Shown here piece after piece: positions 1 through 64,000 of a stretch of DNA of 64,000 bases. Each line of letters opens with the position of its first letter. Position 1 is the first letter of the stretch. The notes below the pieces were generated by a model. It saw only the letters and a program-made list of their open reading frames with translations. It searched no databases and had not been told where the DNA came from. The DNA comes from Vreelandella aquamarina (lineage in GTDB: Bacteria; Pseudomonadota; Gammaproteobacteria; Pseudomonadales; Halomonadaceae), in the NCBI RefSeq assembly GCF_900110265.1, contig NZ_FODB01000004.1, forward strand, positions 1-64,000, written 5' to 3'. The translations under genes and the position numbers were made by a program.

Positions 1-62
1 GGTGTGGAAGCGCTGCAAGGCGTTGAGCTAACGTGTACTAATGGCCCGTGAGGCTTGACCCT
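1..62 (+). rRNA. rrl: 23S ribosomal RNA, 3' end (partial)
   Basis: The first 62 bases match the conserved 3' terminus of bacterial 23S rRNA: the GCGTTGAGCTAACG block, then a TACTAATGGCCCGTGAGGCTT block just like the E. coli end. Only the tail is inside the window. The 5S gene follows about 140 bases later, which is the usual 23S-5S order. The exact last base was set by comparison with the remembered E. coli end and may be off by one or two. Confidence 0.93.
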
Positions 63-200
63 ATAACACCCAAGGGGTCTGGTCGCCGTGATAACGATGA
101 GTGTGAAAACACTCGGATAACCGGATACGTGTACTGAGCCGATCAAACGGCTTGGTAAGAGACGCACACAAAACACAGCATGGTATGCATTTACAGTTAC

Positions 201-318
201 GCCTGACGACCATAGCAAGCGTGAACCACCTGATCCCATGCCGAACTCAGCAGTGAAACCGCTTAGCGCCGATGGTAGTGTGGGGTCTCCCCATGCGAGA
301 GTAGGTCATCGTCAGGCA
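201..318 (+). rRNA. rrf: 5S ribosomal RNA
   Basis: The segment begins GCCTGACGACC and ends GGTCATCGTCAGGC, so its two ends pair to close the 5S molecule. Inside it are the hallmark blocks CCCATGCCGAACTCAG, GTGAAAC, GCGCCGATGGTAGTGTGGGG and CCCATGCGAGAGTAGG. The length of about 118 bases is normal. It completes the rRNA operon and is followed by two hairpin terminators. Confidence 0.96.
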
Positions 319-328
319 CTTATACCGC

Positions 329-360
329 AAAAAACCCAGCCAATAGGCTGGGTTTTTTGT
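329..360 (+). terminator. Rho-independent terminator of the rRNA operon
   Basis: AAAACCCAGCC and GGCTGGGTTTT form an 11-bp stem around an AATA loop, followed by a run of T. It lies 11 bases after the 5S gene. Confidence 0.9.
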
Positions 361-388
361 TGCGCGCTCGATAAGCGTGCCATGACCC

Positions 389-425
389 AAGCCCCGAGCA
401 CAACAGCGTGCACGGGGCTTTTTGC
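389..425 (+). terminator. Second rRNA terminator hairpin
   Basis: AAGCCCCG and CGGGGCTT pair around an inner GCAC/GTGC stem and are followed by five T. It stands about 30 bases after the first terminator, so the rRNA operon ends in tandem terminators. Between here and 589 no gene was recognised. Confidence 0.75.
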
Positions 426-588
426 TTTCTCTAATGTATACAGCGATATGCACAAAGCTTCCTTGAAACGATCGTTTTAAGAAATTAAATAACAAGGAGT
501 TACTAGGCTGTGGTGGCGGTAGGCGTGGTGAGCAACTAGTATGAGTGGGTACCTATTATTGAAGCACCATCTCAGGAGGAGAGGCGAT

Positions 589-777
589 ATGAGTACCCCA
601 CTAATGAAGAAGCTTGCACTCGCATTACTAATGGCCATGATGATGGGCGGTTTGGCCGCTTGTGATAATCAAGGCCCAGCGGAAGAAGCTGGTGAGAATA
701 TCGATGAGAGCATGGAAGACGCTGGCGATAGCCTAGAAGAGATGGGTGAGAATATTGAAGAGTTCGCCGAGGACTAA
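589..777 (+). CDS. Small acidic lipoprotein
   Basis: A 62-residue protein. The start at 589 is preceded by a strong AGGAGGAGAGG ribosome binding site; an upstream in-frame ATG at 541 has none. The N-terminus (MSTPLMKKLALALLMAMMMGG) is a signal peptide ending in LAAC, a lipobox, so Cys is probably lipidated and the protein anchored in an envelope membrane. The mature part is very acidic with a repeating E/D-rich pattern (EEAGENIDESMEDAGDSLEE) likely to form an amphipathic helix. It resembles entericidin-like or small halophile lipoproteins, but I do not recognise a family and assign no function. Confidence 0.8.
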   Translation: MSTPLMKKLALALLMAMMMGGLAACDNQGPAEEAGENIDESMEDAGDSLEEMGENIEEFAED

Positions 778-830
778 GCGAGCCTGTCGCTTATCATGAG
801 CTATCGAGTAGCTTGAAATTATATCGATAC

Positions 831-860
831 AAAAACAGCCGCTAAGAAGCGGCTGTTTTG
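831..860. terminator. Bidirectional terminator hairpin
   Basis: AAAACAGCCGC and GCGGCTGTTTT form an 11-bp stem with A/T runs on both sides, between the convergent lipoprotein gene and the Tim44-like gene, so it can serve both strands. Confidence 0.85.
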
Positions 861-893
861 TGTTTTAGGGCTTATTAACCTATGTAGCTAGGT

Positions 894-1745
894 TTATGCG
901 CCTGGGTTTTGCTCAATACCTTGCAAATACCAAGGTGCTTGATCGCGCATGGCACGGGTCAAATGCCACGTTTCGTTAAACTCAGTTTGCTCACCATTCT
1001 CTTCCAAAATGCCGTGGAAAATGACGGTGGCTTCGGCGTGGCCGTCGTACTCATTAATATCGCCAAGCTCCGCAAACAGACGCACTACCTCTGTACGGTT
1101 ATTGGCAGGCTGCTCGGCACGCTCTTGACGCAGCAGGTTGTAAAGCTCTGGCGTAACGTACTCTTGAATTTGGCTGAAATCGTTATTATCCCAAGCGCGC
1201 TGAAGCGTCATAAAATGCTCTTTTGCACCGCCGAGAAAACGCTCTTTATCAAACCAGTCCGGCGTGCTCTGCAAACCGCTTGCAAGGCTGCCAGGCGCTG
1301 CTGTGAAGTTACTGGCAGGTGTGTGCTGTGTCTCCTGGCGTTCACGCTGATAGCCAGCAGCGTTGGCAGGTGCAGGACGTCGCTGCCGAATAAAGGCCCG
1401 GAAAGCGAAGATGGCAAGCGCTGCGATGCCAGCCATCAGCAGGAGATCCATTATGCGCAGTTCATCGAACGCGCCTCCAAAGAAAAGCGCCGCTAGCAGG
1501 CCGCCTGCCAGTAATCCACCCATCATACCGCCCATACCACCACGGCGAGCGGTGGCAGCACCTGCTCCCTGTTGCTGAGTGCCCTGAGCCTGTTGCTGTG
1601 CGGGTGTACTGGCCGGGCGGTCAGCGGAGCGCGAGACGCTGCCCATACTGCTACCGCCGCCTAAACGGCGTGCTTCAGCGTGCTCAATTGCGGCGCTAAA
1701 GCCCATGACGCTCACCAGTAGCATGACAAAGAATTGCCTTAACAT
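894..1745 (-). CDS. Tim44-like domain membrane protein
   Basis: A 283-residue protein. It starts with a signal peptide (VMLLVSVMGFSAAIEHAEA), then a low-complexity Gln/Ala/Gly linker at about residues 30-70. A Met/Gly-rich stretch and two hydrophobic segments follow at about 72-112 (GGLLAGGLLAALFFGGAF and LLLMAGIAALAIFAFRAFI). The C-terminal 120 residues look like the Tim44-like fold shared with mitochondrial Tim44 and mL45 (GAKEHFMTLQRAWDNNDFSQ, then EYVTPELYNLL). Bacterial members are membrane proteins of unknown role. It stands alone on this strand and is convergent with the lipoprotein gene. Family call good, function unknown. Confidence 0.82.
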   Translation of the reverse strand: MLRQFFVMLLVSVMGFSAAIEHAEARRLGGGSSMGSVSRSADRPASTPAQQQAQGTQQQGAGAATARRGGMGGMMGGLLAGGLLAALFFGGAFDELRIMDLLLMAGIAALAIFAFRAFIRQRRPAPANAAGYQRERQETQHTPASNFTAAPGSLASGLQSTPDWFDKERFLGGAKEHFMTLQRAWDNNDFSQIQEYVTPELYNLLRQERAEQPANNRTEVVRLFAELGDINEYDGHAEATVIFHGILEENGEQTEFNETWHLTRAMRDQAPWYLQGIEQNPGA

Positions 1746-1887
1746 GTTGATTCTCCAATAAGGATGCAGGTAATGCCCAACGCCTCTGAATGAAGCGCAT
1801 AGAAAATAGTCAATCGCCAGTTTACCGTGTAACGCACCGCGTGGGTTATGGTGGGATTCACTATAAAGACAAAAGTAGGAGCAAAAA

Positions 1888-2463
1888 GTGCGTTTAGATC
1901 AGACTCAAAGTGTATTGCTCATGGTCGATTTTCAGGCTGGATTGCTACCGGTGATAGAAGGAGGTAACAACGCTATCCAAGAGGCGGCTTGGCTGGCAGG
2001 CATTGCCAACCATTTGCAGGTACCGGTATGGCTTACCGAACAGTATCCCGAGCGTCTGGGCGGAACCGATGCCCGACTATTGAGTTGTTTAGGGGCGTAC
2101 CAGACGTGGCAAAAGCTACACTTTAGTGTGACCGAGGAGCCTGCGTTTACACAGGCGCTGGCAGCCCTTGGCCGCAAACAAGTGGTGATATGCGGAACCG
2201 AAGCGCACATTTGTGTGCTGCAGAGCGCGCTTGGCCTATTAGAAGCGGGATATAAAGTGTTCTGGCTCAGTGAGGCGGCCGCCAGCCGCCGCCCAGAAGA
2301 GGCGCGCCTTGCAAGAGAGCGTGCCTGTGCAAATGGCGCGACGGCGGTCTCCGCCGATATGGTGGCCTATGAGTGGCTCTACCGCTGCGATACAGCCACT
2401 TTTAAAGATGTGCACAGGCGGTTTCTTAAGCCGCGAGCCGCCCAAAAAGTAAGGCTTTTCTGA
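1888..2463 (+). CDS. Isochorismatase-family cysteine hydrolase
   Basis: A 191-residue protein with a GTG start eight bases after TAGGAG. The fold signature is clear: the catalytic Asp is in LLMVDFQAGLLP (about residue 14), the Lys in WQKLHFS (about 75), and the nucleophile Cys in GTEAHICVLQSALGL (about 114), with the usual cis-peptide region before it. The family (YcaC, nicotinamidase and isochorismatase relatives) hydrolyses amides or vinyl ethers; this short YcaC-like form has no known substrate. It is convergent with yaaA, with only two bases between the stop codons. Confidence 0.85.
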   Translation: MRLDQTQSVLLMVDFQAGLLPVIEGGNNAIQEAAWLAGIANHLQVPVWLTEQYPERLGGTDARLLSCLGAYQTWQKLHFSVTEEPAFTQALAALGRKQVVICGTEAHICVLQSALGLLEAGYKVFWLSEAAASRRPEEARLARERACANGATAVSADMVAYEWLYRCDTATFKDVHRRFLKPRAAQKVRLF

Positions 2464-2465
2464 CC

Positions 2466-3245
2466 TTACCGATCGGTTTCCCGGCGTGTGAAGACGAGGG
2501 TATCGCCTTCCGAGGCCGCAGCATCAAAACGGTAACCCGCTACATCGAAGCCCGTGAGCGCTTCGGGCTCGTTGATTTGCTGGCGGATTATCCAGGCGCT
2601 CATTAAGCCGCGGGCTTTTTTGGCGTAGAAACTGATGATTTTGAAGGTACCGTTCTTTTCATCCTTAAAGACTGGCGTTATTACTTGAGCATCCAGCTTT
2701 TTTACATCTACGGCTTTGAAGTACTCGTTGGAGGCTAAGTTCACCAGCACTTTCGAGCCGCTCTCAGCGATGGCGCTGTTCAGTGCATGCGTGAGCGTCG
2801 GCTTCCAGTAAGCGTAGAGGTCCTTACCTGCGTCATTAGGCAGTTTGGTGCCCATCTCCAGCCGGTAGGCCTGGATGAGATCCAGAGGCCGTAGTAAGCC
2901 ATATAGGCCCGATAAAATACGTAAATGCTGCTGGGCGAACTGGTTATCCGCTTCGCTAAAGGTGTCGGCTTTAAGGCCGGTGTACACGTCCCCCTGAAAA
3001 GCCTGCACGGCGGGTTTCGCGTTGTCGAGAGAAAAAGGGGGCTGCCAATCAGCAAAGCGAGCCGCATTCAGTCCGGCCAGCTTATCGCTAATCCCCATGA
3101 GATCGCTTAGCTGCTGTGGTGAGTAGTCGCGCAAGATGTCGATCAACGGCTGGCTATAGTCGAGGAAGTCCGGTTGGGTGACGTTCTGAGTGGTGGAGGG
3201 TGTTTCAAAGTCCAGCGTTTTGGCGGGGGAAATAACGCTCAGCAT
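2466..3245 (-). CDS. yaaA: Peroxide stress protein YaaA (DUF328/UPF0246)
   Basis: A 259-residue protein. The start at 3245 gives [13 protein letters not shown], the standard family N-terminus, behind AAGGAG; an in-frame ATG nine codons upstream lacks such a site. Characteristic blocks are [42 protein letters not shown] and MGTKL. E. coli YaaA binds DNA and limits Fenton damage by lowering free iron during peroxide stress. The length is typical. Confidence 0.93.
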
Positions 3246-3368
3246 GGCGTGCTCCTTGTGCCGTGGCAAAAGAGAGTCGCTACCCGAAATGAGTAACGAA
3301 AAAAGAGTAAGTCGAAAGATTATACCAAGCCTCGGCGGTGGCCGAGGCTATCGGCACGATAGGAGCCG

Positions 3369-4400
3369 TTAAGGGCAAGGATTGGGCATACGACGATGGA
3401 TGTCGTCGATGGCGGTTAACACTTCCTCATCCAGCTTCAAGCTCTCGCTGGCCAAGTTGCTTTCCAACTGATCCATGGTGGTAGCACCAATAATATTGCT
3501 GGTAAGAAAGCTGCGCGAGTTAATAAACGCCAGTGCCATCTGCGCTGGATCGAGCCCGTGCTCTTTGGCTAGGTTGACGTAAGCCTGCGTAGCGGCCTCT
3601 GCCTCGGGCGAGGTATAGCGTTTAAAGCGCTCATAGAGAGTCAAACGGCCTTTTGGCGGCTGGGCACCATTAAGATACTTGCCTGACAGCACGCCGAACC
3701 CCAGCGGTGAGTAAGCCAGCAGGCCCACATCTTCACGATGTACAACTTCTGCTAAGCCCACTTCAAATGAACGGTTCAGCAGATTGTAGGGGTTTTGGAT
3801 GGAGGCAACACGAGGCAGTCCTAGTTGATCAGAGAGCTGTAACATCCGCATGACGCCCCAAGGGGTATCATTTGAGAGCCCTACAGCGCGAATTTTACCT
3901 GCATCGACCAGCTCTTTAAGTGCGGAGAGCGTCTCTTCCAACGGAGTGGCGTCTTCCTGCTCAGCGTGGGTGTAGCCAAGTTTGCCGAAAAAGTTGGTGT
4001 TACGATCAGGCCAGTGCAACTGATACAGATCGACGTAATCCGTTTGCAGACGCTCAAGGCTGGTATCAATGGCTTGATGAAGGTGGTCCCGGCTCATTTT
4101 GGGGCCGCCGCGGATATGCTCCAAACCTGGGCCTGCCGCTTTGGTAGCGATGATGACATCGTCGCGAGCGCCTCGTGCTTTTAGCCAACTACCGATATAA
4201 ATCTCTGTTAACCCTTGTGTCTCTGCTTTTGGGGGAACTGGATACATCTCCGCCGTGTCGATAAAGTTAATACCGAACGCCACCGCGCGGTCGAGCTGTT
4301 CATGAGCCTCAGTTTCGCTGTTTTGCTCACCAAAGGTCATGGTGCCTAGACAGAGTCGGCTGACCTCAATTCCGGTTCTACCCAGTGGGCGCGTTTGCAT
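3369..4400 (-). CDS. Aldo/keto reductase, Tas-like
   Basis: A 343-residue protein. Start at 4400 (MQTRPLGRTGIEVSRLCLG) after GAGGAG; 26 in-frame codons upstream look non-coding. It is a TIM-barrel NADPH-dependent oxidoreductase: the catalytic Asp and Tyr are in FIDTAEMYPVPP, the Lys in IIATKAAGPG, the His in LYQLHWPDR, and the cofactor-binding tail has SNIIGATTMDQLESNL. The insert after the barrel start and the length match Tas (YgdS) rather than short AKRs. The substrate cannot be told from sequence. Confidence 0.9.
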   Translation of the reverse strand: MQTRPLGRTGIEVSRLCLGTMTFGEQNSETEAHEQLDRAVAFGINFIDTAEMYPVPPKAETQGLTEIYIGSWLKARGARDDVIIATKAAGPGLEHIRGGPKMSRDHLHQAIDTSLERLQTDYVDLYQLHWPDRNTNFFGKLGYTHAEQEDATPLEETLSALKELVDAGKIRAVGLSNDTPWGVMRMLQLSDQLGLPRVASIQNPYNLLNRSFEVGLAEVVHREDVGLLAYSPLGFGVLSGKYLNGAQPPKGRLTLYERFKRYTSPEAEAATQAYVNLAKEHGLDPAQMALAFINSRSFLTSNIIGATTMDQLESNLASESLKLDEEVLTAIDDIHRRMPNPCP

Positions 4401-4649
4401 GATTGTCTCCTCGCTAAGGCGAAAATGTGTCTGGAAAGGTGGCGATCCATATCGCCGATACCAGCCTGTGGGAGGCATGTTAGCGAGGGTCTACAAAAGC
4501 AGCAAATCAATAGGGTTGAGTCATGGCGAAGGCAGGCGTATGCTTGCCAGCCCATCGACCGGCCAAGCGCCGGTTTATCGTATGGTTAGCCGTCGCGGAA
4601 GGTGAGATGGTTAGCCGAAGATCTCAACAGATAGGCAGGGTGGTTGGCC

Positions 4650-5144
4650 ATGCCGCAGGCATCATCGTTGTTTACCCGGTTGGAATTTCGTCTAGCCGAG
4701 CAGCTCTTTCATACTCGTTGGTTACTACCGCGCTCACCGCGTACGCAGCGTCTCACTATGCGACTGTTTAAACGGTGTGCAGAAGCGGGGCACCCAGATG
4801 CACAATCCATTTATGGCCATATGCTGTTCCACCGCAGCCTGTCTCCCCAAGACAAAGCCCGTGGAGCACGTTATGTACTGGAAGCTGCCCAAGCGGGCGA
4901 TGTAAAGTCGCAGTACCAGCTCGCGCAAATTCACGAGCACGGCTGCGTGCAGTATCCGCGTCGTGAAGATTATGCAGTCACCTGGTATGCCCGTGCTGCG
5001 CAGGCGGGGCACTATTTAGCCGCTGAGCGCTTAGCGCGTGCCTACCGCTTAGGTGAGCTAGGCTTAGCGGTAGATACTGAGCAGGCCGATTACTGGCAGC
5101 GTGTAGCAGAGCGCCAGCCTGCAGTGGAAATGGCGGTTGCTTAA
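4650..5144 (+). CDS. Sel1-repeat (tetratricopeptide-like) protein
   Basis: A 164-residue protein with about three Sel1-like repeats: RCAEAGHPDAQSIYGHML, EAAQAGDVKSQYQLAQIHE and RAAQAGHYLAAERLARAYRLG. These form helical pairs used for protein-protein contacts. I take the ATG at 4650 after AGGCAGGGTGG; a TTG two codons earlier is possible. There is no clear signal peptide, so it is probably cytoplasmic. Partner unknown. The preceding 249 bases (4401-4649) back to the divergent aldo/keto reductase gene hold no recognisable gene. Confidence 0.78.
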   Translation: MPQASSLFTRLEFRLAEQLFHTRWLLPRSPRTQRLTMRLFKRCAEAGHPDAQSIYGHMLFHRSLSPQDKARGARYVLEAAQAGDVKSQYQLAQIHEHGCVQYPRREDYAVTWYARAAQAGHYLAAERLARAYRLGELGLAVDTEQADYWQRVAERQPAVEMAVA

Positions 5145-5182
5145 AGCGCATGCCAGGTTGCGATTCATAAAAGAGGAAGTCA

Positions 5183-5689
5183 GTGTCCGAGACGCTACCC
5201 ACAGTGCTAGATATTGAAGCGTCCGGATTCGGGCGCGGCAGCTACCCGATTGAAGTTGGCATTGCGCGTGCTGACGGTAGCTGCTGCGCGTTTCTTATTC
5301 AGCCATTAGATGAGTGGACCCATTGGGATCCAAAAGCCGAGCTACTGCACGGTATTTCTCGTGATCGGCTGATGAAAGAGGGCTACCCGGTGCGCCAAGT
5401 TGCCCAGTGGCTTAATGATGAACTGCGGGAGCTAGGTAAGGCTTATAGCGATAGTTGGGGCTACGATAATACCTGGCTGTCGTTACTGTTCCACCATGCT
5501 GGTATGCTGCCGCGCTTTCGCCTGGAAGCGCTACGCATCCTGCTCAGCGAAGAGCAACAGGCGCTGTGGAGCGATACCAAAGAGGCGGTAGTGGCTGAGC
5601 GTGGCATCCACCGCCACCGTGCTGGGGAAGATGCTCGCTTGCTCCAGCTCACCTATCAGCGTACGCGCACGCTGACTGCCAACGTATAA
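5183..5689 (+). CDS. DEDD-type 3'-5' exonuclease-like protein
   Basis: A 168-residue protein with a GTG start behind AGAGGAAG. The Exo I motif is reduced to VLDIEASGFG (D-x-E), followed by YPIEVGIARADG, as in the DnaQ/RNase T superfamily. Exo II appears in the region SWGYDNTWLS and Exo III in HRHRAGEDARLL (H-x4-D). It is a short stand-alone exonuclease domain of the kind often annotated as exonuclease; whether it acts on DNA or RNA is not visible. It sits 38 bases after the Sel1 gene and may be co-transcribed with it. Confidence 0.75.
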   Translation: MSETLPTVLDIEASGFGRGSYPIEVGIARADGSCCAFLIQPLDEWTHWDPKAELLHGISRDRLMKEGYPVRQVAQWLNDELRELGKAYSDSWGYDNTWLSLLFHHAGMLPRFRLEALRILLSEEQQALWSDTKEAVVAERGIHRHRAGEDARLLQLTYQRTRTLTANV

Positions 5690-5713
5690 ATTTCCGCTCT
5701 ACTCTGCTCGTAC

Positions 5714-6259
5714 TCAGCTTAGTTCTGCTTCTAAAGCGTCTAATAGCTGGCTGGGCGTCGGTGCATCGAGCAGCATGTCTCGTGTAGCTTGCGCCAGAAA
5801 ACCGTGGCTGACCGTGCTGTCTAAAAACGCCAGCAGTGGGGCGTAAAATCCATCGGTATCTAGCAGGCCCATCGGCTTGTCGTGTAGCCCCAAATAGCCC
5901 CAGGTCCAGATCTCAAACAACTCCTCAAACGTGCCAATGCCACCGGGCAAGGCGATAAAGGCGTCAGCGTTCGCCGCCATGGTGGCTTTACGTTCATGCA
6001 TATTAGGCACGCGAATCAGCTCGGTTAAGCCGAAATGAGCCTGTTCACGCTCAACGAGATGGTCGGGCATAACGCCGATGACGCTGCCGCCCGCGTTTAG
6101 TGCCGCATTGGCCAGTTCCCCCATCAGCCCGACGCGTGCGCCGCCGTATACCAAGGTGTGCCCGCGTTGCCCAAGAGCCGTGCCAAGCGTATGGGCGGCT
6201 TGGCGGAATGCTGGGCTGTTGCCCTCTCTTGAGCCGAGGTAAACACAGATGCGTGACAT
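5714..6259 (-). CDS. LOG-family Rossmann-fold protein (TIGR00730)
   Basis: A 181-residue protein with the two signature blocks of the LOG/lysine-decarboxylase-like family: VYGGARVGLMGELA at about residue 40 and LPGGIGTFEELFEIWTW (PGGxGTxxE) at about 105. Family members cleave nucleoside 5'-monophosphates at the N-glycosidic bond (cytokinin-activating LOG enzymes are the studied case). A bacterial housekeeping role is likely but unproven. Confidence 0.9.
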   Translation of the reverse strand: MSRICVYLGSREGNSPAFRQAAHTLGTALGQRGHTLVYGGARVGLMGELANAALNAGGSVIGVMPDHLVEREQAHFGLTELIRVPNMHERKATMAANADAFIALPGGIGTFEELFEIWTWGYLGLHDKPMGLLDTDGFYAPLLAFLDSTVSHGFLAQATRDMLLDAPTPSQLLDALEAELS

Positions 6260-6321
6260 AGTCGGGGCGTCCTTATCGCAGAGGAGTTAAGGGTGAATCA
6301 GTGGGAGGCATTGCAGGACAT

Positions 6322-6843
6322 CTAGCCTAGGCAGCGCTGTACGTCGTAGTGTTCGTCCATCCACTGTCCAATCACATTGTTACCGCACAGATGATGGGCG
6401 TATTGAGTATGTAGGCAGCGCACCTGCTGCCAGTTGCTGATGCCGCCTACACCGCGTTCGGTGAGAACATCGGTGTAGCCCAGGCGTGCCACTTCTTCGC
6501 GCTGAGCCTCGCTCATAAAGCGCCAGCGGGCATCAACGTAATCGCGATGGCTCTGTTGGTAAGCGGCTAAGAAGTCAGGTTCGTCCTGCAGACGCTGTTC
6601 TAGCGACTTGATCACGCCGACGGCTTCAATGCGCGAAATCTCGATTTTAAGCAGGTCGGAGCAGAGCCAGTAAAGCGTGGGGAAAGGCTTGCCATCCACA
6701 ATCGGCGACATGCGCAGCACTAAAGGGGTGCCCTGTGTATCCGTGGCTGCAACGGCTTCGATACCGCGAGGCGCTCGCCCGAGCTGTTGGGTAATAATCG
6801 CCAGCTGGCGCTCGTCGGGTGCTTGGTCGGTACGAATTACCAT
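6322..6843 (-). CDS. DUF501 domain protein
   Basis: A 173-residue cytoplasmic protein with the DUF501 pattern: QLGRAPRGIEAVA near the N-terminus, then PFPTLYWLCSDLLKIEISRIEA, and the Cys/His-rich tail GGISNWQQVRCLHTQYAHHL followed by GNNVIG. In other bacteria this family often sits near eno or divIC; here it follows a 100-residue gene of unknown function by 12 bases and is probably co-transcribed. Function unknown. Confidence 0.85.
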   Translation of the reverse strand: MVIRTDQAPDERQLAIITQQLGRAPRGIEAVAATDTQGTPLVLRMSPIVDGKPFPTLYWLCSDLLKIEISRIEAVGVIKSLEQRLQDEPDFLAAYQQSHRDYVDARWRFMSEAQREEVARLGYTDVLTERGVGGISNWQQVRCLHTQYAHHLCGNNVIGQWMDEHYDVQRCLG

Positions 6844-6855
6844 TGCGTAGAACTC

Positions 6856-7158
6856 TCACTTTCGGTCGTCTTGAACAAATTTATTTGAGCGGCCAACGGC
6901 ACGGAAAAAGCAGCGGTTAAGCTGCTCTGGAGAAGCGACATAGCGCCATTTCTCCTCGCAATACTCAGCTGCGCGGGCCATTAGCACGTCGTAAAGTCGA
7001 TTGAATGGGGCATCATAATCGTAGGGGTCTGCGCCGAACAAGCGGATATGCGGGTAATCAGCGAAGCGCTCCATGAAGTAGCGTTCAAGGTCGGCTTCCA
7101 CGGCGCGATGCTGCGCCGTGTTGTCAGGATCAATCCAGAGATTATAGCGAATAGCCAT
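6856..7158 (-). CDS. Conserved small protein of unknown function
   Basis: A 100-residue soluble protein (MAIRYNLWIDPDNTAQHRA start), rich in aromatic and charged residues, with no membrane segment or familiar motif. It is directly upstream of the DUF501 gene with a 12-base gap and downstream of the thioesterase gene on the same strand, so an operon is likely. The start is supported by a GGAGTCACC site. I do not recognise a family. Confidence 0.65.
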   Translation of the reverse strand: MAIRYNLWIDPDNTAQHRAVEADLERYFMERFADYPHIRLFGADPYDYDAPFNRLYDVLMARAAEYCEEKWRYVASPEQLNRCFFRAVGRSNKFVQDDRK

Positions 7159-7198
7159 GGTGACTCCTGGAAGGCCCCACCATACATGGCAGGGGGAA

Positions 7199-7606
7199 TT
7201 AAGCGGAGGCGGGCGCGGTATCCAAATGTGCTGTCAGCGCCTCGCGCAGCTCACCCTCAATAGGAACGGCGCGCTTCTCTTGATGGTCGTACTGCACCAT
7301 TACCGTATGCCCTAAGTTGGTCAGCGTACCATGCTGCCGCGCTTCCTGGGTGACGGTAAACGAGCTGTTGCCCAAACGGGTTAGATAGGTACGGATTTCG
7401 ATGTCATGGCCGTAAAACAGTTCAGCGCGGTAATCCACTTCCATGCGCGCCATGATTAATCGCCACTGTTTAGGGTTCAGGTCGGGCGTAAACAGTTTGA
7501 ACAGGTCGTTGCGTGCCAGCTCAAACCAAGCGGGGAGCCGCGTGTTATTAATATGGCCGAGGGCATCCGTATCGTAAAAAGCGGGCTCAATGGTGCGAGT
7601 GAACAT
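7199..7606 (-). CDS. YbgC/FadM-like acyl-CoA thioesterase
   Basis: A 135-residue hotdog-fold protein. The start at 7606 (MFTRTIEPAFYDTDALGHINN) is behind AAGGA; 40 further in-frame codons upstream have no family similarity. The block FYDTDALGHINNTRL carries the catalytic Asp of the 4-hydroxybenzoyl-CoA thioesterase type, followed by ARMEVDYRAEL and NSSFTVTQEA. It hydrolyses acyl-CoA thioesters; chain preference is unknown. Confidence 0.88.
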   Translation of the reverse strand: MFTRTIEPAFYDTDALGHINNTRLPAWFELARNDLFKLFTPDLNPKQWRLIMARMEVDYRAELFYGHDIEIRTYLTRLGNSSFTVTQEARQHGTLTNLGHTVMVQYDHQEKRAVPIEGELREALTAHLDTAPASA

Positions 7607-7679
7607 AGCGCTATCCTTATTATTAGAGGGAACGAGGGAGGTAAGAACCCTCCCAGAATTAACCCAAGCGAGCGCTTGG

Positions 7680-8486
7680 TCAAGCGTTACGGCGCTGTTG
7701 CCAAGCAGTGAACTGCATCCAGCCAAGCAGCCATAGGGTCGCGGCGAGAAATCCTGCCAGCGTTCCCCAGAAAAGCCCCAGCGTGCTGTAAGTGTACGAA
7801 ACGCATAGGGTATAGCTCAGCAGCGAGCCAAGGCCCATGGGATAATGCTTAATGACTGTGGCGACGGGGGCATACCCATGCCCCACGTGCAGGATCAGCA
7901 AAAATGGCAGCATGGTGACGGGAAATGCAGCCAGCGTGCCTGCCCACTCTGGGGGGAGCCAGTGGGCGATACGGGTGATAGCAAAAATAATAACAGTGGC
8001 AAGCCCCGCGCGTGCCGCTAGCGCGGGCCAAGAAAAGGCGCTGCTCGCGGTACTCTTCACATCGGGAATGGAGCGGAACAGCCAACTGAAGACGCCAATG
8101 GCACAAAGCGTCACCAGCGTGCCGCTGAAGCGGGTGAAGCTGAACTGCGCGAGCAGGGTACTCATGACCAGCCACGCGGCAAAGCCTCCCAGCACACCGC
8201 TAATAACGCCCTTGATGCCAGGCTGGCGGCCTGTGATCACATAACCTGCCCCCAATGCCATTGTCGCGGTAAACCCGGCCAGCGTATGCACGGCGCTCTG
8301 GGTAGCGAAGGTGGGCGAGATCTCTAAACCGATAAAAAACAGCGCTAGTGCGGTGCCTAAAGGATAACCTGAGAGTAGCCCTGCAATGCGTGGGCTTGCA
8401 CGGACAGCGATAGCGCTTAAGCCCAAAACCATGCTGACGGAGAGCCCCAGCTTTGCTAACTGCCAAGTGAGTGGTACTTCTAGCAT
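7680..8486 (-). CDS. Polytopic membrane protein of unknown function
   Basis: A 268-residue protein with about eight hydrophobic segments and two similar-looking halves, each with an LxGYPLGTALALFFIG or LAAFPVTMLPFLLIL type block. Such internal duplication is seen in small permease families, but I recognise no family. It lies upstream of the thioesterase gene on the same strand. Confidence 0.7.
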   Translation of the reverse strand: MLEVPLTWQLAKLGLSVSMVLGLSAIAVRASPRIAGLLSGYPLGTALALFFIGLEISPTFATQSAVHTLAGFTATMALGAGYVITGRQPGIKGVISGVLGGFAAWLVMSTLLAQFSFTRFSGTLVTLCAIGVFSWLFRSIPDVKSTASSAFSWPALAARAGLATVIIFAITRIAHWLPPEWAGTLAAFPVTMLPFLLILHVGHGYAPVATVIKHYPMGLGSLLSYTLCVSYTYSTLGLFWGTLAGFLAATLWLLGWMQFTAWQQRRNA

Positions 8487-8597
8487 GCGGCGTTTTCCTT
8501 ACGTTTATTATGTGGTTGCTATTATTATGTCGCTGATTTTTAGCACATTAGGTGTTATTAACCGTTAAGACGTTGCTAGCGTGCGAGGCTGTTTACC

Positions 8598-8957
8598 GTG
8601 CCCCTTTCACCGGATTCCGGCACCCACGTGCTCTCTCCGCCGCCTAAACCCAGTGGCTGCGAACTGTGCCAGCGTGCATCGCCGCTCACCAAGCACCATC
8701 TCATTCCAAGGACGCTGCATAACAAGCCGCGTTATCAAAAGCGCCATAGCCGTGAAGAGCGGCTAACGGCCATTGTGTGGCTGTGTCATCCCTGCCATAA
8801 GCACATTCTCCGTCTCTACAGCGAGCGCGAACTGGCCGACCGCTTGGCTAGTTTGGAAGCGTTGATGAACGATGCCGATATTCGCGCTTTTGTCGATTGG
8901 CTTGCCACCAAGCCTGCGGGCTTTAAACCGAAATCACCGGGGCGCAAACGGCACTAA
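8598..8957 (+). CDS. HNH-like zinc-binding protein
   Basis: A 119-residue protein with a probable GTG start. It has a CELC pair, a TKHHLIPR motif and a CHPCHKHIL block, which together give the Cys2/His/Cys2 layout of HNH-type nuclease domains, where HH acts with metal. The C-terminal third is basic. Enzyme activity is possible but not shown; similar small proteins are widespread in gammaproteobacteria outside mobile elements. Confidence 0.75.
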   Translation: MPLSPDSGTHVLSPPPKPSGCELCQRASPLTKHHLIPRTLHNKPRYQKRHSREERLTAIVWLCHPCHKHILRLYSERELADRLASLEALMNDADIRAFVDWLATKPAGFKPKSPGRKRH

Positions 8958-8958
8958 G

Positions 8959-9390
8959 CTATACCAGCCTCAGCCCCTGTTGGTCGCTCCAGGCAGCTGC
9001 CAGAGCCTCGTCCAGCGGTTCGGCTAAGTGGGCAGGCAGGGCGGCGCGGGCTGCATCCAGCGAATCAAACGAGCGGTTACGCAGCCAGCAGTACGCCCAG
9101 GCGCAGGCTTCTTCATCGCTTTGCGGGGTGGGCCGAGCGGGCATCTGGTTGAGCAGAAACACCGCCGTGCGTGGCGCCCACAGCGGTATCTCGCCCTGCT
9201 GGTCTTGGCTCCACTGCTCTAGCGTGGCGCCACTTGGCGTAGCATCGGGGGTGCCTAGTTTAGCGACCCTAGCGGTTTCCGCCAGGATGAGTGCCAGCTG
9301 GTCGGCATCTGCCTGACCCAGCGAGCGCCACTGCCGCAACAGCGCCGATAGGCCAGCGCGCATCTTGGTATAAAAGTCATCTTGCGGCAT
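8959..9390 (-). CDS. Hypothetical protein, soluble, alpha-helical
   Basis: A 143-residue protein rich in Ala, Leu and Gln with Trp residues scattered through it (RQWRSLGQ, EQWSQDQQ, CAWAYCWL). No signal peptide or membrane segment. It is convergent with the HNH-like gene, with one base between the stops, and divergent from the patB-like gene. No family recognised. Confidence 0.6.
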   Translation of the reverse strand: MPQDDFYTKMRAGLSALLRQWRSLGQADADQLALILAETARVAKLGTPDATPSGATLEQWSQDQQGEIPLWAPRTAVFLLNQMPARPTPQSDEEACAWAYCWLRNRSFDSLDAARAALPAHLAEPLDEALAAAWSDQQGLRLV

Positions 9391-9429
9391 GCTCAGTGTT
9401 TACTCCCGTGGAAATAAGTGAGATTTGTT

Positions 9430-10593
9430 ATGGCGTTCGATTTTGCCACGCCCGTCGAGCGACGCGCTCCCGAAGGAAATTACGCCTCGCAGAAATGGCA
9501 CCGCTATGCGCAGGATGTGCTGCCGCTATGGGTCGCCGATATGGACTTTCATTCGCCGCCTGCGGTAATCGACGCGCTCCAACGGCGGGTGGCCCACGGC
9601 GTTTACGGCTATGGCGAAGTGCCCGCCACGCTCACCGCGGCCCTTTGCCAGTGGAGCGCTCACCACTATGCGTGGACCATTGAGCCCGAATGGCAGCAGT
9701 GGCTACCTGGTGTAGTGCCCGCGCTGCACTTTGCTGCCATGGCATTGACCCAGCCAGGGGAGGGCGTGCTGACCATTGCACCTATTTACCCGCCCTTCCT
9801 GGCCGTGGCTGAACGCACTGGGCGGCTAGCGCAACAGGCGATGTTAGCGGAGCCAGCCGCCCCTGGCGAGCCTTGGCAGCTGGATATCGCAGCGCTGGAA
9901 GCGGCCATTACCCCGCAAACCCGACTACTGCTCTGGTGCCACCCTCATAACCCGACCGGGCGCGTATGGATGCTGAGCGAGCTTGAGCAGTTAGCCGCCT
10001 TGGTCGAGCGCCATGATTTCTGGGTAGTCTCCGATGAGCTGCACTGTGATTTGCTGCTGGATGAAGGAGCACGCCATCGCCCTCTGGCGGCGCTGTTCCC
10101 TTAGCTGGCCAAACGCACGATTACTCTATGGGCGCCCTCAAAAACATTCAACGTGGCCGGGTTAACCAGCGCCTGCGCGGTCATTCCCGACGCCACGCTA
10201 CGAAAGCACTTTGCCGCGGCCACAAAAGGTTTTTTACCGGATGGTAACGTGCTGGGCTTGGTGGCCGCCGAGGCAGCGTATCGAGAGGGCGAGCCTTGGC
10301 GACAAGCACTGCTGGACGTTCTACGCAGCCATCGAGCTGCGTTGGAAGCACGTGTGGCAACGTGGTCTGGGGTGTCGCTGAGCGCGCCAGAATCGACTTA
10401 TTTGGCGTGGCTAGATATGCGTGAAACGGGCCTGGGGGCATCTCCCGCACAAGCGCTGTTGGAGCAGGCGGGTGTGGCGCTGTCAGACGGCGCGGCTTTT
10501 GGCTGCCCAGGGTTTGTACGGCTTAACTTTGGAACCACCGCTTCCCAATTGGAAGCGGCGTTATCGCGGATGGATACGCTGTTAAAAGCGTAA
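9430..10593 (+). pseudogene. PatB/MalY-like C-S lyase gene interrupted by an amber codon
   Basis: Both halves read in one frame as a PLP-dependent cystathionine beta-lyase/aminotransferase of about 387 residues. The first half has VLPLWVADMDFHSPPAVIDAL, HGVYGYGEVP and LLWCHPHNPTGRVW, then the Asp of the PLP pyridine contact in WVVSDELHCDLLL. A single TAG at 10102-10104 interrupts LAALFP-stop-LAKRTITLWAPSKTFNVAG, where relatives usually have Glu or Gln. The catalytic Lys of SKTFN is encoded at 10141-10143, after the stop, so the first fragment alone is dead. No indel is present. It may be a recent nonsense mutation, a sequencing error, or a suppressed codon. Confidence 0.85.
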
Positions 10594-10614
10594 CGTTGCC
10601 TTCGTCAGGCGCTA

Positions 10615-11559
10615 TCAATAGAGCAGGGCGAACAGCTTGCGGCGGTAGGTGACCGTTAGAGGGTGGTCGGCTCCCAGCGCGTCAAAGACCTGTAGCAGCG
10701 TTTTGCGGGCCGCGTCGTCGTTATAGGCGCGGTCCTGCTTCATCAGCGCCAGCAGAGCTTCCAGGCCTGCGTCGTACTGGCCATCGGCCACTTGGCGTAG
10801 CGCCCGCTGGTACTGCGCTTCGCTGTCAGTGCGATCACCCAGCGCGGCGATCTCTTCTGTTGAGAGTGCCTGTTCGCTGAACTCGATGCTGGCGCGAACG
10901 CCACGGGCGGGTGCTGCATCGCGCTCCTCTGGCGGCAGGTTATCCAGCACGCTACGGGCTTCTTCACCACGCCCTTCCGCCACCAGCGCTTTGGCAAGGC
11001 CAATTTGGTAGGCGTAATGTTCCGGGTATTGGCCAATCAGCGTTTGGTAAATCTCCCGCGCGCCTGCGGCATCGCCAGCGCTCAAGGCTTCTTCCGCCTG
11101 CTCTTCGGGGCTGGGCGGTGCGTCGCCGGGGGCAGGGAAGTAGCGGTTCAACCACTCGCGCACTTCTTTTTCAGGCAGTGCCCCTTGGAAGCTGTCTACT
11201 AAGCCGCCTTGGCTAATGAGCTTCACGTCAGGCACCGAGCGCACGCCCAATTGCCCAGCGATCTCTGGATTGGCTTCCACATCCAGCGTTGCCAGCAAGA
11301 AGGCACCGGCGTACTCCACCGCCAGTTTCTCAAGCACCGGCATCAGGTTCTTGCACGGCTCGCACCAAGGAGCCCAGCAGTCCATCAGCACCGGCACCTG
11401 CATAGAGGCTTCCAGTACCTGCTGAATGTTGCCTGCGTTGAGCTCAATGATGACCTCTTCGCGAGTCACGCTAGGGCGCTCGCCACTGGTGGGCGCATTA
11501 TTGCTCGCGACAGGGTCGGCAGTCATCGGGTTGCCGGTACGGGGATCAATAATCGACAT
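10615..11559 (-). CDS. cnoX: Thioredoxin-TPR chaperone CnoX (YbbN)
   Basis: A protein of about 314 residues (start at 11559, or 11574 with five more residues; neither has a strong Shine-Dalgarno). An N-terminal thioredoxin domain carries LMDCWAPWCEPCKNLMPVLE, a full CxxC, and the cis-Pro in VRSVPDVKL. A linker and a C-terminal TPR-like helical region follow (EEALSAGDAAGAREIYQTLI to the end). E. coli CnoX protects proteins during hypochlorous stress and works with GroEL. E. coli CnoX lacks a redox CxxC, whereas this one keeps it, so redox activity is possible. Confidence 0.92.
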   Translation of the reverse strand: MSIIDPRTGNPMTADPVASNNAPTSGERPSVTREEVIIELNAGNIQQVLEASMQVPVLMDCWAPWCEPCKNLMPVLEKLAVEYAGAFLLATLDVEANPEIAGQLGVRSVPDVKLISQGGLVDSFQGALPEKEVREWLNRYFPAPGDAPPSPEEQAEEALSAGDAAGAREIYQTLIGQYPEHYAYQIGLAKALVAEGRGEEARSVLDNLPPEERDAAPARGVRASIEFSEQALSTEEIAALGDRTDSEAQYQRALRQVADGQYDAGLEALLALMKQDRAYNDDAARKTLLQVFDALGADHPLTVTYRRKLFALLY

Positions 11560-11670
11560 GGGTAAACTCTGCATCGCATAAAAAAGGTTACTTCATGATA
11601 TGCAGGCAGCCGCCCAGGGATTCAAGGAAGTGAAGGGAAATAAAGCGCTGAGCCGGAAGAGCGCACACAA

Positions 11671-11702
11671 AAAAGCCGATCCCCTAAAGAATCGGCTTTT
11701 TC
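11671..11702 (+). terminator. Hairpin terminator next to the tRNA relic
   Basis: AAAAGCCGAT and ATCGGCTTTT form a 10-bp stem with a 10-base loop and T run. It lies upstream of cnoX on the opposite strand; no + strand gene ends immediately before it, so what it terminates is unclear. Confidence 0.65.
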
Positions 11703-11708
11703 TATGTT

Positions 11709-11732
11709 TGGTAGCGGGGACGGTTATGAGCC
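11709..11732 (-). pseudogene. Relic of an initiator tRNA-fMet gene
   Basis: Read on the minus strand this is GGCTCATAACC (anticodon arm with CAT) fused to GTCCCCGCTACCA (acceptor end with CCA). Both pieces are identical to the intact initiator tRNA at 42495-42571; the 23 bases between them there (42508-42530) are missing here, as is the 5' half. It cannot fold as a tRNA. It marks the edge of the accessory patch and may be a scar of recombination at a former tRNA. Confidence 0.7.
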
Positions 11733-11920
11733 GGATTGATTTGATTTTCTTAGCGCTGCTTTATTTGTTGTTATTTGTCTAAATAGCCTGCTATATAAGG
11801 GTTTCCGTCGGTTTTTGAAATGCTGTCTAGGTAATTTAAGGTCAATCTAGCACGCTAAAGAGTGTCACAAAATAAAATGTAAAATTTACAGCATAAATGA
11901 CCGTTAGGCTGCTGCTGAGG
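11733..11920. other. AT-rich stretch without genes
   Basis: About 190 bases between the tRNA relic and the IS30 remnant. It is clearly more AT-rich than its surroundings. No reading frame or hairpin of note was found apart from a near-palindrome TGTAAAATTTACA close to 11879. Confidence 0.5.
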
Positions 11921-12109
11921 TCGGCAGCGGGTTAGCCGGACTCTGAAACCGGCGAGACTGGCATCATAGGTTTTGTCAGAACGGATTGTTTGGTATGCCA
12001 GTTCCCGTGAGATGGCGCTGGGCGGATGTTCCAATTGTCGGGCGATGGTTCGGATTTAGTAGTGAACCCGCATCTGCATGATGGCGGCTCGGTCTTCAGT
12101 AGAGAGGTC
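11921..12109 (-). pseudogene. IS30-family transposase remnant (N-terminal part)
   Basis: Reading the minus strand from 12109 gives DLSTEDRAAIMQMR, a stop, then IRTIARQLEHPPSAISREL and later SDKTYDASLAGFRVRLTR. This is the N-terminal helix-turn-helix of IS30-family transposases (pattern LSxEDRAAIM, IARQLxxSPSTISREL, YDAxxA). A stop codon sits inside, residues are missing, and no DDE catalytic domain follows, so it is a decayed fragment. No terminal inverted repeats were found. Confidence 0.72.
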
Positions 12110-12263
12110 GCAATAGCAATGAGTCGTGGCAAAACCATACCGGAGGGTCAGATATTGCATTTGGTCATTGAGACCGCCAACCCAAGTGCGAATAGTCAAC
12201 GGCATCTTATTGGTGATACGGCTACAGTGGAAGCCGCTTGAAGCATTCGATTGATGAGTTTAT
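12110..12263. other. Stretch without a recognisable gene
   Basis: About 150 bases between the transposase remnant and the toxin-antitoxin promoter. The transposase frame stays open upstream of the conserved part here, but I see no family similarity in it. It may be further decayed mobile-element sequence. Confidence 0.4.
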
Positions 12264-12281
12264 TATATCTGAACTGATATA
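12264..12281. promoter_or_regulatory. Putative operator of the toxin-antitoxin operon
   Basis: TATATC and GATATA form an inverted repeat separated by six bases, 25 bases before the toxin start, within an AT-rich promoter-like stretch. Type II systems are normally autoregulated by the antitoxin binding such a repeat; that role is inferred. Confidence 0.5.
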
Positions 12282-12306
12282 AATTTATGGCAGTCAAGGA
12301 GCCAGC

Positions 12307-12630
12307 GTGGCGCGCAAGAAACCTGTTGCATTCGTTGGAGACTCGAAGGATCGGCTGCGCGACTTCTCTCTGGACGCCAAGCGAGAAGCGGGGTTTCAGA
12401 TAGACAAGATTCAGGCTGGAGGCCAGCCGGACGATTTCCGCCCAATGCCAAGCGTTGGCCCTGGTGTCATGGAAATCCGCATTCGGGAACACAACGGCGC
12501 CTTTCGGGTCTTCTACGTGGCCAACCGGGGCGACGCGGTATTTGTGCTCCACTGCTTCCAGAAGAAAACCCAGCAGACCGCCAAAAAAGACATCGACTTG
12601 GGCAAGCAGCGATACAAGGAGCTGCCCTGA
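12307..12630 (+). CDS. HigB-like toxin (RelE superfamily, Gp49-like)
   Basis: A 107-residue basic protein with a GTG start behind AAGGAG. It has the phage-derived Gp49/HigB pattern: VAFVGDSKDRLRDFSLDAKREAG, then VMEIRIREHNGAFRVFYVANRGDAVFVLHCFQKK with the conserved R-x-FYVA and H-x-FxKK blocks, and a tail TAKKDIDLGKQRYKEL. Such toxins usually cut mRNA on the ribosome. Its partner follows 26 bases later (toxin first, as in higBA). Confidence 0.88.
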   Translation: MARKKPVAFVGDSKDRLRDFSLDAKREAGFQIDKIQAGGQPDDFRPMPSVGPGVMEIRIREHNGAFRVFYVANRGDAVFVLHCFQKKTQQTAKKDIDLGKQRYKELP

Positions 12631-12656
12631 GCCCAACCACCAAGCGAGGTTAGAAA

Positions 12657-12950
12657 ATGGCCATCGAGTATTACGACAGTGTGTGGGACGCCATCGAGGA
12701 CACTCCTGAAGAGGCGCTGAACATGCGGCTGCGCTCCGAGCTCATGGCGAGGATTGCTGGCCGTGTAAGGGAGTGGGATATTACTCAGAAAGAGGCTGCA
12801 CATCGTCTGGGAATCACCCAACCCCGCCTCAACGACTTGCTGAACGGCCAGATTAATAAGTTCAGTCTCGATGCTTTGGTCAACCTGACGGGGCCAGCTA
12901 ACTTCCATCTCGAACTGGAGATTGAAGACGAGAAGGAAGTAGCCGCCTGA
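12657..12950 (+). CDS. HigA-like antitoxin, XRE helix-turn-helix
   Basis: A 97-residue protein whose central helix-turn-helix is clear (WDITQKEAAHRLGITQPRL, then NDLLNGQINKFSLDALVNL). This is the HigA-2/XRE form paired with Gp49-like toxins. It should neutralise the upstream toxin and repress the operon. Preceded by a GAGG site at 12646; followed by a hairpin terminator. Confidence 0.88.
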   Translation: MAIEYYDSVWDAIEDTPEEALNMRLRSELMARIAGRVREWDITQKEAAHRLGITQPRLNDLLNGQINKFSLDALVNLTGPANFHLELEIEDEKEVAA

Positions 12951-12974
12951 GAGTGACCAGATAAACTGGGTTCA

Positions 12975-13023
12975 GCTAGACAAGTGAAGAAATTCTTGGC
13001 CTCAGTTCACTTGATGAGCTTTT
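12975..13023 (+). terminator. Hairpin terminator after the toxin-antitoxin operon
   Basis: CAAGTGAA (12981-12988) pairs with TTCACTTG (13006-13013), extended by AGCT/AGCT after a small internal loop, and is followed by TTTT. Confidence 0.6.
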
Positions 13024-13046
13024 AACGACTGACTGCCTCTCAAAGG

Positions 13047-15419
13047 CTAAAGCAATCTGGTTTGCCCGGAAGCGATAAACTTATACCCCATAGCCTTATA
13101 GCCTTTCTCACGCTTTCGGAACATTCGCTCAAGCATAGGCAGGCCAGTATCCAAGTAATCATAGACAGTGACTTCTAGTTTGCCTTCGGTGTCTCGATGG
13201 AGTCTGCCTGCATACTGTGACAGCGTTCCTTTCCATGCGATGGGCAGAGCTAAAAACAGGGTGTCCAGTCGAGGCAAGTCAAAGCCTTCTCCAATGTATT
13301 TCCCAGTTGCAACGATGACTTGAACCCTATGCAACTCTTTTTCTGCCAACTGGCGCTCTTTGACGCGCATCCCACCACGTAAGATAACTGACGATATGGA
13401 TTCAGCATCCAGCAGTGTCGCCAAGGTCTCGGCATGTTCTCGTCGTTCCGTCAGCACAAGGCAATTTGCTTGGTTGTGCGCACAGCTTGCAACATCCTGA
13501 ACAATGGCCTCATTTCGGGCGCTGCTCTGGGCAAGCCAATGGTAAACCGATGCGATATGGGGCCGCACGCTAGGCTGGCAGATGTGGGTGGGTGGCGTTT
13601 CGTGATGCTCTCGAACAATGACGTGTTGAATAAATCGGTTACTGTGGTGCGCCTGGGCTTTGTGACGAATGGGCCCTGCAACCATCAACATGATTTTTTG
13701 GTGGCCATCCTGACGATCAGGCGTTGCTGTCAAACCAATGACGTATCGGGCGCTGACCTCATTAAGCAACATCTCGTAACGTGGCGCTGAGATATGATGG
13801 CATTCATCGATGATGACTTGCCCGTACTCCTTGACCTGCTTCGAGACTGTATTGTCTTTCTTATTGATCAAGCTTTGGTAAGTGGCAACGTCGACCTGCC
13901 CAGTAGGTTTCTTTTTACCGCCGCCAATTACACCGATGAGCGCACCCTCAAGGAAGGTGTCGAGTCGCTCCTTCCATTGATCAAGTAGCTGACGACTGTG
14001 CGTGAGGATCAGTGTGTTGACTTGCCGCCTGGTTATCACGCCAATAGCCGTTACGGTTTTACCGAAAGCGGTCGGTGCATGAAGTATTCCGGTATCGTGT
14101 TGGACAAGTGCCTGCACCGCCTTGTCCTGGTCGCCACGCAGCGTTGCTTTTAGGCTGACTCCAGGTAAAAACTGGCCTGATATTCTACGGTCATCAATGT
14201 CCACCGTGATTCCCTGTTTCAGCAGCAGATCTTGAAGCTCATCCAAGCAGCCTCTGGGAATAGAAAGATAACCTTGCTCAATATGGGCGCATGATATGTA
14301 GCGAGGGATGCCATGCGTCGAGAAACGAAGCGACTGTGTTTTGAAAAATACAGGATTAGCAAAGCTGGCCATTCGCTTTATTCGTGTCGCCAATGTTCCT
14401 GGAATGCCTGATAACTTTATATAAATGTGACTGGTCAGGATGAGCGTGATGCTTTCAGGACATCCAGAAATCTTCCCTGTATCAACCGGTAACGTTGACT
14501 CCCACGGCAACACAGTATCTACAGTCACACCGGAATTAGCCTCCTTGCCGATCAGCTCTTCAAGCTGAGCTGATGAAAGTGTCTGTTGCTGACTGAGCAG
14601 TGCCCATTGATCCGGGTATGGCGTAAAGTTGTCGTCGACGAAGACGGTGCATCCGCGACTTCGCGCCTCGTGTTGAAGCGGCAGGGCAATCAGATTGCCA
14701 AACCCACCATCAGGCATGGTGTCTTGGTTAGGAAATAGCCGGTCATAGGAGTCGAAGGATAAGCCTGGATGAAGCTCCATGGCCTTATCCAACAATTTGA
14801 ATCCCAACCTCCTCGCTGACGAAGCTTGAACTGCTTCTGAAAAGAAAACCCATAGATGGGCACCCGCACCGGACCGAGAAACCTCCACAAGATAGGGTAC
14901 GCCTTCACCACGACAGACCTGGGCTAGTGCACGAACATCCGCTTTCCAGTCCCCCTTATCAAAATCCGCCGCCAGCAAGTAACAAGAGCTATCCGGCAGT
15001 AAAGGGTAAAGGCCGGTCACATGTTTGCCAGACAGGTGGTCATAAACTGCATCAAAATCGAGGGGCTTGAAATTTTTGTGTCGACATTCTCCGCACTTGA
15101 TCCGTGGTTTCTGACAGATGACCGGCATCCACTCGTTCGCACAAGCGACAGCATAGCCGGAACGACCGCCGGAACTCTGCCAGCGAACCGCATAAACATC
15201 CTGCCTGCCTCGAAAGAGTTTTCGGTATACTTCAACTTTCTGGCCAGGGGTGAGTAGCGGTAAATCATGTCGGTTTGCAGAGCGATACAGCTCTTGCTTT
15301 CGAGAAAGGAGAGCAGCCTTTTCTTGTTCAAGCTCTGATAGTCTCAGCTCAATAGTGACGAGTTCTTGATCTGTGCGGATACCTACCTCGTGCCCAGTAA
15401 AGCTATAGGGGTCTACGGT
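13047..15419 (-). CDS. AEP-type primase fused to SF2 helicase (TOTE-like), 5' end abnormal
   Basis: The first ATG is at 15128 (693 residues), but the same frame stays open for 97 more codons to 15419 and these are clearly family sequence: a coiled coil (IELRLSELEQEKAALLSRK), then KVEVYRKLFRGRQDVYAVRW and GYAVACANEW leading into a Cys cluster (CQKPRIKCGEC). No ATG, GTG or TTG lies in them; an ATC at 15380 behind GAGGTAGGT or a CTG at 15347 are the only candidates. A primase-like domain (LLAADFDKGDW, SRSGAGAHLW, SYDRLFPNQDT) precedes a helicase with Walker A APTAFGKTV, box DECHH, GLTATPDR and QYAGRLHR. This fusion resembles proteins Pfam calls AEP-TOTE, linked to mobile or conflict systems. It stands alone here. 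It may be 5'-damaged. Confidence 0.8.
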   Translation of the reverse strand, partial: TVDPYSFTGHEVGIRTDQELVTIELRLSELEQEKAALLSRKQELYRSANRHDLPLLTPGQKVEVYRKLFRGRQDVYAVRWQSSGGRSGYAVACANEWMPVICQKPRIKCGECRHKNFKPLDFDAVYDHLSGKHVTGLYPLLPDSSCYLLAADFDKGDWKADVRALAQVCRGEGVPYLVEVSRSGAGAHLWVFFSEAVQASSARRLGFKLLDKAMELHPGLSFDSYDRLFPNQDTMPDGGFGNLIALPLQHEARSRGCTVFVDDNFTPYPDQWALLSQQQTLSSAQLEELIGKEANSGVTVDTVLPWESTLPVDTGKISGCPESITLILTSHIYIKLSGIPGTLATRIKRMASFANPVFFKTQSLRFSTHGIPRYISCAHIEQGYLSIPRGCLDELQDLLLKQGITVDIDDRRISGQFLPGVSLKATLRGDQDKAVQALVQHDTGILHAPTAFGKTVTAIGVITRRQVNTLILTHSRQLLDQWKERLDTFLEGALIGVIGGGKKKPTGQVDVATYQSLINKKDNTVSKQVKEYGQVIIDECHHISAPRYEMLLNEVSARYVIGLTATPDRQDGHQKIMLMVAGPIRHKAQAHHSNRFIQHVIVREHHETPPTHICQPSVRPHIASVYHWLAQSSARNEAIVQDVASCAHNQANCLVLTERREHAETLATLLDAESISSVILRGGMRVKERQLAEKELHRVQVIVATGKYIGEGFDLPRLDTLFLALPIAWKGTLSQYAGRLHRDTEGKLEVTVYDYLDTGLPMLERMFRKREKGYKAMGYKFIASGQTRLL

Positions 15420-15664
15420 TTAACAGGTTAGAGACGCTTATTTGTAGTCTAGCTTATCGTCAGCACTCGGCTGACAGACCACACTCGTCACCATAAAAAT
15501 TTACGGCGATCTATTTTGATATAATAGTAATGCATTGGACTGACAACACTGAGGCATGGTGTGACAAAGTTGGTAATATCGAAGATCAAACCCCCTTCCG
15601 GAGCGCTCGCTGAGATCGAGCGAGTCAACATTAACATTGCCAATCAATTGCCAGTATATAAACG
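15420..15664. other. Intergenic stretch upstream of the DUF488 gene
   Basis: No gene seen. A TATAAT at 15520-15525 is a possible -10 box for the DUF488 gene, though the -35 region is weak. CGCTCGCTGAGATCGAGCG near 15603 is a short inverted repeat. The in-frame stop that closes the upstream end of the primase-helicase frame is at 15420-15422. Confidence 0.4.
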
Positions 15665-16096
15665 ATGTCGTATGAAATCATGTTAAAGCGTATATATGCG
15701 CCGATAGAGGATCACGACGGCACGCGCGTGCTGGTTGATCGGGTACGTCCTAGCGGGCTGTTTCCCAATTTATTGGCACTGAATGAGTGGTATCCAGAGA
15801 TAGCGCCTGCCTCTCAATTATGCAGTCAGTATCGACAGAAAAAAATCAGTCAATCACTCTTTCTTGAGCGCTACAAGCGTGAGCTGAAGGCATGTCCTGA
15901 CAAGCTACTGCCTTTAATGAGATTCGCACGAGCGGGGCGGGTTACCCTACTAACCGCCGCTCGTGAAATTGAAGATTCCCACCTTCCAGTAATCAAAGAG
16001 CTGGTGCTATCAGCGCTCGAAGAGGAAGACGCCAGTGATCGTGAATTTTGCTCATCGCCCTGCCTGGCGCACACATTACCCACTTCTCAACGTTAG
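15665..16096 (+). CDS. Diverged DUF488 protein
   Basis: A 143-residue protein related to the YeaO-type DUF488 family: IMLKRIYAPIEDHDGTRVLVDRV, then LNEWYPEIAPASQL and FLERYKREL. The family hallmark LVDRLWPRG is altered here to LVDRVRPSG, and the C-terminus is about 25 residues longer than the second copy in this window (26034-26384), which keeps LVDGIWPRG. Function of DUF488 is unknown. No strong ribosome binding site is visible. It is convergent with a Yip1-family gene. Confidence 0.78.
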   Translation: MSYEIMLKRIYAPIEDHDGTRVLVDRVRPSGLFPNLLALNEWYPEIAPASQLCSQYRQKKISQSLFLERYKRELKACPDKLLPLMRFARAGRVTLLTAAREIEDSHLPVIKELVLSALEEEDASDREFCSSPCLAHTLPTSQR

Positions 16097-16169
16097 ACCG
16101 TTTGCTTCACGCGTCATCATTGGGCTTGACGATGAATGGGTTGGTGCCAGTGCGCCTAATATTCATGGC

Positions 16170-16736
16170 TTAATAAGCCCAGATAACAGCAAACAAAATA
16201 CCCCACCCCAGAGCACTGGCAGCCATGATTGTGTAAGTGGCTGAGATCGTAGCAACATCAAATTCTTGATGGGTACAGAGTGCTTGTAAGCCGTGGTAAA
16301 TCAAGCTGCAAGAGATGCCCAGCCCGCTAAGTATAACCACTACGTTGAAAAGTAAGCTGGGTACCAATAGTGCCAATGAAGCGACGAATAACGGTAGTGG
16401 TGCAAGTGTGGCAAGTAAATAGGCATCTTGATAGCTGATAGATAGCTCTTCAGTTCCATTGACTACAGCGTAGATTACCCAGCCAATAACGAAAAAACTC
16501 AATATCTCTGCTAGGAAAATAATTGTCGTGATAAAACGCCACTCTCGGTCAGCAAAGCCCGCCATAAATGCATCGCCGTAATGGGTGCCCGCATAATAGA
16601 GCATTACTGGCGGCAAGAGGGACATGGGTAACACCACCAGCCAAGCTAGTAAAGGAATGGAGGGGGAGGAAGCCTGTAGCTCTTTCCAGCCTTCACGATG
16701 GTTGAATGGTAATTTGAGAAAAGTGAGTGCTCTCAT
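16170..16736 (-). CDS. Yip1-family inner-membrane protein, copy A
   Basis: A 188-residue protein with five hydrophobic segments, a typical Yip1-domain layout. The start at 16736 follows AGGGGGTATCTGAA. It is a close paralogue of the gene at 26454-27020: both share LPMSLLPPV, YGDxF, FADRxWRFITTI, LAPLPL, LVPSLLFN and YHGLQALC, and both end in IWAY or VWAY. A TATCATA-type palindrome lies 40 bases upstream, between this gene and a divergent MarR regulator. Role unknown. Confidence 0.82.
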   Translation of the reverse strand: MRALTFLKLPFNHREGWKELQASSPSIPLLAWLVVLPMSLLPPVMLYYAGTHYGDAFMAGFADREWRFITTIIFLAEILSFFVIGWVIYAVVNGTEELSISYQDAYLLATLAPLPLFVASLALLVPSLLFNVVVILSGLGISCSLIYHGLQALCTHQEFDVATISATYTIMAASALGWGILFAVIWAY

Positions 16737-16775
16737 TTCAGATACCCCCTGCAGGTGTAATCTCAATGGTTATTT

Positions 16776-16792
16776 GTATCATAGTGTGATAT
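16776..16792. promoter_or_regulatory. Putative operator palindrome between Yip1 copy A and marR
   Basis: GTATCATA-G-TGTGATAT is an imperfect 17-bp palindrome, 40 bases upstream of the Yip1 start and 72 bases before the MarR start. It matches the perfect palindrome upstream of Yip1 copy B in sequence and position, and so is a good candidate site for the adjacent MarR protein. Confidence 0.6.
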
Positions 16793-16863
16793 TGTATTTT
16801 TCTAAAGCGCTCTAAATTGGCGAGTCAGCAATAGCCGAGTATGTGGTAAAGAGAATTGGAAAA

Positions 16864-17280
16864 ATGAATAACCCTCAGACACTTGATAAAAGCGACTTTG
16901 AGCGGCTGTCGCAATTTCGTTACCGGTTGCGTTGCTTTCTTCGCCATAGTGAAGATATCTGTCGCCGCTATGGGCTGACGCCCTTGCAGTATCAACTATT
17001 GCTACATCTTCGTGGTTTCCATGGAAGAGACTGGGCGACGGTGGGGGAGCTAGCGGAACGGCTTCAATCAAAACATCATGGGGTGGTGGCGCTAGTTGAT
17101 CGCTGTGAGCAGCTATCATTGGTTGTGCGGCGGCAAGGGCGTGAGGATCGCCGCCAAATAGAAGTGCATTTATTGGAAGAGGGCGTGAATCGGGTAACGC
17201 AAATCGCTGAAGCTCATCAACCTGAGTTGCGTCATTTGCAGGAAGAGACGCCATTTCCGGGTTGGCATAAGTCCACTTAA
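16864..17280 (+). CDS. MarR-family transcriptional regulator
   Basis: A 138-residue protein (start 16864; a GTG seven codons earlier is possible). The winged helix is clear: YGLTPLQYQLLLHLRGF, VGELAERLQSKHHGVVALVDRCEQLSLVVRR, and the wing RQGREDRRQIEVHL. MarR dimers bind short palindromes and respond to small ligands. It is divergent from the Yip1 gene and followed by a carboxymuconolactone-decarboxylase-like gene. Target regulation of both Yip1 copies is inferred from the shared palindrome. Confidence 0.88.
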   Translation: MNNPQTLDKSDFERLSQFRYRLRCFLRHSEDICRRYGLTPLQYQLLLHLRGFHGRDWATVGELAERLQSKHHGVVALVDRCEQLSLVVRRQGREDRRQIEVHLLEEGVNRVTQIAEAHQPELRHLQEETPFPGWHKST

Positions 17281-17439
17281 TGCAGAGCTTAAGACGTTGG
17301 ATATAGCCAATATACATCGAATGTCCTCATTAATAATGCTTGGTTCGATTGCTGTGTTTAGCTCTTAAGTGTGGTGTGTGGCATTTAGTTGCTGTACTTC
17401 TATACTGTGAACTTCAATTTATCGTTAAGGTATTGCACT

Positions 17440-17760
17440 ATGACAAAGCATGATTTGCCTTCTGGAGCTGGAGATGTCGCAAACCAGTATCCTGAGATAT
17501 GGGAAGCTTATGCCGCTTTGGGCAAAGCCTGTGCTAAAGCTGGGCCGCTTGATGAACGTAGCCGACGCTTGATAAAACTCTCGCTGGCCATAGGGGCACG
17601 CTCCGAAGGGGCCGTTCACTCCCATGTGCGTCGTGCCTTGGAGGAGGGAGTGAGTGCCGAGGAACTGAAACAAGTAGCCATGTTAGCGATTCCTACCACC
17701 GGATTTCCGACTGCTGTGGCGGCCTTAACCTGGATTGAGGACATCACGGATCCTGATTAA
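17440..17760 (+). CDS. Carboxymuconolactone decarboxylase (AhpD-like) family protein
   Basis: A 106-residue protein; start at 17440 behind TTAAGG. The CMD fold is recognisable: LDERSRRLIKLSLAIGARSEGAVHSHVRRALEEGVSAEEL and MLAIPTTGFPTAVAAL. In redox-active AhpD-like members the helix carries CxxC (EGCxxCH); here the equivalent reads EGAVHSH, with no Cys, so peroxidase-type thiol chemistry is unlikely. Possibly part of the marR unit. Substrate unknown. Confidence 0.85.
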   Translation: MTKHDLPSGAGDVANQYPEIWEAYAALGKACAKAGPLDERSRRLIKLSLAIGARSEGAVHSHVRRALEEGVSAEELKQVAMLAIPTTGFPTAVAALTWIEDITDPD

Positions 17761-17785
17761 GAGCGCTCTGAGGGCGCTCTTTTTA
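17759..17785 (+). terminator. Terminator after the CMD gene
   Basis: AGAGCGC and GCGCTCT pair around a seven-base loop and are followed by TTTTTATT, directly at the stop codon of the CMD gene. Confidence 0.85.
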
Positions 17786-17852
17786 TTCTAGAGGCACTGT
17801 CCGGATCCAATCGACGCGAACAGTGCCGTGACGCTACAGATGTGCCGACCGT

Positions 17853-19346
17853 TCAGTGCTTGGCACTCTGTAGTGCCTGCTCTTCGATATCTCTATCGAC
17901 CGAAGAAACATAGTACTCGTCGTCAAAAGCGCCCTCTGGCTCCTTGAGCCACACTAGGCAGATAACCCAACTGATGAAGGCGCCGGTCGCGATGATGTAG
18001 AAGAACTGCGACGGTGTGACAAACGTGAAGATGGTGAGGTAAACCACCGCGCCAACATTACCGTAGGCGCCGGCCATGCCCGAGATTTGCCCAGTGATGC
18101 GGCGCTTGATGGAGGGAATGATGCCGAAAGTCGCTCCCTCAGCCCCTTGTACGAAAATCGAGGTGCCGATGGTCACCGCAATGGCCAGAATGAGTGGCCA
18201 ACTCGAATTGAGCATGGCCATTAGCAAGAACCCAACGCTAATGCCAAACATGTAGCACAGCATCACAAAGCGCCGGTTACCCATGCGGTCGGAAACCATG
18301 CCGCCCATGGGGCGCGCCACCAGATTGACGAACGCGAATGACGCAGCGATCAGGCCGGCCGTAGCGGCATTCAGGCCCCAGGTCTCCTCAAAGAACATGG
18401 GCAGCATCGATACCACTGCGAGTTCAGCGCCGAAGTTGGCAAAGTAAGTACTGTTAAGCGCAGCCACACTGTTGAACGAGTACTTGTCATCCTCAGGCAC
18501 CCCCTTGCGCAGAATCGGCAGGTTGACCCGCAGGATCTGTATGATCTGATAAATAACGATCGCCACGATGGTGAGATAAGCGATGACCGCCCCGGTGATG
18601 GATAAATAGCCCATGTACTGGATGCGCCAGACCAGGATGGCGAGTACGCCGACCAGCGGGATCGTCCAGATGATCAGCTTGATCATATCGCCCCAGGAGC
18701 TCACTTCCATGGCGGCGGTCTTACGTGGTTTGCGGTGGGCCTGGGCATCTGGGCCATCAGTGATCGCGAACCAGTAGTAAACACCGTAAGCGGCCATAAC
18801 AAGGGCACTCTGCGCGATGGCCCAGCGCCATCCATCCGGGCCGCCATACATGCTCAGGGCGATAGTCGGCAGCGACATGGCCGCTACGGCGGAACCGAAG
18901 TTACCCCAGCCAGCGTAAAAGCCTTCGGCGAAGCCGATGTCCTTGGGCTTGAACCACAGCGCCGTCATGTGAATACCCACCACGAAGCTGGCACCAATCG
19001 AACTCAGTACTAAGCGCGCCACCAACAGCTGCGTCATGCTGTTACCGAAAGCAAACGCCAGTGCCGGTAGTGACATAGTTACCATAAGCACCGAGAACAC
19101 CCGTCGCGGGCCGAATCGATCCAGCGCCATGCCAACGATGATGCGCGCGGGAATGGTCAAGGCGACGTTGCAGATGGCGAATAGTTTGAGATCATCCGTG
19201 GTCAGCCAGTCGACGCTCTTGAGCATGCTCGACGCGAGCGGTGCCATGTTGAACCACACGTAAAAGGTAATAAAGAAAGCAATCCAGGTCAGGTGCAAGG
19301 CCCGGATTTCAGGGCTGCGAAACTTGAATACAGCGGAAACTTTCAT
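17853..19346 (-). CDS. narK: Nitrate/nitrite MFS transporter, NarK1 type
   Basis: A 497-residue protein with twelve hydrophobic segments. It has the NNP-family signatures FYAGWGNFGSAVAAMSLPTIAL and the second-half equivalent GAEGATFGIIPSIKRR-ITGQ-ISGMAGAYGNVGA. The N-terminal TWIAFFITFYVWFNMAPL matches the NarK1/NasA group, thought to be nitrate/proton symporters. It is the last gene of a narK2-usp-narK1 operon, 40 bases after the universal stress gene. It should import nitrate for NarGHI. Symport versus antiport is inferred from subgroup only. Confidence 0.92.
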   Translation of the reverse strand: MKVSAVFKFRSPEIRALHLTWIAFFITFYVWFNMAPLASSMLKSVDWLTTDDLKLFAICNVALTIPARIIVGMALDRFGPRRVFSVLMVTMSLPALAFAFGNSMTQLLVARLVLSSIGASFVVGIHMTALWFKPKDIGFAEGFYAGWGNFGSAVAAMSLPTIALSMYGGPDGWRWAIAQSALVMAAYGVYYWFAITDGPDAQAHRKPRKTAAMEVSSWGDMIKLIIWTIPLVGVLAILVWRIQYMGYLSITGAVIAYLTIVAIVIYQIIQILRVNLPILRKGVPEDDKYSFNSVAALNSTYFANFGAELAVVSMLPMFFEETWGLNAATAGLIAASFAFVNLVARPMGGMVSDRMGNRRFVMLCYMFGISVGFLLMAMLNSSWPLILAIAVTIGTSIFVQGAEGATFGIIPSIKRRITGQISGMAGAYGNVGAVVYLTIFTFVTPSQFFYIIATGAFISWVICLVWLKEPEGAFDDEYYVSSVDRDIEEQALQSAKH

Positions 19347-19386
19347 GGTCGTATCGTCCCGTGTCCCAAATGTGGTTAGAGGCTGC

Positions 19387-19845
19387 TTAAGGGCTGGGTA
19401 GGATCAACAAGGGACACTCGGCGCGTCGGGCCAGGAATGAGCTGACGCTGCCGAAAGTCATGTAGTCGAGTTCATCAACAAAATAAGTCAACGATTTGGC
19501 GATGATGCCGCCGTCCGGTTGATGGCTATGGCGAGCAATCACCAGTAGGTCTGGCGAGAGTTTGCGAGTGGCCTGAAGCAGCATCTTGCGCGCGTCTCCC
19601 TCGGCGAGAAGCTGCTCGGCCTGGAAGCCCTCGCCGATAGCGAATGCCACACCCTCTTGAAGGTGCTGCTTAACCTCATCGTGTTCCTGCTGAAAAAGCG
19701 CCTCGTTGTTATCGGTAGCGTCGAGTGGGTTCTCCACCACGCCAACCAGTACCAGCAGGGGTTGGTTACAGCGGAACATATTGACGACCTGAGCGAGTGC
19801 CAGCTTGGCGTTTCGCGAACCGTCATAGGCGATCATGATTTTCAT
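19387..19845 (-). CDS. Universal stress protein (UspA family)
   Basis: A 152-residue protein; start at 19845 behind GGGAGGACACC. It begins MKIMIAYDGSRNAKLALAQV, with the conserved Asp of USP domains, and ends VSSFLARRAECPLLIL. The ATP-binding G-x2-G-x9-G-S/T pattern is not obvious; the corresponding region reads DELDYMTFGSVSSFL. It sits between two nitrate transporter genes in one operon, suggesting expression under anaerobic nitrate conditions. Confidence 0.88.
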   Translation of the reverse strand: MKIMIAYDGSRNAKLALAQVVNMFRCNQPLLVLVGVVENPLDATDNNEALFQQEHDEVKQHLQEGVAFAIGEGFQAEQLLAEGDARKMLLQATRKLSPDLLVIARHSHQPDGGIIAKSLTYFVDELDYMTFGSVSSFLARRAECPLLILPSP

Positions 19846-19917
19846 GGTGTCCTCCCGCATTGGGGTAGGGGGTGAAGACCCGGAGCTTGGCTCCGGGCGT
19901 AAAGACGCAAGCCCTAT

Positions 19918-21510
19918 TTAGGGGTTCTTAACGTAGGCACCTTTGCGTAGGTAGAACCACCAGTTGATGACCAGACAGATGGCGTAGAAGACCGCAAAGC
20001 CGTACATGGCAAGCTCCGGTGTGCCGGCCTGGATTTGCTCGCCCATTACCCGCGGGGCGATGAAGGCGCCATAGGCCGCGACGGCTGAGGTCCAGCCAAG
20101 AACAGGGCCTTTCTGCTGCTGGTCGAAAATCACGCCGATGCTGCGGAAGGTAGAGCCGTTGCCGATACCACTGGCAGCGAATAACACGATGAAAAGCAAC
20201 AGGAATAGCCAAAAGAATTGATTAGGATCAGTGGTGTTATAGGCCTGCATCATTACGTAGCCAGTGGCGACAGAGGCGACCACCATGATCGCAGAGATTA
20301 TTTGGGTAACGATGGAGCCGCCCACTTTGTCGGAGATCCATCCGCCCAGCGGACGGATCAGAGCGCCCACGAAGGGGCCTATCCAGGCCCAGGTTAAAGC
20401 GCTGGGCGCCTCTGGGTTGGCCACGCGAATCAGCGTGCCATCGGCAGTGGCTTCCATCATATTGCCGAAGATGACGTTGATAGAGAGCGGCAGGGCCGCA
20501 GAGAAGCCGATAAAGGAGCCGAAGGTCAGAATATAGAGGATGGTCATTGACCAGGTGTGCTTATTGGAAAATATCGCGAATTGCTTCTGGATATTGGGCT
20601 TGATATCGCCAGGAATCAGGCGCAACAACACCAGGGTTAGAACAATGGTTAGCGGCAGGGCAATCCACATATTAAGCCAGCTGAGAGCCAACATGCCGAT
20701 AATCGCGGTCACCATGCCGACGCCGTAGAGGCCTAATATTTTGCTGAAAGCCGCCAGCGGCGAACCAGGGTTGGGCGTAATAGTGCGGAGATTGTTCATG
20801 CCGAACCAACCGGCGAACGCTAATGGGATCAGGAATACGAGCCAGATAAAGCCAGCATTCTGGATCCAGGTGTCGGTCCCTGCTTCGATCCGACCAATCA
20901 ACGTACCGCTAGCGCTTTGCAATTCCATTGGCGAACCGGCCATAGCGCCAAAAATGCCGACGGTCATTACCAGTGGGATGACAATCTGCATGGTAGTGAC
21001 GCCGAAATTACCAAGGCCTGCATTCATGCCCAGGGCGTAACCTTGCTGTTTGCTGGGATAAAAAGTGGAAATGTTGCTCATTGAACAAGCGAAGTTACCG
21101 CCACCGATACCGGAAAGTAGCGCCAACGCCTGGAATACCCAAAACGGCGTGCCTGGGTTCATCAAGGCGATACCAGTGCCGGCAGCGGGGATCATCAATA
21201 GCGCGGTGGTCAGGAAGATAGTGTTACGCCCGCCAGCGATGCGGATCATGAACGATGCTGGGATGCGCAGTGTGGCACCTGCTAGACCGGCAAGCGCTGT
21301 TAGTGAAAATAGCTGGTTAACCGTGAACGAAAAACCCAGGTTCTGCATCTGGGTGGTAATCATTCCCCACATCATCCAGACAGCGAATCCCATCAGCAGG
21401 CTGGGAATGGATATCCATAGGTTGCGGTTGGCAATGTGCTTGCCTTCCTGTTCCCAGAATTGGGCGTCTTCGACATTCCATTTCTCAATGTCGGCATTTC
21501 TCTTGCTCAT
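19918..21510 (-). CDS. narK: Nitrate/nitrite antiporter, NarK2 type
   Basis: A 530-residue protein; start at 21510 (MSKRNADIEKWNVEDAQFWE) after AGGGG. It has twelve membrane segments and the NarK nitrate signature GGGNFACSMSNISTFYPSKQ-QGYALGMNAGLGNFGV, close to E. coli NarK, with the second-half block GNGSTFRSIGVIF. This type exchanges periplasmic nitrate for cytoplasmic nitrite. It heads the narK2-usp-narK1 operon and is downstream of narXL on the same strand, with a hairpin and a NarL-like palindrome between. Confidence 0.94.
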   Translation of the reverse strand: MSKRNADIEKWNVEDAQFWEQEGKHIANRNLWISIPSLLMGFAVWMMWGMITTQMQNLGFSFTVNQLFSLTALAGLAGATLRIPASFMIRIAGGRNTIFLTTALLMIPAAGTGIALMNPGTPFWVFQALALLSGIGGGNFACSMSNISTFYPSKQQGYALGMNAGLGNFGVTTMQIVIPLVMTVGIFGAMAGSPMELQSASGTLIGRIEAGTDTWIQNAGFIWLVFLIPLAFAGWFGMNNLRTITPNPGSPLAAFSKILGLYGVGMVTAIIGMLALSWLNMWIALPLTIVLTLVLLRLIPGDIKPNIQKQFAIFSNKHTWSMTILYILTFGSFIGFSAALPLSINVIFGNMMEATADGTLIRVANPEAPSALTWAWIGPFVGALIRPLGGWISDKVGGSIVTQIISAIMVVASVATGYVMMQAYNTTDPNQFFWLFLLLFIVLFAASGIGNGSTFRSIGVIFDQQQKGPVLGWTSAVAAYGAFIAPRVMGEQIQAGTPELAMYGFAVFYAICLVINWWFYLRKGAYVKNP

Positions 21511-21606
21511 GGCGATTTCCCCTTGGCATCGAACCTTTCTGCATCTAGCAGTTAGAAAGCAAGATACGCTGGAGGAAGACATTGGGAAATGGGTGAAAAT
21601 GACATG

Positions 21607-21642
21607 AAAAACAGCGACATACCTCTTGAGAGGTAGTCGCTG
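21607..21642 (-). terminator. narXL terminator containing a NarL-like palindrome
   Basis: CAGCGAC (21612-21618) and GTCGCTG (21636-21642) close a long hairpin whose core, TACCTCT-TG-AGAGGTA (21620-21635), is perfectly symmetrical. On the minus strand five T follow, fitting a terminator for narXL. The core also matches the 7-2-7 NarL/NarP site (TACYNMT heptamers in inverted repeat), about 110 bases upstream of the narK2 start, so it may act as an operator too. Confidence 0.75.
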
Positions 21643-21748
21643 AAAAGCCTGGATTCGTTGATTTTAAAGAGAAAAAATCGACAGGGGGTAAAGGCGGGTC
21701 AGGGCAGAAGTACTCTGTGAGTCTTTGGAGGTAACCACACAGAATCGA

Positions 21749-22417
21749 CTAGTGATCGATACCTTCCTGGACTGCCCAGACGGCGGCTTCGACACGGGAC
21801 CGTAAGTTGAGCTTTTTGAGCAGATGCTTGACGTGAACCTTGACCGTGCCTTCGGTAATATCCAGCTTGCGCGCGATGAGCTTGTTGGAGAGTCCGCTAG
21901 CAAGCTGTTGTAGAATTTCGCGTTCACGCTGCGTCAGACTATGAATATCCGGAGTGGTGGGGGCATTGCGCTGATTACGCAGCGCTTCAGCGAGTAGGGC
22001 GGTTAGACTTTCGCTGATGACCATGCGTCCCAAAGCAGCTTGACGCAGCTGGCGCACCATGTCTTCAGGCTCCATATCCTTTAGCAGATAACCGTCGGCA
22101 CCGTTGCGTAGCGCCGCGACCACATCATCCTCATGGTCGGAAACAGTGAACATCACCACACGGCCGCTATAGTTGGCTTCCCGTAGGCGGCGCAAGGCTT
22201 CTAAACCATTGACGCCTGGCATGTTTAAATCCAGTAAAACCAAGTCAGGCTCCAGTTTGAGAGCCAGTGCAATGCCCTCTTCAGGGTCGCCCGTCTCGCC
22301 AACCAGTTCAAGATCGTCCTCTAGTTCAAGCAACTGGGCGACGCCACGCCTCAGTAGCGGGTGGTCATCAATAATCATTAGAGTGGCGGGTGTATCGTTG
22401 GCAGTGGTCAGCGTCAT
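21749..22417 (-). CDS. narL: Nitrate/nitrite response regulator NarL
   Basis: A 222-residue protein. The receiver has the acidic pair in [10 protein letters not shown], phospho-acceptor Asp in [14 protein letters not shown] and the Lys in [11 protein letters not shown]. The C-terminal LuxR-type helix-turn-helix reads [20 protein letters not shown] and [15 protein letters not shown]. The start overlaps the narX stop as TAATG, implying translational coupling. It should activate nar genes when NarX senses nitrate. Confidence 0.95.
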
Positions 22418-24315
22418 TAAGAAGCCCCTGTACCTAAGTGAGAGTCTGAGGCAGCCGTAACAGGCTGCTGCTGAATTAAGCGAGCGGTCAACGGGGTGAA
22501 GACTATCTCAATGCTGGCTCCCCCTGCGGGGCGATTGGTGATACTTAGCTCCCCGTTCAGGGTAGTGGTTCGGTCGCGAATAATCACCAAACCGTAGTGC
22601 ATAGGCGGCGAGCTATCGTCTTCCAGGCCGATACCATCATCCTCAATACGCACTAACAGGCGAGCATCGGCGAAATGCACAGTGACCCCAGCCCAGTGGG
22701 CTTGGGCGTGCTTGTGGGTATTAGCCAGCGCCTCGCGAATGATCTGCAGCACGTGAATTTCTTCATTGGGATTAAGTAGGTAAGGCGGCACATCGTAGTC
22801 AAGCTCGACCGTTATCTCCATGCGCTGGCTAAACTCTTCGATGGTTTGGCGTAAGGCAAATTGCAGCCCAGGCCCCTCTAGTTTGAGCCGGAAGGTAGTA
22901 AGCAGTTCACGCAGTTGACGATAGGCGCTGTTTAAACCGGTACGCAGCTCGTCGAATACCGCAGACTGCATCTCTCGAGAGGCTTCTTTTTGCTGCATAC
23001 GTTCGAGTCGCGCCACCTGCATCTTTAGATAAGAGAGCGATTGGGCTAGCGAGTCGTGAAGTTCGCGGGCAATGATGGTCCGCTCGTTGATCAGCGTGAC
23101 GTGCTGCTGCTCCTCGATACGCCGCTGCAGGTACACCGCCGTGGCCAACTGGTCGGCTAACATGGTGAGCAACCGACGGGTGCTATCGTTGAGCCGCTCC
23201 TGGTGATACCACACTTCCAGGGTGCCAAGCAGCGTGTCGCCGACGCTGATAGGTAGCAGTAAACATTGGGACTGGTTATTGGACACCATCTCCAAGGGGC
23301 GGGGATCAATCAGGCAGGCGTGGCACTCCTGGTCACGGCAATACTCTGGCCGGGTACGTGAGTGGGTTTCCAAAACCGGCATTTCCCGTTGGTCGAAAGG
23401 ATCGTTGAGGGAAAGCCGAATCGGCCCGATATCCAGCAGGTTTTCCAGTTCGCGCAGCATAGGTGCTGCGCTAGAGCAAAGGTCGTTACCGCCGCCATAC
23501 AGTGAACGGCTGGCATCATGCATTACTCGCAGCGCCTGATTGCTGCGCTCAAGCTCCTGTTTCTTGCGCGATATCTTGTCTTCCAATGCGGCGTAGCTGG
23601 TTGCCAGCTCGGCAGACATCTTATTAAAGGTGTGGCCCAGCAAAGCCAGCTCATCACTGCCGCGTAGCTCTGAGCGTGGCTTGAAATTACGTTGCGCCGC
23701 CTCGCGGGCAAGCACCATCAGCTGGCGCAGCGGCACTACCAGGTTATGGCGAACATCGTAAAGGGCTATCGAAACCACGATAGCGATCAGCACCAGAAAA
23801 AGCAGTTGCATCATCCCCAGTAGCCGCACCTTAGCCTCGGTGCTCTGCTCCAGATAGGTCACTAGCACTTCAATGTCACTGACCATCTCAACGATCATCA
23901 TTTCTAGCGTAGCGAGGTCTAGCGCCGTGGCAGCGGCCGGAGCCTCTAGTGCCGGGCGAAGCGAGTGTTGCCAGTAGCTCTGAAGTTTTTCCAGTTGACG
24001 GCGGCGCTCATGACGATCATCAATGGGGATCGTTTGTTGAAGCGTTGTGCCATACAAGCGTTGATCGAAGCTCGAAATCAGTCCTTCGAGCTGTTCTGCG
24101 CTTGTCTCCTCTGGAGCATACTCCAGGCGTTGCAAGGCTCCCATAATCTGATAGGCATTCATGCGTAATGAGCCAGCGACATTAATCGCGGCAGCATCGC
24201 CACGGCTGCTGTTAGACATTGTCATGGTCAGGGTGATACTGATGAGCGCCATCCCGCTAATGGCAAGCAAGGACGCAATGATGCGAGCAACCAGGGAGCG
24301 CTGAAGTAATTTCAT
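22417..24315 (-). CDS. narX: Nitrate/nitrite sensor histidine kinase NarX
   Basis: A 632-residue protein. A first membrane helix (about 12-32) leads to the periplasmic sensor with the P-box ([15 protein letters not shown]). The second helix is at about 167-187 and a HAMP linker follows. The central module has a Cys cluster ([15 protein letters not shown]). The HisKA_3 dimerisation box has [18 protein letters not shown] with the phospho-His, and the ATPase has [20 protein letters not shown] and [10 protein letters not shown]. All are as in E. coli NarX/NarQ. The gene is upstream of and coupled to narL. Confidence 0.94.
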
Positions 24316-24453
24316 GGCATTTCCGATAGCGCGAAAGAGGTAAGCGAGTGTGGCACTGTCTGCATTTCGATACGAGGGCTATTCCTTTGGGGTTAGCCAG
24401 CCTACCTCCGATGCCTTTTTGACCTAAGCCCAGTATTTACCGACAATTCTGGC

Positions 24454-25062
24454 ATGTCTTCCGATGTCTTTATACCCTCGCTGGGAAACGCCATGCCATC
24501 ATCTGTGCCGCCTCCCACGTTGGAGACATCAATAAAGCCAGTGAATGGTTATCAGTTGCTGGTAGCCATGCTGCTAATGCCGCTAGCAAGCGCTTTAGCG
24601 GTGGCTAGCTGGACACTTTATGCCCTGCTTGCAAAGCAGCCTGTCTATGTGTTGGTACCATTGATGAGTGGTGTACTGTTGGCGTGGCCGGCCTGGTATA
24701 TCGCCAAACTGGGCGACACCTGCCGCTTGATGCAATGGCTATTACTGGGGCTAGCGTTGGCGCTGGGAGGATTTGGGATGGCTAGCCAGCCGTGGGATTT
24801 TTTGTTGGTAGGGGCTGGGCTTGGGCTGGGAGGAGCGGTGATTACCACCGGCATCGCCCACGCCAAAGGCTGGATGCCTGGCCGTTGGGTGTGTCTTTGT
24901 ATCGCCCTTTGTGTGGCTTTAGCGGCAGGTGTCGGGCTTTCCCTGCGAATAGCACCGCTGGTCGTCCAAGCCTATGGTTGGCGCGCGGCGCCACTTAGCC
25001 TGTTGATCCCTCTGTTCATGGTAATGCTGCTGCTGTGGCTTTTCGTAGAGTCACCCGAGTAA
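24454..25062 (+). CDS. Six-helix membrane protein resembling half of an MFS transporter
   Basis: A 202-residue protein with about six hydrophobic segments after a polar 35-residue N-terminus. The middle, LVGAGLGLGGAVITTGIAHA, then KGWMPGRWV, resembles the loop 4-5 region of NNP/MFS proteins, and the last two helices end YGWRAAPLSLLIPLFMV, as at the end of an MFS N-half. No C-terminal half follows. It is divergent from narX. It could be a decayed transporter or a true small protein. The start is uncertain (24454 or 24493). Identity not established. Confidence 0.6.
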   Translation: MSSDVFIPSLGNAMPSSVPPPTLETSIKPVNGYQLLVAMLLMPLASALAVASWTLYALLAKQPVYVLVPLMSGVLLAWPAWYIAKLGDTCRLMQWLLLGLALALGGFGMASQPWDFLLVGAGLGLGGAVITTGIAHAKGWMPGRWVCLCIALCVALAAGVGLSLRIAPLVVQAYGWRAAPLSLLIPLFMVMLLLWLFVESPE

Positions 25063-25146
25063 CGCCGTCTATGAGTCTCACCTGTTCATTCTTAACTACT
25101 CTCTCTCACCTTCTGATTCTTAACTACTAGCGATAAGGCTCACTTT

Positions 25147-25569
25147 ATGACCACAGTTGTTATGACCACCGATTTTATGAATATAGCGACGTTTGCCGAT
25201 TTACTGCAGGAAGCACGTAAACAACCTAATCCCCAGCGCCTGCTGTTTGTGTTCGTTCGCGCAGAGCTGCCCGATTTCCCCGATGCTGAACAGCGCCGTC
25301 GCTTCGAACAGGGTGAAGGGGGTGTGTTGGTGCCGGTGGTCTGCGTAGATAAGTCGACGGAGGAATTGACCAGTATGGCGGCGTTGGTCGAGGAGTCACG
25401 CCGCACCGAGATCGAATGGGATCTAGTTTTCACCGCTGCCATGGACGACCCACAAGATGACGCCGAGGTTGAACGCCAGCTTCAGCGTATGATGGAGTCG
25501 CTGCAAATGGGTAATATCACCACCTATCTTGCCTTCGATCATCACGGCAATGCGCTTAACGTCGGCTAG
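25147..25569 (+). CDS. Conserved soluble protein of unknown function
   Basis: A 140-residue acidic protein: LADLLQEARKQPNPQRLLFVFVRAELPDF, then VLVPVVCVDKSTEELTSMAAL and WDLVFTAAMDD. Relatives in halomonads and pseudomonads are, as I recall, sometimes labelled ribonucleotide reductase subunit alpha, which does not fit its size. It lies 85 bases after the half-MFS gene and 11 bases before the SirB2-like gene, so these three are probably one operon beside narX. Function unknown. Confidence 0.65.
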   Translation: MTTVVMTTDFMNIATFADLLQEARKQPNPQRLLFVFVRAELPDFPDAEQRRRFEQGEGGVLVPVVCVDKSTEELTSMAALVEESRRTEIEWDLVFTAAMDDPQDDAEVERQLQRMMESLQMGNITTYLAFDHHGNALNVG

Positions 25570-25580
25570 GGACGGTTACC

Positions 25581-25967
25581 ATGGAGCACTATTTCCTCAT
25601 CAAGCATTTGCACATGACGGCCGCTGCGCTGAGCATCACGTTATTCGTAGTGCGCGCCTGGTGGTCGGTGCAGGAAAGCCCGCGACTCAACGCCCGTTGG
25701 GTCAAGGTATTGCCTCATCTTATTGATACGGCTCTGTTGGGGCTGGGGGTGACTTTGATGGTATTGCTTTCCGTATGGCCCTGGCAGCTTCCCTGGCTTG
25801 GCGCCAAGCTATTAGCACTGCTGGCCTATATCGGTATTGGTACCATTGCGATTAAACGTGGGGCCACGCCAGCGGTGCGAGCCCTAGCCGCGGTAGTGGC
25901 AGTGTCCATCTTTGCCTATATGGTGGGGGCCGCTGTTCATCACAGCCCTCTCTCCTGGCTGGCCTGA
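25581..25967 (+). CDS. SirB2-family membrane protein
   Basis: A 128-residue protein behind AGGGACGG, with four hydrophobic segments. It begins EHYFLIKHLHMTAAALSITLFVVRAWWS, including the conserved His residues of the SirB2 family, and ends AYMVGAAVHHSPLSW. SirB2 proteins are small inner-membrane proteins of unclear role; the paired His suggests possible cofactor binding, which is inference. Confidence 0.82.
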   Translation: MEHYFLIKHLHMTAAALSITLFVVRAWWSVQESPRLNARWVKVLPHLIDTALLGLGVTLMVLLSVWPWQLPWLGAKLLALLAYIGIGTIAIKRGATPAVRALAAVVAVSIFAYMVGAAVHHSPLSWLA

Positions 25968-26033
25968 GGGGTGATTGCCTTCAGCACTTACTCCATACTT
26001 TAGAGCAAGTTGATGTGCCATTGATTGAGACGA

Positions 26034-26384
26034 TTATTTTAGCATTTTCAAGTACTGGCGCAGCACTTCGGCATTGTTATGTCGCTCTTCTTTAGAGGCA
26101 AATACTAAAGTGACACGCTCTTTCCTGGCACGTTGTGCAAGGCCACGAAGGGCCTCGCGATAGGGAGTTAACTCTTTGAGATAGCGTCGGCGGAAGTCAT
26201 TCCAGCCGAGTGAGCCGTTATGAAATGCTTTGCGAAGTTCGCTGCTCGGTGCGACTTCCTTACGCCACTCATCAATTTTGGCTGCTTCCTTGGATACCCC
26301 ACGCGGCCAGATTCCGTCGACTAAGACACGATAACCATCCTTATTGTGAGGAGAGTCGTAGGCACGTTTCAATTCGATACTCAT
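26034..26384 (-). CDS. DUF488 protein (YeaO type)
   Basis: A 116-residue protein behind GAGGTAACG. It follows the family closely: MSIELKRAYDSPHNKDGYRVLVDGIWPRGVSKEAA, IDEWRKEVAPSSELRKAF, FRRRYLKEL, and VTLVFASKEERHNNAEVL. It is the better preserved of two DUF488 copies in the window. It is 69 bases downstream of Yip1 copy B on the same strand, so the two are probably co-transcribed. Function unknown. Confidence 0.88.
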   Translation of the reverse strand: MSIELKRAYDSPHNKDGYRVLVDGIWPRGVSKEAAKIDEWRKEVAPSSELRKAFHNGSLGWNDFRRRYLKELTPYREALRGLAQRARKERVTLVFASKEERHNNAEVLRQYLKMLK

Positions 26385-26453
26385 CGTTACCTCGTTTGCA
26401 CTGGGTTGCCCTATAAACTTAGCGAGTGATTAGCTCCCATCACTACCTAAACT

Positions 26454-27020
26454 TTAGTAAGCCCAAACAATAGCCATCAACAAGCCCCATGCCAGCAACC
26501 CTGCGGCCATAACGGTGTAAGTAACAGACATCGTTGTTACGTCATTCGTTGAGCGCTCACATAGAGCCTGAAGGCCGTGATAGACCAAGCTACAAGAGGT
26601 ACCCAATGCCACCATAACAACCATGGCATTGAAGAGCAGGCTGGGTACCAGCAGAGCGATCGTAGCAAACCATAATGGCAGTGGTGCTAAGGCCGCCACC
26701 AGATAAGCGTCGTGGTAGCTCATTGAGAGTTCGCGATTGCTATTGACTACTGCATGAATCAGCCAGCCCATCAAGAAGAAGGTAAGCAGCTCGGCCAAGA
26801 ACAAGATAGTAGTGATGAAGCGCCACTGGCGGTCAGCGAAGCCCGGAGCGAAGCTATCTCCGTAGTGGGTAGCCGCGTAATAGAGCAGTACAGGAGGTAG
26901 CAACGACATGGGCAGCACGACGCACCAGGCCAGAGTGGCGATTGAAGGGTGGCGTTGTTGGATGTGTTTCCATCTCTTCAAGTGGGAAAAGGGTAGCTGA
27001 ATAATACTGAGGAGAGTCAT
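26454..27020 (-). CDS. Yip1-family inner-membrane protein, copy B
   Basis: A 188-residue protein with five hydrophobic segments and the same layout and many identical blocks as copy A at 16170-16736 (LPMSLLPPV, WRFITTI, LAPLPL, LVPSLLFN, YHGLQALC). Its promoter carries the perfect palindrome at 27064-27080. It leads a probable two-gene operon with the DUF488 gene. Confidence 0.82.
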   Translation of the reverse strand: MTLLSIIQLPFSHLKRWKHIQQRHPSIATLAWCVVLPMSLLPPVLLYYAATHYGDSFAPGFADRQWRFITTILFLAELLTFFLMGWLIHAVVNSNRELSMSYHDAYLVAALAPLPLWFATIALLVPSLLFNAMVVMVALGTSCSLVYHGLQALCERSTNDVTTMSVTYTVMAAGLLAWGLLMAIVWAY

Positions 27021-27063
27021 TATCTAGCCTCGAGGTTAGTGGAGGTCGTGGTTTATTTTTTAA

Positions 27064-27080
27064 ATATCATACTATGATAT
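27064..27080. promoter_or_regulatory. Perfect palindrome upstream of Yip1 copy B
   Basis: ATATCATA-C-TATGATAT is a perfect 17-bp palindrome 44 bases upstream of the Yip1 start, the same place and nearly the same sequence as at 16776-16792. It is probably an operator for a dimeric regulator such as the MarR protein at 16864. Confidence 0.65.
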
Positions 27081-27341
27081 TATGTTTAAGATTTAGGACT
27101 TAATGAAGGTTCTGTCAAGCGAGCCTGGCTCTCATATGGCTAAAGGAGCACAGCAAACTGGGTAGCTCTGCAAACGTCACTAGCCGGAATTAAGTTATCT
27201 ACTGAAAGAGTCCGGTCTTATTGGATCGTCGAAAATGACCTGAAGGATGGGTTTTTCTTAACGTGCAGGGTGGTTTGGTTTGGTTTGGTTTGGCTTGCTG
27301 ACGCTTCTAGCTTCTTAACTGCTTCATTGAGCTAATACAAG
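27081..27341. other. Gene-free stretch between Yip1 copy B and hmp
   Basis: About 260 bases. It contains the (TTTGG)n tract at 27271-27293 but no credible reading frame. The stretch 27201-27260 does not match any element I recognise. Confidence 0.5.
27271..27293 (+). repeat. Pentanucleotide repeat TGG(TTTGG)4
   Basis: Four uninterrupted TTTGG units after a TGG give five GG pairs spaced by TTT. On this strand that fits a two-layer G-quadruplex. It lies in non-coding DNA downstream of hmp. Confidence 0.85.
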
Positions 27342-27368
27342 GCGGCCCCAGTTATACTACTGGGGCCA
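27342..27368 (-). terminator. Hairpin after hmp
   Basis: GGCCCCAGT and ACTGGGGCC (with an extra A/T pair) form a strong stem eight bases after the hmp stop codon. The T run after it is poor (GCCTTGTATT), so termination may be weak or the hairpin may protect the mRNA end. Confidence 0.6.
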
Positions 27369-27375
27369 TCCATTA

Positions 27376-28548
27376 TCAGGTTGCGTTGAGGGGGCGCGAG
27401 GGGCCAAAGTGCTCAAAGTGTCGGCGATCCTCATCAACACCCAGCTCCGACAGGGCTCTGTTAATCGCTGTCATGAATCCTTGAGGTCCGACGAAATAGC
27501 AGCGTGTCTTAAGGTCTGACAGGTAGTGAGCTAATAAGCTGCGGTCGATACGGCCAATATGTTCGGCTTCGTTACCGCGCTCATGAATACGGACAGCTTT
27601 AAGATGTTGAGGATACTCGCTCTTCAGCTCCTCTAATTCGCCTTTAAAGGCCTGGTGGTCGGCATCCAGGGCAGCGTGTAGATAGATGACTTGCCGCCCA
27701 AGAGATAAGGCATGGCGCGCCATGGGGAGCAAGGGAGTTTGACCAACGCCGCCGCTGGCAAGCAGTAGAGGCTCATCACCTTCAATCAGCGTCAGATCAC
27801 CTGCTGGCGGTAACAGCTCCAAGATATCGCCTGGTTTTAAAACATCGTGGAAATGACAGCTGACTTGGCCCTGTTCTTCGCGCTTGATCGAAATACGGTA
27901 GCTTCGACCGTTCGGTGTGTCCGAAAGGCTGTAATGCCGATAGACCAATTCGTCGTTAATAGTCAAACGTACGCCGATATACTGCCCGGGCTCGTGGTTA
28001 GCCACGCGGCCCCCATCTTCGGGCTCAAGGATAAACGAGCGAATTAAAGTACTTTCCTGCTGGGTACTGGCAATCTTGAAACGGCGTGTGCCGCGCCATC
28101 CGCCCGGGCGCTGCTCAAACTCACGATAGCGCTGGTCTTCGAGGTCAATTAACAGGGCGGCAAGCTCGTTATATAGAGCGCCCCATGCATCGGCGATTTC
28201 CGGGGTGACAGCTTCACCCAGCACTTCGCCAATCGCTGCCAGCAGGCATTCGCCAACAATAGGGTACTGCTCGGGAAGAATGCCTAGAGAGACGTGTTTG
28301 CTGACCACAACATCCAGAGTAGCCCGCGCCTGAGCTGGATTACTGCGTAGTTGCACATAGGCCAACACGGCGTTGGCCAGGGCACGGGGCTGACCACCGC
28401 TTTGCTGATGAACCTCATTAAAGAGGGGCTTGACCTCTGGGTAACGGGTAAACATCAGCGGATAGAAGCGCTGTGTAATCGCATTCAGGTGTTCGGCCAC
28501 GACGGGAGCTGTCGCGTTGATCAGCTTTTCCTGCTCATGTGTTAGCAC
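27376..28548 (-). CDS. hmp: Flavohaemoglobin, nitric oxide dioxygenase
   Basis: A 390-residue protein. The globin domain (1-140) has the proximal His in VSKHVSLGI and distal-side residues in RFYPLMF. The FAD domain has RHYSLSDTPNGRSYRISIKR, and the NAD domain has LLASGGVGQTPLLPMARHAL and CYFVGPQGFM. It oxidises NO to nitrate using O2 and NADPH in the cytoplasm. It is divergent from nnrS, and a strong NsrR-like box sits 21 bases upstream of the start, so NO-responsive control is likely. Confidence 0.96.
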   Translation of the reverse strand: MLTHEQEKLINATAPVVAEHLNAITQRFYPLMFTRYPEVKPLFNEVHQQSGGQPRALANAVLAYVQLRSNPAQARATLDVVVSKHVSLGILPEQYPIVGECLLAAIGEVLGEAVTPEIADAWGALYNELAALLIDLEDQRYREFEQRPGGWRGTRRFKIASTQQESTLIRSFILEPEDGGRVANHEPGQYIGVRLTINDELVYRHYSLSDTPNGRSYRISIKREEQGQVSCHFHDVLKPGDILELLPPAGDLTLIEGDEPLLLASGGVGQTPLLPMARHALSLGRQVIYLHAALDADHQAFKGELEELKSEYPQHLKAVRIHERGNEAEHIGRIDRSLLAHYLSDLKTRCYFVGPQGFMTAINRALSELGVDEDRRHFEHFGPSRPLNAT

Positions 28549-28568
28549 TGTTAATCCCTCGGTATATT

Positions 28569-28591
28569 AAGAAGTATTTAAAATGAATCTT
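28569..28591. promoter_or_regulatory. NsrR-like box upstream of hmp
   Basis: The left half AAGAAGTATTT and right half AAATGAATCTT, separated by one base, form an 11-1-11 inverted repeat close to the NsrR consensus (AAGATGYATTT half-sites). It lies just upstream of hmp, where a repressor would block transcription; nsrR is encoded 1.4 kb away. Confidence 0.75.
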
Positions 28592-28620
28592 AATGCGACG
28601 AGTCTGTAAATGCTAGCCAT

Positions 28621-28643
28621 AAGATGTATTTTTGATGCATGTC
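28621..28643. promoter_or_regulatory. Second NsrR-like box, on the nnrS side
   Basis: The left half AAGATGTATTT is an exact consensus half-site; the right half TGATGCATGTC is poorer. It lies 64 bases before nnrS, so the divergent hmp/nnrS promoter may have one box per gene. Confidence 0.55.
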
Positions 28644-28706
28644 ATGGTCTTTGTTGATAGCTAGGCGCACAATCATATTTCCAAGTAATTTAGTCGGGAT
28701 TAAACC

Positions 28707-29918
28707 ATGCCAACGACCACCTCATCCCAGCCTGCTTCTAAGCTTGAGAATCTGCCATTAATGCGCCTGGCTTTTCGGCCCTTCTTTCTATTGGCCGCGC
28801 TGTTTAGTGTGGCCTCCCTATTGGTGTGGTTGGGCTTCTGGCATGGCAGTATTTTGCTGCGCCCTTATGGCGGCCTGGTGTTCTGGCATCAGCATGAAAT
28901 GTTGTTTGGTTTTGCTGCGTCTGTGGTAGCGGGATTTTTACTGACTGCTGTGCGCAACTGGACCGGATTGCCGAGCTTAAGCGGCGCGCCGCTAATGGGT
29001 CTGGTGGTGTTATGGCTATTGGGCAGGGTGCTGATGGCTTTCCCCTTGGATTTGCCGGGGTGGCTGCTGCTGGCGGTTGATCTTGCGTTTCTGCCGGTGG
29101 TCGCCATTGTGATGGCGCGTCTGGTCATCACTGCAAAGCGGTGGCGCAACTTGATCTTTATACCCGTGCTGCTGCTGTTTGCCACGGCTAATCTGGCGAT
29201 GCACTTAGGGGTGATTCAGGGTGACGCCGAGCTTATCCGCCAAGCCGCCTACTTAGCCGTGCTGTTAATCACACTGATGATGACAGTCGTTGGCGGACGC
29301 GTGATTGGCATGTTTACTGCGAACCGTTTGGGACGCACCAAACCTGAACCTATTGCTTTACTTGAAGGAGTGACGCTGGCTAGCACGGCTGGGGTTGTCG
29401 TGCTGCAGTTGATTATCATGCTGGATGTTGCCATTCCTGCGTCATTAATCGGCGGGGTGATGCTCTTAGCGGCGTTGGCCAATACTGTTCGCATGGCGCG
29501 CTGGGGTGGGCTGCACAGCTGGCGCGAACCTTTACTTTGGGGACTCCACGGTAGCTACGTCTGCATCCCGTTAGGGCTAATCATGTGGGTCTTGGCACTA
29601 ATGGGGCTGATACGCACAGAACTAGCTATACATGCCCTGACCATTGGTGGCATGGGTGCCATGATGCTGGCCATGATGGCCAGGGTTTCGCTAGGTCATA
29701 CAGGCCGCCCCATACGCACCTTGCCCGGTATGGGTGTGGCGCTGGGCTTAATGCTAATAGCCGCCCTGGTGCGCTCACCCGTCTTGGCGATATTTCCCCA
29801 GATTACCCACTGGACCTACACGCTAAGCATTATCTTCTGGTGTGTAGCCTACGCAATATTCCTAGTGCATTACACTTGGCCGTTAATGCAGGCGCGAGTC
29901 GACGGACAGGATGGCTAG
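28707..29918 (+). CDS. nnrS: NnrS family haem- and copper-associated membrane protein
   Basis: A 403-residue protein with about twelve hydrophobic segments. The NnrS signatures are present: LAFRPFFLLAALFSVASLL, FWHQHEMLFGFAASVVAGFL, TAVRNWTGLP, VGGRVIGMFTANR, and HALTIGGMGAMMLAMMARVS followed by LGHTGR. The conserved His residues may bind haem. NnrS helps cells resist nitrosative stress, notably by protecting iron pools and metabolism from NO. It is divergent from hmp with NsrR boxes between. Confidence 0.94.
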   Translation: MPTTTSSQPASKLENLPLMRLAFRPFFLLAALFSVASLLVWLGFWHGSILLRPYGGLVFWHQHEMLFGFAASVVAGFLLTAVRNWTGLPSLSGAPLMGLVVLWLLGRVLMAFPLDLPGWLLLAVDLAFLPVVAIVMARLVITAKRWRNLIFIPVLLLFATANLAMHLGVIQGDAELIRQAAYLAVLLITLMMTVVGGRVIGMFTANRLGRTKPEPIALLEGVTLASTAGVVVLQLIIMLDVAIPASLIGGVMLLAALANTVRMARWGGLHSWREPLLWGLHGSYVCIPLGLIMWVLALMGLIRTELAIHALTIGGMGAMMLAMMARVSLGHTGRPIRTLPGMGVALGLMLIAALVRSPVLAIFPQITHWTYTLSIIFWCVAYAIFLVHYTWPLMQARVDGQDG

Positions 29919-29924
29919 TGAGTG

Positions 29925-30371
29925 CTAAGCGCTGACAGTAGGAATGCGCATAAGTTGCGCCAGTTGAGAGCGTTGATTGCCCAGGAGGTCGGCCAACGTA
30001 TAGTGGTCGAGCACACCTAGAAATGCTGACAGTGCATCATTAAGAATCGGTTGAAGGCGACATGCCGGTGTAATGATGCAGGCGTTGTCGCTATGAAAGC
30101 ACTCCACTAACGCCATGTCGTTTTCCATCTCGCGTACCAGCTCGCCTAACCCAATGGTTGCAGGATCACGTGTCAGCAGTAAGCCGCCATTCTTGCCACG
30201 AATAGCGGTAACGTAGTTCTTTTGACTCAGCTCCTGCACGATTTTCATCAAATGATTGCGTGAGATATTAAACGTCTCGGCAATTTCATTAATCGTAGAG
30301 CGCTCCTCCCCCTTGGTAGCAAGAAATATCAATACGCGTATCGAATAATCGGTGAATCGGGTGAGATGCAT
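29925..30371 (-). CDS. nsrR: NO-sensing repressor NsrR (Rrf2 family)
   Basis: A 148-residue protein. It has the Rrf2 winged helix (MHLTRFTDYSIRVLIFLA, INEIAETFNISRNHLMKIVQ-EL, IRGKNGGLLL) and three Cys in ECFHSDNACIITPAC that ligate a [4Fe-4S] cluster in NsrR. NO damages the cluster and releases repression. It is convergent with nnrS (six bases apart). Its likely local targets are hmp and nnrS, whose promoters carry matching boxes. Confidence 0.95.
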   Translation of the reverse strand: MHLTRFTDYSIRVLIFLATKGEERSTINEIAETFNISRNHLMKIVQELSQKNYVTAIRGKNGGLLLTRDPATIGLGELVREMENDMALVECFHSDNACIITPACRLQPILNDALSAFLGVLDHYTLADLLGNQRSQLAQLMRIPTVSA

Positions 30372-30683
30372 GGAGTGCGTTTTGCTCCGAGAGTAATTCA
30401 GCTATAAAAAGTATGTTGTATGAATGTTCAGTGAGTTGCAATGTAAACGTGATTGAAGGCCTGCGAGCCTATCCAGCCTTGCTACAGCAAGCATTCGCGC
30501 ACGGTGTAATTTCAACAGTGCCAACCGTCTATTCCTTTACGTTGGCCGCTCTATCACCTTGGGGGTAGATAGGGTGTATATGGAGGTAATCACGCAGTAA
30601 TTCGCTTGTCGATCACGCAGAATCCACTCCATGGAACCCGCACTGTCGGGTATGCAAATTTCCGAGGAGCCTGGAGATCGACC
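30372..30683. promoter_or_regulatory. nsrR-narG divergent promoter region
   Basis: This 312-base gap must contain the promoters of nsrR and narGHJI. I found no canonical FNR/Anr site (TTGAT-N4-ATCAA) and no clean NarL 7-2-7 pair. Single heptamer-like TACCTCC appears near 30582-30588 on the minus strand. GGAG at 30671-30674 is the narG ribosome binding site. Confidence 0.5.
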
Positions 30684-33600
30684 ATGAGTCACTTCATAGA
30701 TCGGCTGAATTTCTTCCGCAAGTCCCGCGAGCCTTTTGCCAACGAACACGGTGAACTACGCAGCGAATCCCGCCAGTGGGAAGATAGTTATCGTGCCCGC
30801 TGGCAGCACGACAAAGTGGTACGCAGCACCCACGGGGTGAACTGCACCGGTTCATGTAGCTGGAAAATCTACGTTAAGAACGGTTTGGTTACCTGGGAAA
30901 CCCAGCAGACCGACTATCCGCGCACCCGTCCTGATCTGCCTAACCATGAACCGCGTGGCTGCCCACGCGGTGCCAGCTACTCCTGGTATCTGTACAGCGC
31001 CAACCGACTCAAGTACCCCTTAGTGCGCAAGCCGCTGCTGGCGCTATGGCGCGAAGCACTCAAGGCGAATCCCGACCCGGTGGATGCCTGGGCGTCGATT
31101 GTCGAAGACCCCGCCAAGACCAAGCAGTACAAGCGTGCCCGCGGTATGGGCGGCTTCGTGCGCGGTAATTGGGACGAGCTCAATGAGCTGGTCGCGGCCT
31201 CGAACGTCTACACCGCCAAGCAGTATGGCCCCGACCGGATCATTGGCTTTTCGCCGATTCCCGCCATGTCGATGGTCAGCTACGCGGCGGGTAGCCGTTA
31301 TTTGTCGCTGATTGGCGGCGTCTGCATGAGCTTCTACGACTGGTACTGCGACTTGCCGCCAGCCTCACCAATGACCTGGGGCGAGCAGACCGACGTACCT
31401 GAGTCCGCTGACTGGTACAACTCCGGCTACATTATCGCCTGGGGCTCCAACGTGCCCCAGACGCGTACCCCGGACGCCCACTTCTTTACCGAAGTGCGCT
31501 ACAAGGGCACCAAGACGGTCTCGATCACCCCGGATTACGCCGAAGTCTCCAAACTCACCGACGAGTGGCTGTCCGCCAAACAGGGCACCGATGCCGCCCT
31601 GGCCATGGCCATGGGCCATGTCATCCTCAAAGAGTTCCACCTTGAGAACCCCAGTGCTTACTTCACCGACTATGTGCGCCGCTATACCGACATGCCATTC
31701 CTGGTGGAGCTGGAAGTGCGTGAAGATGGCAGCTTCGCACCAGGCCGCCAACTGCGTGCCAGTGATTTTGATGCTGCCCTGGGCCAGGAAAACAATCCCG
31801 AGTGGAAAACCGTTGCCTGGGACGAAACCCGTGACCAGCTGGTGGTACCACGCGGTTCCATCGGTTTCCGTTGGGGGGAAACCGGTGACGAAGTGGGCAA
31901 GTGGAACCTGGAATCGCTGGACGCCGCTGGCACTGAAATCAAGCCGTTGCTAAGCCTGGCCAACCACCACGATAGCGTTGCGCGCGTGGCGTTCCCTTAC
32001 TTCGGCGGTATCGAGCACGAGCACTTTGAGCACGTTAAAGGGGCGGGTGTCGGCGCGGCTGACGACCTACTGTTCCACAATTTGCCCGCCAAACGCTTAA
32101 AGAGAGCCGATGGCAGCGAAATGCTGGCGGTCACCGTTTTTGATCTGATGTGTGCCAACTACGGTATCGACCGTGGCTTTGCCGGCGACGGCGAAGATGA
32201 TGGCGCGACCTCGTTTGATCAGATTCGCCCCTATACCCCCGCGTGGCAGGAGAAAATCACCGGTGTCCCAGCAGAGCAGTGCACCCGCATTGCCCGTGAA
32301 TTTGCCGACAACGCCCATAAAACCAACGGTCGTAGCATGATCATCGTCGGTGCCGGTATGAACCACTGGTACCACATGGACATGAACTACCGCGGCCTGA
32401 TCAACATGCTGGTCATGTGCGGCTGCATCGGTCAGAGCGGTGGCGGCTGGGCTCACTATGTGGGTCAGGAAAAACTGCGCCCGCAGACGGGCTGGACGCC
32501 GTTAGCCTTTGGCCTTGATTGGCAGCGTCCGCCGCGTCATATGAACTCCACCTCGTTCTTCTATAACCACTCCTCCCAGTGGCGCTACGAGAAGCTTGAG
32601 ATTAAAGAAATTCTTTCGCCGTTGGCCAAGGCCGAGGATTACCCCGGTAGCCTGATCGACTTTAACGTGCGCGCTGAGCGTATGGGCTGGCTGCCGTCAG
32701 CACCTCAACTGGACGCTAACCCGCTGCGCCTGGCGAAAAAAGCTGAAGCCGCGGGTATGTCTACCGCCGACTATGCGGTTCAGCAGCTCAAGAGCGGCGA
32801 ACTGCGCTTTGCCGCAGAAGACCCGGACGCGCCAGAGAACTTCCCGCGCAATATGTTCATCTGGCGCTCCAACCTGCTGGGCAGTTCCGGTAAGGGCCAT
32901 GAGTATATGCTCAAGTACCTGCTGGGTACTCGTCACGGTATTCAGGGTAAAGACCTGGGCGACTTCGGTGGCCAGAAGCCCGAAGAAGTGGTATGGCGTG
33001 ACGAGGCGCCGGAAGGCAAGATCGACCTGCTGGTGACGCTGGATTTCCGCATGTCCACCACCTGCCTCTACTCGGATATCGTGCTGCCCACGGCGACCTG
33101 GTATGAGAAGGACGACCTTAACACTTCTGACATGCACCCCTTTATTCACCCCTTGACTGCCGCCACCGACCCGGCCTGGGAATCGCGCAGCGACTGGGAT
33201 ATTTACAAGGGTATTGCCAAGGCGTTTTCCAAGGTGTGTGTAGGCCACCTGGGCGAAGAGACCGACCTGGTCACGCTACCGATGCAGCACGACTCGCCAG
33301 GAGAGTTGGCCCAGCCGGCGGTGATGGATTGGAAGAAGGGCGAATGCGCGCCGATTCCCGGCAAGACCATGCCGTCGCTGATTGAAGTCAAGCGTAACTA
33401 TCCCGAAACCTATGAGCGCTTCACCTCAGTAGGGCCGTTGCTGGAAAGCATCGGTAACGGTGGCAAGGGCATCGCCTGGAATACCGATGCTGAAGTCGAG
33501 CTGCTGGGCAAACTCAACCATCGCAAGTTGGATGGCCCACATAAAGGCCGCCCATTGATCGACAGCGCTATCGATGCCGCTGAGATGATTCTGACCCTGG

Positions 33601-34466
33601 CACCGGAAACCAACGGCGCCGTGGCAGTAAAAGCGTGGGATGCACTCTCCAAAATTACCGGGCGTGATCACACGCATTTGGCTAGGCCCAAACACGAAGA
33701 GAAAATTCGCTTTCGCGATATCGTCGCTCAGCCGCGCAAGATCATTTCCAGCCCGACCTGGTCCGGCCTAGAGGATGAGCACGTCTCCTATAACGCCGGT
33801 TACACCAATGTTCACGAGCTGATTCCCTGGCGCACCGTGAGTGGACGTCAGCAGTTCTATCAGGATCATGCCTGGATGCGCGCTTTCGGCGAAAGCCTGC
33901 TGGTCTATCGCCCGCCCATCGATACCAAGGCAGCCAAAGGCTTCACGCTGCCCGCCGACAATGGTTTCAAGAGCAAGGCGCTGAACTTCCTCACGCCGCA
34001 CCAGAAGTGGGGCATTCACTCCACTTACTCCGACAATCTGCTGATGTTGACGCTCAACCGCGGCGGCCCGGTGGTGTGGCTCTCCGAGGCGGATGCAGCC
34101 GAGATCGATATCGAGGACAACGACTGGATCGAGGTCTACAACGCCAACGGCTCGATTGCCGCGCGGGCAGTGGTCAGCCAGCGGGTCAAGGCGGGTATGG
34201 TGATGATGTACCATGCCCAGGAACGCAACGTAAACGTTCCTGGCTCTGAGATAACCGGTACACGGGGCGGTATCCACAACTCGGTCACCCGTGTTTGCCC
34301 CAAGCCCACCCATATGATCGGCGGCTACGCGCAGCTCTCTTACAGTTTTAATTACTACGGCACCGTCGGCTCAAACCGCGATGAGTTCGTGTTAGTGCGC
34401 AAGATGAAACACGTTGACTGGCTGGATGGTGAAGGCAATGACAGCGTTCAGGAGGCCGTGAAATGA
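30684..34466 (+). CDS. narG: Respiratory nitrate reductase alpha subunit
   Basis: A 1260-residue protein, the normal NarG length. Start at 30684 (MSHFIDRLNFFRKSREPFAN) behind GGAG; 26 earlier codons are non-coding. The FS0 cluster motif is intact (HGVNCTGSCSWK, then HEPRGCPRG), as is the bis-MGD molybdenum ligand region NVPQTRTPDAHFF and the C-terminal HMIGGYAQLSYSFNYYGT. It reduces nitrate to nitrite on the cytoplasmic side, receiving electrons from NarH. No Tat signal, as usual. It overlaps narH by four bases (ATGA). Confidence 0.98.
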   Translation: MSHFIDRLNFFRKSREPFANEHGELRSESRQWEDSYRARWQHDKVVRSTHGVNCTGSCSWKIYVKNGLVTWETQQTDYPRTRPDLPNHEPRGCPRGASYSWYLYSANRLKYPLVRKPLLALWREALKANPDPVDAWASIVEDPAKTKQYKRARGMGGFVRGNWDELNELVAASNVYTAKQYGPDRIIGFSPIPAMSMVSYAAGSRYLSLIGGVCMSFYDWYCDLPPASPMTWGEQTDVPESADWYNSGYIIAWGSNVPQTRTPDAHFFTEVRYKGTKTVSITPDYAEVSKLTDEWLSAKQGTDAALAMAMGHVILKEFHLENPSAYFTDYVRRYTDMPFLVELEVREDGSFAPGRQLRASDFDAALGQENNPEWKTVAWDETRDQLVVPRGSIGFRWGETGDEVGKWNLESLDAAGTEIKPLLSLANHHDSVARVAFPYFGGIEHEHFEHVKGAGVGAADDLLFHNLPAKRLKRADGSEMLAVTVFDLMCANYGIDRGFAGDGEDDGATSFDQIRPYTPAWQEKITGVPAEQCTRIAREFADNAHKTNGRSMIIVGAGMNHWYHMDMNYRGLINMLVMCGCIGQSGGGWAHYVGQEKLRPQTGWTPLAFGLDWQRPPRHMNSTSFFYNHSSQWRYEKLEIKEILSPLAKAEDYPGSLIDFNVRAERMGWLPSAPQLDANPLRLAKKAEAAGMSTADYAVQQLKSGELRFAAEDPDAPENFPRNMFIWRSNLLGSSGKGHEYMLKYLLGTRHGIQGKDLGDFGGQKPEEVVWRDEAPEGKIDLLVTLDFRMSTTCLYSDIVLPTATWYEKDDLNTSDMHPFIHPLTAATDPAWESRSDWDIYKGIAKAFSKVCVGHLGEETDLVTLPMQHDSPGELAQPAVMDWKKGECAPIPGKTMPSLIEVKRNYPETYERFTSVGPLLESIGNGGKGIAWNTDAEVELLGKLNHRKLDGPHKGRPLIDSAIDAAEMILTLAPETNGAVAVKAWDALSKITGRDHTHLARPKHEEKIRFRDIVAQPRKIISSPTWSGLEDEHVSYNAGYTNVHELIPWRTVSGRQQFYQDHAWMRAFGESLLVYRPPIDTKAAKGFTLPADNGFKSKALNFLTPHQKWGIHSTYSDNLLMLTLNRGGPVVWLSEADAAEIDIEDNDWIEVYNANGSIAARAVVSQRVKAGMVMMYHAQERNVNVPGSEITGTRGGIHNSVTRVCPKPTHMIGGYAQLSYSFNYYGTVGSNRDEFVLVRKMKHVDWLDGEGNDSVQEAVK

Positions 34467-36025
34467 AAATTCGTTCTCAGGTAGGCATGGTTCTCAACCT
34501 TGATAAGTGTATCGGTTGCCACACCTGTTCGGTGACCTGCAAAAATGTCTGGACCAGTCGCGAAGGTATGGAGTACGCCTGGTTCAACAATGTCGAGACT
34601 AAGCCCGGTATCGGCTATCCCAAAGAGTGGGAGAACCAGGCCAAGTGGAAGGGCGGCTGGATGCGCCGTACCGATGGCCGGATTGAACCGCGTATTGGTG
34701 GCAAATGGCGGGTGCTGGCGAATATCTTCGCCAACCCCGACCTGCCCGAAATGGACGACTACTATGAGCCGTTCACTTTCGACTACCAACACCTGCATAC
34801 CGCCAAGATCGGCGAGCACCAGCCGGTGGCACGCCCACGCTCGCTGATTTCCGGTCAGCGCATGAAAAAGATCGAATGGGGCCCGAACTGGGAAGAGATC
34901 CTGGGCACCGAGTTCGCCAAGCGGCGCAAAGACGCCAACTTCGACAAGGTGCAGGCAGATATCTATGGCCAGTTTGAAAACACCTTCATGATGTACCTGC
35001 CGCGACTGTGCGAGCACTGCTTGAACCCCACCTGCGTAGCCAGCTGCCCGAGCGGTGCCATCTACAAGCGGGAAGAGGACGGCATCGTTCTAATTGACCA
35101 GGACAAGTGCCGTGGCTGGCGGATGTGTATCTCCGGCTGCCCCTACAAAAAGATCTACTACAACTGGAAAAGCGGTAAGTCCGAAAAATGCATCTTCTGC
35201 TACCCGCGTATCGAGGCCGGTCAGCCGACTATTTGCTCCGAGACCTGTGTGGGCCGCATTCGCTATCTCGGTGTTCTGCTCTATGACGCTGACCGCATTG
35301 AAGAAGTGGCAAGCTCGCCGGATGAGCGTGATCTCTACCATCGCCAGTGCGAGATCTTCCTTGATCCCAATGATCCGGAAGTGATTGCCCAGGCCCGGCG
35401 GGATGGTATCCAGGAGAACGTCATCAAGGCGGCCCAAGCCTCACCGGTCTATAAGATGGCCATCGACTGGGGATTGGCGCTGCCGCTGCACCCGGAATAC
35501 CGCACGCTGCCGATGGTGTGGTACGTGCCGCCGCTGTCGCCGATTCAGTCCGCCGCCGAGGCAGGCCATGTGGAGTTCGACGGCATCCTGCCCAAGATCG
35601 AATCACTGCGTATCCCGGTGAAGTACCTGGCTAACCTGTTGACAGCCGGCGAGGAAGAGCCTGTGGTGTTGGCGCTCAAGCGCTTAATGGCGATGCGTGT
35701 CTACATGCGCGGCAAGCACGTGGAGGGTACCCCCAACGCCGAAGTGCTCGATGCCGTGGGGCTGAGCGTGGCCCAAGTAGAGGAGATGTACCGCTACCTG
35801 GCCATTGCCAACTACGAGGATCGTTTCGTGATCCCCACCAGCCATCGGGAAATGGCCACCGAAGCCTTCCCTGAACGGGGAGGATGCGGCTTTACCTTTG
35901 GTGATGGTTGCCACGGTGAGAGCCAGCCCAGCCTGTTCAATGGCCGTAAGCAGACCAGCGTTTTGGTAAAACCGGTAGAGGTCTTCGACCCGCAGCCACA
36001 ATTTGAGGAGTCTCGTCATGACTGA
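34463..36025 (+). CDS. narH: Respiratory nitrate reductase beta subunit
   Basis: A 520-residue iron-sulfur protein. The four cluster motifs are KCIGCHTCSVTCKNVW, CEHCLNPTCVASCPSGAI, KCRGWRMCISGCPYKKI (Trp in place of one Cys, typical of the [3Fe-4S] centre) and KCIFCYPRIEAGQPTICSET. It passes electrons from the NarI haems to NarG. Starts inside the narG stop (ATGA) and overlaps narJ by eight bases, so translation of the operon is tightly coupled. Confidence 0.98.
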   Translation: MKIRSQVGMVLNLDKCIGCHTCSVTCKNVWTSREGMEYAWFNNVETKPGIGYPKEWENQAKWKGGWMRRTDGRIEPRIGGKWRVLANIFANPDLPEMDDYYEPFTFDYQHLHTAKIGEHQPVARPRSLISGQRMKKIEWGPNWEEILGTEFAKRRKDANFDKVQADIYGQFENTFMMYLPRLCEHCLNPTCVASCPSGAIYKREEDGIVLIDQDKCRGWRMCISGCPYKKIYYNWKSGKSEKCIFCYPRIEAGQPTICSETCVGRIRYLGVLLYDADRIEEVASSPDERDLYHRQCEIFLDPNDPEVIAQARRDGIQENVIKAAQASPVYKMAIDWGLALPLHPEYRTLPMVWYVPPLSPIQSAAEAGHVEFDGILPKIESLRIPVKYLANLLTAGEEEPVVLALKRLMAMRVYMRGKHVEGTPNAEVLDAVGLSVAQVEEMYRYLAIANYEDRFVIPTSHREMATEAFPERGGCGFTFGDGCHGESQPSLFNGRKQTSVLVKPVEVFDPQPQFEESRHD

Positions 36026-36830
36026 AGCCGCTACCCAATCGCCCACCCCGGTAGAGCCGTCGTTCGAGCCGCTACAGGGTATGCGAAGCCTGCGCGTACT
36101 GGCCCGCCTGCTCGATTACCCGACCCAGGAACTGCAGGATGCCAGCGGTGAGCTCATCGAAATCCTCAATGCCGAGCGCCGCCTGGGGGCGGCTCTCAAG
36201 TCGTCGCTAATGGAGTGGTGTCAGCGTCTCCAAGAGGGTGACTTGCTTGAGCTGCAGGCCGAGTACGTCGCCATGTTCGATAAGGGACGGGCTACCTCGC
36301 TGCTGCTATTCGAACACGTTCACGGCGAGTCCCGTGATCGTGGTCAGGCCATGGTGGATCTTATGGCTGAGTACAGCGCGGCCGGGTTCGAGTTGGATGC
36401 CCGTGAACTGCCCGATCATCTACCGGTATTTCTTGAATACCTTTCGATGTGCGACGAAGCCGAGATCGGCCGCTGGCTGGGCGAAATACGCCATATCCTG
36501 GCGCTGCTGACCGCACGACTGGAGGAGCGGGGAGCGGATCACGCGCTAGTACCGCTGTCACTTTTGGCGTTAATTGGGGCCGAGGGCGAGGTCGAAGAGC
36601 ATCGGCCCCAGGTCAAAAAAGAAGCGCCTGACAACACGCCCGAAGCATTGGACGCCGTATGGGAAGAAGAGGCAGTACGCTTCTCGGCCACTTCTGACGA
36701 AGACTGCGCGCTGCAGTCTGCGGAAGGGCGGCGGCTTGCTGAACGCAAGAATGCGGTGCACAGCGACCCCGTCAAAATCATGCCGTCCGCCTGGAGCGCT
36801 TCCCCTCCCTCAACCGTGGCCGATCGCTAA
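36018..36830 (+). CDS. narJ: Nitrate reductase assembly chaperone NarJ
   Basis: A 270-residue protein; start at 36018 behind GAGGAG. The core is RVLARLLDYPTQELQDA, LQAEYVAMFDKGRATSLLLFEHVHGESRDRGQAM and ELPDHLPVFLEYLSM, the TorD/NarJ helical fold. It helps insert the Moco into NarG and holds NarGH until membrane docking. The C-terminal 60 residues form a polar tail rich in Glu and Ala, longer than in E. coli NarJ. Confidence 0.96.
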   Translation: MTEAATQSPTPVEPSFEPLQGMRSLRVLARLLDYPTQELQDASGELIEILNAERRLGAALKSSLMEWCQRLQEGDLLELQAEYVAMFDKGRATSLLLFEHVHGESRDRGQAMVDLMAEYSAAGFELDARELPDHLPVFLEYLSMCDEAEIGRWLGEIRHILALLTARLEERGADHALVPLSLLALIGAEGEVEEHRPQVKKEAPDNTPEALDAVWEEEAVRFSATSDEDCALQSAEGRRLAERKNAVHSDPVKIMPSAWSASPPSTVADR

Positions 36831-36843
36831 AAGGAGAAACGCC

Positions 36844-37527
36844 ATGTTCATAGAATATCTGCAACATCTTATCTACGGCTATTACCCCTACCTGGCCGGT
36901 ACGGTGTTCTTGGTCGGCAGTCTCATGCGTTACGACCAAGGCCAGTTCACCTGGAAGACCGGCTCCAGCCAAATGCTGTCCTCAAAAAACATGCGACTGG
37001 CCAGCAACCTGTTCCATATCGGGATTATCGTCATCTTCTTCGGTCATTTGGTGGGCATGCTCACGCCACACTGGGTCTATGCGCCTTTCCTGCATGCCGG
37101 TACCAAACAGCTGATTGCCATCGTGGTCGGCGGTATCGCCGGTGCCATGTGCGTGGTGGGCGGCGCCATGTTGCTCTATCGGCGAGTGGTCAATCCTCGC
37201 GTAAAGGCGTCGTCGAGCATGATGGATACCTTGATCCTGGGTTTGATCGTCTTACAGGCATGTCTTGGCATGGTGACCATCATTTTCTCGCTAGGCCATA
37301 TGGACGGCGAGATGATGTTGACACTCTCCAGCTGGGCGCAATCCATCGTCTTCTTTAGCGGCGGCGCAGCGGACTATATGCAGGAAGTGTCATGGATCTA
37401 CAAACTGCATATCTTTATCGGTCTGACCATCATCCTGCTGTTCCCCTTCTCGCGCTTGGTGCATGTGTGGAGCGTACCGTTTGGCTATGTGACCCGGCGC
37501 TATCAGCTTGTCCGCCGTCGCGCCTAA
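36844..37527 (+). CDS. narI: Nitrate reductase gamma subunit (cytochrome b)
   Basis: A 227-residue membrane protein; start at 36844 behind AAGGAG. The same frame is open upstream inside narJ, but that part has no NarI similarity. Five hydrophobic segments carry the haem-ligand His residues (SNLFHIGIIVIFFGHLVGML and IYKLHIFIGLTIIL, RLVHVWSVPFGY). It oxidises quinol at the periplasmic face and anchors NarGH. Confidence 0.97.
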   Translation: MFIEYLQHLIYGYYPYLAGTVFLVGSLMRYDQGQFTWKTGSSQMLSSKNMRLASNLFHIGIIVIFFGHLVGMLTPHWVYAPFLHAGTKQLIAIVVGGIAGAMCVVGGAMLLYRRVVNPRVKASSSMMDTLILGLIVLQACLGMVTIIFSLGHMDGEMMLTLSSWAQSIVFFSGGAADYMQEVSWIYKLHIFIGLTIILLFPFSRLVHVWSVPFGYVTRRYQLVRRRA

Positions 37528-37566
37528 ACACTTGCTGTGCTTGCCCAGGCCTAGAGGAGAAATAAC

Positions 37567-38388
37567 ATGCAGATGATTGATATCGAACAACTACCAGGGG
37601 GTGTCGCCCCGCCTCCGGTGCGCGTCGGCGACGCTAGTATCGATGAAGCAACGATTGCGTTAGAGATGCAGTATCACCCCGCCGAAACGGCGGGGGAGGC
37701 CCAGCTTCAGGCGGCTCGTGCCTTAGTGGTTAGAGAGCTGCTGCGCCAGCGAGCTAACGTCCTGGGTCTACTATCGACACAGGAAGCCAGCGAAGCGCAG
37801 GAGGATGCGGCGATTGCTGCCTTGCTTGAGCTGGAACTTGAGGTGCCCGAGCCGGGAGAAGCCGATTGCCAACGCTTTTTTGATACCCACCGTGAGCGCT
37901 TCAGCGAGCCGACCCAGCTACGTGTAAGGCATATTCTGCTAGCAGCGGCGCCAGATGACTCCCAGGGCCGCGATGACGCGTACCAGCTTGGCGAAAAACT
38001 GCTTAAAGAACTTAATTCCATACCCGAGCGGTTTGCCGAATTTGCGCAATACCACTCCGCGTGCCCTTCAAAAGAGATGGATGGTGATTTGGGCTGGCTA
38101 GTGTCAGGCCAGACCGTTCCTGAGCTGGATCGCGCTTTGCAGCACCTGCCCGAAGGCCTTCACGAGCGCCCCTTGGCGTCTCGCTATGGCTGGCATGTAG
38201 TAATCATTGACGAACGGCGTGAAGGGCGGGCGTTACCTTTCGATCAGGTGGCCGACCGAGTGCGCCACAGCCTCCGGGAGCAGGCGACGCGACGTGCGTT
38301 GCGCCACTATTTGCTGGCGTTAGAGAGCGAAATAGGCGTCGAGGGGATTGTTCTGGATGACGATGCTGGCGGCAGCTTGATGCAGTAG
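37567..38388 (+). CDS. Parvulin-type peptidyl-prolyl isomerase (NifM-like)
   Basis: A 273-residue protein behind GAGGAG. The parvulin domain is in the second half: RVRHILLAAAPDDSQGRDDAYQLGEKLL, FAEFAQYHSACPSKEMDGDLGWLVSGQTVPELDRAL and RPLASRYGWHVVIIDERR. No signal peptide is visible, so it is probably cytoplasmic, unlike SurA. A gene of this type follows narI in several pseudomonads; it may help NarGHI fold. It lies 39 bases after narI and 22 before moaB, within the same operon. Confidence 0.92.
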   Translation: MQMIDIEQLPGGVAPPPVRVGDASIDEATIALEMQYHPAETAGEAQLQAARALVVRELLRQRANVLGLLSTQEASEAQEDAAIAALLELELEVPEPGEADCQRFFDTHRERFSEPTQLRVRHILLAAAPDDSQGRDDAYQLGEKLLKELNSIPERFAEFAQYHSACPSKEMDGDLGWLVSGQTVPELDRALQHLPEGLHERPLASRYGWHVVIIDERREGRALPFDQVADRVRHSLREQATRRALRHYLLALESEIGVEGIVLDDDAGGSLMQ

Positions 38389-38410
38389 GAAAGCTAATAG
38401 GAGAGGCTTG

Positions 38411-38989
38411 ATGTCCCATGTTCCTGTAAATGCTCTTTTCACCCCGCTTGGCATCGCAGTACTAACGGTTTCCGATACGCGTGGCTTCGACGAGGATGGC
38501 AGCGGTGACCTGCTGGTTAAGCATCTGAACGAAAGCGGCCATATTCTGGTAGAGAGACGCATCGTACCTGATGATATCTACCAGGTTCGCGCCGTGGTCT
38601 CGGGATGGATTGCACGAACAGATATCCACGCGATCCTGGTTAATGGTGGCACCGGTTTTACTGCCCGGGATACCACTCCCGAGGCGTTGATACCGCTGTT
38701 CGACAAAGCGATTGAGGGGTATGGCGAGCTGTTCCGCCACTACTCCCTGAAGACCATTGGCACAGCGACGATCCAGTCTCGCGCCGTCGCGGGGGTGGCC
38801 AACCGAACGATGATATTCGCGATGCCCGGCTCGCCCAAAGCGTGTGCGTTGGCGTGGGACAGAATTATCGCTTTGCAGCTGGACGCCCGCACTCGGCCCT
38901 GCAACTTCGCCGCCATGGTCCTGCCTTCAGCGACCCTGTGTAACGGGCGTCACACAACGACCTCTGCCAATGATGGGGTGCGTTTATGA
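38411..38989 (+). CDS. moaB: Molybdenum cofactor biosynthesis protein B
   Basis: A 192-residue protein; ATG at 38411 behind AGGAGAGG. It has GIAVLTVSDTRGFDEDGSGD, ILVNGGTGFTARDTTPEA and AMPGSPKACALAWDRII, the MogA/MoaB fold that adenylates molybdopterin before metal insertion. It starts the Moco part of the nar operon and overlaps moeA by four bases (ATGA). Confidence 0.94.
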   Translation: MSHVPVNALFTPLGIAVLTVSDTRGFDEDGSGDLLVKHLNESGHILVERRIVPDDIYQVRAVVSGWIARTDIHAILVNGGTGFTARDTTPEALIPLFDKAIEGYGELFRHYSLKTIGTATIQSRAVAGVANRTMIFAMPGSPKACALAWDRIIALQLDARTRPCNFAAMVLPSATLCNGRHTTTSANDGVRL

Positions 38990-40248
38990 ACTGTCACTGC
39001 GCAGAAATAGTCACGCCCGGCTTGTTAGATCTGTTTGATGCACGCCAACGGCTTATCGACGCCGCCACGCCCATTAATGCAGTAGAAAACATCACCCTAG
39101 AACAATCGGCGGGGCGAGTGCTGGCAGAAACGCTGGTCGCACCTCTCGATATGCCGGGTGTGGATAATAGCGCTATGGATGGTTACGCGCTGTGCCTGGC
39201 TGATTACCAAGCGGCACCTCCCGGCGCAGGCTTACCCATTCTTCAACGCGTACCGGCGGGCGCAGGCGTCATGCTACTACCGAAAGGAGGCTGCGCGCGT
39301 ATTTTTACCGGCGCGCCGGTGCCCGTGGGGGCAGATATTGTGGTGCCTCAAGAGCGGGTCACCCTTGATCAGCACGGGCATATACACCTTGAGGGTAACG
39401 TGGTGGTAGGCGCTAATATTCGCCGTCAAGGCGAGGAGACCCGCATGGGAACCCCGCTACTCGCCGCGGGTAAGTTTCTTGATGCCGCGTCGATTGCGTT
39501 GTTGGCAAGCCATGGAATCAATGCCGTGACCGTCAAACGGCGCCTGCGGGTGGCACTGCTCTCAACCGGAGATGAACTGATTGCCCCTGGCATGTCGCGG
39601 TCTCCGGGGCAGGTGTACGACAGCAATCGCGCCATGCTTAGCGTACTGCTAGCGCAAGCTCAGTGCGACGTGCTGGATTTGGGCGTCATCGCTGATTCGC
39701 CGGCGTCATTGCATCAGGCCTTTGAACACGCACAAACCGTTGCAGATGTGGTGATGTGCACTGGGGGCGTTTCGGTAGGCGAAGAGGATCATGTTCGTCC
39801 GGTGATCGAGCAGCGCGGTGGACTACATTTTCATGGTGTCGCGATGAAGCCAGGGAAGCCCTTTGCTTTCGGTTATCTAGGCGCGGAGTCTTCCTCTTCC
39901 ACCCCGTTAATGGCGCTGCCGGGTAACCCCGTGGCGTCCCTTGTGGGCTGGCAACTGCTGGCGCTGCCGTTTATCCATGCCATGCAAGGTAGAAGTGTCG
40001 CTGCGTTGCAGAGTTATCCCGTTATGGCAGGCTTTTCTCAGCGCGGCCCCAGGGGGCGTTGTGAGCTGTTAAGGGTGGTGCTGGACTGGGCAAGAGAGTT
40101 GCCGGTGGCGCAGTTAGCGGGTGGACAGGGCTCGCATATGCTCAGCGCGGCTAGCCAAGCCGATGGCTATTTAATGATCAATCCCGAAACAGACGTAGCA
40201 GAAGGGAGCACCTACCACTACTACCCCATTAATCAGTTCGCCGCTTGA
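38986..40248 (+). CDS. moeA: Molybdopterin molybdenumtransferase
   Basis: A 420-residue protein of normal MoeA length. Blocks include LVAPLDMPGVDNSAMDGYAL, GCARIFTGAPVPVGADIVV, ALLSTGDELIAPG, GQVYDSNRAML, MCTGGVSVGEEDHVRPV and MALPGNPVASLVGWQLL. It inserts molybdate into adenylated molybdopterin. Translationally coupled to moaB. Confidence 0.96.
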   Translation: MNCHCAEIVTPGLLDLFDARQRLIDAATPINAVENITLEQSAGRVLAETLVAPLDMPGVDNSAMDGYALCLADYQAAPPGAGLPILQRVPAGAGVMLLPKGGCARIFTGAPVPVGADIVVPQERVTLDQHGHIHLEGNVVVGANIRRQGEETRMGTPLLAAGKFLDAASIALLASHGINAVTVKRRLRVALLSTGDELIAPGMSRSPGQVYDSNRAMLSVLLAQAQCDVLDLGVIADSPASLHQAFEHAQTVADVVMCTGGVSVGEEDHVRPVIEQRGGLHFHGVAMKPGKPFAFGYLGAESSSSTPLMALPGNPVASLVGWQLLALPFIHAMQGRSVAALQSYPVMAGFSQRGPRGRCELLRVVLDWARELPVAQLAGGQGSHMLSAASQADGYLMINPETDVAEGSTYHYYPINQFAA

Positions 40249-40301
40249 ATTTTTATACTCACTGTGGCTGCTGATGCTGTTTTCTTTTTATAGGAGAGGG
40301 T

Positions 40302-40706
40302 ATGTCTTCACATCACAAACCCCGCACACTGATTTATGCCTGCTCCGGCTGCTCTGATGTGGCGCAACTTGCCAATAGCGTTGCCCTGCGTCTTGACCAT
40401 GCAGGAGAGGCAGAAATGTCCTGCATTGCCGGTGTGGGCGGTGGTGTGCCCGGTCTGGTGCGCATTGCCCGCTCCGGGCGCCCTATCGTAGCCATTGACG
40501 GGTGCCAGATGCACTGCGCCAGCCACTGTCTCGCCAAAGCGGATGTGATACCCACAGAGCACGTAAAGCTATATGAAAACGGCCTGCGCAAGCGACGGGG
40601 TCAGTTTTATGATGAGCAAACAATTACCGAGGTTACCGCAGAGGTAAAAGGACTCATTGCCCGGCTGCCCGTTAATGCCAGTACCCAAGAGGAGCCCGTA
40701 GAATGA
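40302..40706 (+). CDS. DGC-domain putative zinc-binding protein
   Basis: A 134-residue protein. It has a CSGCSD motif near the N-terminus, a Cys in [15 protein letters not shown], and the DGC block [15 protein letters not shown], the pattern of the DGC (PF08859-type) family with clustered Cys/His likely to bind zinc or another metal. It lies between moeA and moaA, 53 bases after moeA, and overlaps moaA by four bases (ATGA), so it is expected to be made with the Moco enzymes. Its role in Moco synthesis or nitrate respiration is undescribed as far as I know. Confidence 0.86.
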
Positions 40707-41692
40707 GTGCACTAGTAGATGGGTTTGGCCGCACGGTGCGTTACCTGCGTATATCGGTGACTGATCGTTGTGATTTTCGCTGTGTGTACTGCATGGCTGA
40801 GGAAATGACCTTTCTGCCACGCGCCCAGCTGCTGACCCTTGAAGAGATAGCCGCGCTTTCGCAGGCGTTTGTCGAGCTGGGCGTAGAGAAAATCCGCCTA
40901 ACCGGCGGGGAGCCGCTGGTACGCCAGGGCGTACTCACGCTAGTGCAAAAACTCGGTGCATTGGAAGGTCTGCGCGAGCTGGCGATGACCACCAACGGCT
41001 CAGGCTTGGTCAAGCATGCCGATGCTTTGCGGCAAGGCGGGCTACATCGGCTCAATATTAGCCTCGACTCGCTCAAGCCCGAACGCTTTAAAGCATTAAC
41101 CCGAACGGGGGATCTTGATCAGGTGGTCGCGGGTATCCGTGCAGCGCGCCGCGCTGGCTTTCAGTCGATTAAGCTCAACGCCGTACTGCTCAAGGGGCGC
41201 AATGACGACGAAATTCTCGACTTGGTAAACTTTGCCCGGAATGAGCAAGCCGATATCAGCTTTATCGAGGAGATGCCGCTGGGCGCTATCAGCGAACATA
41301 ATCGTGGTGAAACCTTTCTTTCCACTGATGCGGTACGCGAGACCATAGAAAACCATTATCAACTCCTGCCCACCACCGAGACTACCCTAGGGCCATCCCG
41401 TTATTACCGCATGGTAGACAGCCAGTCGCGCATTGGCTTCATCTCTCCCCATAGCCATAATTTCTGTGGTGCCTGTAATCGTGTTCGGGTGACGGCAGAA
41501 GGGCGACTACTCCTTTGCTTGGGCAATGAGCACTCGGTAGATTTACGCGCTGTAATGCGGCGTTATCCGGGTGATACCCAGCGGCTTAAAGCGAGCATTG
41601 TGGCGGCCATGAAGAAAAAACCTGAGCGTCATCACTTCACCACGGATGGTGAGGTTCAAATAGTGAGGTTTATGAATGCAACAGGTGGCTAG
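40703..41692 (+). CDS. moaA: GTP 3',8-cyclase MoaA (radical SAM)
   Basis: A 329-residue protein. The radical-SAM motif is CDFRCVYC, followed by [12 protein letters not shown]; the C-terminal second cluster uses [20 protein letters not shown], and the protein ends in the required Gly-Gly (ATGG). It makes 3',8-cyclo-GTP, the first step of Moco synthesis. moaC, moaD, moaE and mobA are not in the window. Confidence 0.97.
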
Positions 41693-41716
41693 GTAGTGCA
41701 GTTCCTATAGGAAACC

Positions 41717-41956
41717 TTACCCATGGCTATAGCCTCCATTTGCCATCGGAATGGAAATAGTGCCATGAGCGGCTTTAAGTATTTCTTTTCCAACGGCTTC
41801 CCACAAGAACAAAATTTTCCGTCGTCCAAATGGCTTGATGTAGTGGGTGCCCTCGATAAGGACGCTGTCTTTTAGCTGCTGTCGGATAGTACGGCAGTCG
41901 TACTTGATGCGCTGGGCAAGCTCTTCGGTCGTGAGATAGGTATAAGATGATTCCAT
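41717..41956 (-). CDS. Small excisionase-like DNA-binding protein
   Basis: A 79-residue protein; start at 41956 behind GGAGG (15 more codons upstream lack support). The N-terminal YLTTEELAQRIKYDCRTIRQ is a MerR/excisionase-like helix-turn-helix, followed by GRRKILFLWEAVGKEIL, typical of small phage or island regulators. It is divergent from an Xre gene. With no integrase nearby it is probably a leftover of an integrated element. Confidence 0.72.
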   Translation of the reverse strand: MESSYTYLTTEELAQRIKYDCRTIRQQLKDSVLIEGTHYIKPFGRRKILFLWEAVGKEILKAAHGTISIPMANGGYSHG

Positions 41957-42028
41957 CGAAAACCTCCAAAAGGAGTGGTATTCTGCGTGACTAAAAGGCA
42001 TCTCAAATATCAGAATGCGATCCTGGAT

Positions 42029-42090
42029 GACATTTTAGACAGCAAAAAACCATTCGCAATCGTTTTTTGACATTCAGGATAGCAAAAAAA
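42029..42090. promoter_or_regulatory. Paired direct repeats in the divergent xis-like/xre promoter
   Basis: GACATT-6 bases-AGCAAAAAA occurs at 42029-42049 and again at 42069-42089, 40 bases apart, each followed by CATT or GCATT. Spaced repeats between divergent regulators suggest operators for one of the two proteins. Confidence 0.55.
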
Positions 42091-42109
42091 GCATTTTCAG
42101 GAGGTTTTG

Positions 42110-42334
42110 ATGGTTCGTTGTCATCTCGCGCGCTTGATGGGTGAGCACAAAATGAAGATTGTGGATGTTGCGCGTGAAACAGGGCTTAACCGCAATACTG
42201 TTACGCTTCTTTATAAAGAAACTGCTCAGCGAATCGAGCTGGATGCACTGGATAAGCTATGCAAGCTTTTCAATTGTGAGGTGGGCGATCTGCTAGAAAT
42301 TCAAAAAAATCATGAGGAAATTAGAGATGATTAA
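42110..42334 (+). CDS. Xre/Cro-C1-type small regulator
   Basis: A 74-residue protein behind CAGGAGG. Almost all of it is one Cro/C1-type helix-turn-helix domain (LMGEHKMKIVDVARETGLNR-NTVTLLY, LDALDKLCKLFNCEVGDLLE). This form (Xre_26-like) is common in phages and islands. It is divergent from the excisionase-like gene. Confidence 0.85.
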   Translation: MVRCHLARLMGEHKMKIVDVARETGLNRNTVTLLYKETAQRIELDALDKLCKLFNCEVGDLLEIQKNHEEIRDD

Positions 42335-42455
42335 TACTGCCAGCCGTTGACTGAAGGTCGTAAGAATAAATTACTGACGCAAGCAACGGAGCGAATGTGT
42401 CACATATACGTCACAGATGTGTCACAGGAAGTTTGCAGACAAACAAAAACAAAAA

Positions 42456-42486
42456 AGGCAGATCAGTAAGTAACTGATCTGCCTTT
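42456..42486 (+). terminator. Terminator between the Xre gene and the tRNA
   Basis: GGCAGATCAGT and ACTGATCTGCC form a perfect 11-bp stem with a five-base loop and TTT. A run of A on the other side lets it also work downstream of the tRNA on the minus strand. Confidence 0.85.
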
Positions 42487-42494
42487 CAAAATAT

Positions 42495-42571
<77 letters not shown>

Positions 42572-42847
42572 TCAACGTGTGGCGTATTCTACGCATTTTT
42601 GACGCTAAGTCAACCCCTCATATAAATCGCTTTCTTGCTGGCAGTCATCTTCATCGTGCTGCAACATTGAGAGAGTAAAGCTATGCTTTCAATCAGCATA
42701 ACAAAAAGCTTACTGTCGGTGTGTCGCCCAATAGAACAAGCGGCGTGCTGTGAGTGAAAGAAGCGCGAATGCGCTTATTCAGAGTGGCTTGCGACGCCAT
42801 AACAGTGATTAAGGTCCAAGCCATTTGTCTTATCAGGGAGGTAGTCA

Positions 42848-43594
42848 ATGGCCAATCAAGCCCCCGTCGCCTGGGTAACTGGTGGAACTGGTGGAATCGG
42901 AACGGCAATTTGTCGTTCGTTGGCAGATGCGGGTTATCTGGTGGTGGCGGGGTACCATAACCCCGACAAAGCCAAAACCTGGCTGGAAACCCAGCAAGCC
43001 GACGGCTATAACAACATCGCATTATCGGGTGTTGATTTGTCCGACCATAACGCCTGTCTCGAAGGCGCCCGCGAAATCCATGAAAAACATGGGCCGATCA
43101 GCGTGCTGGTCAACTGCGCAGGCATTACCCGCGATGGCACCATGAAAAAGATGTCCTATGAGCAGTGGTATCAAGTGATTGATACTAACCTTAATAGCGT
43201 CTTCAACACTTGCCGTAGCGTCATTGAGGGAATGCTGGAGAATGGCTATGGGCGCATTATTAACATCTCATCCATCAACGGTCGTAAAGGCCAGTTTGGT
43301 CAGGTGAACTACGCAGCGGCCAAAGCGGGAATGCACGGGTTAACCATGTCGTTGGCGCAGGAAACGGCCACGAAGGGTATTACCGTGAATACCGTCTCCC
43401 CCGGCTATATCGCCACCGACATGATTATGAAAATTCCGGAGCAGGTTCGTGAAGCGATTCGTGAGACGATTCCGGTAAAGCGCTACGGCACCCCAGAAGA
43501 GATTGGTCGTTTGGTGACGTTCCTGGCCGACAAAGAGTCCGGCTTTATCACAGGTGCCAACATTGATATTAACGGCGGCCAGTTTATGGGCTAA
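42848..43594 (+). CDS. phaB: Acetoacetyl-CoA reductase (PhaB type SDR)
   Basis: A 248-residue short-chain dehydrogenase behind AGGGAGG. It has the NADP-binding VTGGTGGIGTAICRSLADAG, NAG-type motif VNCAGITRD, catalytic Ser-Tyr-Lys in NISSINGRKGQFGQVNYAAAKAG, and the PhaB features TNLNSVFNTCR and PGYIATDM. It reduces acetoacetyl-CoA to 3-hydroxybutyryl-CoA for polyhydroxybutyrate, usual in halomonads. Other FabG-like substrates cannot be fully excluded. The 276 bases upstream (42572-42847) back to the tRNA show no other gene. Confidence 0.9.
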   Translation: MANQAPVAWVTGGTGGIGTAICRSLADAGYLVVAGYHNPDKAKTWLETQQADGYNNIALSGVDLSDHNACLEGAREIHEKHGPISVLVNCAGITRDGTMKKMSYEQWYQVIDTNLNSVFNTCRSVIEGMLENGYGRIINISSINGRKGQFGQVNYAAAKAGMHGLTMSLAQETATKGITVNTVSPGYIATDMIMKIPEQVREAIRETIPVKRYGTPEEIGRLVTFLADKESGFITGANIDINGGQFMG

Positions 43595-43641
43595 GCCCTA
43601 CCATTAAGCACCGGCGATCTTTTCACAAGAAAGAAAGCGAA

Positions 43642-43668
43642 AAACGGGGGGCGATGCGCCTCCCGTTT
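43642..43668. terminator. Bidirectional terminator between phaB and the DUF349 gene
   Basis: AAACGGGGGGCG and CGCCTCCCGTTT pair over 12 bp with one G-T wobble and a three-base loop, between convergent genes; the minus strand has the better T run. Confidence 0.8.
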
Positions 43669-43699
43669 GCTTTGTGTGCTAGCGCTATGTGTAAGCGAG

Positions 43700-46507
43700 T
43701 TATGGCTGGGGCGGGCGGGCCAAACGGCTCAGTAGGTTATCCAGCTCATTGACTTCTTGCAGCCATAAGTTGTGGGGCATTGGCCCTAGCGCCAACAGCG
43801 CCACCAGTACCTCGTCCAGCTCATCCGCTTTACTGCGCTCAGTATGAATGCCGCTGTTTAAGCGCTCAACTTGAATGGCGAGTCGCAGTGGTTCATCACG
43901 CTGTTTGACGCTGCCTAAGGCGAGCAATGAAAGATGGACTCTTAGGCGTGCCAACTGCTCTTCTAACGCACTCTGTTGCTCACTTGAAAGTGGCAGTGGG
44001 GTAGAGAGGCGAGCGTGATTGCGCTGCTGGTGTGCTTCGCTGAGGGCCTCTGTTAGCTCAATGGATATCTCGCTGGTAGCCTCCACGGCCTGTGTGCCCT
44101 CACCATTGAGCGCTTGCTGGTCAGCATGTAAGTGCGCATTCACTAGCGGTAGTAAGGCATGCCACTGCTGCACCTTGCCAACAATTTCTAGGCGGCTTAA
44201 ACGCTCTCGTTTGGCTCGCACAATGCCGCTGAGGCGGCGCTGCATCCCTTCGCTACGGCGATTGCGGGGCATCGGCTCTAGCTGGCTGATACTGGCAAGG
44301 TAGGTGTCTAGCCGCTCCGATTCATCTGCCTGGGTAGGTTGCCAGCCATCCATTTCATCAATAATGGCCTGCAGTTGGTCAAGCGTTTGCTGCTGGCGGT
44401 TGGCTTGTTCGTGTTTATGCGCGTCGCGCTGAGCAAACAGCTGGTCGCAGGCGCTGCGGAAGGTCTTCCATAGTGCTTGCTCCTCCCCTTTGGGCGCGCG
44501 GCCTAACGAGCGCCATTGCTGCTGTAGCTGCTTGGTGCGCGTAATGCGCGTTGCCAGTGGCTGTTCACTATCGTTTTGCAGTGCTTGCACTTGCTCAATC
44601 AGCTCACGCTTTTGTGCGGCGATCTGCTCAGCACGCTGGTCAATGAGCGCCTGCAGGCGGTGACGGATTGCCCCAAAACGGCGGCCAATGGCCTCGGAGT
44701 GCTCCCGTGGCACGGGGGAGTAATGGCGCCATTGGTGGCGCGCTTTATCACGAATCTCCCGCAGCATATCGGGGTCGGCATCTTCAGCGGGTTGAGCAAG
44801 CAGCGTTTCCAGCTGCTCGCACAGCGCTTCGCGGCCGTGCAGGTTGGCCTCTCGTTCCTGGTCAAGCTGTGCACGCCATGGCGCTAGGCGCTCATGGATC
44901 CGGTCAGAGGCCGCTCGAAAGCGGGCTGACTGCTCACGGTTCGCTGCCGCATCACCAAGCGCTTTCCACTCTTTCACCAGTTGGCGGTGGTGCCGGTCAA
45001 GCGCAGACTCCGCCATATGCGGATCGTCTGCCAATGCCTCAATGCTGGCGCAGAGCTGCTCACGTTTAGGGCCTGCTACAAAGCCGCGCCAGTCGCGCAG
45101 TTCGGCAAGCCGCGCACCCAGGTGCTTTAAGCGGCTTTTTAGCGGTTTGGCATCGCCGCTTGTCAGCGCTTCAATGGCGGGCTTTAAACGCTGATGTAAA
45201 CGGCTGGCACTTTTAAATGCTCCACGCTCTAACAGGTGTTCAAAGTTATCCAGCTCAGCGCTAAGCGCATTAAGGGAGAGGTCTGGCTGCTGGGGCGGAG
45301 CATGTTGTGTGGCAAGCTGCTTTTGCGCCTGAGCGAGCAACGATGGGGCCGTCAGCGTCGCTGGCCAGCGGCACTGGGCGACGTGCTCTGCTAGCCCGTC
45401 GTGATCGCTGTTGGCCAAGGCTTGCTCTACTGCAAGGCTCACTGTTTGCCAACGCTGCCAGGCTTCCATGCTCTGCTCATACTGCTTGAGCGCTTGGCTG
45501 TAGCGCTGCTGGGTGGCCTCATTCGGCGGGTGAAGGTCCGAGAGCGACTGCCAGCGCTGGCCCAAGAGCTGGCGCTGAGCGCGTAGGCTGTCAATGTCCT
45601 GAGCGGTCAGCTCGTTGGCGTGGGTGAGCCCCTCTAGCGTCTCTTCTAGCCCTTCTAGCAGCTGATCGCGGGTGTTTTCTGCTTCAGCGCGGCGGGCAAG
45701 GCTTTGCTGGTGGGCCTGCTCTTGAGTTTCATGGTCGTGGAGCGTTTTGCGGCAGCTCAGCACCGCTTGATGAAAGCGCTGCTCCTGGCTAACGCTGGGC
45801 GGATGACTGAGGTGTTGCCACTCTCTTTCTAAATGGCGGAAGCGGCCACCGTAAAGCGGTTCCCAGGGGGCGCGGGCATGCTGCTCTAACTGGGTGAGCA
45901 GGTGCTCCCGTTGGGCCTGCTGTTCTGCAAGCCATTCAGCATCGTTACGCAGCTGGGTGAGTTTCTCTTTAGCGAAGCGAACCACCTGGCGGTCACGGCG
46001 CGCCTCTTTCAGCAGCCTCTTTAGGTTCTCTTCGTCGTTGACCCGCTCTGCTGCTTGATGACGTACCGCCGCGACGCTGTTATGGCACGCCTGCTGCACC
46101 CAGTCTTCTTCACTCGTCAGCTGCTTTAGTGCGGTGAGACGTAGCCCCAGGTTATCGCCCTGCATGGCAATCGTATTCAGCAGACGTTGATCGGTCAGGC
46201 TCTCCACGTGAGCTTGGCGTTGCTGCAAGTCTACATGGCCCTCAGCCCCGGTGAGCCGCTGGCAAACGGCGTTGAACCATGCTTCGTCCTGGCTGTGCTG
46301 CTCATAGGCGACAAGCAGGCCATTGAGATCGTCAAGCGCGAGCAGCGCCGCTAACTGAATAGTGCTGTCGCTATCGTTGGCGAGAGTGTGTAGGGCCTCC
46401 CGCTGCTCTGTTTGCTGAGGGTCAAGCTGATGGAGTGCCTTGCGGCGCACCTCGGGATCGGGGTGTTGCCACCGAGGAGCGAACAGGCGTCGTAACAGTC
46501 CGTGCAT
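43700..46507 (-). CDS. DUF349 repeat protein, long coiled coil
   Basis: A 935-residue, highly charged, Gln/Leu/Ala-rich protein predicted to be almost all helical. It contains several DUF349-like repeats with the WRxLG or WRHYS pattern (QQQWRSLGRAPKGEEQALWK, KARHQWRHYSPVPREHSEAI, WKALGDAAANREQSARFRA). The N-terminus has HEAT-like stretches (PEVRRKALHQL). No signal peptide. Function of these proteins is unknown; a scaffold or stress role is guessed. Start behind AGGATGATCC; divergent from minC. Confidence 0.85.
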   Translation of the reverse strand: MHGLLRRLFAPRWQHPDPEVRRKALHQLDPQQTEQREALHTLANDSDSTIQLAALLALDDLNGLLVAYEQHSQDEAWFNAVCQRLTGAEGHVDLQQRQAHVESLTDQRLLNTIAMQGDNLGLRLTALKQLTSEEDWVQQACHNSVAAVRHQAAERVNDEENLKRLLKEARRDRQVVRFAKEKLTQLRNDAEWLAEQQAQREHLLTQLEQHARAPWEPLYGGRFRHLEREWQHLSHPPSVSQEQRFHQAVLSCRKTLHDHETQEQAHQQSLARRAEAENTRDQLLEGLEETLEGLTHANELTAQDIDSLRAQRQLLGQRWQSLSDLHPPNEATQQRYSQALKQYEQSMEAWQRWQTVSLAVEQALANSDHDGLAEHVAQCRWPATLTAPSLLAQAQKQLATQHAPPQQPDLSLNALSAELDNFEHLLERGAFKSASRLHQRLKPAIEALTSGDAKPLKSRLKHLGARLAELRDWRGFVAGPKREQLCASIEALADDPHMAESALDRHHRQLVKEWKALGDAAANREQSARFRAASDRIHERLAPWRAQLDQEREANLHGREALCEQLETLLAQPAEDADPDMLREIRDKARHQWRHYSPVPREHSEAIGRRFGAIRHRLQALIDQRAEQIAAQKRELIEQVQALQNDSEQPLATRITRTKQLQQQWRSLGRAPKGEEQALWKTFRSACDQLFAQRDAHKHEQANRQQQTLDQLQAIIDEMDGWQPTQADESERLDTYLASISQLEPMPRNRRSEGMQRRLSGIVRAKRERLSRLEIVGKVQQWHALLPLVNAHLHADQQALNGEGTQAVEATSEISIELTEALSEAHQQRNHARLSTPLPLSSEQQSALEEQLARLRVHLSLLALGSVKQRDEPLRLAIQVERLNSGIHTERSKADELDEVLVALLALGPMPHNLWLQEVNELDNLLSRLARPPQP

Positions 46508-46688
46508 GGATCATCCTGCTAAGAGGTGCGTAACGTGAAAAAAATAAGACATCGATGAGCAGGCGGTTGCAGTCCTCGTCGCTGTCGCTTAGCTTTGTCG
46601 TAGCGCTGTGGGTTTTCCAGCGATTCACAACGCAAAGCGCGAGATTGCGCTACCCTTATCTTACCTGAACATGACATGGAGTTCGGCC

Positions 46689-47426
46689 ATGAGCCTCAAC
46701 GCCAACAGCGCCGACGTAGCCTTTACCTTCAAGGGCGGCATGCTGCCGATGACCGTCATGGAGTTAACGAGCGCTGACCCGGAGCGTATCCGGCGGCAGC
46801 TTGCTGGCAAACTGTCGCAATCTCCCGCTTTCTTTCAGCATACACCCGTTGTGCTTAGCGTGGAAAAACTCGATGAGCCCCACCTTGCGTTAGAGCGGAT
46901 TTGCGCCGTATGCCGCGACCACAAGCTGTTACCCGTGGCCGTACGTGGTGGTGCTGAGCCGATTCGCCAATCGGCATGGGCGCTGGGGCTTGGCTGGTTC
47001 GCGCCAGTTGAAGAGGGGCGCGCACGAGCGTTGGAAACTGTCGCTCCGTTGAACGAGCCAGAAGATGATGACATTAAACCCGCTACTGCCGTTTCCGTAA
47101 CCACTCGGCTTTACCGGGGGACAGTGCGTTCCGGCCAGCAGGTCAGCGCTGCAGGTAGTGACCTGATTGTAATCGGTGCGGTTAATGCCGGTGCTGAAGT
47201 GCTCGCCGCTGGCAGTATTCATGTTTATGGTGCCCTGCGCGGGCGCGCGCTGGCGGGTATTCATGGCAATACCCAGGCGGGCATTTACTGCCGCGAACTG
47301 GAAGCAGAGCTTTTATCTGTAGCGGGTAACTATAAGCGGCTGGAAGATATCGACTCGCAGCTTTTAGGGCGCGCTGCAGAAGTCCATTTCATAAAAGAGC
47401 AGCTGGAAATTAAGCCGTTGGGGTAA
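46689..47426 (+). CDS. minC: Septum site-determining protein MinC
   Basis: A 245-residue protein; start at 46689 behind GGAG. The N-terminal domain (1-110) is followed by a linker and the right-handed beta-helix domain: YRGTVRSGQQVSAAGSDLIV, VNAGAEVLAAGSIHVYGALR and GRALAGIHGNTQAGIYC. It blocks FtsZ polymerisation at the poles together with MinD. The first of minCDE. Confidence 0.95.
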   Translation: MSLNANSADVAFTFKGGMLPMTVMELTSADPERIRRQLAGKLSQSPAFFQHTPVVLSVEKLDEPHLALERICAVCRDHKLLPVAVRGGAEPIRQSAWALGLGWFAPVEEGRARALETVAPLNEPEDDDIKPATAVSVTTRLYRGTVRSGQQVSAAGSDLIVIGAVNAGAEVLAAGSIHVYGALRGRALAGIHGNTQAGIYCRELEAELLSVAGNYKRLEDIDSQLLGRAAEVHFIKEQLEIKPLG

Positions 47427-47582
47427 GCCGCTTGGCTGAGAGGCGGTTAATGCTTCATGCCTAGCGACGCCACGGCCGCTATCCGTTACAGTGTGCTGTT
47501 TTGATGACATTGATGTTCCCGTTATGCGCGTAGCGCAACGTAATCGTGCTCGCAATGAACGACTTCAAGAAGGAAGTGACTC

Positions 47583-48401
47583 TTGGCCAAAATTATTGTT
47601 GTGACCTCAGGTAAAGGGGGGGTCGGTAAAACCACTAGCGCCGCAGCGATTTCGACGGGGCTTGCGCTACGTGGCAAAAAGACGGTCGTCATTGATTTCG
47701 ACGTAGGCCTGCGCAACCTAGATTTGATTATGGGCTGCGAACGCCGGGTGGTGTACGACCTCGTCAACGTGATTCAAGGAGAGGCCGGGCTAAACCAGGC
47801 GCTGATCCGTGATAAGCGTGTCGAAAATCTGTTTATTCTCCCCGCCTCGCAAACCCGGGATAAAGACGCCTTAACCCAAGAGGGCGTCGAGAAAGTTCTT
47901 GAACAGCTTAAAGGTGATTTTGACTATATTTTATGCGATTCGCCCGCGGGGATTGAGCGTGGCGCGCAGCTGGCTATGTACTACGCCGACGAGGCGATTG
48001 TCGTGACTAACCCGGAAGTCTCTTCCGTGCGTGACTCTGATCGTATTCTGGGGCTGCTAGGCTCGAAAACCCAGCGTGCTGAGCAGAGCTTAGATCCGGT
48101 GAAAGAGCACCTGCTGATTACCCGCTATAACCCAGCCCGCGTGACGTCAGGCGATATGCTGACCCTGGACGATATCCGTGAGATTCTCGCAATTGATCTG
48201 CTCGGCCTGATCCCCGAATCAGAAGCGGTGTTGCGTGCGTCTAACCAGGGTGTTCCGGTCACTCACGATGCTTCAAGTGACGCGGGCCAAGCCTACACTG
48301 ATACCGTTTCGCGCCTGCTAGGTGAGGAGATGCCGCTGCGCTTCCATGAAATGCAGCGTAAAAGTCTACTGAGCAGGATGTTTGGGGGTAGTCGTCGATG
48401 A
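47583..48401 (+). CDS. minD: Septum site-determining ATPase MinD
   Basis: A 272-residue protein with a TTG start behind AAGGAAG. Deviant Walker [21 protein letters not shown], switch [27 protein letters not shown] and the C-terminal amphipathic membrane helix ([13 protein letters not shown]) are all present. It recruits MinC to the membrane and oscillates with MinE. Overlaps minE by four bases. Confidence 0.97.
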
Positions 48402-48649
48402 AACTGTTGGAGTTCTTGAAGCGTGAGCGCAAGAAATCCGCCTCGGTGGCCAAAGAACGATTACAAATCATCGTGGCGCATCAGCGTAGCCAACGTGGTC
48501 AGCCTGACTACATGCCGCTGCTTGAGCGCGAACTGCTCGAAGTGATCCGTCGTTATGTGCATGTGGATGACGACGCCATTCAAATTTCGCTGGATAGCGA
48601 AGATAACTGTTCGGTGCTTGAGCTTAACGTCACGCTGCCTAAAAGCTAA
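48398..48649 (+). CDS. minE: Cell division topological specificity factor MinE
   Basis: An 83-residue protein of normal length: [20 protein letters not shown] is the MinD-activating part, followed by the dimerisation domain [20 protein letters not shown]. It stimulates MinD ATPase and drives pole-to-pole oscillation. Translationally coupled to minD (ATGA). Confidence 0.96.
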
Positions 48650-48777
48650 ACGTTAAGGAGCGCTTAGAGGGGCGGCGGGAAGCGTCGCGGGTGTGCTAGG
48701 CTTGGGCTTTTGTTCCCATCCAGCGAATGATGCCTCGGCGCATGGGTGGGCTGTCACGCTCAAGGGAGTTTGCATCC

Positions 48778-50271
48778 ATGGCGCCACCGAATGCCGCCCC
48801 TGCCAGTTTTCTCTGGCACGATTATGAGACCTTTGGTGCCGATCCGCGTCGCGATCGGCCCGCTCAGTTTGCTGCATTACGCACCGATGCCGACCTCAAC
48901 GAAATCGGCGACCCTATCGAGCTGTACTGTAAGCCCGCCGATGATTATTTGCCGCACCCCGCCGCTTGCCTGATTACCGGCATCACGCCTCAAAAAGCGC
49001 AGCGTCGTGGGCTTCCCGAAGCCGAGTTCGCCCGTCAGGTGCAGAGCGCCATGAGCGAGCCCGGCACCTGCGTGGCAGGCTACAACAGCCTGCGTTTTGA
49101 TGATGAAGTCTCCCGCCATCTGTTTTATCGCAACCTGCTTGATCCCTATGCCCGCGAGTGGCAAAACGGCAACTCCCGATGGGATTTAATCGACGTGGTG
49201 CGGGCGTTCTATGCGCTGCGCCCAGAGGGTATTGAGTGGCCGCTGCGGGAAGATGGCGCTCCCAGCTTTAAACTGGAGCACCTCACCGCTGCGAATGGCA
49301 TTGCCCATGAGGGCGCCCACGACGCGGTGGCAGATGTGCGCGCCACCATCGCGCTGGCGCGGCTGTTGAAAGCGCGTAACCCTAAACTGTTCGATTACCT
49401 GCTTGGCCTGCGCGGCAAGCGCGCGGTGGCCAAGCAGCTGGACCTGCCCAGTGCCAAGCCGCTGCTGCATATTTCCCGCCGCTATCCTGCCAGCCGAGGC
49501 TGTAGCGCGCTGGTGATGCCGCTGGCGGAGCACCCCACGAACCCCAACGGGGTGATCGTTTACGATTTAAGCGTCGACCCCGGCGATTTACTGTCGCTCA
49601 GCGCCGAGCAGATTCGTGAACGGGTATTTGTCAGCCAGCAGGATCTTTCTGAAGGGGAAGCGCGCATTCCGCTCAAAGTCATTCATATCAACCGCTGCCC
49701 GGTAATCTTTCCAGCCAAGGTGTTGAAAGATGTTGAGGGCGAGCAGAAAGGTGAGTACGGCGCGATTGTCGCGCGTCTAGGCATCGATATTGCCGCCTGC
49801 CGAGGGCACTGGAAAACCCTACGTGAGGCTAGCGGTGTAGCGCAGAAGGTGGCCGAGGTGTTCAGTGGCGGCTACGAAGAGTCGCCTCAAGACCCTGACT
49901 TAATGCTCTACTCCGGCAGTTTTTTCTCTGCCGCTGACCGTCAGCAGATGGAGCGAGTGCTGGCCATGGACCCCTGGGACTTAGTGGGGCAGCGCTTCGC
50001 CTTTCAAGACCCACGCCTGGAAGAGATGCTGTTTCGCTTTCGCGCCCGCAGCTACCCCGACACCTTAGAGGGCGAGGAGCGCGAGCAGTGGGAGGCGTTT
50101 CGCTGGATGCGCATGAACGATCCCGCGCTATCGGGTTTTACGCTTAAAGCATTTGCCCGGGAAATCGAGCGTTATAATCAGCAAGCGCTAACAGACCGAG
50201 AGCGCCAGATACTCGAAGAGTTGGTGATGTTTGTTGAGGCCATGATGCCAGCCCAGGCATTTGATGCCTGA
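48778..50271 (+). CDS. sbcB: Exodeoxyribonuclease I
   Basis: A 497-residue protein; start at 48778 behind AGGGAG. Exonuclease motifs FLWHDYETFGADPRRDRPAQ, GYNSLRFDDEVSRHLFYRNL and HDAVADVRATIALA give the DEDD set; the SH3-like and C-terminal regions follow (LEEMLFRFRARSYPDTL, ERYNQQALTDRE). It degrades single-stranded DNA 3' to 5' and aids mismatch repair and recombination. Confidence 0.95.
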   Translation: MAPPNAAPASFLWHDYETFGADPRRDRPAQFAALRTDADLNEIGDPIELYCKPADDYLPHPAACLITGITPQKAQRRGLPEAEFARQVQSAMSEPGTCVAGYNSLRFDDEVSRHLFYRNLLDPYAREWQNGNSRWDLIDVVRAFYALRPEGIEWPLREDGAPSFKLEHLTAANGIAHEGAHDAVADVRATIALARLLKARNPKLFDYLLGLRGKRAVAKQLDLPSAKPLLHISRRYPASRGCSALVMPLAEHPTNPNGVIVYDLSVDPGDLLSLSAEQIRERVFVSQQDLSEGEARIPLKVIHINRCPVIFPAKVLKDVEGEQKGEYGAIVARLGIDIAACRGHWKTLREASGVAQKVAEVFSGGYEESPQDPDLMLYSGSFFSAADRQQMERVLAMDPWDLVGQRFAFQDPRLEEMLFRFRARSYPDTLEGEEREQWEAFRWMRMNDPALSGFTLKAFAREIERYNQQALTDRERQILEELVMFVEAMMPAQAFDA

Positions 50272-50284
50272 GCTGGCGGTGGGG

Positions 50285-53125
50285 TTAGCGCGCGTCGAAC
50301 GGCGTGCGCGCTTCACGGTAGGTCGCGATGTCGCTGGGCGAGTCGCCGGGATTGAAGCGAATATCCAGCTGGCGTGATAGAAGTTCTGGCCATAGCGATT
50401 GGAGCTCCTCAACGCTTACGTCCAAAGCAAGGGCTGCTAACTGCTCGCGGCGGTCAAAGCGCACCTCATCGAGCGCGGTGGCCTGCCAATAGCGGTTGGT
50501 CATGCTTGGCAGGCTAGTGTCCCGTTGGTTCAGGCGGTCGTGAACCGCTTGACGGTGGGCAGCCAGTTCGCCATTGCTTAGTGTGTTAAGACGCGCTTCT
50601 GCGGCTTCCATAAAAGCATCCATGCGCTCGGCAATGGTGCTGCTATCCACATCCGGCGACTGTACGATCAGACTAATGCCCGGGGCTTCCAGCATCGGTG
50701 AATAGCCCGCATTGACGATATAACCTAGTTGCTCTTCAGTGCGTAACTGCTGGTAGAACGGCGTGTCTAGCCACTGGGCTAGCACGCTCAAGCGCGCCTG
50801 CTCCTCAACGCTGGTATCGCGCCCCTGCAGATAGCGTAGCACCAGCGACTCTTCGCGAGTGCTGTGAGGATGCAGTATTTCCGACTCACTACTGACTTCT
50901 AGCGGTGTCAGCGGAGGAATGTCGTCGCGTGTCAAACGTGGCGTAAGCGCACCGCGAATCAGGTTAGCCTGTTCCTGCGCCTGCTCGGCGTTCAGGTTGC
51001 CCACCGCCATGGCGTCGATGTACAAATCATCCAAGAAGCGCCGACGGAAATTCTCCAAATGGCGCTTCTCTAGCCGCTGGCTCGCTTCCAGTAGTTCAGC
51101 AGTGGACCACTGCGGCGTCAGTAGTGCTTCACCTAGTGCGCGGCTTGCCTGGCCGGTGAGCGATGCTTGAGGGGCGTTACGCCACTCCCGCTGTAGCTGA
51201 TAGCGCACCCGCTCAAACGCACCGGTAGAGATATCCGCCTGCTGAAGCTGTTCAAGGGCTTGCTCGATCAGCGGAGTTTGGCCATCGCGCCAGCCGGAAA
51301 ACGACAGCGTCATACCGCGCGCGTGGGCGTAAGCACTAAATGACTGCCCAGCGATCCAAGCGGGGTAGAGCGACTCATTAAGGCTGTCGTTCAGCCAGCC
51401 TGCCAGCAAGCGCGTGAGTACCGCTTCTTCCGCCGAGTAGCTGGCGCTGGGGTGCTGCAAGCTCACCCGCCACTCGACGCTGGGCGTATTAAAACGGCTG
51501 TCCTGCATGTGCCAAGCGGTAAACGTAGGCGTCTCAATCAAGGCAGTAGGCTGCTCATCCTGGCCCCCCTGAAGGGTGAGGTCGCTGGCAATAAAGGGGT
51601 TAGGTTCTGGCAAGGCTAAGCCGCTCAGCGCCTGACCGATGGCGGTCGGCGGCTGCTCTTTCCACTGGGTGTTAAACCACGGCGATATGGTGTCGCTTTC
51701 GACATCCGGGGCAGAGTAAAAACGTAGCATGTTGTCCTGAGTCAGCGCGTCCAAGTAACGCTGCTGGCGCTCACTGTCCATGCCGTCCATCCGGTACGCG
51801 GCGTACTGCACGTCCTCGACCGGGTAGCGGGAGAGGCTCATGGCTAGGCGGGTGGCCTCTTGCTGAGGAGCGCCGTGCTGCTGAAAGCGAAACGCCTGCT
51901 CGCTCAGGCTTTTTTGCTCGTCATAGCGCCATTCGGCCAGCCCGTCGGCGCGAATCTGCTCGATCGCGGCAAACAGCGTGGCTTCGATGTCGTCAAGGCG
52001 TTCGGCACCTGCGGGCGTCAGGCTAATGGAGACGGTAAATAGTGCTTCATTGCCATCACCGCGGCCCACACCCGCTGAGAGCCCGTCGGCCAAGCCTGCC
52101 TCGCGCAGCACGGCCAGTAGGCTGCCGTCGCCCTCATCGCCCAGTAAATGCGCGATGAGCTGAGTTGGCTTGGTGCGATACTCGTCGGTAGGGTCGGGAA
52201 TCGGGAAATAGAAACGCAGTTGGCGACGATCCTGCAGCGATTGTCGCTCTACGTAGCGCGGCAGCGTGTCGGGGTCGATCAGCGGTGCATCAATGGTGGG
52301 GGCGCTCAAATCATGATCGGGAATATCGGCAAACCGCTCCACCACTAGGGCTTCCAGCTCGTCCAGCGGTTGGGGGGCTACCACCGCCAAGTTCATCACG
52401 TTGGCATCGTAGTAGCGGTGGTAGAAGTCGATCACTCGCTCGCGCAGCGTTGCCTCGCCTTCTGGGTCGGCTAGCGTGTCTCGGCTGCCCACCGCAAACC
52501 CTGTAGTGGGATTGTCAGGGTTGAGTAACTGGTTTAGCACATCGTTCTCGCGGCGTGATTCATCGCGAATACGCGCCATGTACTCGGAGTGAACGATATT
52601 GCGCTCGCTCTCCAAGTGGTCAGCATTAAACAGCGGAGAGAGGAAAAACTCGCTAAAGCGGTCTAGTGCGCCGGGCAGTGCTGAAGGCTCAATATCGAAA
52701 AAGTAGTTGGTGTCCTGCTGGGCCGTGAAGGCGTTATGAGAGCCTGCGTTGTCGGAAATATATTGCTGGTAGGCATCCGATTGCGGGTAGGGTTCGGTGC
52801 CCAAGAACAGCATATGTTCCAAAAAGTGCGCCAGCCCCTGCAGGTCGTCTGGGTCCTGGGCGCTGCCGACCCGCACGTTCATGGAGGCGGCGGCTTTATC
52901 AGCCTCCGGGTCGCTCACTAATAGCGCCTGCAGGCCGTTTTCGAGCGTTAAAACGCGGTAGTCGCGGTCATCAAACGGGCTCACCTTGGGGATGGTCACA
53001 TCTGCCACCGGGCTCTCTTCCGCCCATGCGCTGGGGGCGGCTATCCAGAGCAGGCTGATGGTCAGGCCGAGAACGGCACGCCGCGCCTTGAGGCGGGGCG
53101 GAATAGCGTAAGTAGGTCGTAACAT
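50285..53125 (-). CDS. M16 (pitrilysin/insulinase-like) metalloprotease
   Basis: A 946-residue protein; start at 53125 behind AGGAG. A signal peptide (ALGLTISLLWIAAPSAWA-like, about residues 17-36) sends it to the periplasm. The zinc site is inverted HxxEH in LAHFLEHMLFLGTEPYP with the distant Glu in ERNIVHSEYMA. It has the four-domain layout of pitrilysin. The start overlaps the stop of the upstream SRAP-family gene as TAATG, so the pair is translationally coupled. Confidence 0.92.
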   Translation of the reverse strand: MLRPTYAIPPRLKARRAVLGLTISLLWIAAPSAWAEESPVADVTIPKVSPFDDRDYRVLTLENGLQALLVSDPEADKAAASMNVRVGSAQDPDDLQGLAHFLEHMLFLGTEPYPQSDAYQQYISDNAGSHNAFTAQQDTNYFFDIEPSALPGALDRFSEFFLSPLFNADHLESERNIVHSEYMARIRDESRRENDVLNQLLNPDNPTTGFAVGSRDTLADPEGEATLRERVIDFYHRYYDANVMNLAVVAPQPLDELEALVVERFADIPDHDLSAPTIDAPLIDPDTLPRYVERQSLQDRRQLRFYFPIPDPTDEYRTKPTQLIAHLLGDEGDGSLLAVLREAGLADGLSAGVGRGDGNEALFTVSISLTPAGAERLDDIEATLFAAIEQIRADGLAEWRYDEQKSLSEQAFRFQQHGAPQQEATRLAMSLSRYPVEDVQYAAYRMDGMDSERQQRYLDALTQDNMLRFYSAPDVESDTISPWFNTQWKEQPPTAIGQALSGLALPEPNPFIASDLTLQGGQDEQPTALIETPTFTAWHMQDSRFNTPSVEWRVSLQHPSASYSAEEAVLTRLLAGWLNDSLNESLYPAWIAGQSFSAYAHARGMTLSFSGWRDGQTPLIEQALEQLQQADISTGAFERVRYQLQREWRNAPQASLTGQASRALGEALLTPQWSTAELLEASQRLEKRHLENFRRRFLDDLYIDAMAVGNLNAEQAQEQANLIRGALTPRLTRDDIPPLTPLEVSSESEILHPHSTREESLVLRYLQGRDTSVEEQARLSVLAQWLDTPFYQQLRTEEQLGYIVNAGYSPMLEAPGISLIVQSPDVDSSTIAERMDAFMEAAEARLNTLSNGELAAHRQAVHDRLNQRDTSLPSMTNRYWQATALDEVRFDRREQLAALALDVSVEELQSLWPELLSRQLDIRFNPGDSPSDIATYREARTPFDAR

Positions 53126-53811
53126 TACGGCTCCTGTGACACGGTCCAGCGCAGCATCGGCCCTGTGGGGTGTGCGCAAGAGGGTGACTGGTAGGCAGGG
53201 TTATTAACATGCTTTGATACCGGAAAAGCGCCCAACAGTTCCAGCGGTGCCGGTATCAATAGTGGTGTTAGCGACGATAAATCAGTGCTGGGGTCTAACC
53301 ATTGTGTCAGCGCTTCCGGTGGAATGATCACCGGTAGACGGTCGGTGAGCGACGATAAGCAAGCGTTGGCGGGCACACTGATCAGCGCCGTTGAGTCGGC
53401 AAACGTAGTTAACGTGGTGTGATAACGGCACCATAGCGCGCCTAGCAGCAGCGGCGCGCGATTCACCTGGGTGACCAGAAACGGCTGTTTGCTGCGGGCC
53501 TGGGGCTTCCAGACGTAAAAGCCGCTGACCGGAATTACGCAGCGCCGGGCGCTAAAGGCCTCGTGAAACATGGCCCGCTTGCTCAGTGTTTCCGCCCGCG
53601 CGCAGTGGGGGGCGTGGTCGAGCACTTTGAGCCACGGCGGCGTCAGCCCCCAAAACAGTGGCGTGTGTGTTAAGCGCCCCTGCTCAAGGCGGAAGGCCGA
53701 CACAGGTTGACGCGGGGCTAGATTGGGCGACTCAATGAGTGGCTCGGTGCTCTTCAGGTCTGGCGCAAGGCGGGCGAGCGATAGGCGCTGTACGTGTAGG
53801 CGTCCCGTCAT
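53125..53811 (-). CDS. SRAP-family protein with a lost active site
   Basis: A 228-residue protein with the SRAP (YedK/HMCES) fold: NLAPRQPVSAFR, LTHTPLFWGLTPPWLK, ARAETLSKRAMFHEAFSARRCVIPVSGFYVWK, and a tail VSKHVNNP. In E. coli YedK the catalytic residues are Cys2, Asn75, Glu105 and His160. By alignment they are here Thr2 (MTGRLHV), Cys (HCARAET), Val (GFYVWK) and Thr (SLTDRLPVI). All four are replaced, so it should not form the thiazolidine link to abasic DNA. The gene is intact and coupled to the protease gene. Confidence 0.85.
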   Translation of the reverse strand: MTGRLHVQRLSLARLAPDLKSTEPLIESPNLAPRQPVSAFRLEQGRLTHTPLFWGLTPPWLKVLDHAPHCARAETLSKRAMFHEAFSARRCVIPVSGFYVWKPQARSKQPFLVTQVNRAPLLLGALWCRYHTTLTTFADSTALISVPANACLSSLTDRLPVIIPPEALTQWLDPSTDLSSLTPLLIPAPLELLGAFPVSKHVNNPAYQSPSCAHPTGPMLRWTVSQEP

Positions 53812-53999
53812 GCCGATCTCCTTAATGCGCGATGCCTGCGGCGCTGGTACAAAATGGCGAGGGGGAGTAGCAATACGTTAAATGTCGCGTTTTAGTGTCG
53901 AAAACAGTGTTCGATGTAAGGTATCCTATCGTATACCTTGCTCACGCTAAAGCGCGATGAGGCTTCTTCCCTGTTTGCCGTTGACCTGAAGAGATCGCC

Positions 54000-54614
54000 A
54001 TGGCCCGTCCTAGACAGCATGCGCCCGATGCCCTCCATGCGCAGGTCATGCACGCTTGTGATGAGTGGTTGGCTAAGCAGCCAGTCCATGGTTTATCACT
54101 ACGTGCCCTGGCCAGAGAGGTGGGCTGTGCGCCCAGTACGCTGCTAAAACTATACGGCAGCTTTAATAATTTATTGCAGCATGTCAACGTCGAAACCCTC
54201 GCGCGTTTGCAGCATACCATTACCAGCCTGGCCGAAGACGACCCCGAGCCGTGGTTGCGCGCCTTAGCGGATGCCTATTGGCGGTTTGCGGAGCAAGACT
54301 GCTACCGCTGGCAGCTGCTGTTTGACTACCCGCTCGCCCAGGAAGGGGAGTTGGGCCAGCGCCAGAGCGACCTGATTGAAGCCCTGTTTACCCAGGTGGA
54401 GACATCGTTAAAGCAGTATCAACCTGCGCTGGATGACCTGGAAGCACGCTGCCTTGGCCGTACCTTGTGGGGCAGCGTTCACGGCTTGGTGCAGCTTGGC
54501 TTGAACGAGCGGCTAGGCTACTGGCAAGGGCAGCAACTCAAAGTCGATGAACTATTGGATCAACTCATGAGCACCGTGCTGGCCGGGTTGCGACACCGGG
54601 AGGCGGTGACGTGA
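54000..54614 (+). CDS. TetR-family regulator
   Basis: A 204-residue protein. The N-terminal helix-turn-helix is LSLRALAREVGCAPSTLLKLYGSFNNLLQHV; the rest resembles the WHG-type TetR C-domain (WLRALADAYWRFAEQDCYRWQLLFDYP). It is divergent from the SRAP gene and overlaps plsC-like gene by four bases (GTGA), so it may control the acyltransferase. Ligand unknown. Confidence 0.9.
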   Translation: MARPRQHAPDALHAQVMHACDEWLAKQPVHGLSLRALAREVGCAPSTLLKLYGSFNNLLQHVNVETLARLQHTITSLAEDDPEPWLRALADAYWRFAEQDCYRWQLLFDYPLAQEGELGQRQSDLIEALFTQVETSLKQYQPALDDLEARCLGRTLWGSVHGLVQLGLNERLGYWQGQQLKVDELLDQLMSTVLAGLRHREAVT

Positions 54615-55291
54615 CATGGGGAATCAAAACCACCCGCTGCTTGCTGCGCCGCGTGATCTACGTGGCCATGCGCGTTTGCTACCGGCTGTCGGTGCATGGC
54701 CAAGGGCACGTACCCAAACGGGGCGCTGCGTTGGTCGTCTGTAACCACGTTAGCTTTATGGACGCGTTGGTGCTGGGCGGTGGAAGCCCTAGGTCGCTAC
54801 GGTTTGTGATGGATCAGCCCATCTTCGAATCCCGCTGGCTGAAGTGGTGGTTTCAACTGGTCGGAGCGATTCCGGTCGAATCGGAACGCCATAGCCCGGG
54901 AGCGCTGCGGCGCACCCTGGATGAAGTGAGCAAGGCGCTGCGTGAGGGCGATGTCGTGATGGTGTTTCCGGAAGGGCGCTTAACCCCAGATGGCGACATT
55001 CATACCTTTCGCCGTGGGCTCGAAACCATTCTCGCCCGAGACAACGTGCCAGTAATTCCGGCAGGCTTGGCGGGGCTCTGGGGGTCGTGGACCTCCCACT
55101 ACGGCGGCAAAGCACTAAAGAAGTGGCCTTCGCGGTTTAGAGCGCCAGTGAGCCTGCACTTTGGTCCGCCCATTTTAGTGCATGAAGTCGAGGGTGTGGC
55201 GTTAAGGCGCTTCTTGGAGCAGCGGGTTAGGGCATTGAAGGCCGCGGGCGATAGCGAGATCGCCCGTTGCCAGTCGCGACAGCAGGATTAG
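54611..55291 (+). CDS. 1-acyl-sn-glycerol-3-phosphate acyltransferase-like protein
   Basis: A 226-residue membrane-associated acyltransferase with a GTG start in the TetR stop (GTGA). It has NHVSFMDAL (NHx4D), FPEGRLTPDGDIHTFRRGLE and VPVIPAGLAG, the PlsC signatures. It would transfer an acyl chain to lysophospholipid. Whether it is the main PlsC is unclear; pairing with a TetR gene suggests a conditional copy. Its stop overlaps the convergent corC-like gene by four bases. Confidence 0.88.
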   Translation: MTWGIKTTRCLLRRVIYVAMRVCYRLSVHGQGHVPKRGAALVVCNHVSFMDALVLGGGSPRSLRFVMDQPIFESRWLKWWFQLVGAIPVESERHSPGALRRTLDEVSKALREGDVVMVFPEGRLTPDGDIHTFRRGLETILARDNVPVIPAGLAGLWGSWTSHYGGKALKKWPSRFRAPVSLHFGPPILVHEVEGVALRRFLEQRVRALKAAGDSEIARCQSRQQD

Positions 55292-56562
55292 CGGCGGGGC
55301 AAGCGCAGCTTTTGCCAGCAGCGCGCTGAGGTGATCAGGTTATCGCGAATTTCCAGAATCTCCATCCGCGTGTTGCCGATCTGCAGGCAGGCTGGGCCTT
55401 CTGGGAAAGCTTCTAAGTGCTCAAGAATTAACCCGTTTAACGTCTTTGGGCCGTCGGTCGGCAGTTGCCACCCCAGCATCTTATTGATCTCACGAATGTT
55501 AGCCGTGCCTTCAATGACATGGCTACCATCATCCTGCTGGTGAATCTCGTCATCTTCGGAAACGTCGGTGGTGAACTCGCCGACGATCTCTTCGAGAATA
55601 TCCTCAAGTGTCACCAGCCCCTCTACATCGCCGTACTCATCCACCACGATGCCGATCCGCCGCTTCTGCTTTTGAAAATTCAGCAGCTGGGTATGCAGCG
55701 GTGTGGATTCGGGAATGAAGTAGGGCTCGCGTGCCTCTTGAACAATCGCCGCTTTAGTGACTTCGCTGCGGGATAAAAAGCGCGCCGCGTTGCGCAGGTG
55801 CAGCATGCCAATAATGTTGTTGATATCGCCCTTATAGACCGGCAGGCGTGTGTGCTGGCTGGTGCGGATCTGGGTCAGAATATCTTCCAGCGAGTCGTCC
55901 AGGTCGATGCCCAATACTTCATGGCGGGGCACCATGATGTCGTTCACCGTCACGTTCTCAAGATCCAGAATCGACAGCAGCATGGCGCGGTGGCGATAGG
56001 GAATCAGCGTACCCGCTTCATGTACCACGGTGCGCAGCTCATCACGGGTCAGGCTATCGCCGCCGTTATCCACGCTTTTCACGCCAATCAGCCTTAGCAG
56101 ACCGTTCGACATCACATTGACCAGCCATACCAAGGGGTAGAGTAGCTTTAGCAGCGGCTCCAGGGCGTAGGAGGTGGGGTAAGCAATGCGCTCAGGCTTG
56201 ATGGCCGCGTAGGTTTTGGGTGTAACTTCCGCGAAAATCAGAATAGTGATGGTGAGCAACGCGGTGGAAATAGCCGGGCCGGACACATCGCCAAAAAAGT
56301 GGATGGCAATAATCGTGGCAATGGAGGCTGCCAAGTTATTGACGAAGTTATTGCCAATCAGAATAACGCCAATGAGTCGATCAGGGCGGGTGAGCAAGCG
56401 CATCACGCGCTTGGCGCTACGGTCGCCGCTGTTGGCTTGGTGGCTAAGTCGATAGCGGTTGATCGACATCATGCCCGTTTCAGAACTAGAGAAGAAGGCA
56501 GACAGCAGGATGAGTAAGGCTAGCAGGCCGAACAGTAACCCCAGAGGGAAGTCGTCGCTCAA
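55288..56562 (-). CDS. CNNM/CorC family protein (DUF21-CBS-CorC_HlyC)
   Basis: A 424-residue protein with a TTG start behind AAGGAAC. Four membrane segments form the DUF21 domain (FFSSSETGMMSINRYRL). Two CBS domains follow (MVPRHEVLGID, RNAARFLSR), then the CorC/HlyC domain (VVDEYGDVEGLVTLEDILEE, then IVGEF). Such proteins are implicated in magnesium or divalent-ion efflux. The next gene upstream on this strand is a CcsA-like gene 100 bases away. Confidence 0.92.
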   Translation of the reverse strand: MSDDFPLGLLFGLLALLILLSAFFSSSETGMMSINRYRLSHQANSGDRSAKRVMRLLTRPDRLIGVILIGNNFVNNLAASIATIIAIHFFGDVSGPAISTALLTITILIFAEVTPKTYAAIKPERIAYPTSYALEPLLKLLYPLVWLVNVMSNGLLRLIGVKSVDNGGDSLTRDELRTVVHEAGTLIPYRHRAMLLSILDLENVTVNDIMVPRHEVLGIDLDDSLEDILTQIRTSQHTRLPVYKGDINNIIGMLHLRNAARFLSRSEVTKAAIVQEAREPYFIPESTPLHTQLLNFQKQKRRIGIVVDEYGDVEGLVTLEDILEEIVGEFTTDVSEDDEIHQQDDGSHVIEGTANIREINKMLGWQLPTDGPKTLNGLILEHLEAFPEGPACLQIGNTRMEILEIRDNLITSARCWQKLRLPRR

Positions 56563-56664
56563 GTCGAAAGTTCCTTTATGGCGTATTAAGCTCGATTTTT
56601 AGAAGCATGGCAGTGGCGTGTCAAGCGCGCGTTTACTAACGCGATCACCACTAAGCCCGCAGGC

Positions 56665-57474
56665 TTAGCGGTTAAGCAGAATTTCCAGCACGAATTTACT
56701 ACCAAAGTAGGCCAGCAGCAGAAGGGCACAGCCACCGAGGGTCCAGCGCACGGCACGCATGCCGCGCCAGCCAAAACGGTAGCGGCCCACCAGTAGCGTG
56801 GTGAAAATGATCCAGGCGCCCAGTGAGAGAACAGTTTTATGAACCAAGTGCTGAGCAAACAGGTTATCGAGGAAGATTAAGCCGCTGATAATTGAGAGTG
56901 TCAGCAGCACAATGCCTGCCCAGACCAGTTCAAACAGCACCCGCTCCATGGTGGTCAGCGGTGGCAGCGACTGAACGATTCCGCGAATATGGTGGTGACG
57001 CAGCGCCTGGTTTTGCAATCCCACCAGCACCGCTTGCACGGCGGCAATGGCGAGCACGGCAAACGCCAGAGCAGAGCTCACGGCATGCAGCAAAATACCC
57101 GGTGTTAAGCCGCTATGGCTGCCCTGGCTAGGCAGCCAAGTGGCCACAATCAGGGCAATGCCAGCAAGTGGAAACAGCGCGATGCCCGCATTAAGCACTG
57201 GCTTGAATAGGCTGGCCACCAGCACCACATTCACCGCCACCGCCATCAATAACGTGGCACTGGTGGTAAAGCCGGGCAGCAGCCCCGGTGATTCCCCCAC
57301 CAACTGCACGACCACGGGAATATGCAACAGTAGGCCCAGCGCGCCTAGCAGACGTACCATGCCCTGGCGGGGAGGCACCCGGCGAAACAGCGTCATGCCC
57401 TGCCAAATGGCAGCGGCGACATAGAGTATAAAAGCGATCGTGGCGAACGGGAGCGCCTGCATGATGCTATCCAT
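56665..57474 (-). CDS. CcsA-like (YpjD/cytochrome c assembly family) membrane protein
   Basis: A 269-residue protein with about eight hydrophobic segments, of the inner-membrane family commonly encoded next to ffh and corC in gammaproteobacteria. The HAVSSALAFAVLAIAAVQAV segment and later LVHKTVLSLGAWIIF with RYRFGWRGMRAVRW fit the CcsA/ResC pattern with His haem contacts but lack the full WWD signature. Role in haem handling is inferred. Divergent from ffh. Confidence 0.85.
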   Translation of the reverse strand: MDSIMQALPFATIAFILYVAAAIWQGMTLFRRVPPRQGMVRLLGALGLLLHIPVVVQLVGESPGLLPGFTTSATLLMAVAVNVVLVASLFKPVLNAGIALFPLAGIALIVATWLPSQGSHSGLTPGILLHAVSSALAFAVLAIAAVQAVLVGLQNQALRHHHIRGIVQSLPPLTTMERVLFELVWAGIVLLTLSIISGLIFLDNLFAQHLVHKTVLSLGAWIIFTTLLVGRYRFGWRGMRAVRWTLGGCALLLLAYFGSKFVLEILLNR

Positions 57475-57734
57475 GCGCCTTGCAGCGCGTTGTTGAGAAG
57501 AATAGGGTCAGAACAGCGCCTGTATCCGAGTGGCAATACCTCCCAGTCAGGACGCCTCAATGTATTTTCCGGTCATCTAGATCGGCCCGCCTACTATAAC
57601 CAATCAAGGCGGCGTCGCACAGCCATCGAGCGCCAACGCTGACGCCCATGGAGACTCAGGCCGCGAGCGCGTATAATCTCGGCCACATTCGTCCGGTGAA
57701 TACGCCCGGCGACAGCGACGGAGGCAGAGGCCCC

Positions 57735-59147
57735 ATGTTTCAGAATCTGAGCGAGCGTCTTTCCCAGACGCTGAAGTCGATCAAAGGCCAAGCACGGCTA
57801 ACCGACGACAATATCAAAGATACCCTACGTGAAGTACGCAAAGCGCTGCTTGAGGCAGACGTAGCGCTACCGGTAGTTAAAGCCTTTATTGAGCGGGTGC
57901 GCGAGCGTGCGGTCGGCCAAGAGGTGTCGAAAAGCCTCTCGCCGGGCCAGCAGTTCGTCAAAATCGTCCAGCAAGAGCTGGAAGCGATTATGGGCGAGGC
58001 CAATGAAGGCCTTGGCCTAAAAGGCTCTCCCGCTGTCGTGCTGATGGCCGGTTTGCAGGGGGCGGGTAAAACCACCTCCGTCGCCAAGCTGGCCCGCTAC
58101 CTGCGCGAGCGCGAAAAGAAAAAAGTGCTGGTGGTCTCGGCAGACGTCTACCGTCCGGCGGCCATCGACCAGCTTGAAACCCTGGCGAAAGAGGTTCAGG
58201 TCGACTTCTTTCCCTCCCGCTCTGATCAGAAGCCGGTCGACATCGCCAACGCGGCCATCAAGCACGCTAAAATTCAGTTCCACGACGTAGTGCTAGTCGA
58301 TACTGCAGGCCGCCTTGCCATCGATGAAACGATGATGGCGGAAATTCAGGCACTGCATAAGGCGGTTTCTCCCCAAGAAACGCTGTTTGTTGTCGATGCC
58401 ATGACTGGCCAGGATGCGGTAAATACCGCCAAGGCGTTCAATGAAGCGCTGCCCTTGACCGGTGTGATCCTGACCAAGGCTGATGGTGATGCAAGGGGTG
58501 GTGCTGCACTGTCTGTCCGTCATGTCACGGGTAAGCCGATCAAGTTTATGGGGGTTGGTGAAAAGGTCGATGCGCTAGAGCCTTTCCACCCCGACCGGGT
58601 CGCGTCTCGAATTCTTGGTATGGGCGACATGCTGTCGCTGATCGAAGAAGCCGAGCGCACGGTGGATAAAGACAAGGCCGCCAAGCTTGCCAGTAAGGTG
58701 AAGAAGGGCGATGGCTTTGATCTTGAGGACTTCCGTGACCAGCTTCAGCAGCTCAAGAAAATGGGCGGCATGGGCGGCCTGCTCGGCAAACTGCCGGGCA
58801 TGGGCCAAATGGCCGAACTGGCGCAAGGCCCCGGCCCTGAGAAGGAGCTAGGCAAGCTAGAAGCGCTGATCAACTCCATGACGCCCAAAGAGCGCCGCAA
58901 GCCCGACATCATTAACGGTTCGCGCAAACGCCGCATAGCAGCGGGGGCGGGCCTGCAGGTGCCTGACTTGAACCGCCTGCTAAAGCAGCACAAGCAGATG
59001 CAGAAGATGATGAAGAAAGCGGGCAAGAAAGGTGGCATGCAGAAAATGATGCGCGGTATGTCGGGCATGATGGGTGGCGGCGGCGGCCCGGGTGGCCCCG
59101 GTGGTATGGGCGGCATGGGTGGTCCTGGCGGCTTACCCTGGCGCTAA
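57735..59147 (+). CDS. ffh: Signal recognition particle GTPase Ffh
   Basis: A 470-residue protein; start at 57735 (MFQNLSERLSQTLKSIKG). The N domain precedes the G domain with GLQGAGKTTSVAKLA, VVSADVYRPAA, VDTAGRLAID and TKADGDARGG, then the Met-rich M domain. The C-terminus is a long Met/Gly tail (MRGMSGMMGGGGGPGG onward). It binds signal sequences with 4.5S RNA and docks to FtsY. Confidence 0.97.
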   Translation: MFQNLSERLSQTLKSIKGQARLTDDNIKDTLREVRKALLEADVALPVVKAFIERVRERAVGQEVSKSLSPGQQFVKIVQQELEAIMGEANEGLGLKGSPAVVLMAGLQGAGKTTSVAKLARYLREREKKKVLVVSADVYRPAAIDQLETLAKEVQVDFFPSRSDQKPVDIANAAIKHAKIQFHDVVLVDTAGRLAIDETMMAEIQALHKAVSPQETLFVVDAMTGQDAVNTAKAFNEALPLTGVILTKADGDARGGAALSVRHVTGKPIKFMGVGEKVDALEPFHPDRVASRILGMGDMLSLIEEAERTVDKDKAAKLASKVKKGDGFDLEDFRDQLQQLKKMGGMGGLLGKLPGMGQMAELAQGPGPEKELGKLEALINSMTPKERRKPDIINGSRKRRIAAGAGLQVPDLNRLLKQHKQMQKMMKKAGKKGGMQKMMRGMSGMMGGGGGPGGPGGMGGMGGPGGLPWR

Positions 59148-59441
59148 ATGGTACCTGTCGTCGCGTTCTGATGCGCTTGGTAAGGTTGACGACCTGTGAG
59201 TTTTCTGGCTGTCAGGCTTTCCAAGCCGAGCGCATTTGCGTAGAATGCGGCCTCTTCATGCGTGGGTGTTGGCAAAATGTGCGTTAGCACGGCCCCAATA
59301 CTTGCCAATGAAGGTCCTGATGGTGTGTCGCCTTGGCTTATATAAGCAGGTGGTGCGCCAAGAAAACAGTATGACGAGTGTTCTGATAGCGGTTTGCGCT
59401 ATGCCCCACTCTCGTAACCTCAACCGAAGGATAGTTATCGT
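59148..59441. promoter_or_regulatory. Promoter/leader region of the rpsP operon
   Basis: This 294-base gap holds no gene. A TAGAAT at 59240-59245 could be a -10 box, giving a 5' leader of roughly 190 bases. GAAGGA at 59430-59435 is the rpsP ribosome binding site. Confidence 0.4.
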
Positions 59442-59690
59442 ATGGTTACCATTCGTTTGGCACGTGGTGGCGCCAAAAAGCGTCCCTTTTATCACCTGAC
59501 TGTTACCGATTCTCGCAACGCCCGTGATGGCCGTTTCATCGAGCGTATCGGCTTCTTCAATCCGGTTGCCCGTGGTCAAGAAGAGCGTCTGCGTGTTGAT
59601 CTGGATCGCGTTACTCACTGGCAGAGCCAAGGCGCCCAGCTGTCTGGTCGTGTTGCTGAGCTGGTTAAAGAAGCGCGCAAGCAGGCCTAA
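59442..59690 (+). CDS. rpsP: 30S ribosomal protein S16
   Basis: An 82-residue protein of normal S16 length: [40 protein letters not shown]. It is the first gene of the conserved rpsP-rimM-trmD-rplS operon. Confidence 0.98.
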
Positions 59691-59748
59691 GCCTGTTGCC
59701 CGTCGCAAGTCATAGCAATAGATGCTGTTGTAGCTGGAGTGGTCGTCA

Positions 59749-60294
59749 ATGACGCGTTTTAACACTAGCCATACTGACGACACACATGTGGTGCTTGGTA
59801 AGCTAACTAGCCCTCACGGGATTAAAGGTTGGCTGAAGGTGTACTCCTATACCAACCCCATGGACAGCATTCTAGAGTACCCTGAGTGGTGGGTGCGCCA
59901 AGGGGAAACCCTCACGCGTATGACCGTGGTTCAGGGGAGTCGGCAAGGTAAAGGGTTGGTGGTGCAGTTAAAAGGTGTGGATGACCGAACGGCAGCCGAA
60001 GCGCTGGCGCAAGCGGATATCCTGATGCCGAAAGAGTCACTGCCCGAGCTTTCCGACGATGAGTATTACTGGCATGAGCTTGAGGGCCTTACTGTCTTCA
60101 CTCGGTCAGGCGAACGGTTAGGGCAGGTCAGCTACCTGTTCGAGACCGGCGCGAACGATGTCATGGTGGTACGCGGTGATAACGACGCAATCGACAAGCG
60201 CGAGCGGCTGTTACCCTTTTTGCCTGATGATGTGATCGTTGAGATCGACCTGGAAGATGGCCGTATGGTGGTCGACTGGGATCCTGAGTTCTGA
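59749..60294 (+). CDS. rimM: Ribosome maturation factor RimM
   Basis: A 181-residue protein: [22 protein letters not shown] in the N-terminal domain and the PRC-barrel [20 protein letters not shown], then [20 protein letters not shown]. It binds S19 during 16S processing. Stop and trmD start overlap by one base (TGATG). Confidence 0.97.
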
Positions 60295-61148
60295 TGAGCC
60301 AAGACGCTTTGAACGAACGGTCAGCGGACGATCCAGCGGTGCTCGAAGAGGGCGCGACAGACGTACCGGCGATGTGGATTGGCGTGGTATCGCTGTTTCC
60401 CGACATGTTCGATGCGATAACCCAGCAAGGTGTGATCGGTCGAGCGGTAGAGAAGCAGCGCATTGCCCTTGAGTTCTGGAATCCGCGTGATTATGCCACC
60501 GACCGCCACCGCAGCGTGGACGATCGCCCCTATGGCGGCGGCCCCGGTATGCTAATGAAGGTAGACACCCTCCGGGCGGCTATCTTTGATGCTCGCCAAC
60601 GTGCCGAGCAGGCAACCGGTCTCACGCCGACGGTGATCTACCTATCGCCCCAAGGGCGCCGGTTAGATCAGCAGGGCGTTCAAGTGCTCGCCTCGGCAGG
60701 CCCTCTTGTAGTGGTTGCCGGGCGCTATGAAGGCATTGATGAGCGCGTGGTGGAGAGTGACATCGATGAAGAGTGGTCGATTGGCGACTATGTGCTGAGC
60801 GGCGGCGAGTTGCCCGCGATGGTGCTGATCGACGCAGCGGCAAGGCTGGTACCCGGCGTGCTGGGCCACCAGGATTCCGCTATCGAAGACTCGTTTAATG
60901 ACGGCTTGTTAGACTGCCCGCACTATACCCGTCCTGAAGTCATCGACGGGCGCCGAGTGCCTGAGGTGCTGCTAAGCGGAAATCATGCAGCCATCAAGCG
61001 CTGGCGGTTAAAGCAGTCGCTGGGGCGTACCTGGCAGCGTCGTCCTGATCTGTTAGCAGGGCGAACCCTTAACGCCGAGCAGCAAGTGCTGCTAGACGAG
61101 TTTATCGAGGAACACGCTCTGTCCGCTACGTTGGGTAAAGCGGAGTAG
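60294..61148 (+). CDS. trmD: tRNA (guanine37-N1)-methyltransferase TrmD
   Basis: A 284-residue protein if started at 60294, next to the rimM stop. Its core begins [16 protein letters not shown] at 60372, so there is an acidic N-terminal extension of 26 residues (family members are usually about 250). The knot motifs are [26 protein letters not shown]-like YLSPQGRR, and [13 protein letters not shown] with [12 protein letters not shown]. It methylates G37 to prevent frameshifting. Confidence 0.95.
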
Positions 61149-61300
61149 GCAGAGCGGCGGTGCAGGACGGATACGGTAGTAAGCTTACGTACCTGCGTCA
61201 CCCATAACGACTCCCGCGTAGCTCGCTTCGAGCGCCGGGATCACGGTTTGCCCCTTCCACGACTGCGTGGCAAGCCATTACGTTATTTAGGAGTATGAAG

Positions 61301-61657
61301 ATGAGCAGCAAGAACAAGGTGATCCAGGCGATCGAAGCCGAGCAAATGAGCAAAGAGATTCCTGCTTTTGCACCGGGCGACACCATCGTCGTTCAGGTTA
61401 AAGTAAAAGAAGGTACTCGTGAGCGTCTGCAGGCGTTTGAAGGTGTGGTCATCGGTAAGCGTAACCGCGGCCTGAACTCCGCTTTCACCGTACGCAAAAT
61501 CTCCCACGGTGTTGGCGTTGAGCGTACCTTCCAGACCTACAGCCCGCTGGTTGACTCTATCGAAGTCAAGCGTCGTGGTGACGTTCGTCAAGCCAAACTG
61601 TACTACCTGCGTGAGCGCAGCGGTAAGTCGGCGCGTATCAAGGAAAAACTGGCTTAA
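61301..61657 (+). CDS. rplS: 50S ribosomal protein L19
   Basis: A 118-residue protein. The start at 61301 is seven bases after AGGAG; an ATG two codons earlier is too close to that site. It contains [38 protein letters not shown] and [19 protein letters not shown]. Last gene of the rpsP operon; a terminator follows. Confidence 0.97.
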
Positions 61658-61696
61658 TCGCCACTTTTTTCACGGGCGCACGGCGCTCGGATACGG

Positions 61697-61732
61697 AAAA
61701 CCCCGTCACCGCTTTGCGGGGCGGGGTTTTTG
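61697..61732 (+). terminator. Terminator of the rpsP-rplS operon
   Basis: AAAACCCCG and CGGGGTTTT pair around a GC-rich loop and are followed by a T run, 40 bases after rplS. Confidence 0.88.
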
Positions 61733-61762
61733 TTTGTCGCCTTGCAGGGAGACCGTTAGCCT

Positions 61763-62644
61763 ATGAGCGTGATTGATGCTTATCTGGATGCTCTGTGGTT
61801 AGAGCAGGGAGCCAGCGACCATACGCTAGCGGCCTATCGGCGCGATTTAGCCGCTTGGCAGCAGCAGCTTGAACGCGATGATGAAACGCTGCTCACAGCC
61901 TCGCCAACGCGTTTTAGCACTTGGATGGAGCAGCGTCGCGAGCAAGGCTACCAACTGCGCAGCAACGCCAGAATGCTTTCGTCACTACGCAGTTTTTATC
62001 GCTGGGCACGGCTCTATGGACATATAGACAGCGACCCGCTGGCCAACGTGTCGCTCCCCAAAGTGCGCCCCAGCCTGCCCGATACGTTGGAAGAAGACGA
62101 GGTCGAGCGCCTGCTGCTGGCCCCGGATGTGGGCACGCCGCTGGGTGTGCGTGATCGCACCATGCTGGAGCTGCTCTACGCCTGTGGGCTGCGGGTGTCT
62201 GAGCTTGTTGGCCTGACCGGCGATGCAGTCAACTTGCGCCAGGGGGTGGTGCGCGTGCGCGGCAAAGGGGATAAAGACCGCCTAGTGCCCATGGGGGAGG
62301 AGGCCGCCGAGTGGCTAGCGCAGTACTTAAAAACGGCGCGGCCAGCGTTGATGCAGGACCCAACGCGCCCAGCGCTGTTCCCCGGGCGAGGCGATAACTC
62401 AATGACGCGGCAGACATTTTGGCACCGTATTAAAGCCCACGCCATCACGGCAGGAATATCGCGGCCGCTGTCGCCTCACACGTTGCGCCACGCATTCGCG
62501 ACTCATTTATTGAATCATGGGGCTAATTTACGGGTCGTACAGCTGCTGTTAGGTCATAGCGACCTATCCACCACACAAATTTATACTCACGTTGCCCAGG
62601 CGCGCCTGGAGCAACTGCATGCTGACCACCATCCACGAGGTTAA
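61763..62644 (+). CDS. xerD: Site-specific tyrosine recombinase XerD
   Basis: A 293-residue protein: VIDAYLDALWLEQGASDHTL and AYRRDLAAWQQQL in the core-binding domain, then catalytic Arg (CGLRVSELVGL), HTLRHAFATHLLNHG, LLGHSDLSTTQIYTHV with the Tyr nucleophile. It resolves chromosome dimers at dif with XerC. It is followed by dsbC, as in E. coli. Confidence 0.96.
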   Translation: MSVIDAYLDALWLEQGASDHTLAAYRRDLAAWQQQLERDDETLLTASPTRFSTWMEQRREQGYQLRSNARMLSSLRSFYRWARLYGHIDSDPLANVSLPKVRPSLPDTLEEDEVERLLLAPDVGTPLGVRDRTMLELLYACGLRVSELVGLTGDAVNLRQGVVRVRGKGDKDRLVPMGEEAAEWLAQYLKTARPALMQDPTRPALFPGRGDNSMTRQTFWHRIKAHAITAGISRPLSPHTLRHAFATHLLNHGANLRVVQLLLGHSDLSTTQIYTHVAQARLEQLHADHHPRG

Positions 62645-62651
62645 TCAAAGA

Positions 62652-63410
62652 ATGCGCCAACGTATGCCCTCAGCTGCGAAATCCTGTGCCCCCTGGCTGG
62701 TGCTGGCGGGCAGTTTACTGCCTGCTTTTGCCTACGCCGATGATGTTGCCGAGCGCTTGGCTGAAAATTTACAGGTGAACGGCCAGCCGATGCCGGTAGA
62801 GCAGGTGAGCGCCACGCCGATGGAAGGGATCTATCATGTTCGTCTGGAGAGCGGTGAGTCGTTTTACTCCAATGCCGACGGTAGCCACTTTTTGGTAGGG
62901 GACCTCTACCAAAATGCGGATAATGGACTAGTGAATCTGACCGAGCAGTCCCGCAACCAAGAGCGAGCAGCGGCGCTGGCAGCGATTCCCGAGAGCGAGC
63001 GCGTCGTGTTTAGGGGCGTCGAGGAGCCCAAGGCCACGGTGGTGGTGTTTACCGACCCCACCTGCCCCTATTGCGAGCGCCTCCATGAGACCGTGCCCGA
63101 GCTCAACGAACGTGGGATTGCGGTACACTATCTCGCTTTTCCACGAGCTGGTATGGGCAGTGGCGCCGCTAACACCCTCCAGCAAGTCTGGTGCTCTGAT
63201 AACCGCAGTGAAGCGATGAATCAGGCTAAAGAGGGCCAGACGATTGCCGCAGAAGCCAGCTGCGATAACCCGGTGGCAGATCAGTACGCCTTGGGGCAAG
63301 CGCTAGGGGTGCAAGGCACGCCAGCTATTATCCTGCCCGATGGGCAAATGGTGCCTGGATTTGTACCCCCCGAGCGGCTCGTTGCCATGTTAGGCTTGGA
63401 AGATGAATAA
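62652..63410 (+). CDS. dsbC: Periplasmic disulfide isomerase DsbC
   Basis: A protein of about 252 residues. The start at 62652 gives a signal peptide (SCAPWLVLAGSLLPAFAYA cut before DD); ATGs at 62619 or earlier would overlap xerD. The dimerisation domain is followed by the thioredoxin fold with CPYC in VFTDPTCPYCERLHE, LAFPRAGMGSGA, and cis-Pro in GVQGTPAIILPDG. It corrects wrong disulfides. Confidence 0.95.
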   Translation: MRQRMPSAAKSCAPWLVLAGSLLPAFAYADDVAERLAENLQVNGQPMPVEQVSATPMEGIYHVRLESGESFYSNADGSHFLVGDLYQNADNGLVNLTEQSRNQERAAALAAIPESERVVFRGVEEPKATVVVFTDPTCPYCERLHETVPELNERGIAVHYLAFPRAGMGSGAANTLQQVWCSDNRSEAMNQAKEGQTIAAEASCDNPVADQYALGQALGVQGTPAIILPDGQMVPGFVPPERLVAMLGLEDE

Positions 63411-63495
63411 CGTCACATAAGTGACGAACGGACACGCTGAGACACTGATTTAAGAAGCGGCACCCGCGGGTGCCCAACACGAAAGGGGAAGTATT

Positions 63496-64000
63496 TTGAA
63501 ACCGGTAAGAGTAGGCATTTGTGGGTTAGGCACTGTGGGTGGCGGCACCTTCAACGTATTAACGCGCAACGCGGATGATATTAGCCGCCGCGCAGGCCGC
63601 CCGATTGTGATTGAGCAGGTTGCCCACCGCAGTATTCATCCCGACTGCGATATTACCGGCATTAACGCGACATCCGATGTCTTCGAGGTGGCGAACAACC
63701 CCAACGTAGATGTGCTGGTCGAGCTGATTGGCGGATACGATATTGCCCGCGAGCTGGTGCTCACCGCGATTGCCAACGGCAAGCACGTGGTCACCGCCAA
63801 CAAGGCGCTGATCGCCGTTCACGGTAACGAGATTTTCCGTGCGGCCCATGAAAAGGGCGTGATCGTTGCCTTTGAAGCCGCCGTCGCGGGGGGGATTCCC
63901 GTCATCAAATCGCTGCGTGAAGGCCTGGGTGCTAACCGTATCGAGTGGGTCGCGGGCATTATCAACGGCACCGGTAACTTCATTCTGACTCACATGCGCG
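63496..64000 (+). CDS. hom: Homoserine dehydrogenase (N-terminal part, runs off the window)
   Basis: A TTG start at 63496 behind AAGGGGAAG opens the frame KPVRVGICGLGTVGGGTFNV, the NAD(P) Rossmann motif, followed by VDVLVELIGGYDIARELVLT, GKHVVTANKALIA and VAGGIPVIKSLREGL, then INGTGNFIL near the window end. This is a stand-alone homoserine dehydrogenase (threonine/methionine branch) without an aspartokinase domain. The C-terminus, including any ACT domain, is outside the window. Confidence 0.95.
   Translation, partial: MKPVRVGICGLGTVGGGTFNVLTRNADDISRRAGRPIVIEQVAHRSIHPDCDITGINATSDVFEVANNPNVDVLVELIGGYDIARELVLTAIANGKHVVTANKALIAVHGNEIFRAAHEKGVIVAFEAAVAGGIPVIKSLREGLGANRIEWVAGIINGTGNFILTHMR

Follow-up and report, generated by a model that had tools for sequence, protein, structure and literature searches.

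MarR-family repressors are commonly paired with a divergently transcribed target gene, with a palindromic operator lying between the two and probable autoregulation of the repressor gene. The locus described here is of this already known kind. It differs from the general pattern in that the target encodes a Yip1 membrane protein, a second target is found in trans (in this genus), and the arrangement is tied to nitrate respiration. The MarR-Yip1 pair itself was not found described in the titles and abstract beginnings among the matches listed from the CC-licensed PMC literature, and the available parts of PMC8014003 and PMC5918138 contain nothing on it.

An example of a MarR-type regulator tied to nitrate respiration is OsbR of Chromobacterium violaceum, which binds its own promoter and that of narX, and loses DNA binding upon oxidation; in contrast to the small regulon considered here, the OsbR regulon is global, and Yip1 is absent from the main text of that paper (PMC8567585). 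Another example from the same species is CioR, a MarR-type repressor whose target operon protects against NO. However, according to the available parts of its description, CioR is predicted to be of the GbsR type and is encoded in an operon with cytochrome bd that is induced by cyanide (PMC11837568). That NO can tune a MarR-family protein through a cysteine is known from S-nitrosylated MgrA of Staphylococcus aureus, assigned to this family in PMC8567585; it controls another regulon, and MgrA without the modification binds promoters less strongly (PMC10120478, available parts). Small operators at nitrate and NO genes are also characteristic of the NsrR, DNR, NnrR, NorR, HcpR, and NarXL/QP regulons, but these regulators belong to other protein families and their consensus sites, where seen, differ; the words "MarR" and "Yip1" do not occur in the main text of the corresponding paper (PMC1274295).

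The Locus and Its Shared Operator

The window, that is, the whole stretch of 64,000 nucleotides of Vreelandella aquamarina DNA that was analysed, contains the following features:

15665-16096, plus strand: DUF488-N3i gene by copy A (best profile match), a neighbour and not a core part
16170-16736, minus strand: yip1A, the nar-linked copy (PF04893, E 2e-13, 51 bits, cut-off 28.6)
16776-16792: operator A, located between yip1A and marR, with the core TATCATAGTGTGATA spanning 16777-16791; kept in relatives
16778-16806, minus strand: pair of promoter-like hexamers for yip1A, the second of which (TATGAT) falls within operator A
16864-17280, plus strand: marR, MarR-family regulator (PF12802, E 2.4e-13), with ATG at 16864 and an in-frame GTG at 16843
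17437-17760, plus strand: carboxymuconolactone-decarboxylase-like gene (PF02627, E 6e-16), possible second gene behind marR
26034-26384, minus strand: DUF488-N3i gene by copy B (best profile match), a neighbour and not a core part
26454-27020, minus strand: yip1B (PF04893, E 5.8e-16, 59.3 bits, cut-off 28.6); its relatives often adjoin norCB or hmp
27064-27080: operator B, a palindrome without mismatch (ATATCATACTATGATAT) that precedes yip1B; no marR gene adjoins it
27090-27118, minus strand: possible yip1B promoter read from the sequence (TTGACA 27118-27113, 17 nt, TAAATC 27095-27090)
27376-28548, minus strand: hmp-like flavohaemoglobin gene, named from reading the sequence
28623-28641, plus strand: NsrR-type site, a separate operator between hmp and nnrS, with 1 mismatch to the published consensus

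The sequence-only reading had placed a palindrome, imperfect at the first site and perfect at the second, upstream of both Yip1 genes, with a divergent MarR gene at the first. All of this was borne out: the palindrome has the form TATCA-N5-TGATA, the distance from the 17-mer to the Yip1 start is 39 and 43 nt, ATATCATANTATGATAT is matched with 2 mismatches at 16776-16792 and 0 at 27064-27080, and the MarR gene (16843/16864-17280) fits PF12802. The positions given for narK, narX, narL, and narG also agree with the window ORFs, which were named through sequence reading and relatives rather than a family search.

When up to 3 mismatches are allowed, operators A and B are the only places in the window that fit ATATCATANTATGATAT; chance would give 0.10, and 0 of 100 shuffles contain 2. 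The looser TATCAYNNNRTGATA with up to 1 mismatch finds the same two sites, where chance would give 0.18 and 2 of 100 shuffles contain 2. In the whole genome, TATCATANTATGATA with up to 2 mismatches occurs at three places, two of which are operators A and B (reversed control: one place), while exact TATCAYNNNRTGATA occurs only at the two operators (reversed control: once); the operator pattern was derived from the genus copies themselves. The promoter-like pair of yip1A has 9 of 12 matches, shuffles averaging 0.5 such pairs. Relative to the possible yip1B promoter, operator B would fall at about +4 to +20; a stricter promoter scan listed none at 27090-27118. In the 57 relatives whose site is exact, TTGACN occurs 13 times at 40 nt upstream of the operator and 9 times at 30 nt.

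Conservation of the Operator among Relatives

Within the genus, a site with at most 1 mismatch precedes 40 of 43 Yip1 copies: all 25 with marR adjoining, all 15 with marR elsewhere in the genome, and none of the 3 in genomes without that MarR (this count leaves out L039, which has another gene order, is 42% identical, and has no site). The three siteless copies represent two losses, because two of them are sisters in the tree. Yip1 and MarR occur together in 26 genomes, one alone in 3 and 3, and neither in 50 (p 7e-15); since the genomes are related, this p value and those for narH and norB below are only a guide. One genome (G002) has MarR and the site, Yip1 being absent.

In a wider set, 80 of 219 MarR relatives were listed as named loci of Gamma- and Betaproteobacteria (49 from Halomonadaceae and 31 others, 14 of the 80 overlapping the genus set). 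Yip1 is present in 75 of these 80 and divergent in 74, and the site is found in 72 of the 75 in its loose form and in 64 in its exact form. Counts of the exact pattern are 57 in 7,924 bp of narrowly delimited intergenic sequence and 0 in 871,562 bp of flanks, and the reversed control is found in neither (one locus of another arrangement, L226, was left out). Together with the scans of individual genomes, these flanks answer the concern that the palindrome might be common at unrelated genes: it is not. For 8 of the 14 genomes with two copies (G000, G008, G016, G027, G032, G045, G099, G113), a genome-wide search for the exact pattern hit nothing but the two yip1 promoters; in the other 6 (G005, G033, G043, G049, G056, G111), there are additional exact matches, or a yip1 site is inexact. 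Among the 53 genomes that lack MarR, 15 contain the exact pattern; the reversed control turns up in 9 of 82 genomes, the window's own included. The operator, its conservation, and its loss together with MarR show, at the level of genome comparison, that MarR and the two Yip1 genes form a real regulon.

The Regulator and the Yip1 Proteins

The MarR domain is present (50.5 bits against a PF12802 cut-off of 27), and the predicted model is a winged helix with a mean pLDDT of 88.7, matching PecS, MftR, and YusO in the PDB. Over 138 aa, the window MarR is identical to its counterpart in V. titanicae BH1. PHROGs and NCBIfam returned no match naming the MarR or Yip1. Two cysteines are nearly invariant among the 80 listed relatives, C33 (77/80) and C81 (80/80). 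C24 is invariant in 21 close relatives and kept in only 62 of the 80, and a sensor built on all three cysteines was dropped on this ground. The close-relative alignment comprised 21 of 29 rows, near-identical and fragment rows being taken out and L134 cut by coordinates; the wider one comprised 79 of the 80 loci and the window, L163 (a fragment from a wrong start) being left out. In OsbR, Cys55 and Cys133 are 78 residues apart (PMC8567585, available parts), versus 48 for the two cysteines (positions 40 and 88) of the present family's members in three Chromobacterium species other than C. violaceum; in these three members, which the comparison covered, no OsbR-type pair was found. Some cysteine pair 78 apart is seen in five other MarR loci.

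The predicted yip1B model has five long helical stretches, whose membrane insertion is a prediction. The Yip1 family has a topology of about five membrane helices. No useful solved fold in the PDB matched the model (best E 0.7), and function was not obtained from the fold.

The sequence-only reading had also proposed a small duplicated regulon with a DUF488 gene at each Yip1 copy. A small regulon does join both Yip1 genes to one MarR, and both DUF488 genes are present, but neither the simple duplicated module nor DUF488 membership in it stood. The yip1A and yip1B proteins are 65% identical over 188 aa and lie in different parts of the tree, yip1A in a clade of 22 rows with SH-aLRT 96 (quick method without bootstrap; identical rows and 14 named loci taken to be genomes already present left out). 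The Yip1 alignment comprised 26 of 44 rows. The DUF488 genes share 34% identity across 110 aa and differ in placement, the first standing tail to tail with copy A, the second downstream of copy B and co-directional with it; they occur in 11 of the 80 listed loci and are absent from five norCB-linked genus loci (L068, L070, L133-L135). A recent duplication and a core role of DUF488 were both rejected on these grounds, and the two yip1 genes look like old paralogues.

Association with Nitrogen-Oxide Genes

The MarR-Yip1 loci repeatedly adjoin norCB, hmp, nnrS, or nar genes in differing orders, copy A being mostly nar-linked and copy B often norCB-linked in relatives. The hmp gene lies directly 3' of yip1 in 14 of the 80 listed loci; in the window it lies upstream of yip1B, separated by a terminator-like hairpin (27368-27343). 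In the stretch read, a recognised nitrogen-oxide gene is missing at 16 of the 49 Halomonadaceae loci and at 25 of the 31 other loci. Gene content was tested in 42 genomes (27 of the 31 non-Halomonadaceae, Yip1-bearing, and 15 of the 16 Halomonadaceae that have no such gene at the locus; near 5 of the 42 loci such a gene does occur). NarH of the respiratory nitrate reductase was found in 41 of them, versus 62 of 369 in the class, with one genome lacking it; NorB was found in 34 (3 of these matches only 33-41% identical) and was missing in 8. Among the related genomes compared above, narH accompanies Yip1 in 27 of 29 genomes versus 18 of 53 without Yip1 (p 1e-7), and norB in 14 of 29 versus 3 of 53 (p 1e-5); one Yip1-bearing genome, G051, has neither. 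The association with nitrogen-oxide genes that had been suspected was found elsewhere as well, and judged by gene content and neighbourhood, the link of the regulon to nitrate and NO genes and to nitrate respiration holds. Its recurrence across many nitrate-breathing bacteria points to an undescribed response accompanying nitrate respiration.

Proposed Mechanism and Alternatives

We propose a one-regulator, two-operator MarR regulon relieved by the reactive nitrogen of nitrate respiration, and assign this whole explanation a probability of about 0.58. A MarR dimer would bind TATCA-N5-TGATA over or just behind the transcription start of each yip1 gene and would repress yip1A and, in trans, yip1B, and probably also marR itself. 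Reactive nitrogen formed from nitrite or NO in the course of nitrate respiration, or a product of it, would release MarR, perhaps via C33 and C81; the five-helix Yip1 protein would then be made, from copy A next to the nitrate genes or from copy B next to those that handle NO. Binding by MarR, the sign of control, the NO or nitrite trigger, the role of the cysteines, and a membrane function of Yip1 are what we infer.

The same regulon could instead respond to peroxide, low oxygen, or a small aromatic or lipid ligand, with yip1 as a general membrane-stress gene. MarR proteins commonly bind small ligands or become oxidised, and OsbR, which represses nar genes, loses DNA binding when oxidised by organic hydroperoxide (PMC8567585, available parts). 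Many loci lie amid unrelated genes; behind marR comes a P450 gene at 16 of the 80 listed loci and a PF02627 gene at others. An identity of this P450 as a P450nor-type NO reductase was unsupported: among solved chains, CYP125 and P450-terp come closest, and the name P450nor does not appear among the best 60 of 224 matches at E 1e-20. The near-universal NarH and the recurring norCB, hmp, nnrS, and nar neighbours nevertheless favour nitrogen oxides, although anaerobic life as such is also compatible with them, and we regard a different signal as rather unlikely.

MarR might also activate yip1 or play both roles, a dual role having been proposed for OsbR (PMC8567585, available parts); the site, however, probably lies over or behind the transcription start, where a bound protein normally blocks, and we consider activation improbable. 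It is still harder to credit that NsrR, DNR/FNR, or NarL owns the palindrome and that its MarR neighbour is coincidental. Such regulators plausibly act here, and the NsrR-type site lies nearby, with 0.71 chance matches to that consensus expected in the window at up to 2 mismatches. However, in scans covering NsrR and FNR/DNR sites, operators A and B fit neither the NsrR consensus gATGyAT-N5-ATrCATc nor the FNR/DNR consensus TTGATnnnnATCAA, and the palindrome is missing where MarR is missing and kept wherever MarR is encoded elsewhere in the genome.

Significance

Taken further, the MarR regulon proposed here may act in Gamma- and Betaproteobacteria that respire nitrate as a switch dedicated to reactive nitrogen, apart from NsrR, NorR, DNR, and NarXL, in which a cysteine-bearing MarR would control almost only Yip1, and Yip1 would be an unrecognised membrane part of nitrite and NO tolerance; we offer this tentatively, at somewhat less than even odds. 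For the widespread Yip1 membrane family, for which a role was not found, these results supply a regulator together with its operator and place the family in a physiological context. Should NO or nitrite prove to be the trigger, the nitrogen-oxide regulators surveyed in PMC1274295, as represented in its available parts, would gain a MarR member.

The two palindromes and their setting

Genes of the window include narXL, hmp, nnrS and narGH, together with narK-type genes and one resembling nsrR. The names narK, narX, narL, narG, narH, hmp and nnrS come from reading the sequences and from relatives, while the nsrR-like product scored 146.7 bits with the NsrR model, under the cut-off of 182. The sequence-only reading had described two Yip1 genes, two DUF488 genes, a MarR gene and two palindromes here, and all of them are present. 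The features needed below are:

16170-16736, minus strand: yip1A, divergent from marR
16864-17280, plus strand: marR
26454-27020, minus strand: yip1B, without an adjacent marR
28623-28641: between hmp and nnrS, a site of NsrR type that departs from the published consensus at one position

Vreelandella titanicae BH1 has a protein 100% identical to this MarR, and other Vreelandella and Halomonas have close ones, which makes a Vreelandella the very likely source of the window. Palindrome matches number two in the window, against 0.10 expected. With up to two mismatches, TATCATANTATGATA occurs at three places in the whole genome, two of them the yip1 palindromes, and its reversed control at one; the refined pattern TATCAYNNNRTGATA is exact only at the two yip1 sites, and its reversed control has one exact match. 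Since the reversed controls match in this genome too, rarity alone is modest evidence, and the weight lies in the placement and conservation of the palindrome.

Copies A and B look like old paralogues in the sequence tree. Copy A is part of a 22-row clade (SH-aLRT 96) whose loci mostly adjoin narK or narXL, and copy B of a group of 12 (SH-aLRT 90), which is joined to the Yip1 genes of other Halomonas with weak support (82). Copy B is divergent from norCB at six genus loci (L053, L055, L056, L058, L131 and L140); in the window it adjoins hmp and nnrS, and a norB search at E 1e-100 found nothing in the window's own genome. A lone MarR-site-Yip1 unit occurs in five more genomes of the genus (G009, G048, G101, G112 and G115), where it adjoins norCB, an nnrS-like gene and a gene for a P450. 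Many Yip1 copies of the genus have a DUF488 neighbour, placed in either of two ways. DUF488 had previously been counted as part of the module, but it is absent at the five lone-unit norCB loci and occurs at only 11 of the 80 named loci (best 80 of 219 MarR relatives), so that it drops out of the module.

Site and regulator within the genus

MarR, Yip1, narH and norB were all searched in one set of 82 genus genomes. Yip1 was found in 29 and MarR in 29 (counting G019, which has a fragment, and G050, whose gene is broken), with both in 26. All 43 Yip1 copies, those of the window included, were fetched and scored for the site, the pattern itself being derived from genus copies. With MarR adjacent, the site is present within one mismatch at 25/25 copies (18 exact); where the genome's sole MarR gene lies at another locus, as for yip1B of the window, it is present at 15/15 (13 exact). 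In the three Yip1 genomes without MarR at E 1e-15 (G051, G058 and G105) it is found in 0/3, the best matches having 3, 4 and 3 mismatches; two of these copies are tree sisters, which makes two losses rather than three. Random 250-nt windows of genus loci match within one mismatch in 1.7% of cases, real sites included. A site kept apart from the only marR and lost together with marR is what control by MarR in trans predicts. The exact pattern occurs somewhere in 15 of the 53 genus genomes without MarR, and the reversed control matched in 9/82. Of 14 two-copy genomes, 8 have exact matches at the two yip1 promoters and nowhere else; the remaining six have extra matches or an inexact yip1 site.

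In G002 (L128:7035-9065), this MarR and its operator are present and Yip1 is absent. The gene divergent from marR there looks, by its sequence, like an FAD-dependent oxidoreductase with a Rieske-like end, and a gene read as NorR-like lies nearby. Two genomes carry decaying marR genes, and a search for Yip1 found none in either:

L138:548-978 (G050): interrupted gene, with a pattern match past its 3' side, not at a promoter
L139:6385-6594 (G019): fragment adjoining the narK cluster

MarR-Yip1 outside the genus

Scanning named genomes turned up 219 MarR relatives, the best 80 of which were used (49 from Halomonadaceae and 31 others; about 14 of the loci belong to genomes already in the genus set). 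Carriers outside Halomonadaceae among these best 80 include Marinobacter, Thiohalomonas, Sedimenticola, Aquisalimonas, Thiobacillus, Sulfuricella, Sterolibacterium, Methylobacillus, Hydrogenophaga and Chromobacterium. Yip1 was found at 75 of the best 80 loci, divergent and immediately adjacent at 74; the site is exact at 64 of these 75, and allowing a slightly relaxed form raises the count to 72. L166, one of the five loci without Yip1, appears to be G024:C16, and the Yip1 of G024 lies on another contig. Tightly bordered intergenic DNA (7,924 bp) contains 57 exact sites, against zero in 871,562 bp of flanking DNA; the reversed control has no match in either set. The MarR model matched in 7/390 genomes of an order-wide sample, three of them from the window's genus, so the family is not common.

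Other genes also recur around the unit. In the best 80 of 219, hmp lies downstream of yip1 on the same strand at 14 loci (106-123 nt between match ends). A P450 gene is found behind marR or, across the operator, divergent from yip1B:

L133:5012-6199, L060:7296-8453 and L136:4207-5343: P450 examples at single loci
16 named loci (best 80 of 219): P450 behind marR

L136 has a near-consensus site just upstream of P450 as well. P450 may be an additional regulon target. At the betaproteobacterial locus L178:6733-7146, a small protein behind marR is hemerythrin-like by eye; clustering places it at three non-Halomonas loci.

Proteins and mode of control

The predicted structure of MarR is an ordinary winged helix. 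Among the best 80 of 219 relatives, C81 is present in 80, C33 in 77 and C24 in 62, making C81 and C33 nearly invariant in these sequences. Yip1 is predicted to have five long helical stretches, with P42, E77, P115, G149 and L181 invariant in 77 rows; its model gave no useful fold match to solved structures, and its role may be a protective one in the membrane.

At copy A, the second hexamer of a promoter-like pair lies inside the operator (0.5 such pairs expected by chance). At copy B, TTGACA and TAAATC stand 17 nt apart when read by eye, and a stricter promoter scan listed none there; if this pair is the promoter, the operator would lie just behind the transcription start. A terminator-like hairpin behind hmp suggests that yip1B probably has its own promoter. 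In the 57 relatives with an exact site, TTGACN precedes that site by 40 nt in 13 cases and by 30 nt in 9. From the promoter positions relative to the operator, repression is the likely mode of control by MarR, and nitrite or NO may be the trigger of its release. Given the NsrR-type site between hmp and nnrS, the Yip1 operator is a distinct switch close by.

Link with nitrate respiration

The module had been expected beside nitrogen-oxide genes elsewhere, and it does occur at narK/narXL, norCB, hmp and nnrS loci. In the stretch read, 33/49 Halomonadaceae and 6/31 other loci (best 80 of 219) include at least one gene of the nar, nor, hmp, nnrS or nsrR types, and a gene-by-gene look at 15 loci found most among unrelated genes. 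NarH and NorB were then sought in 42 genomes, 37 of them picked for having no local nitrogen-oxide gene. NarH is present in 41/42, versus 62/369 in a sample of Gammaproteobacteria (Fisher p 6e-27, a guide only, as the genomes are related and the background is not family-matched), and in 26/27 outside Halomonadaceae (p 9e-18, likewise a guide given relatedness). Within the genus, narH occurs in 27/29 Yip1 genomes versus 18/53 others, and norB in 14/29 versus 3/53. The link is thus much stronger genome-wide than locally. It fits nitrate, nitrite, NO or anaerobic life as such alike; NorB, found in 34/42 tested genomes (three matches just 33-41% identical), is missing in 8/42, which argues against denitrification as a requirement.

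Relation to known systems

A comparison of nitrogen-oxide regulons names HcpR, DNR, NnrR, NarXL/QP, NorR and NsrR, and its main text mentions neither 'MarR' nor 'Yip1' (PMC1274295). The nearest functional parallel we found is OsbR, a MarR protein of C. violaceum reported to be a nar gene repressor that loses DNA binding on oxidation (PMC8567585). Cysteine spacing suggests that it is not the same protein; the family members compared are from other Chromobacterium species. Among the matches listed, the open-access literature gave no description of the MarR-Yip1 pair.

The observation first made in the window is correct and wider in reach, the regulon being kept outside the genus and in company with nitrate respirers. 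Its architecture is of an already known kind, and the MarR-Yip1 regulon itself is apparently undescribed and widely conserved. Sequence comparison indicates that in this genus it extends to a second operator, in trans to marR, and ties it to nitrate respiration.
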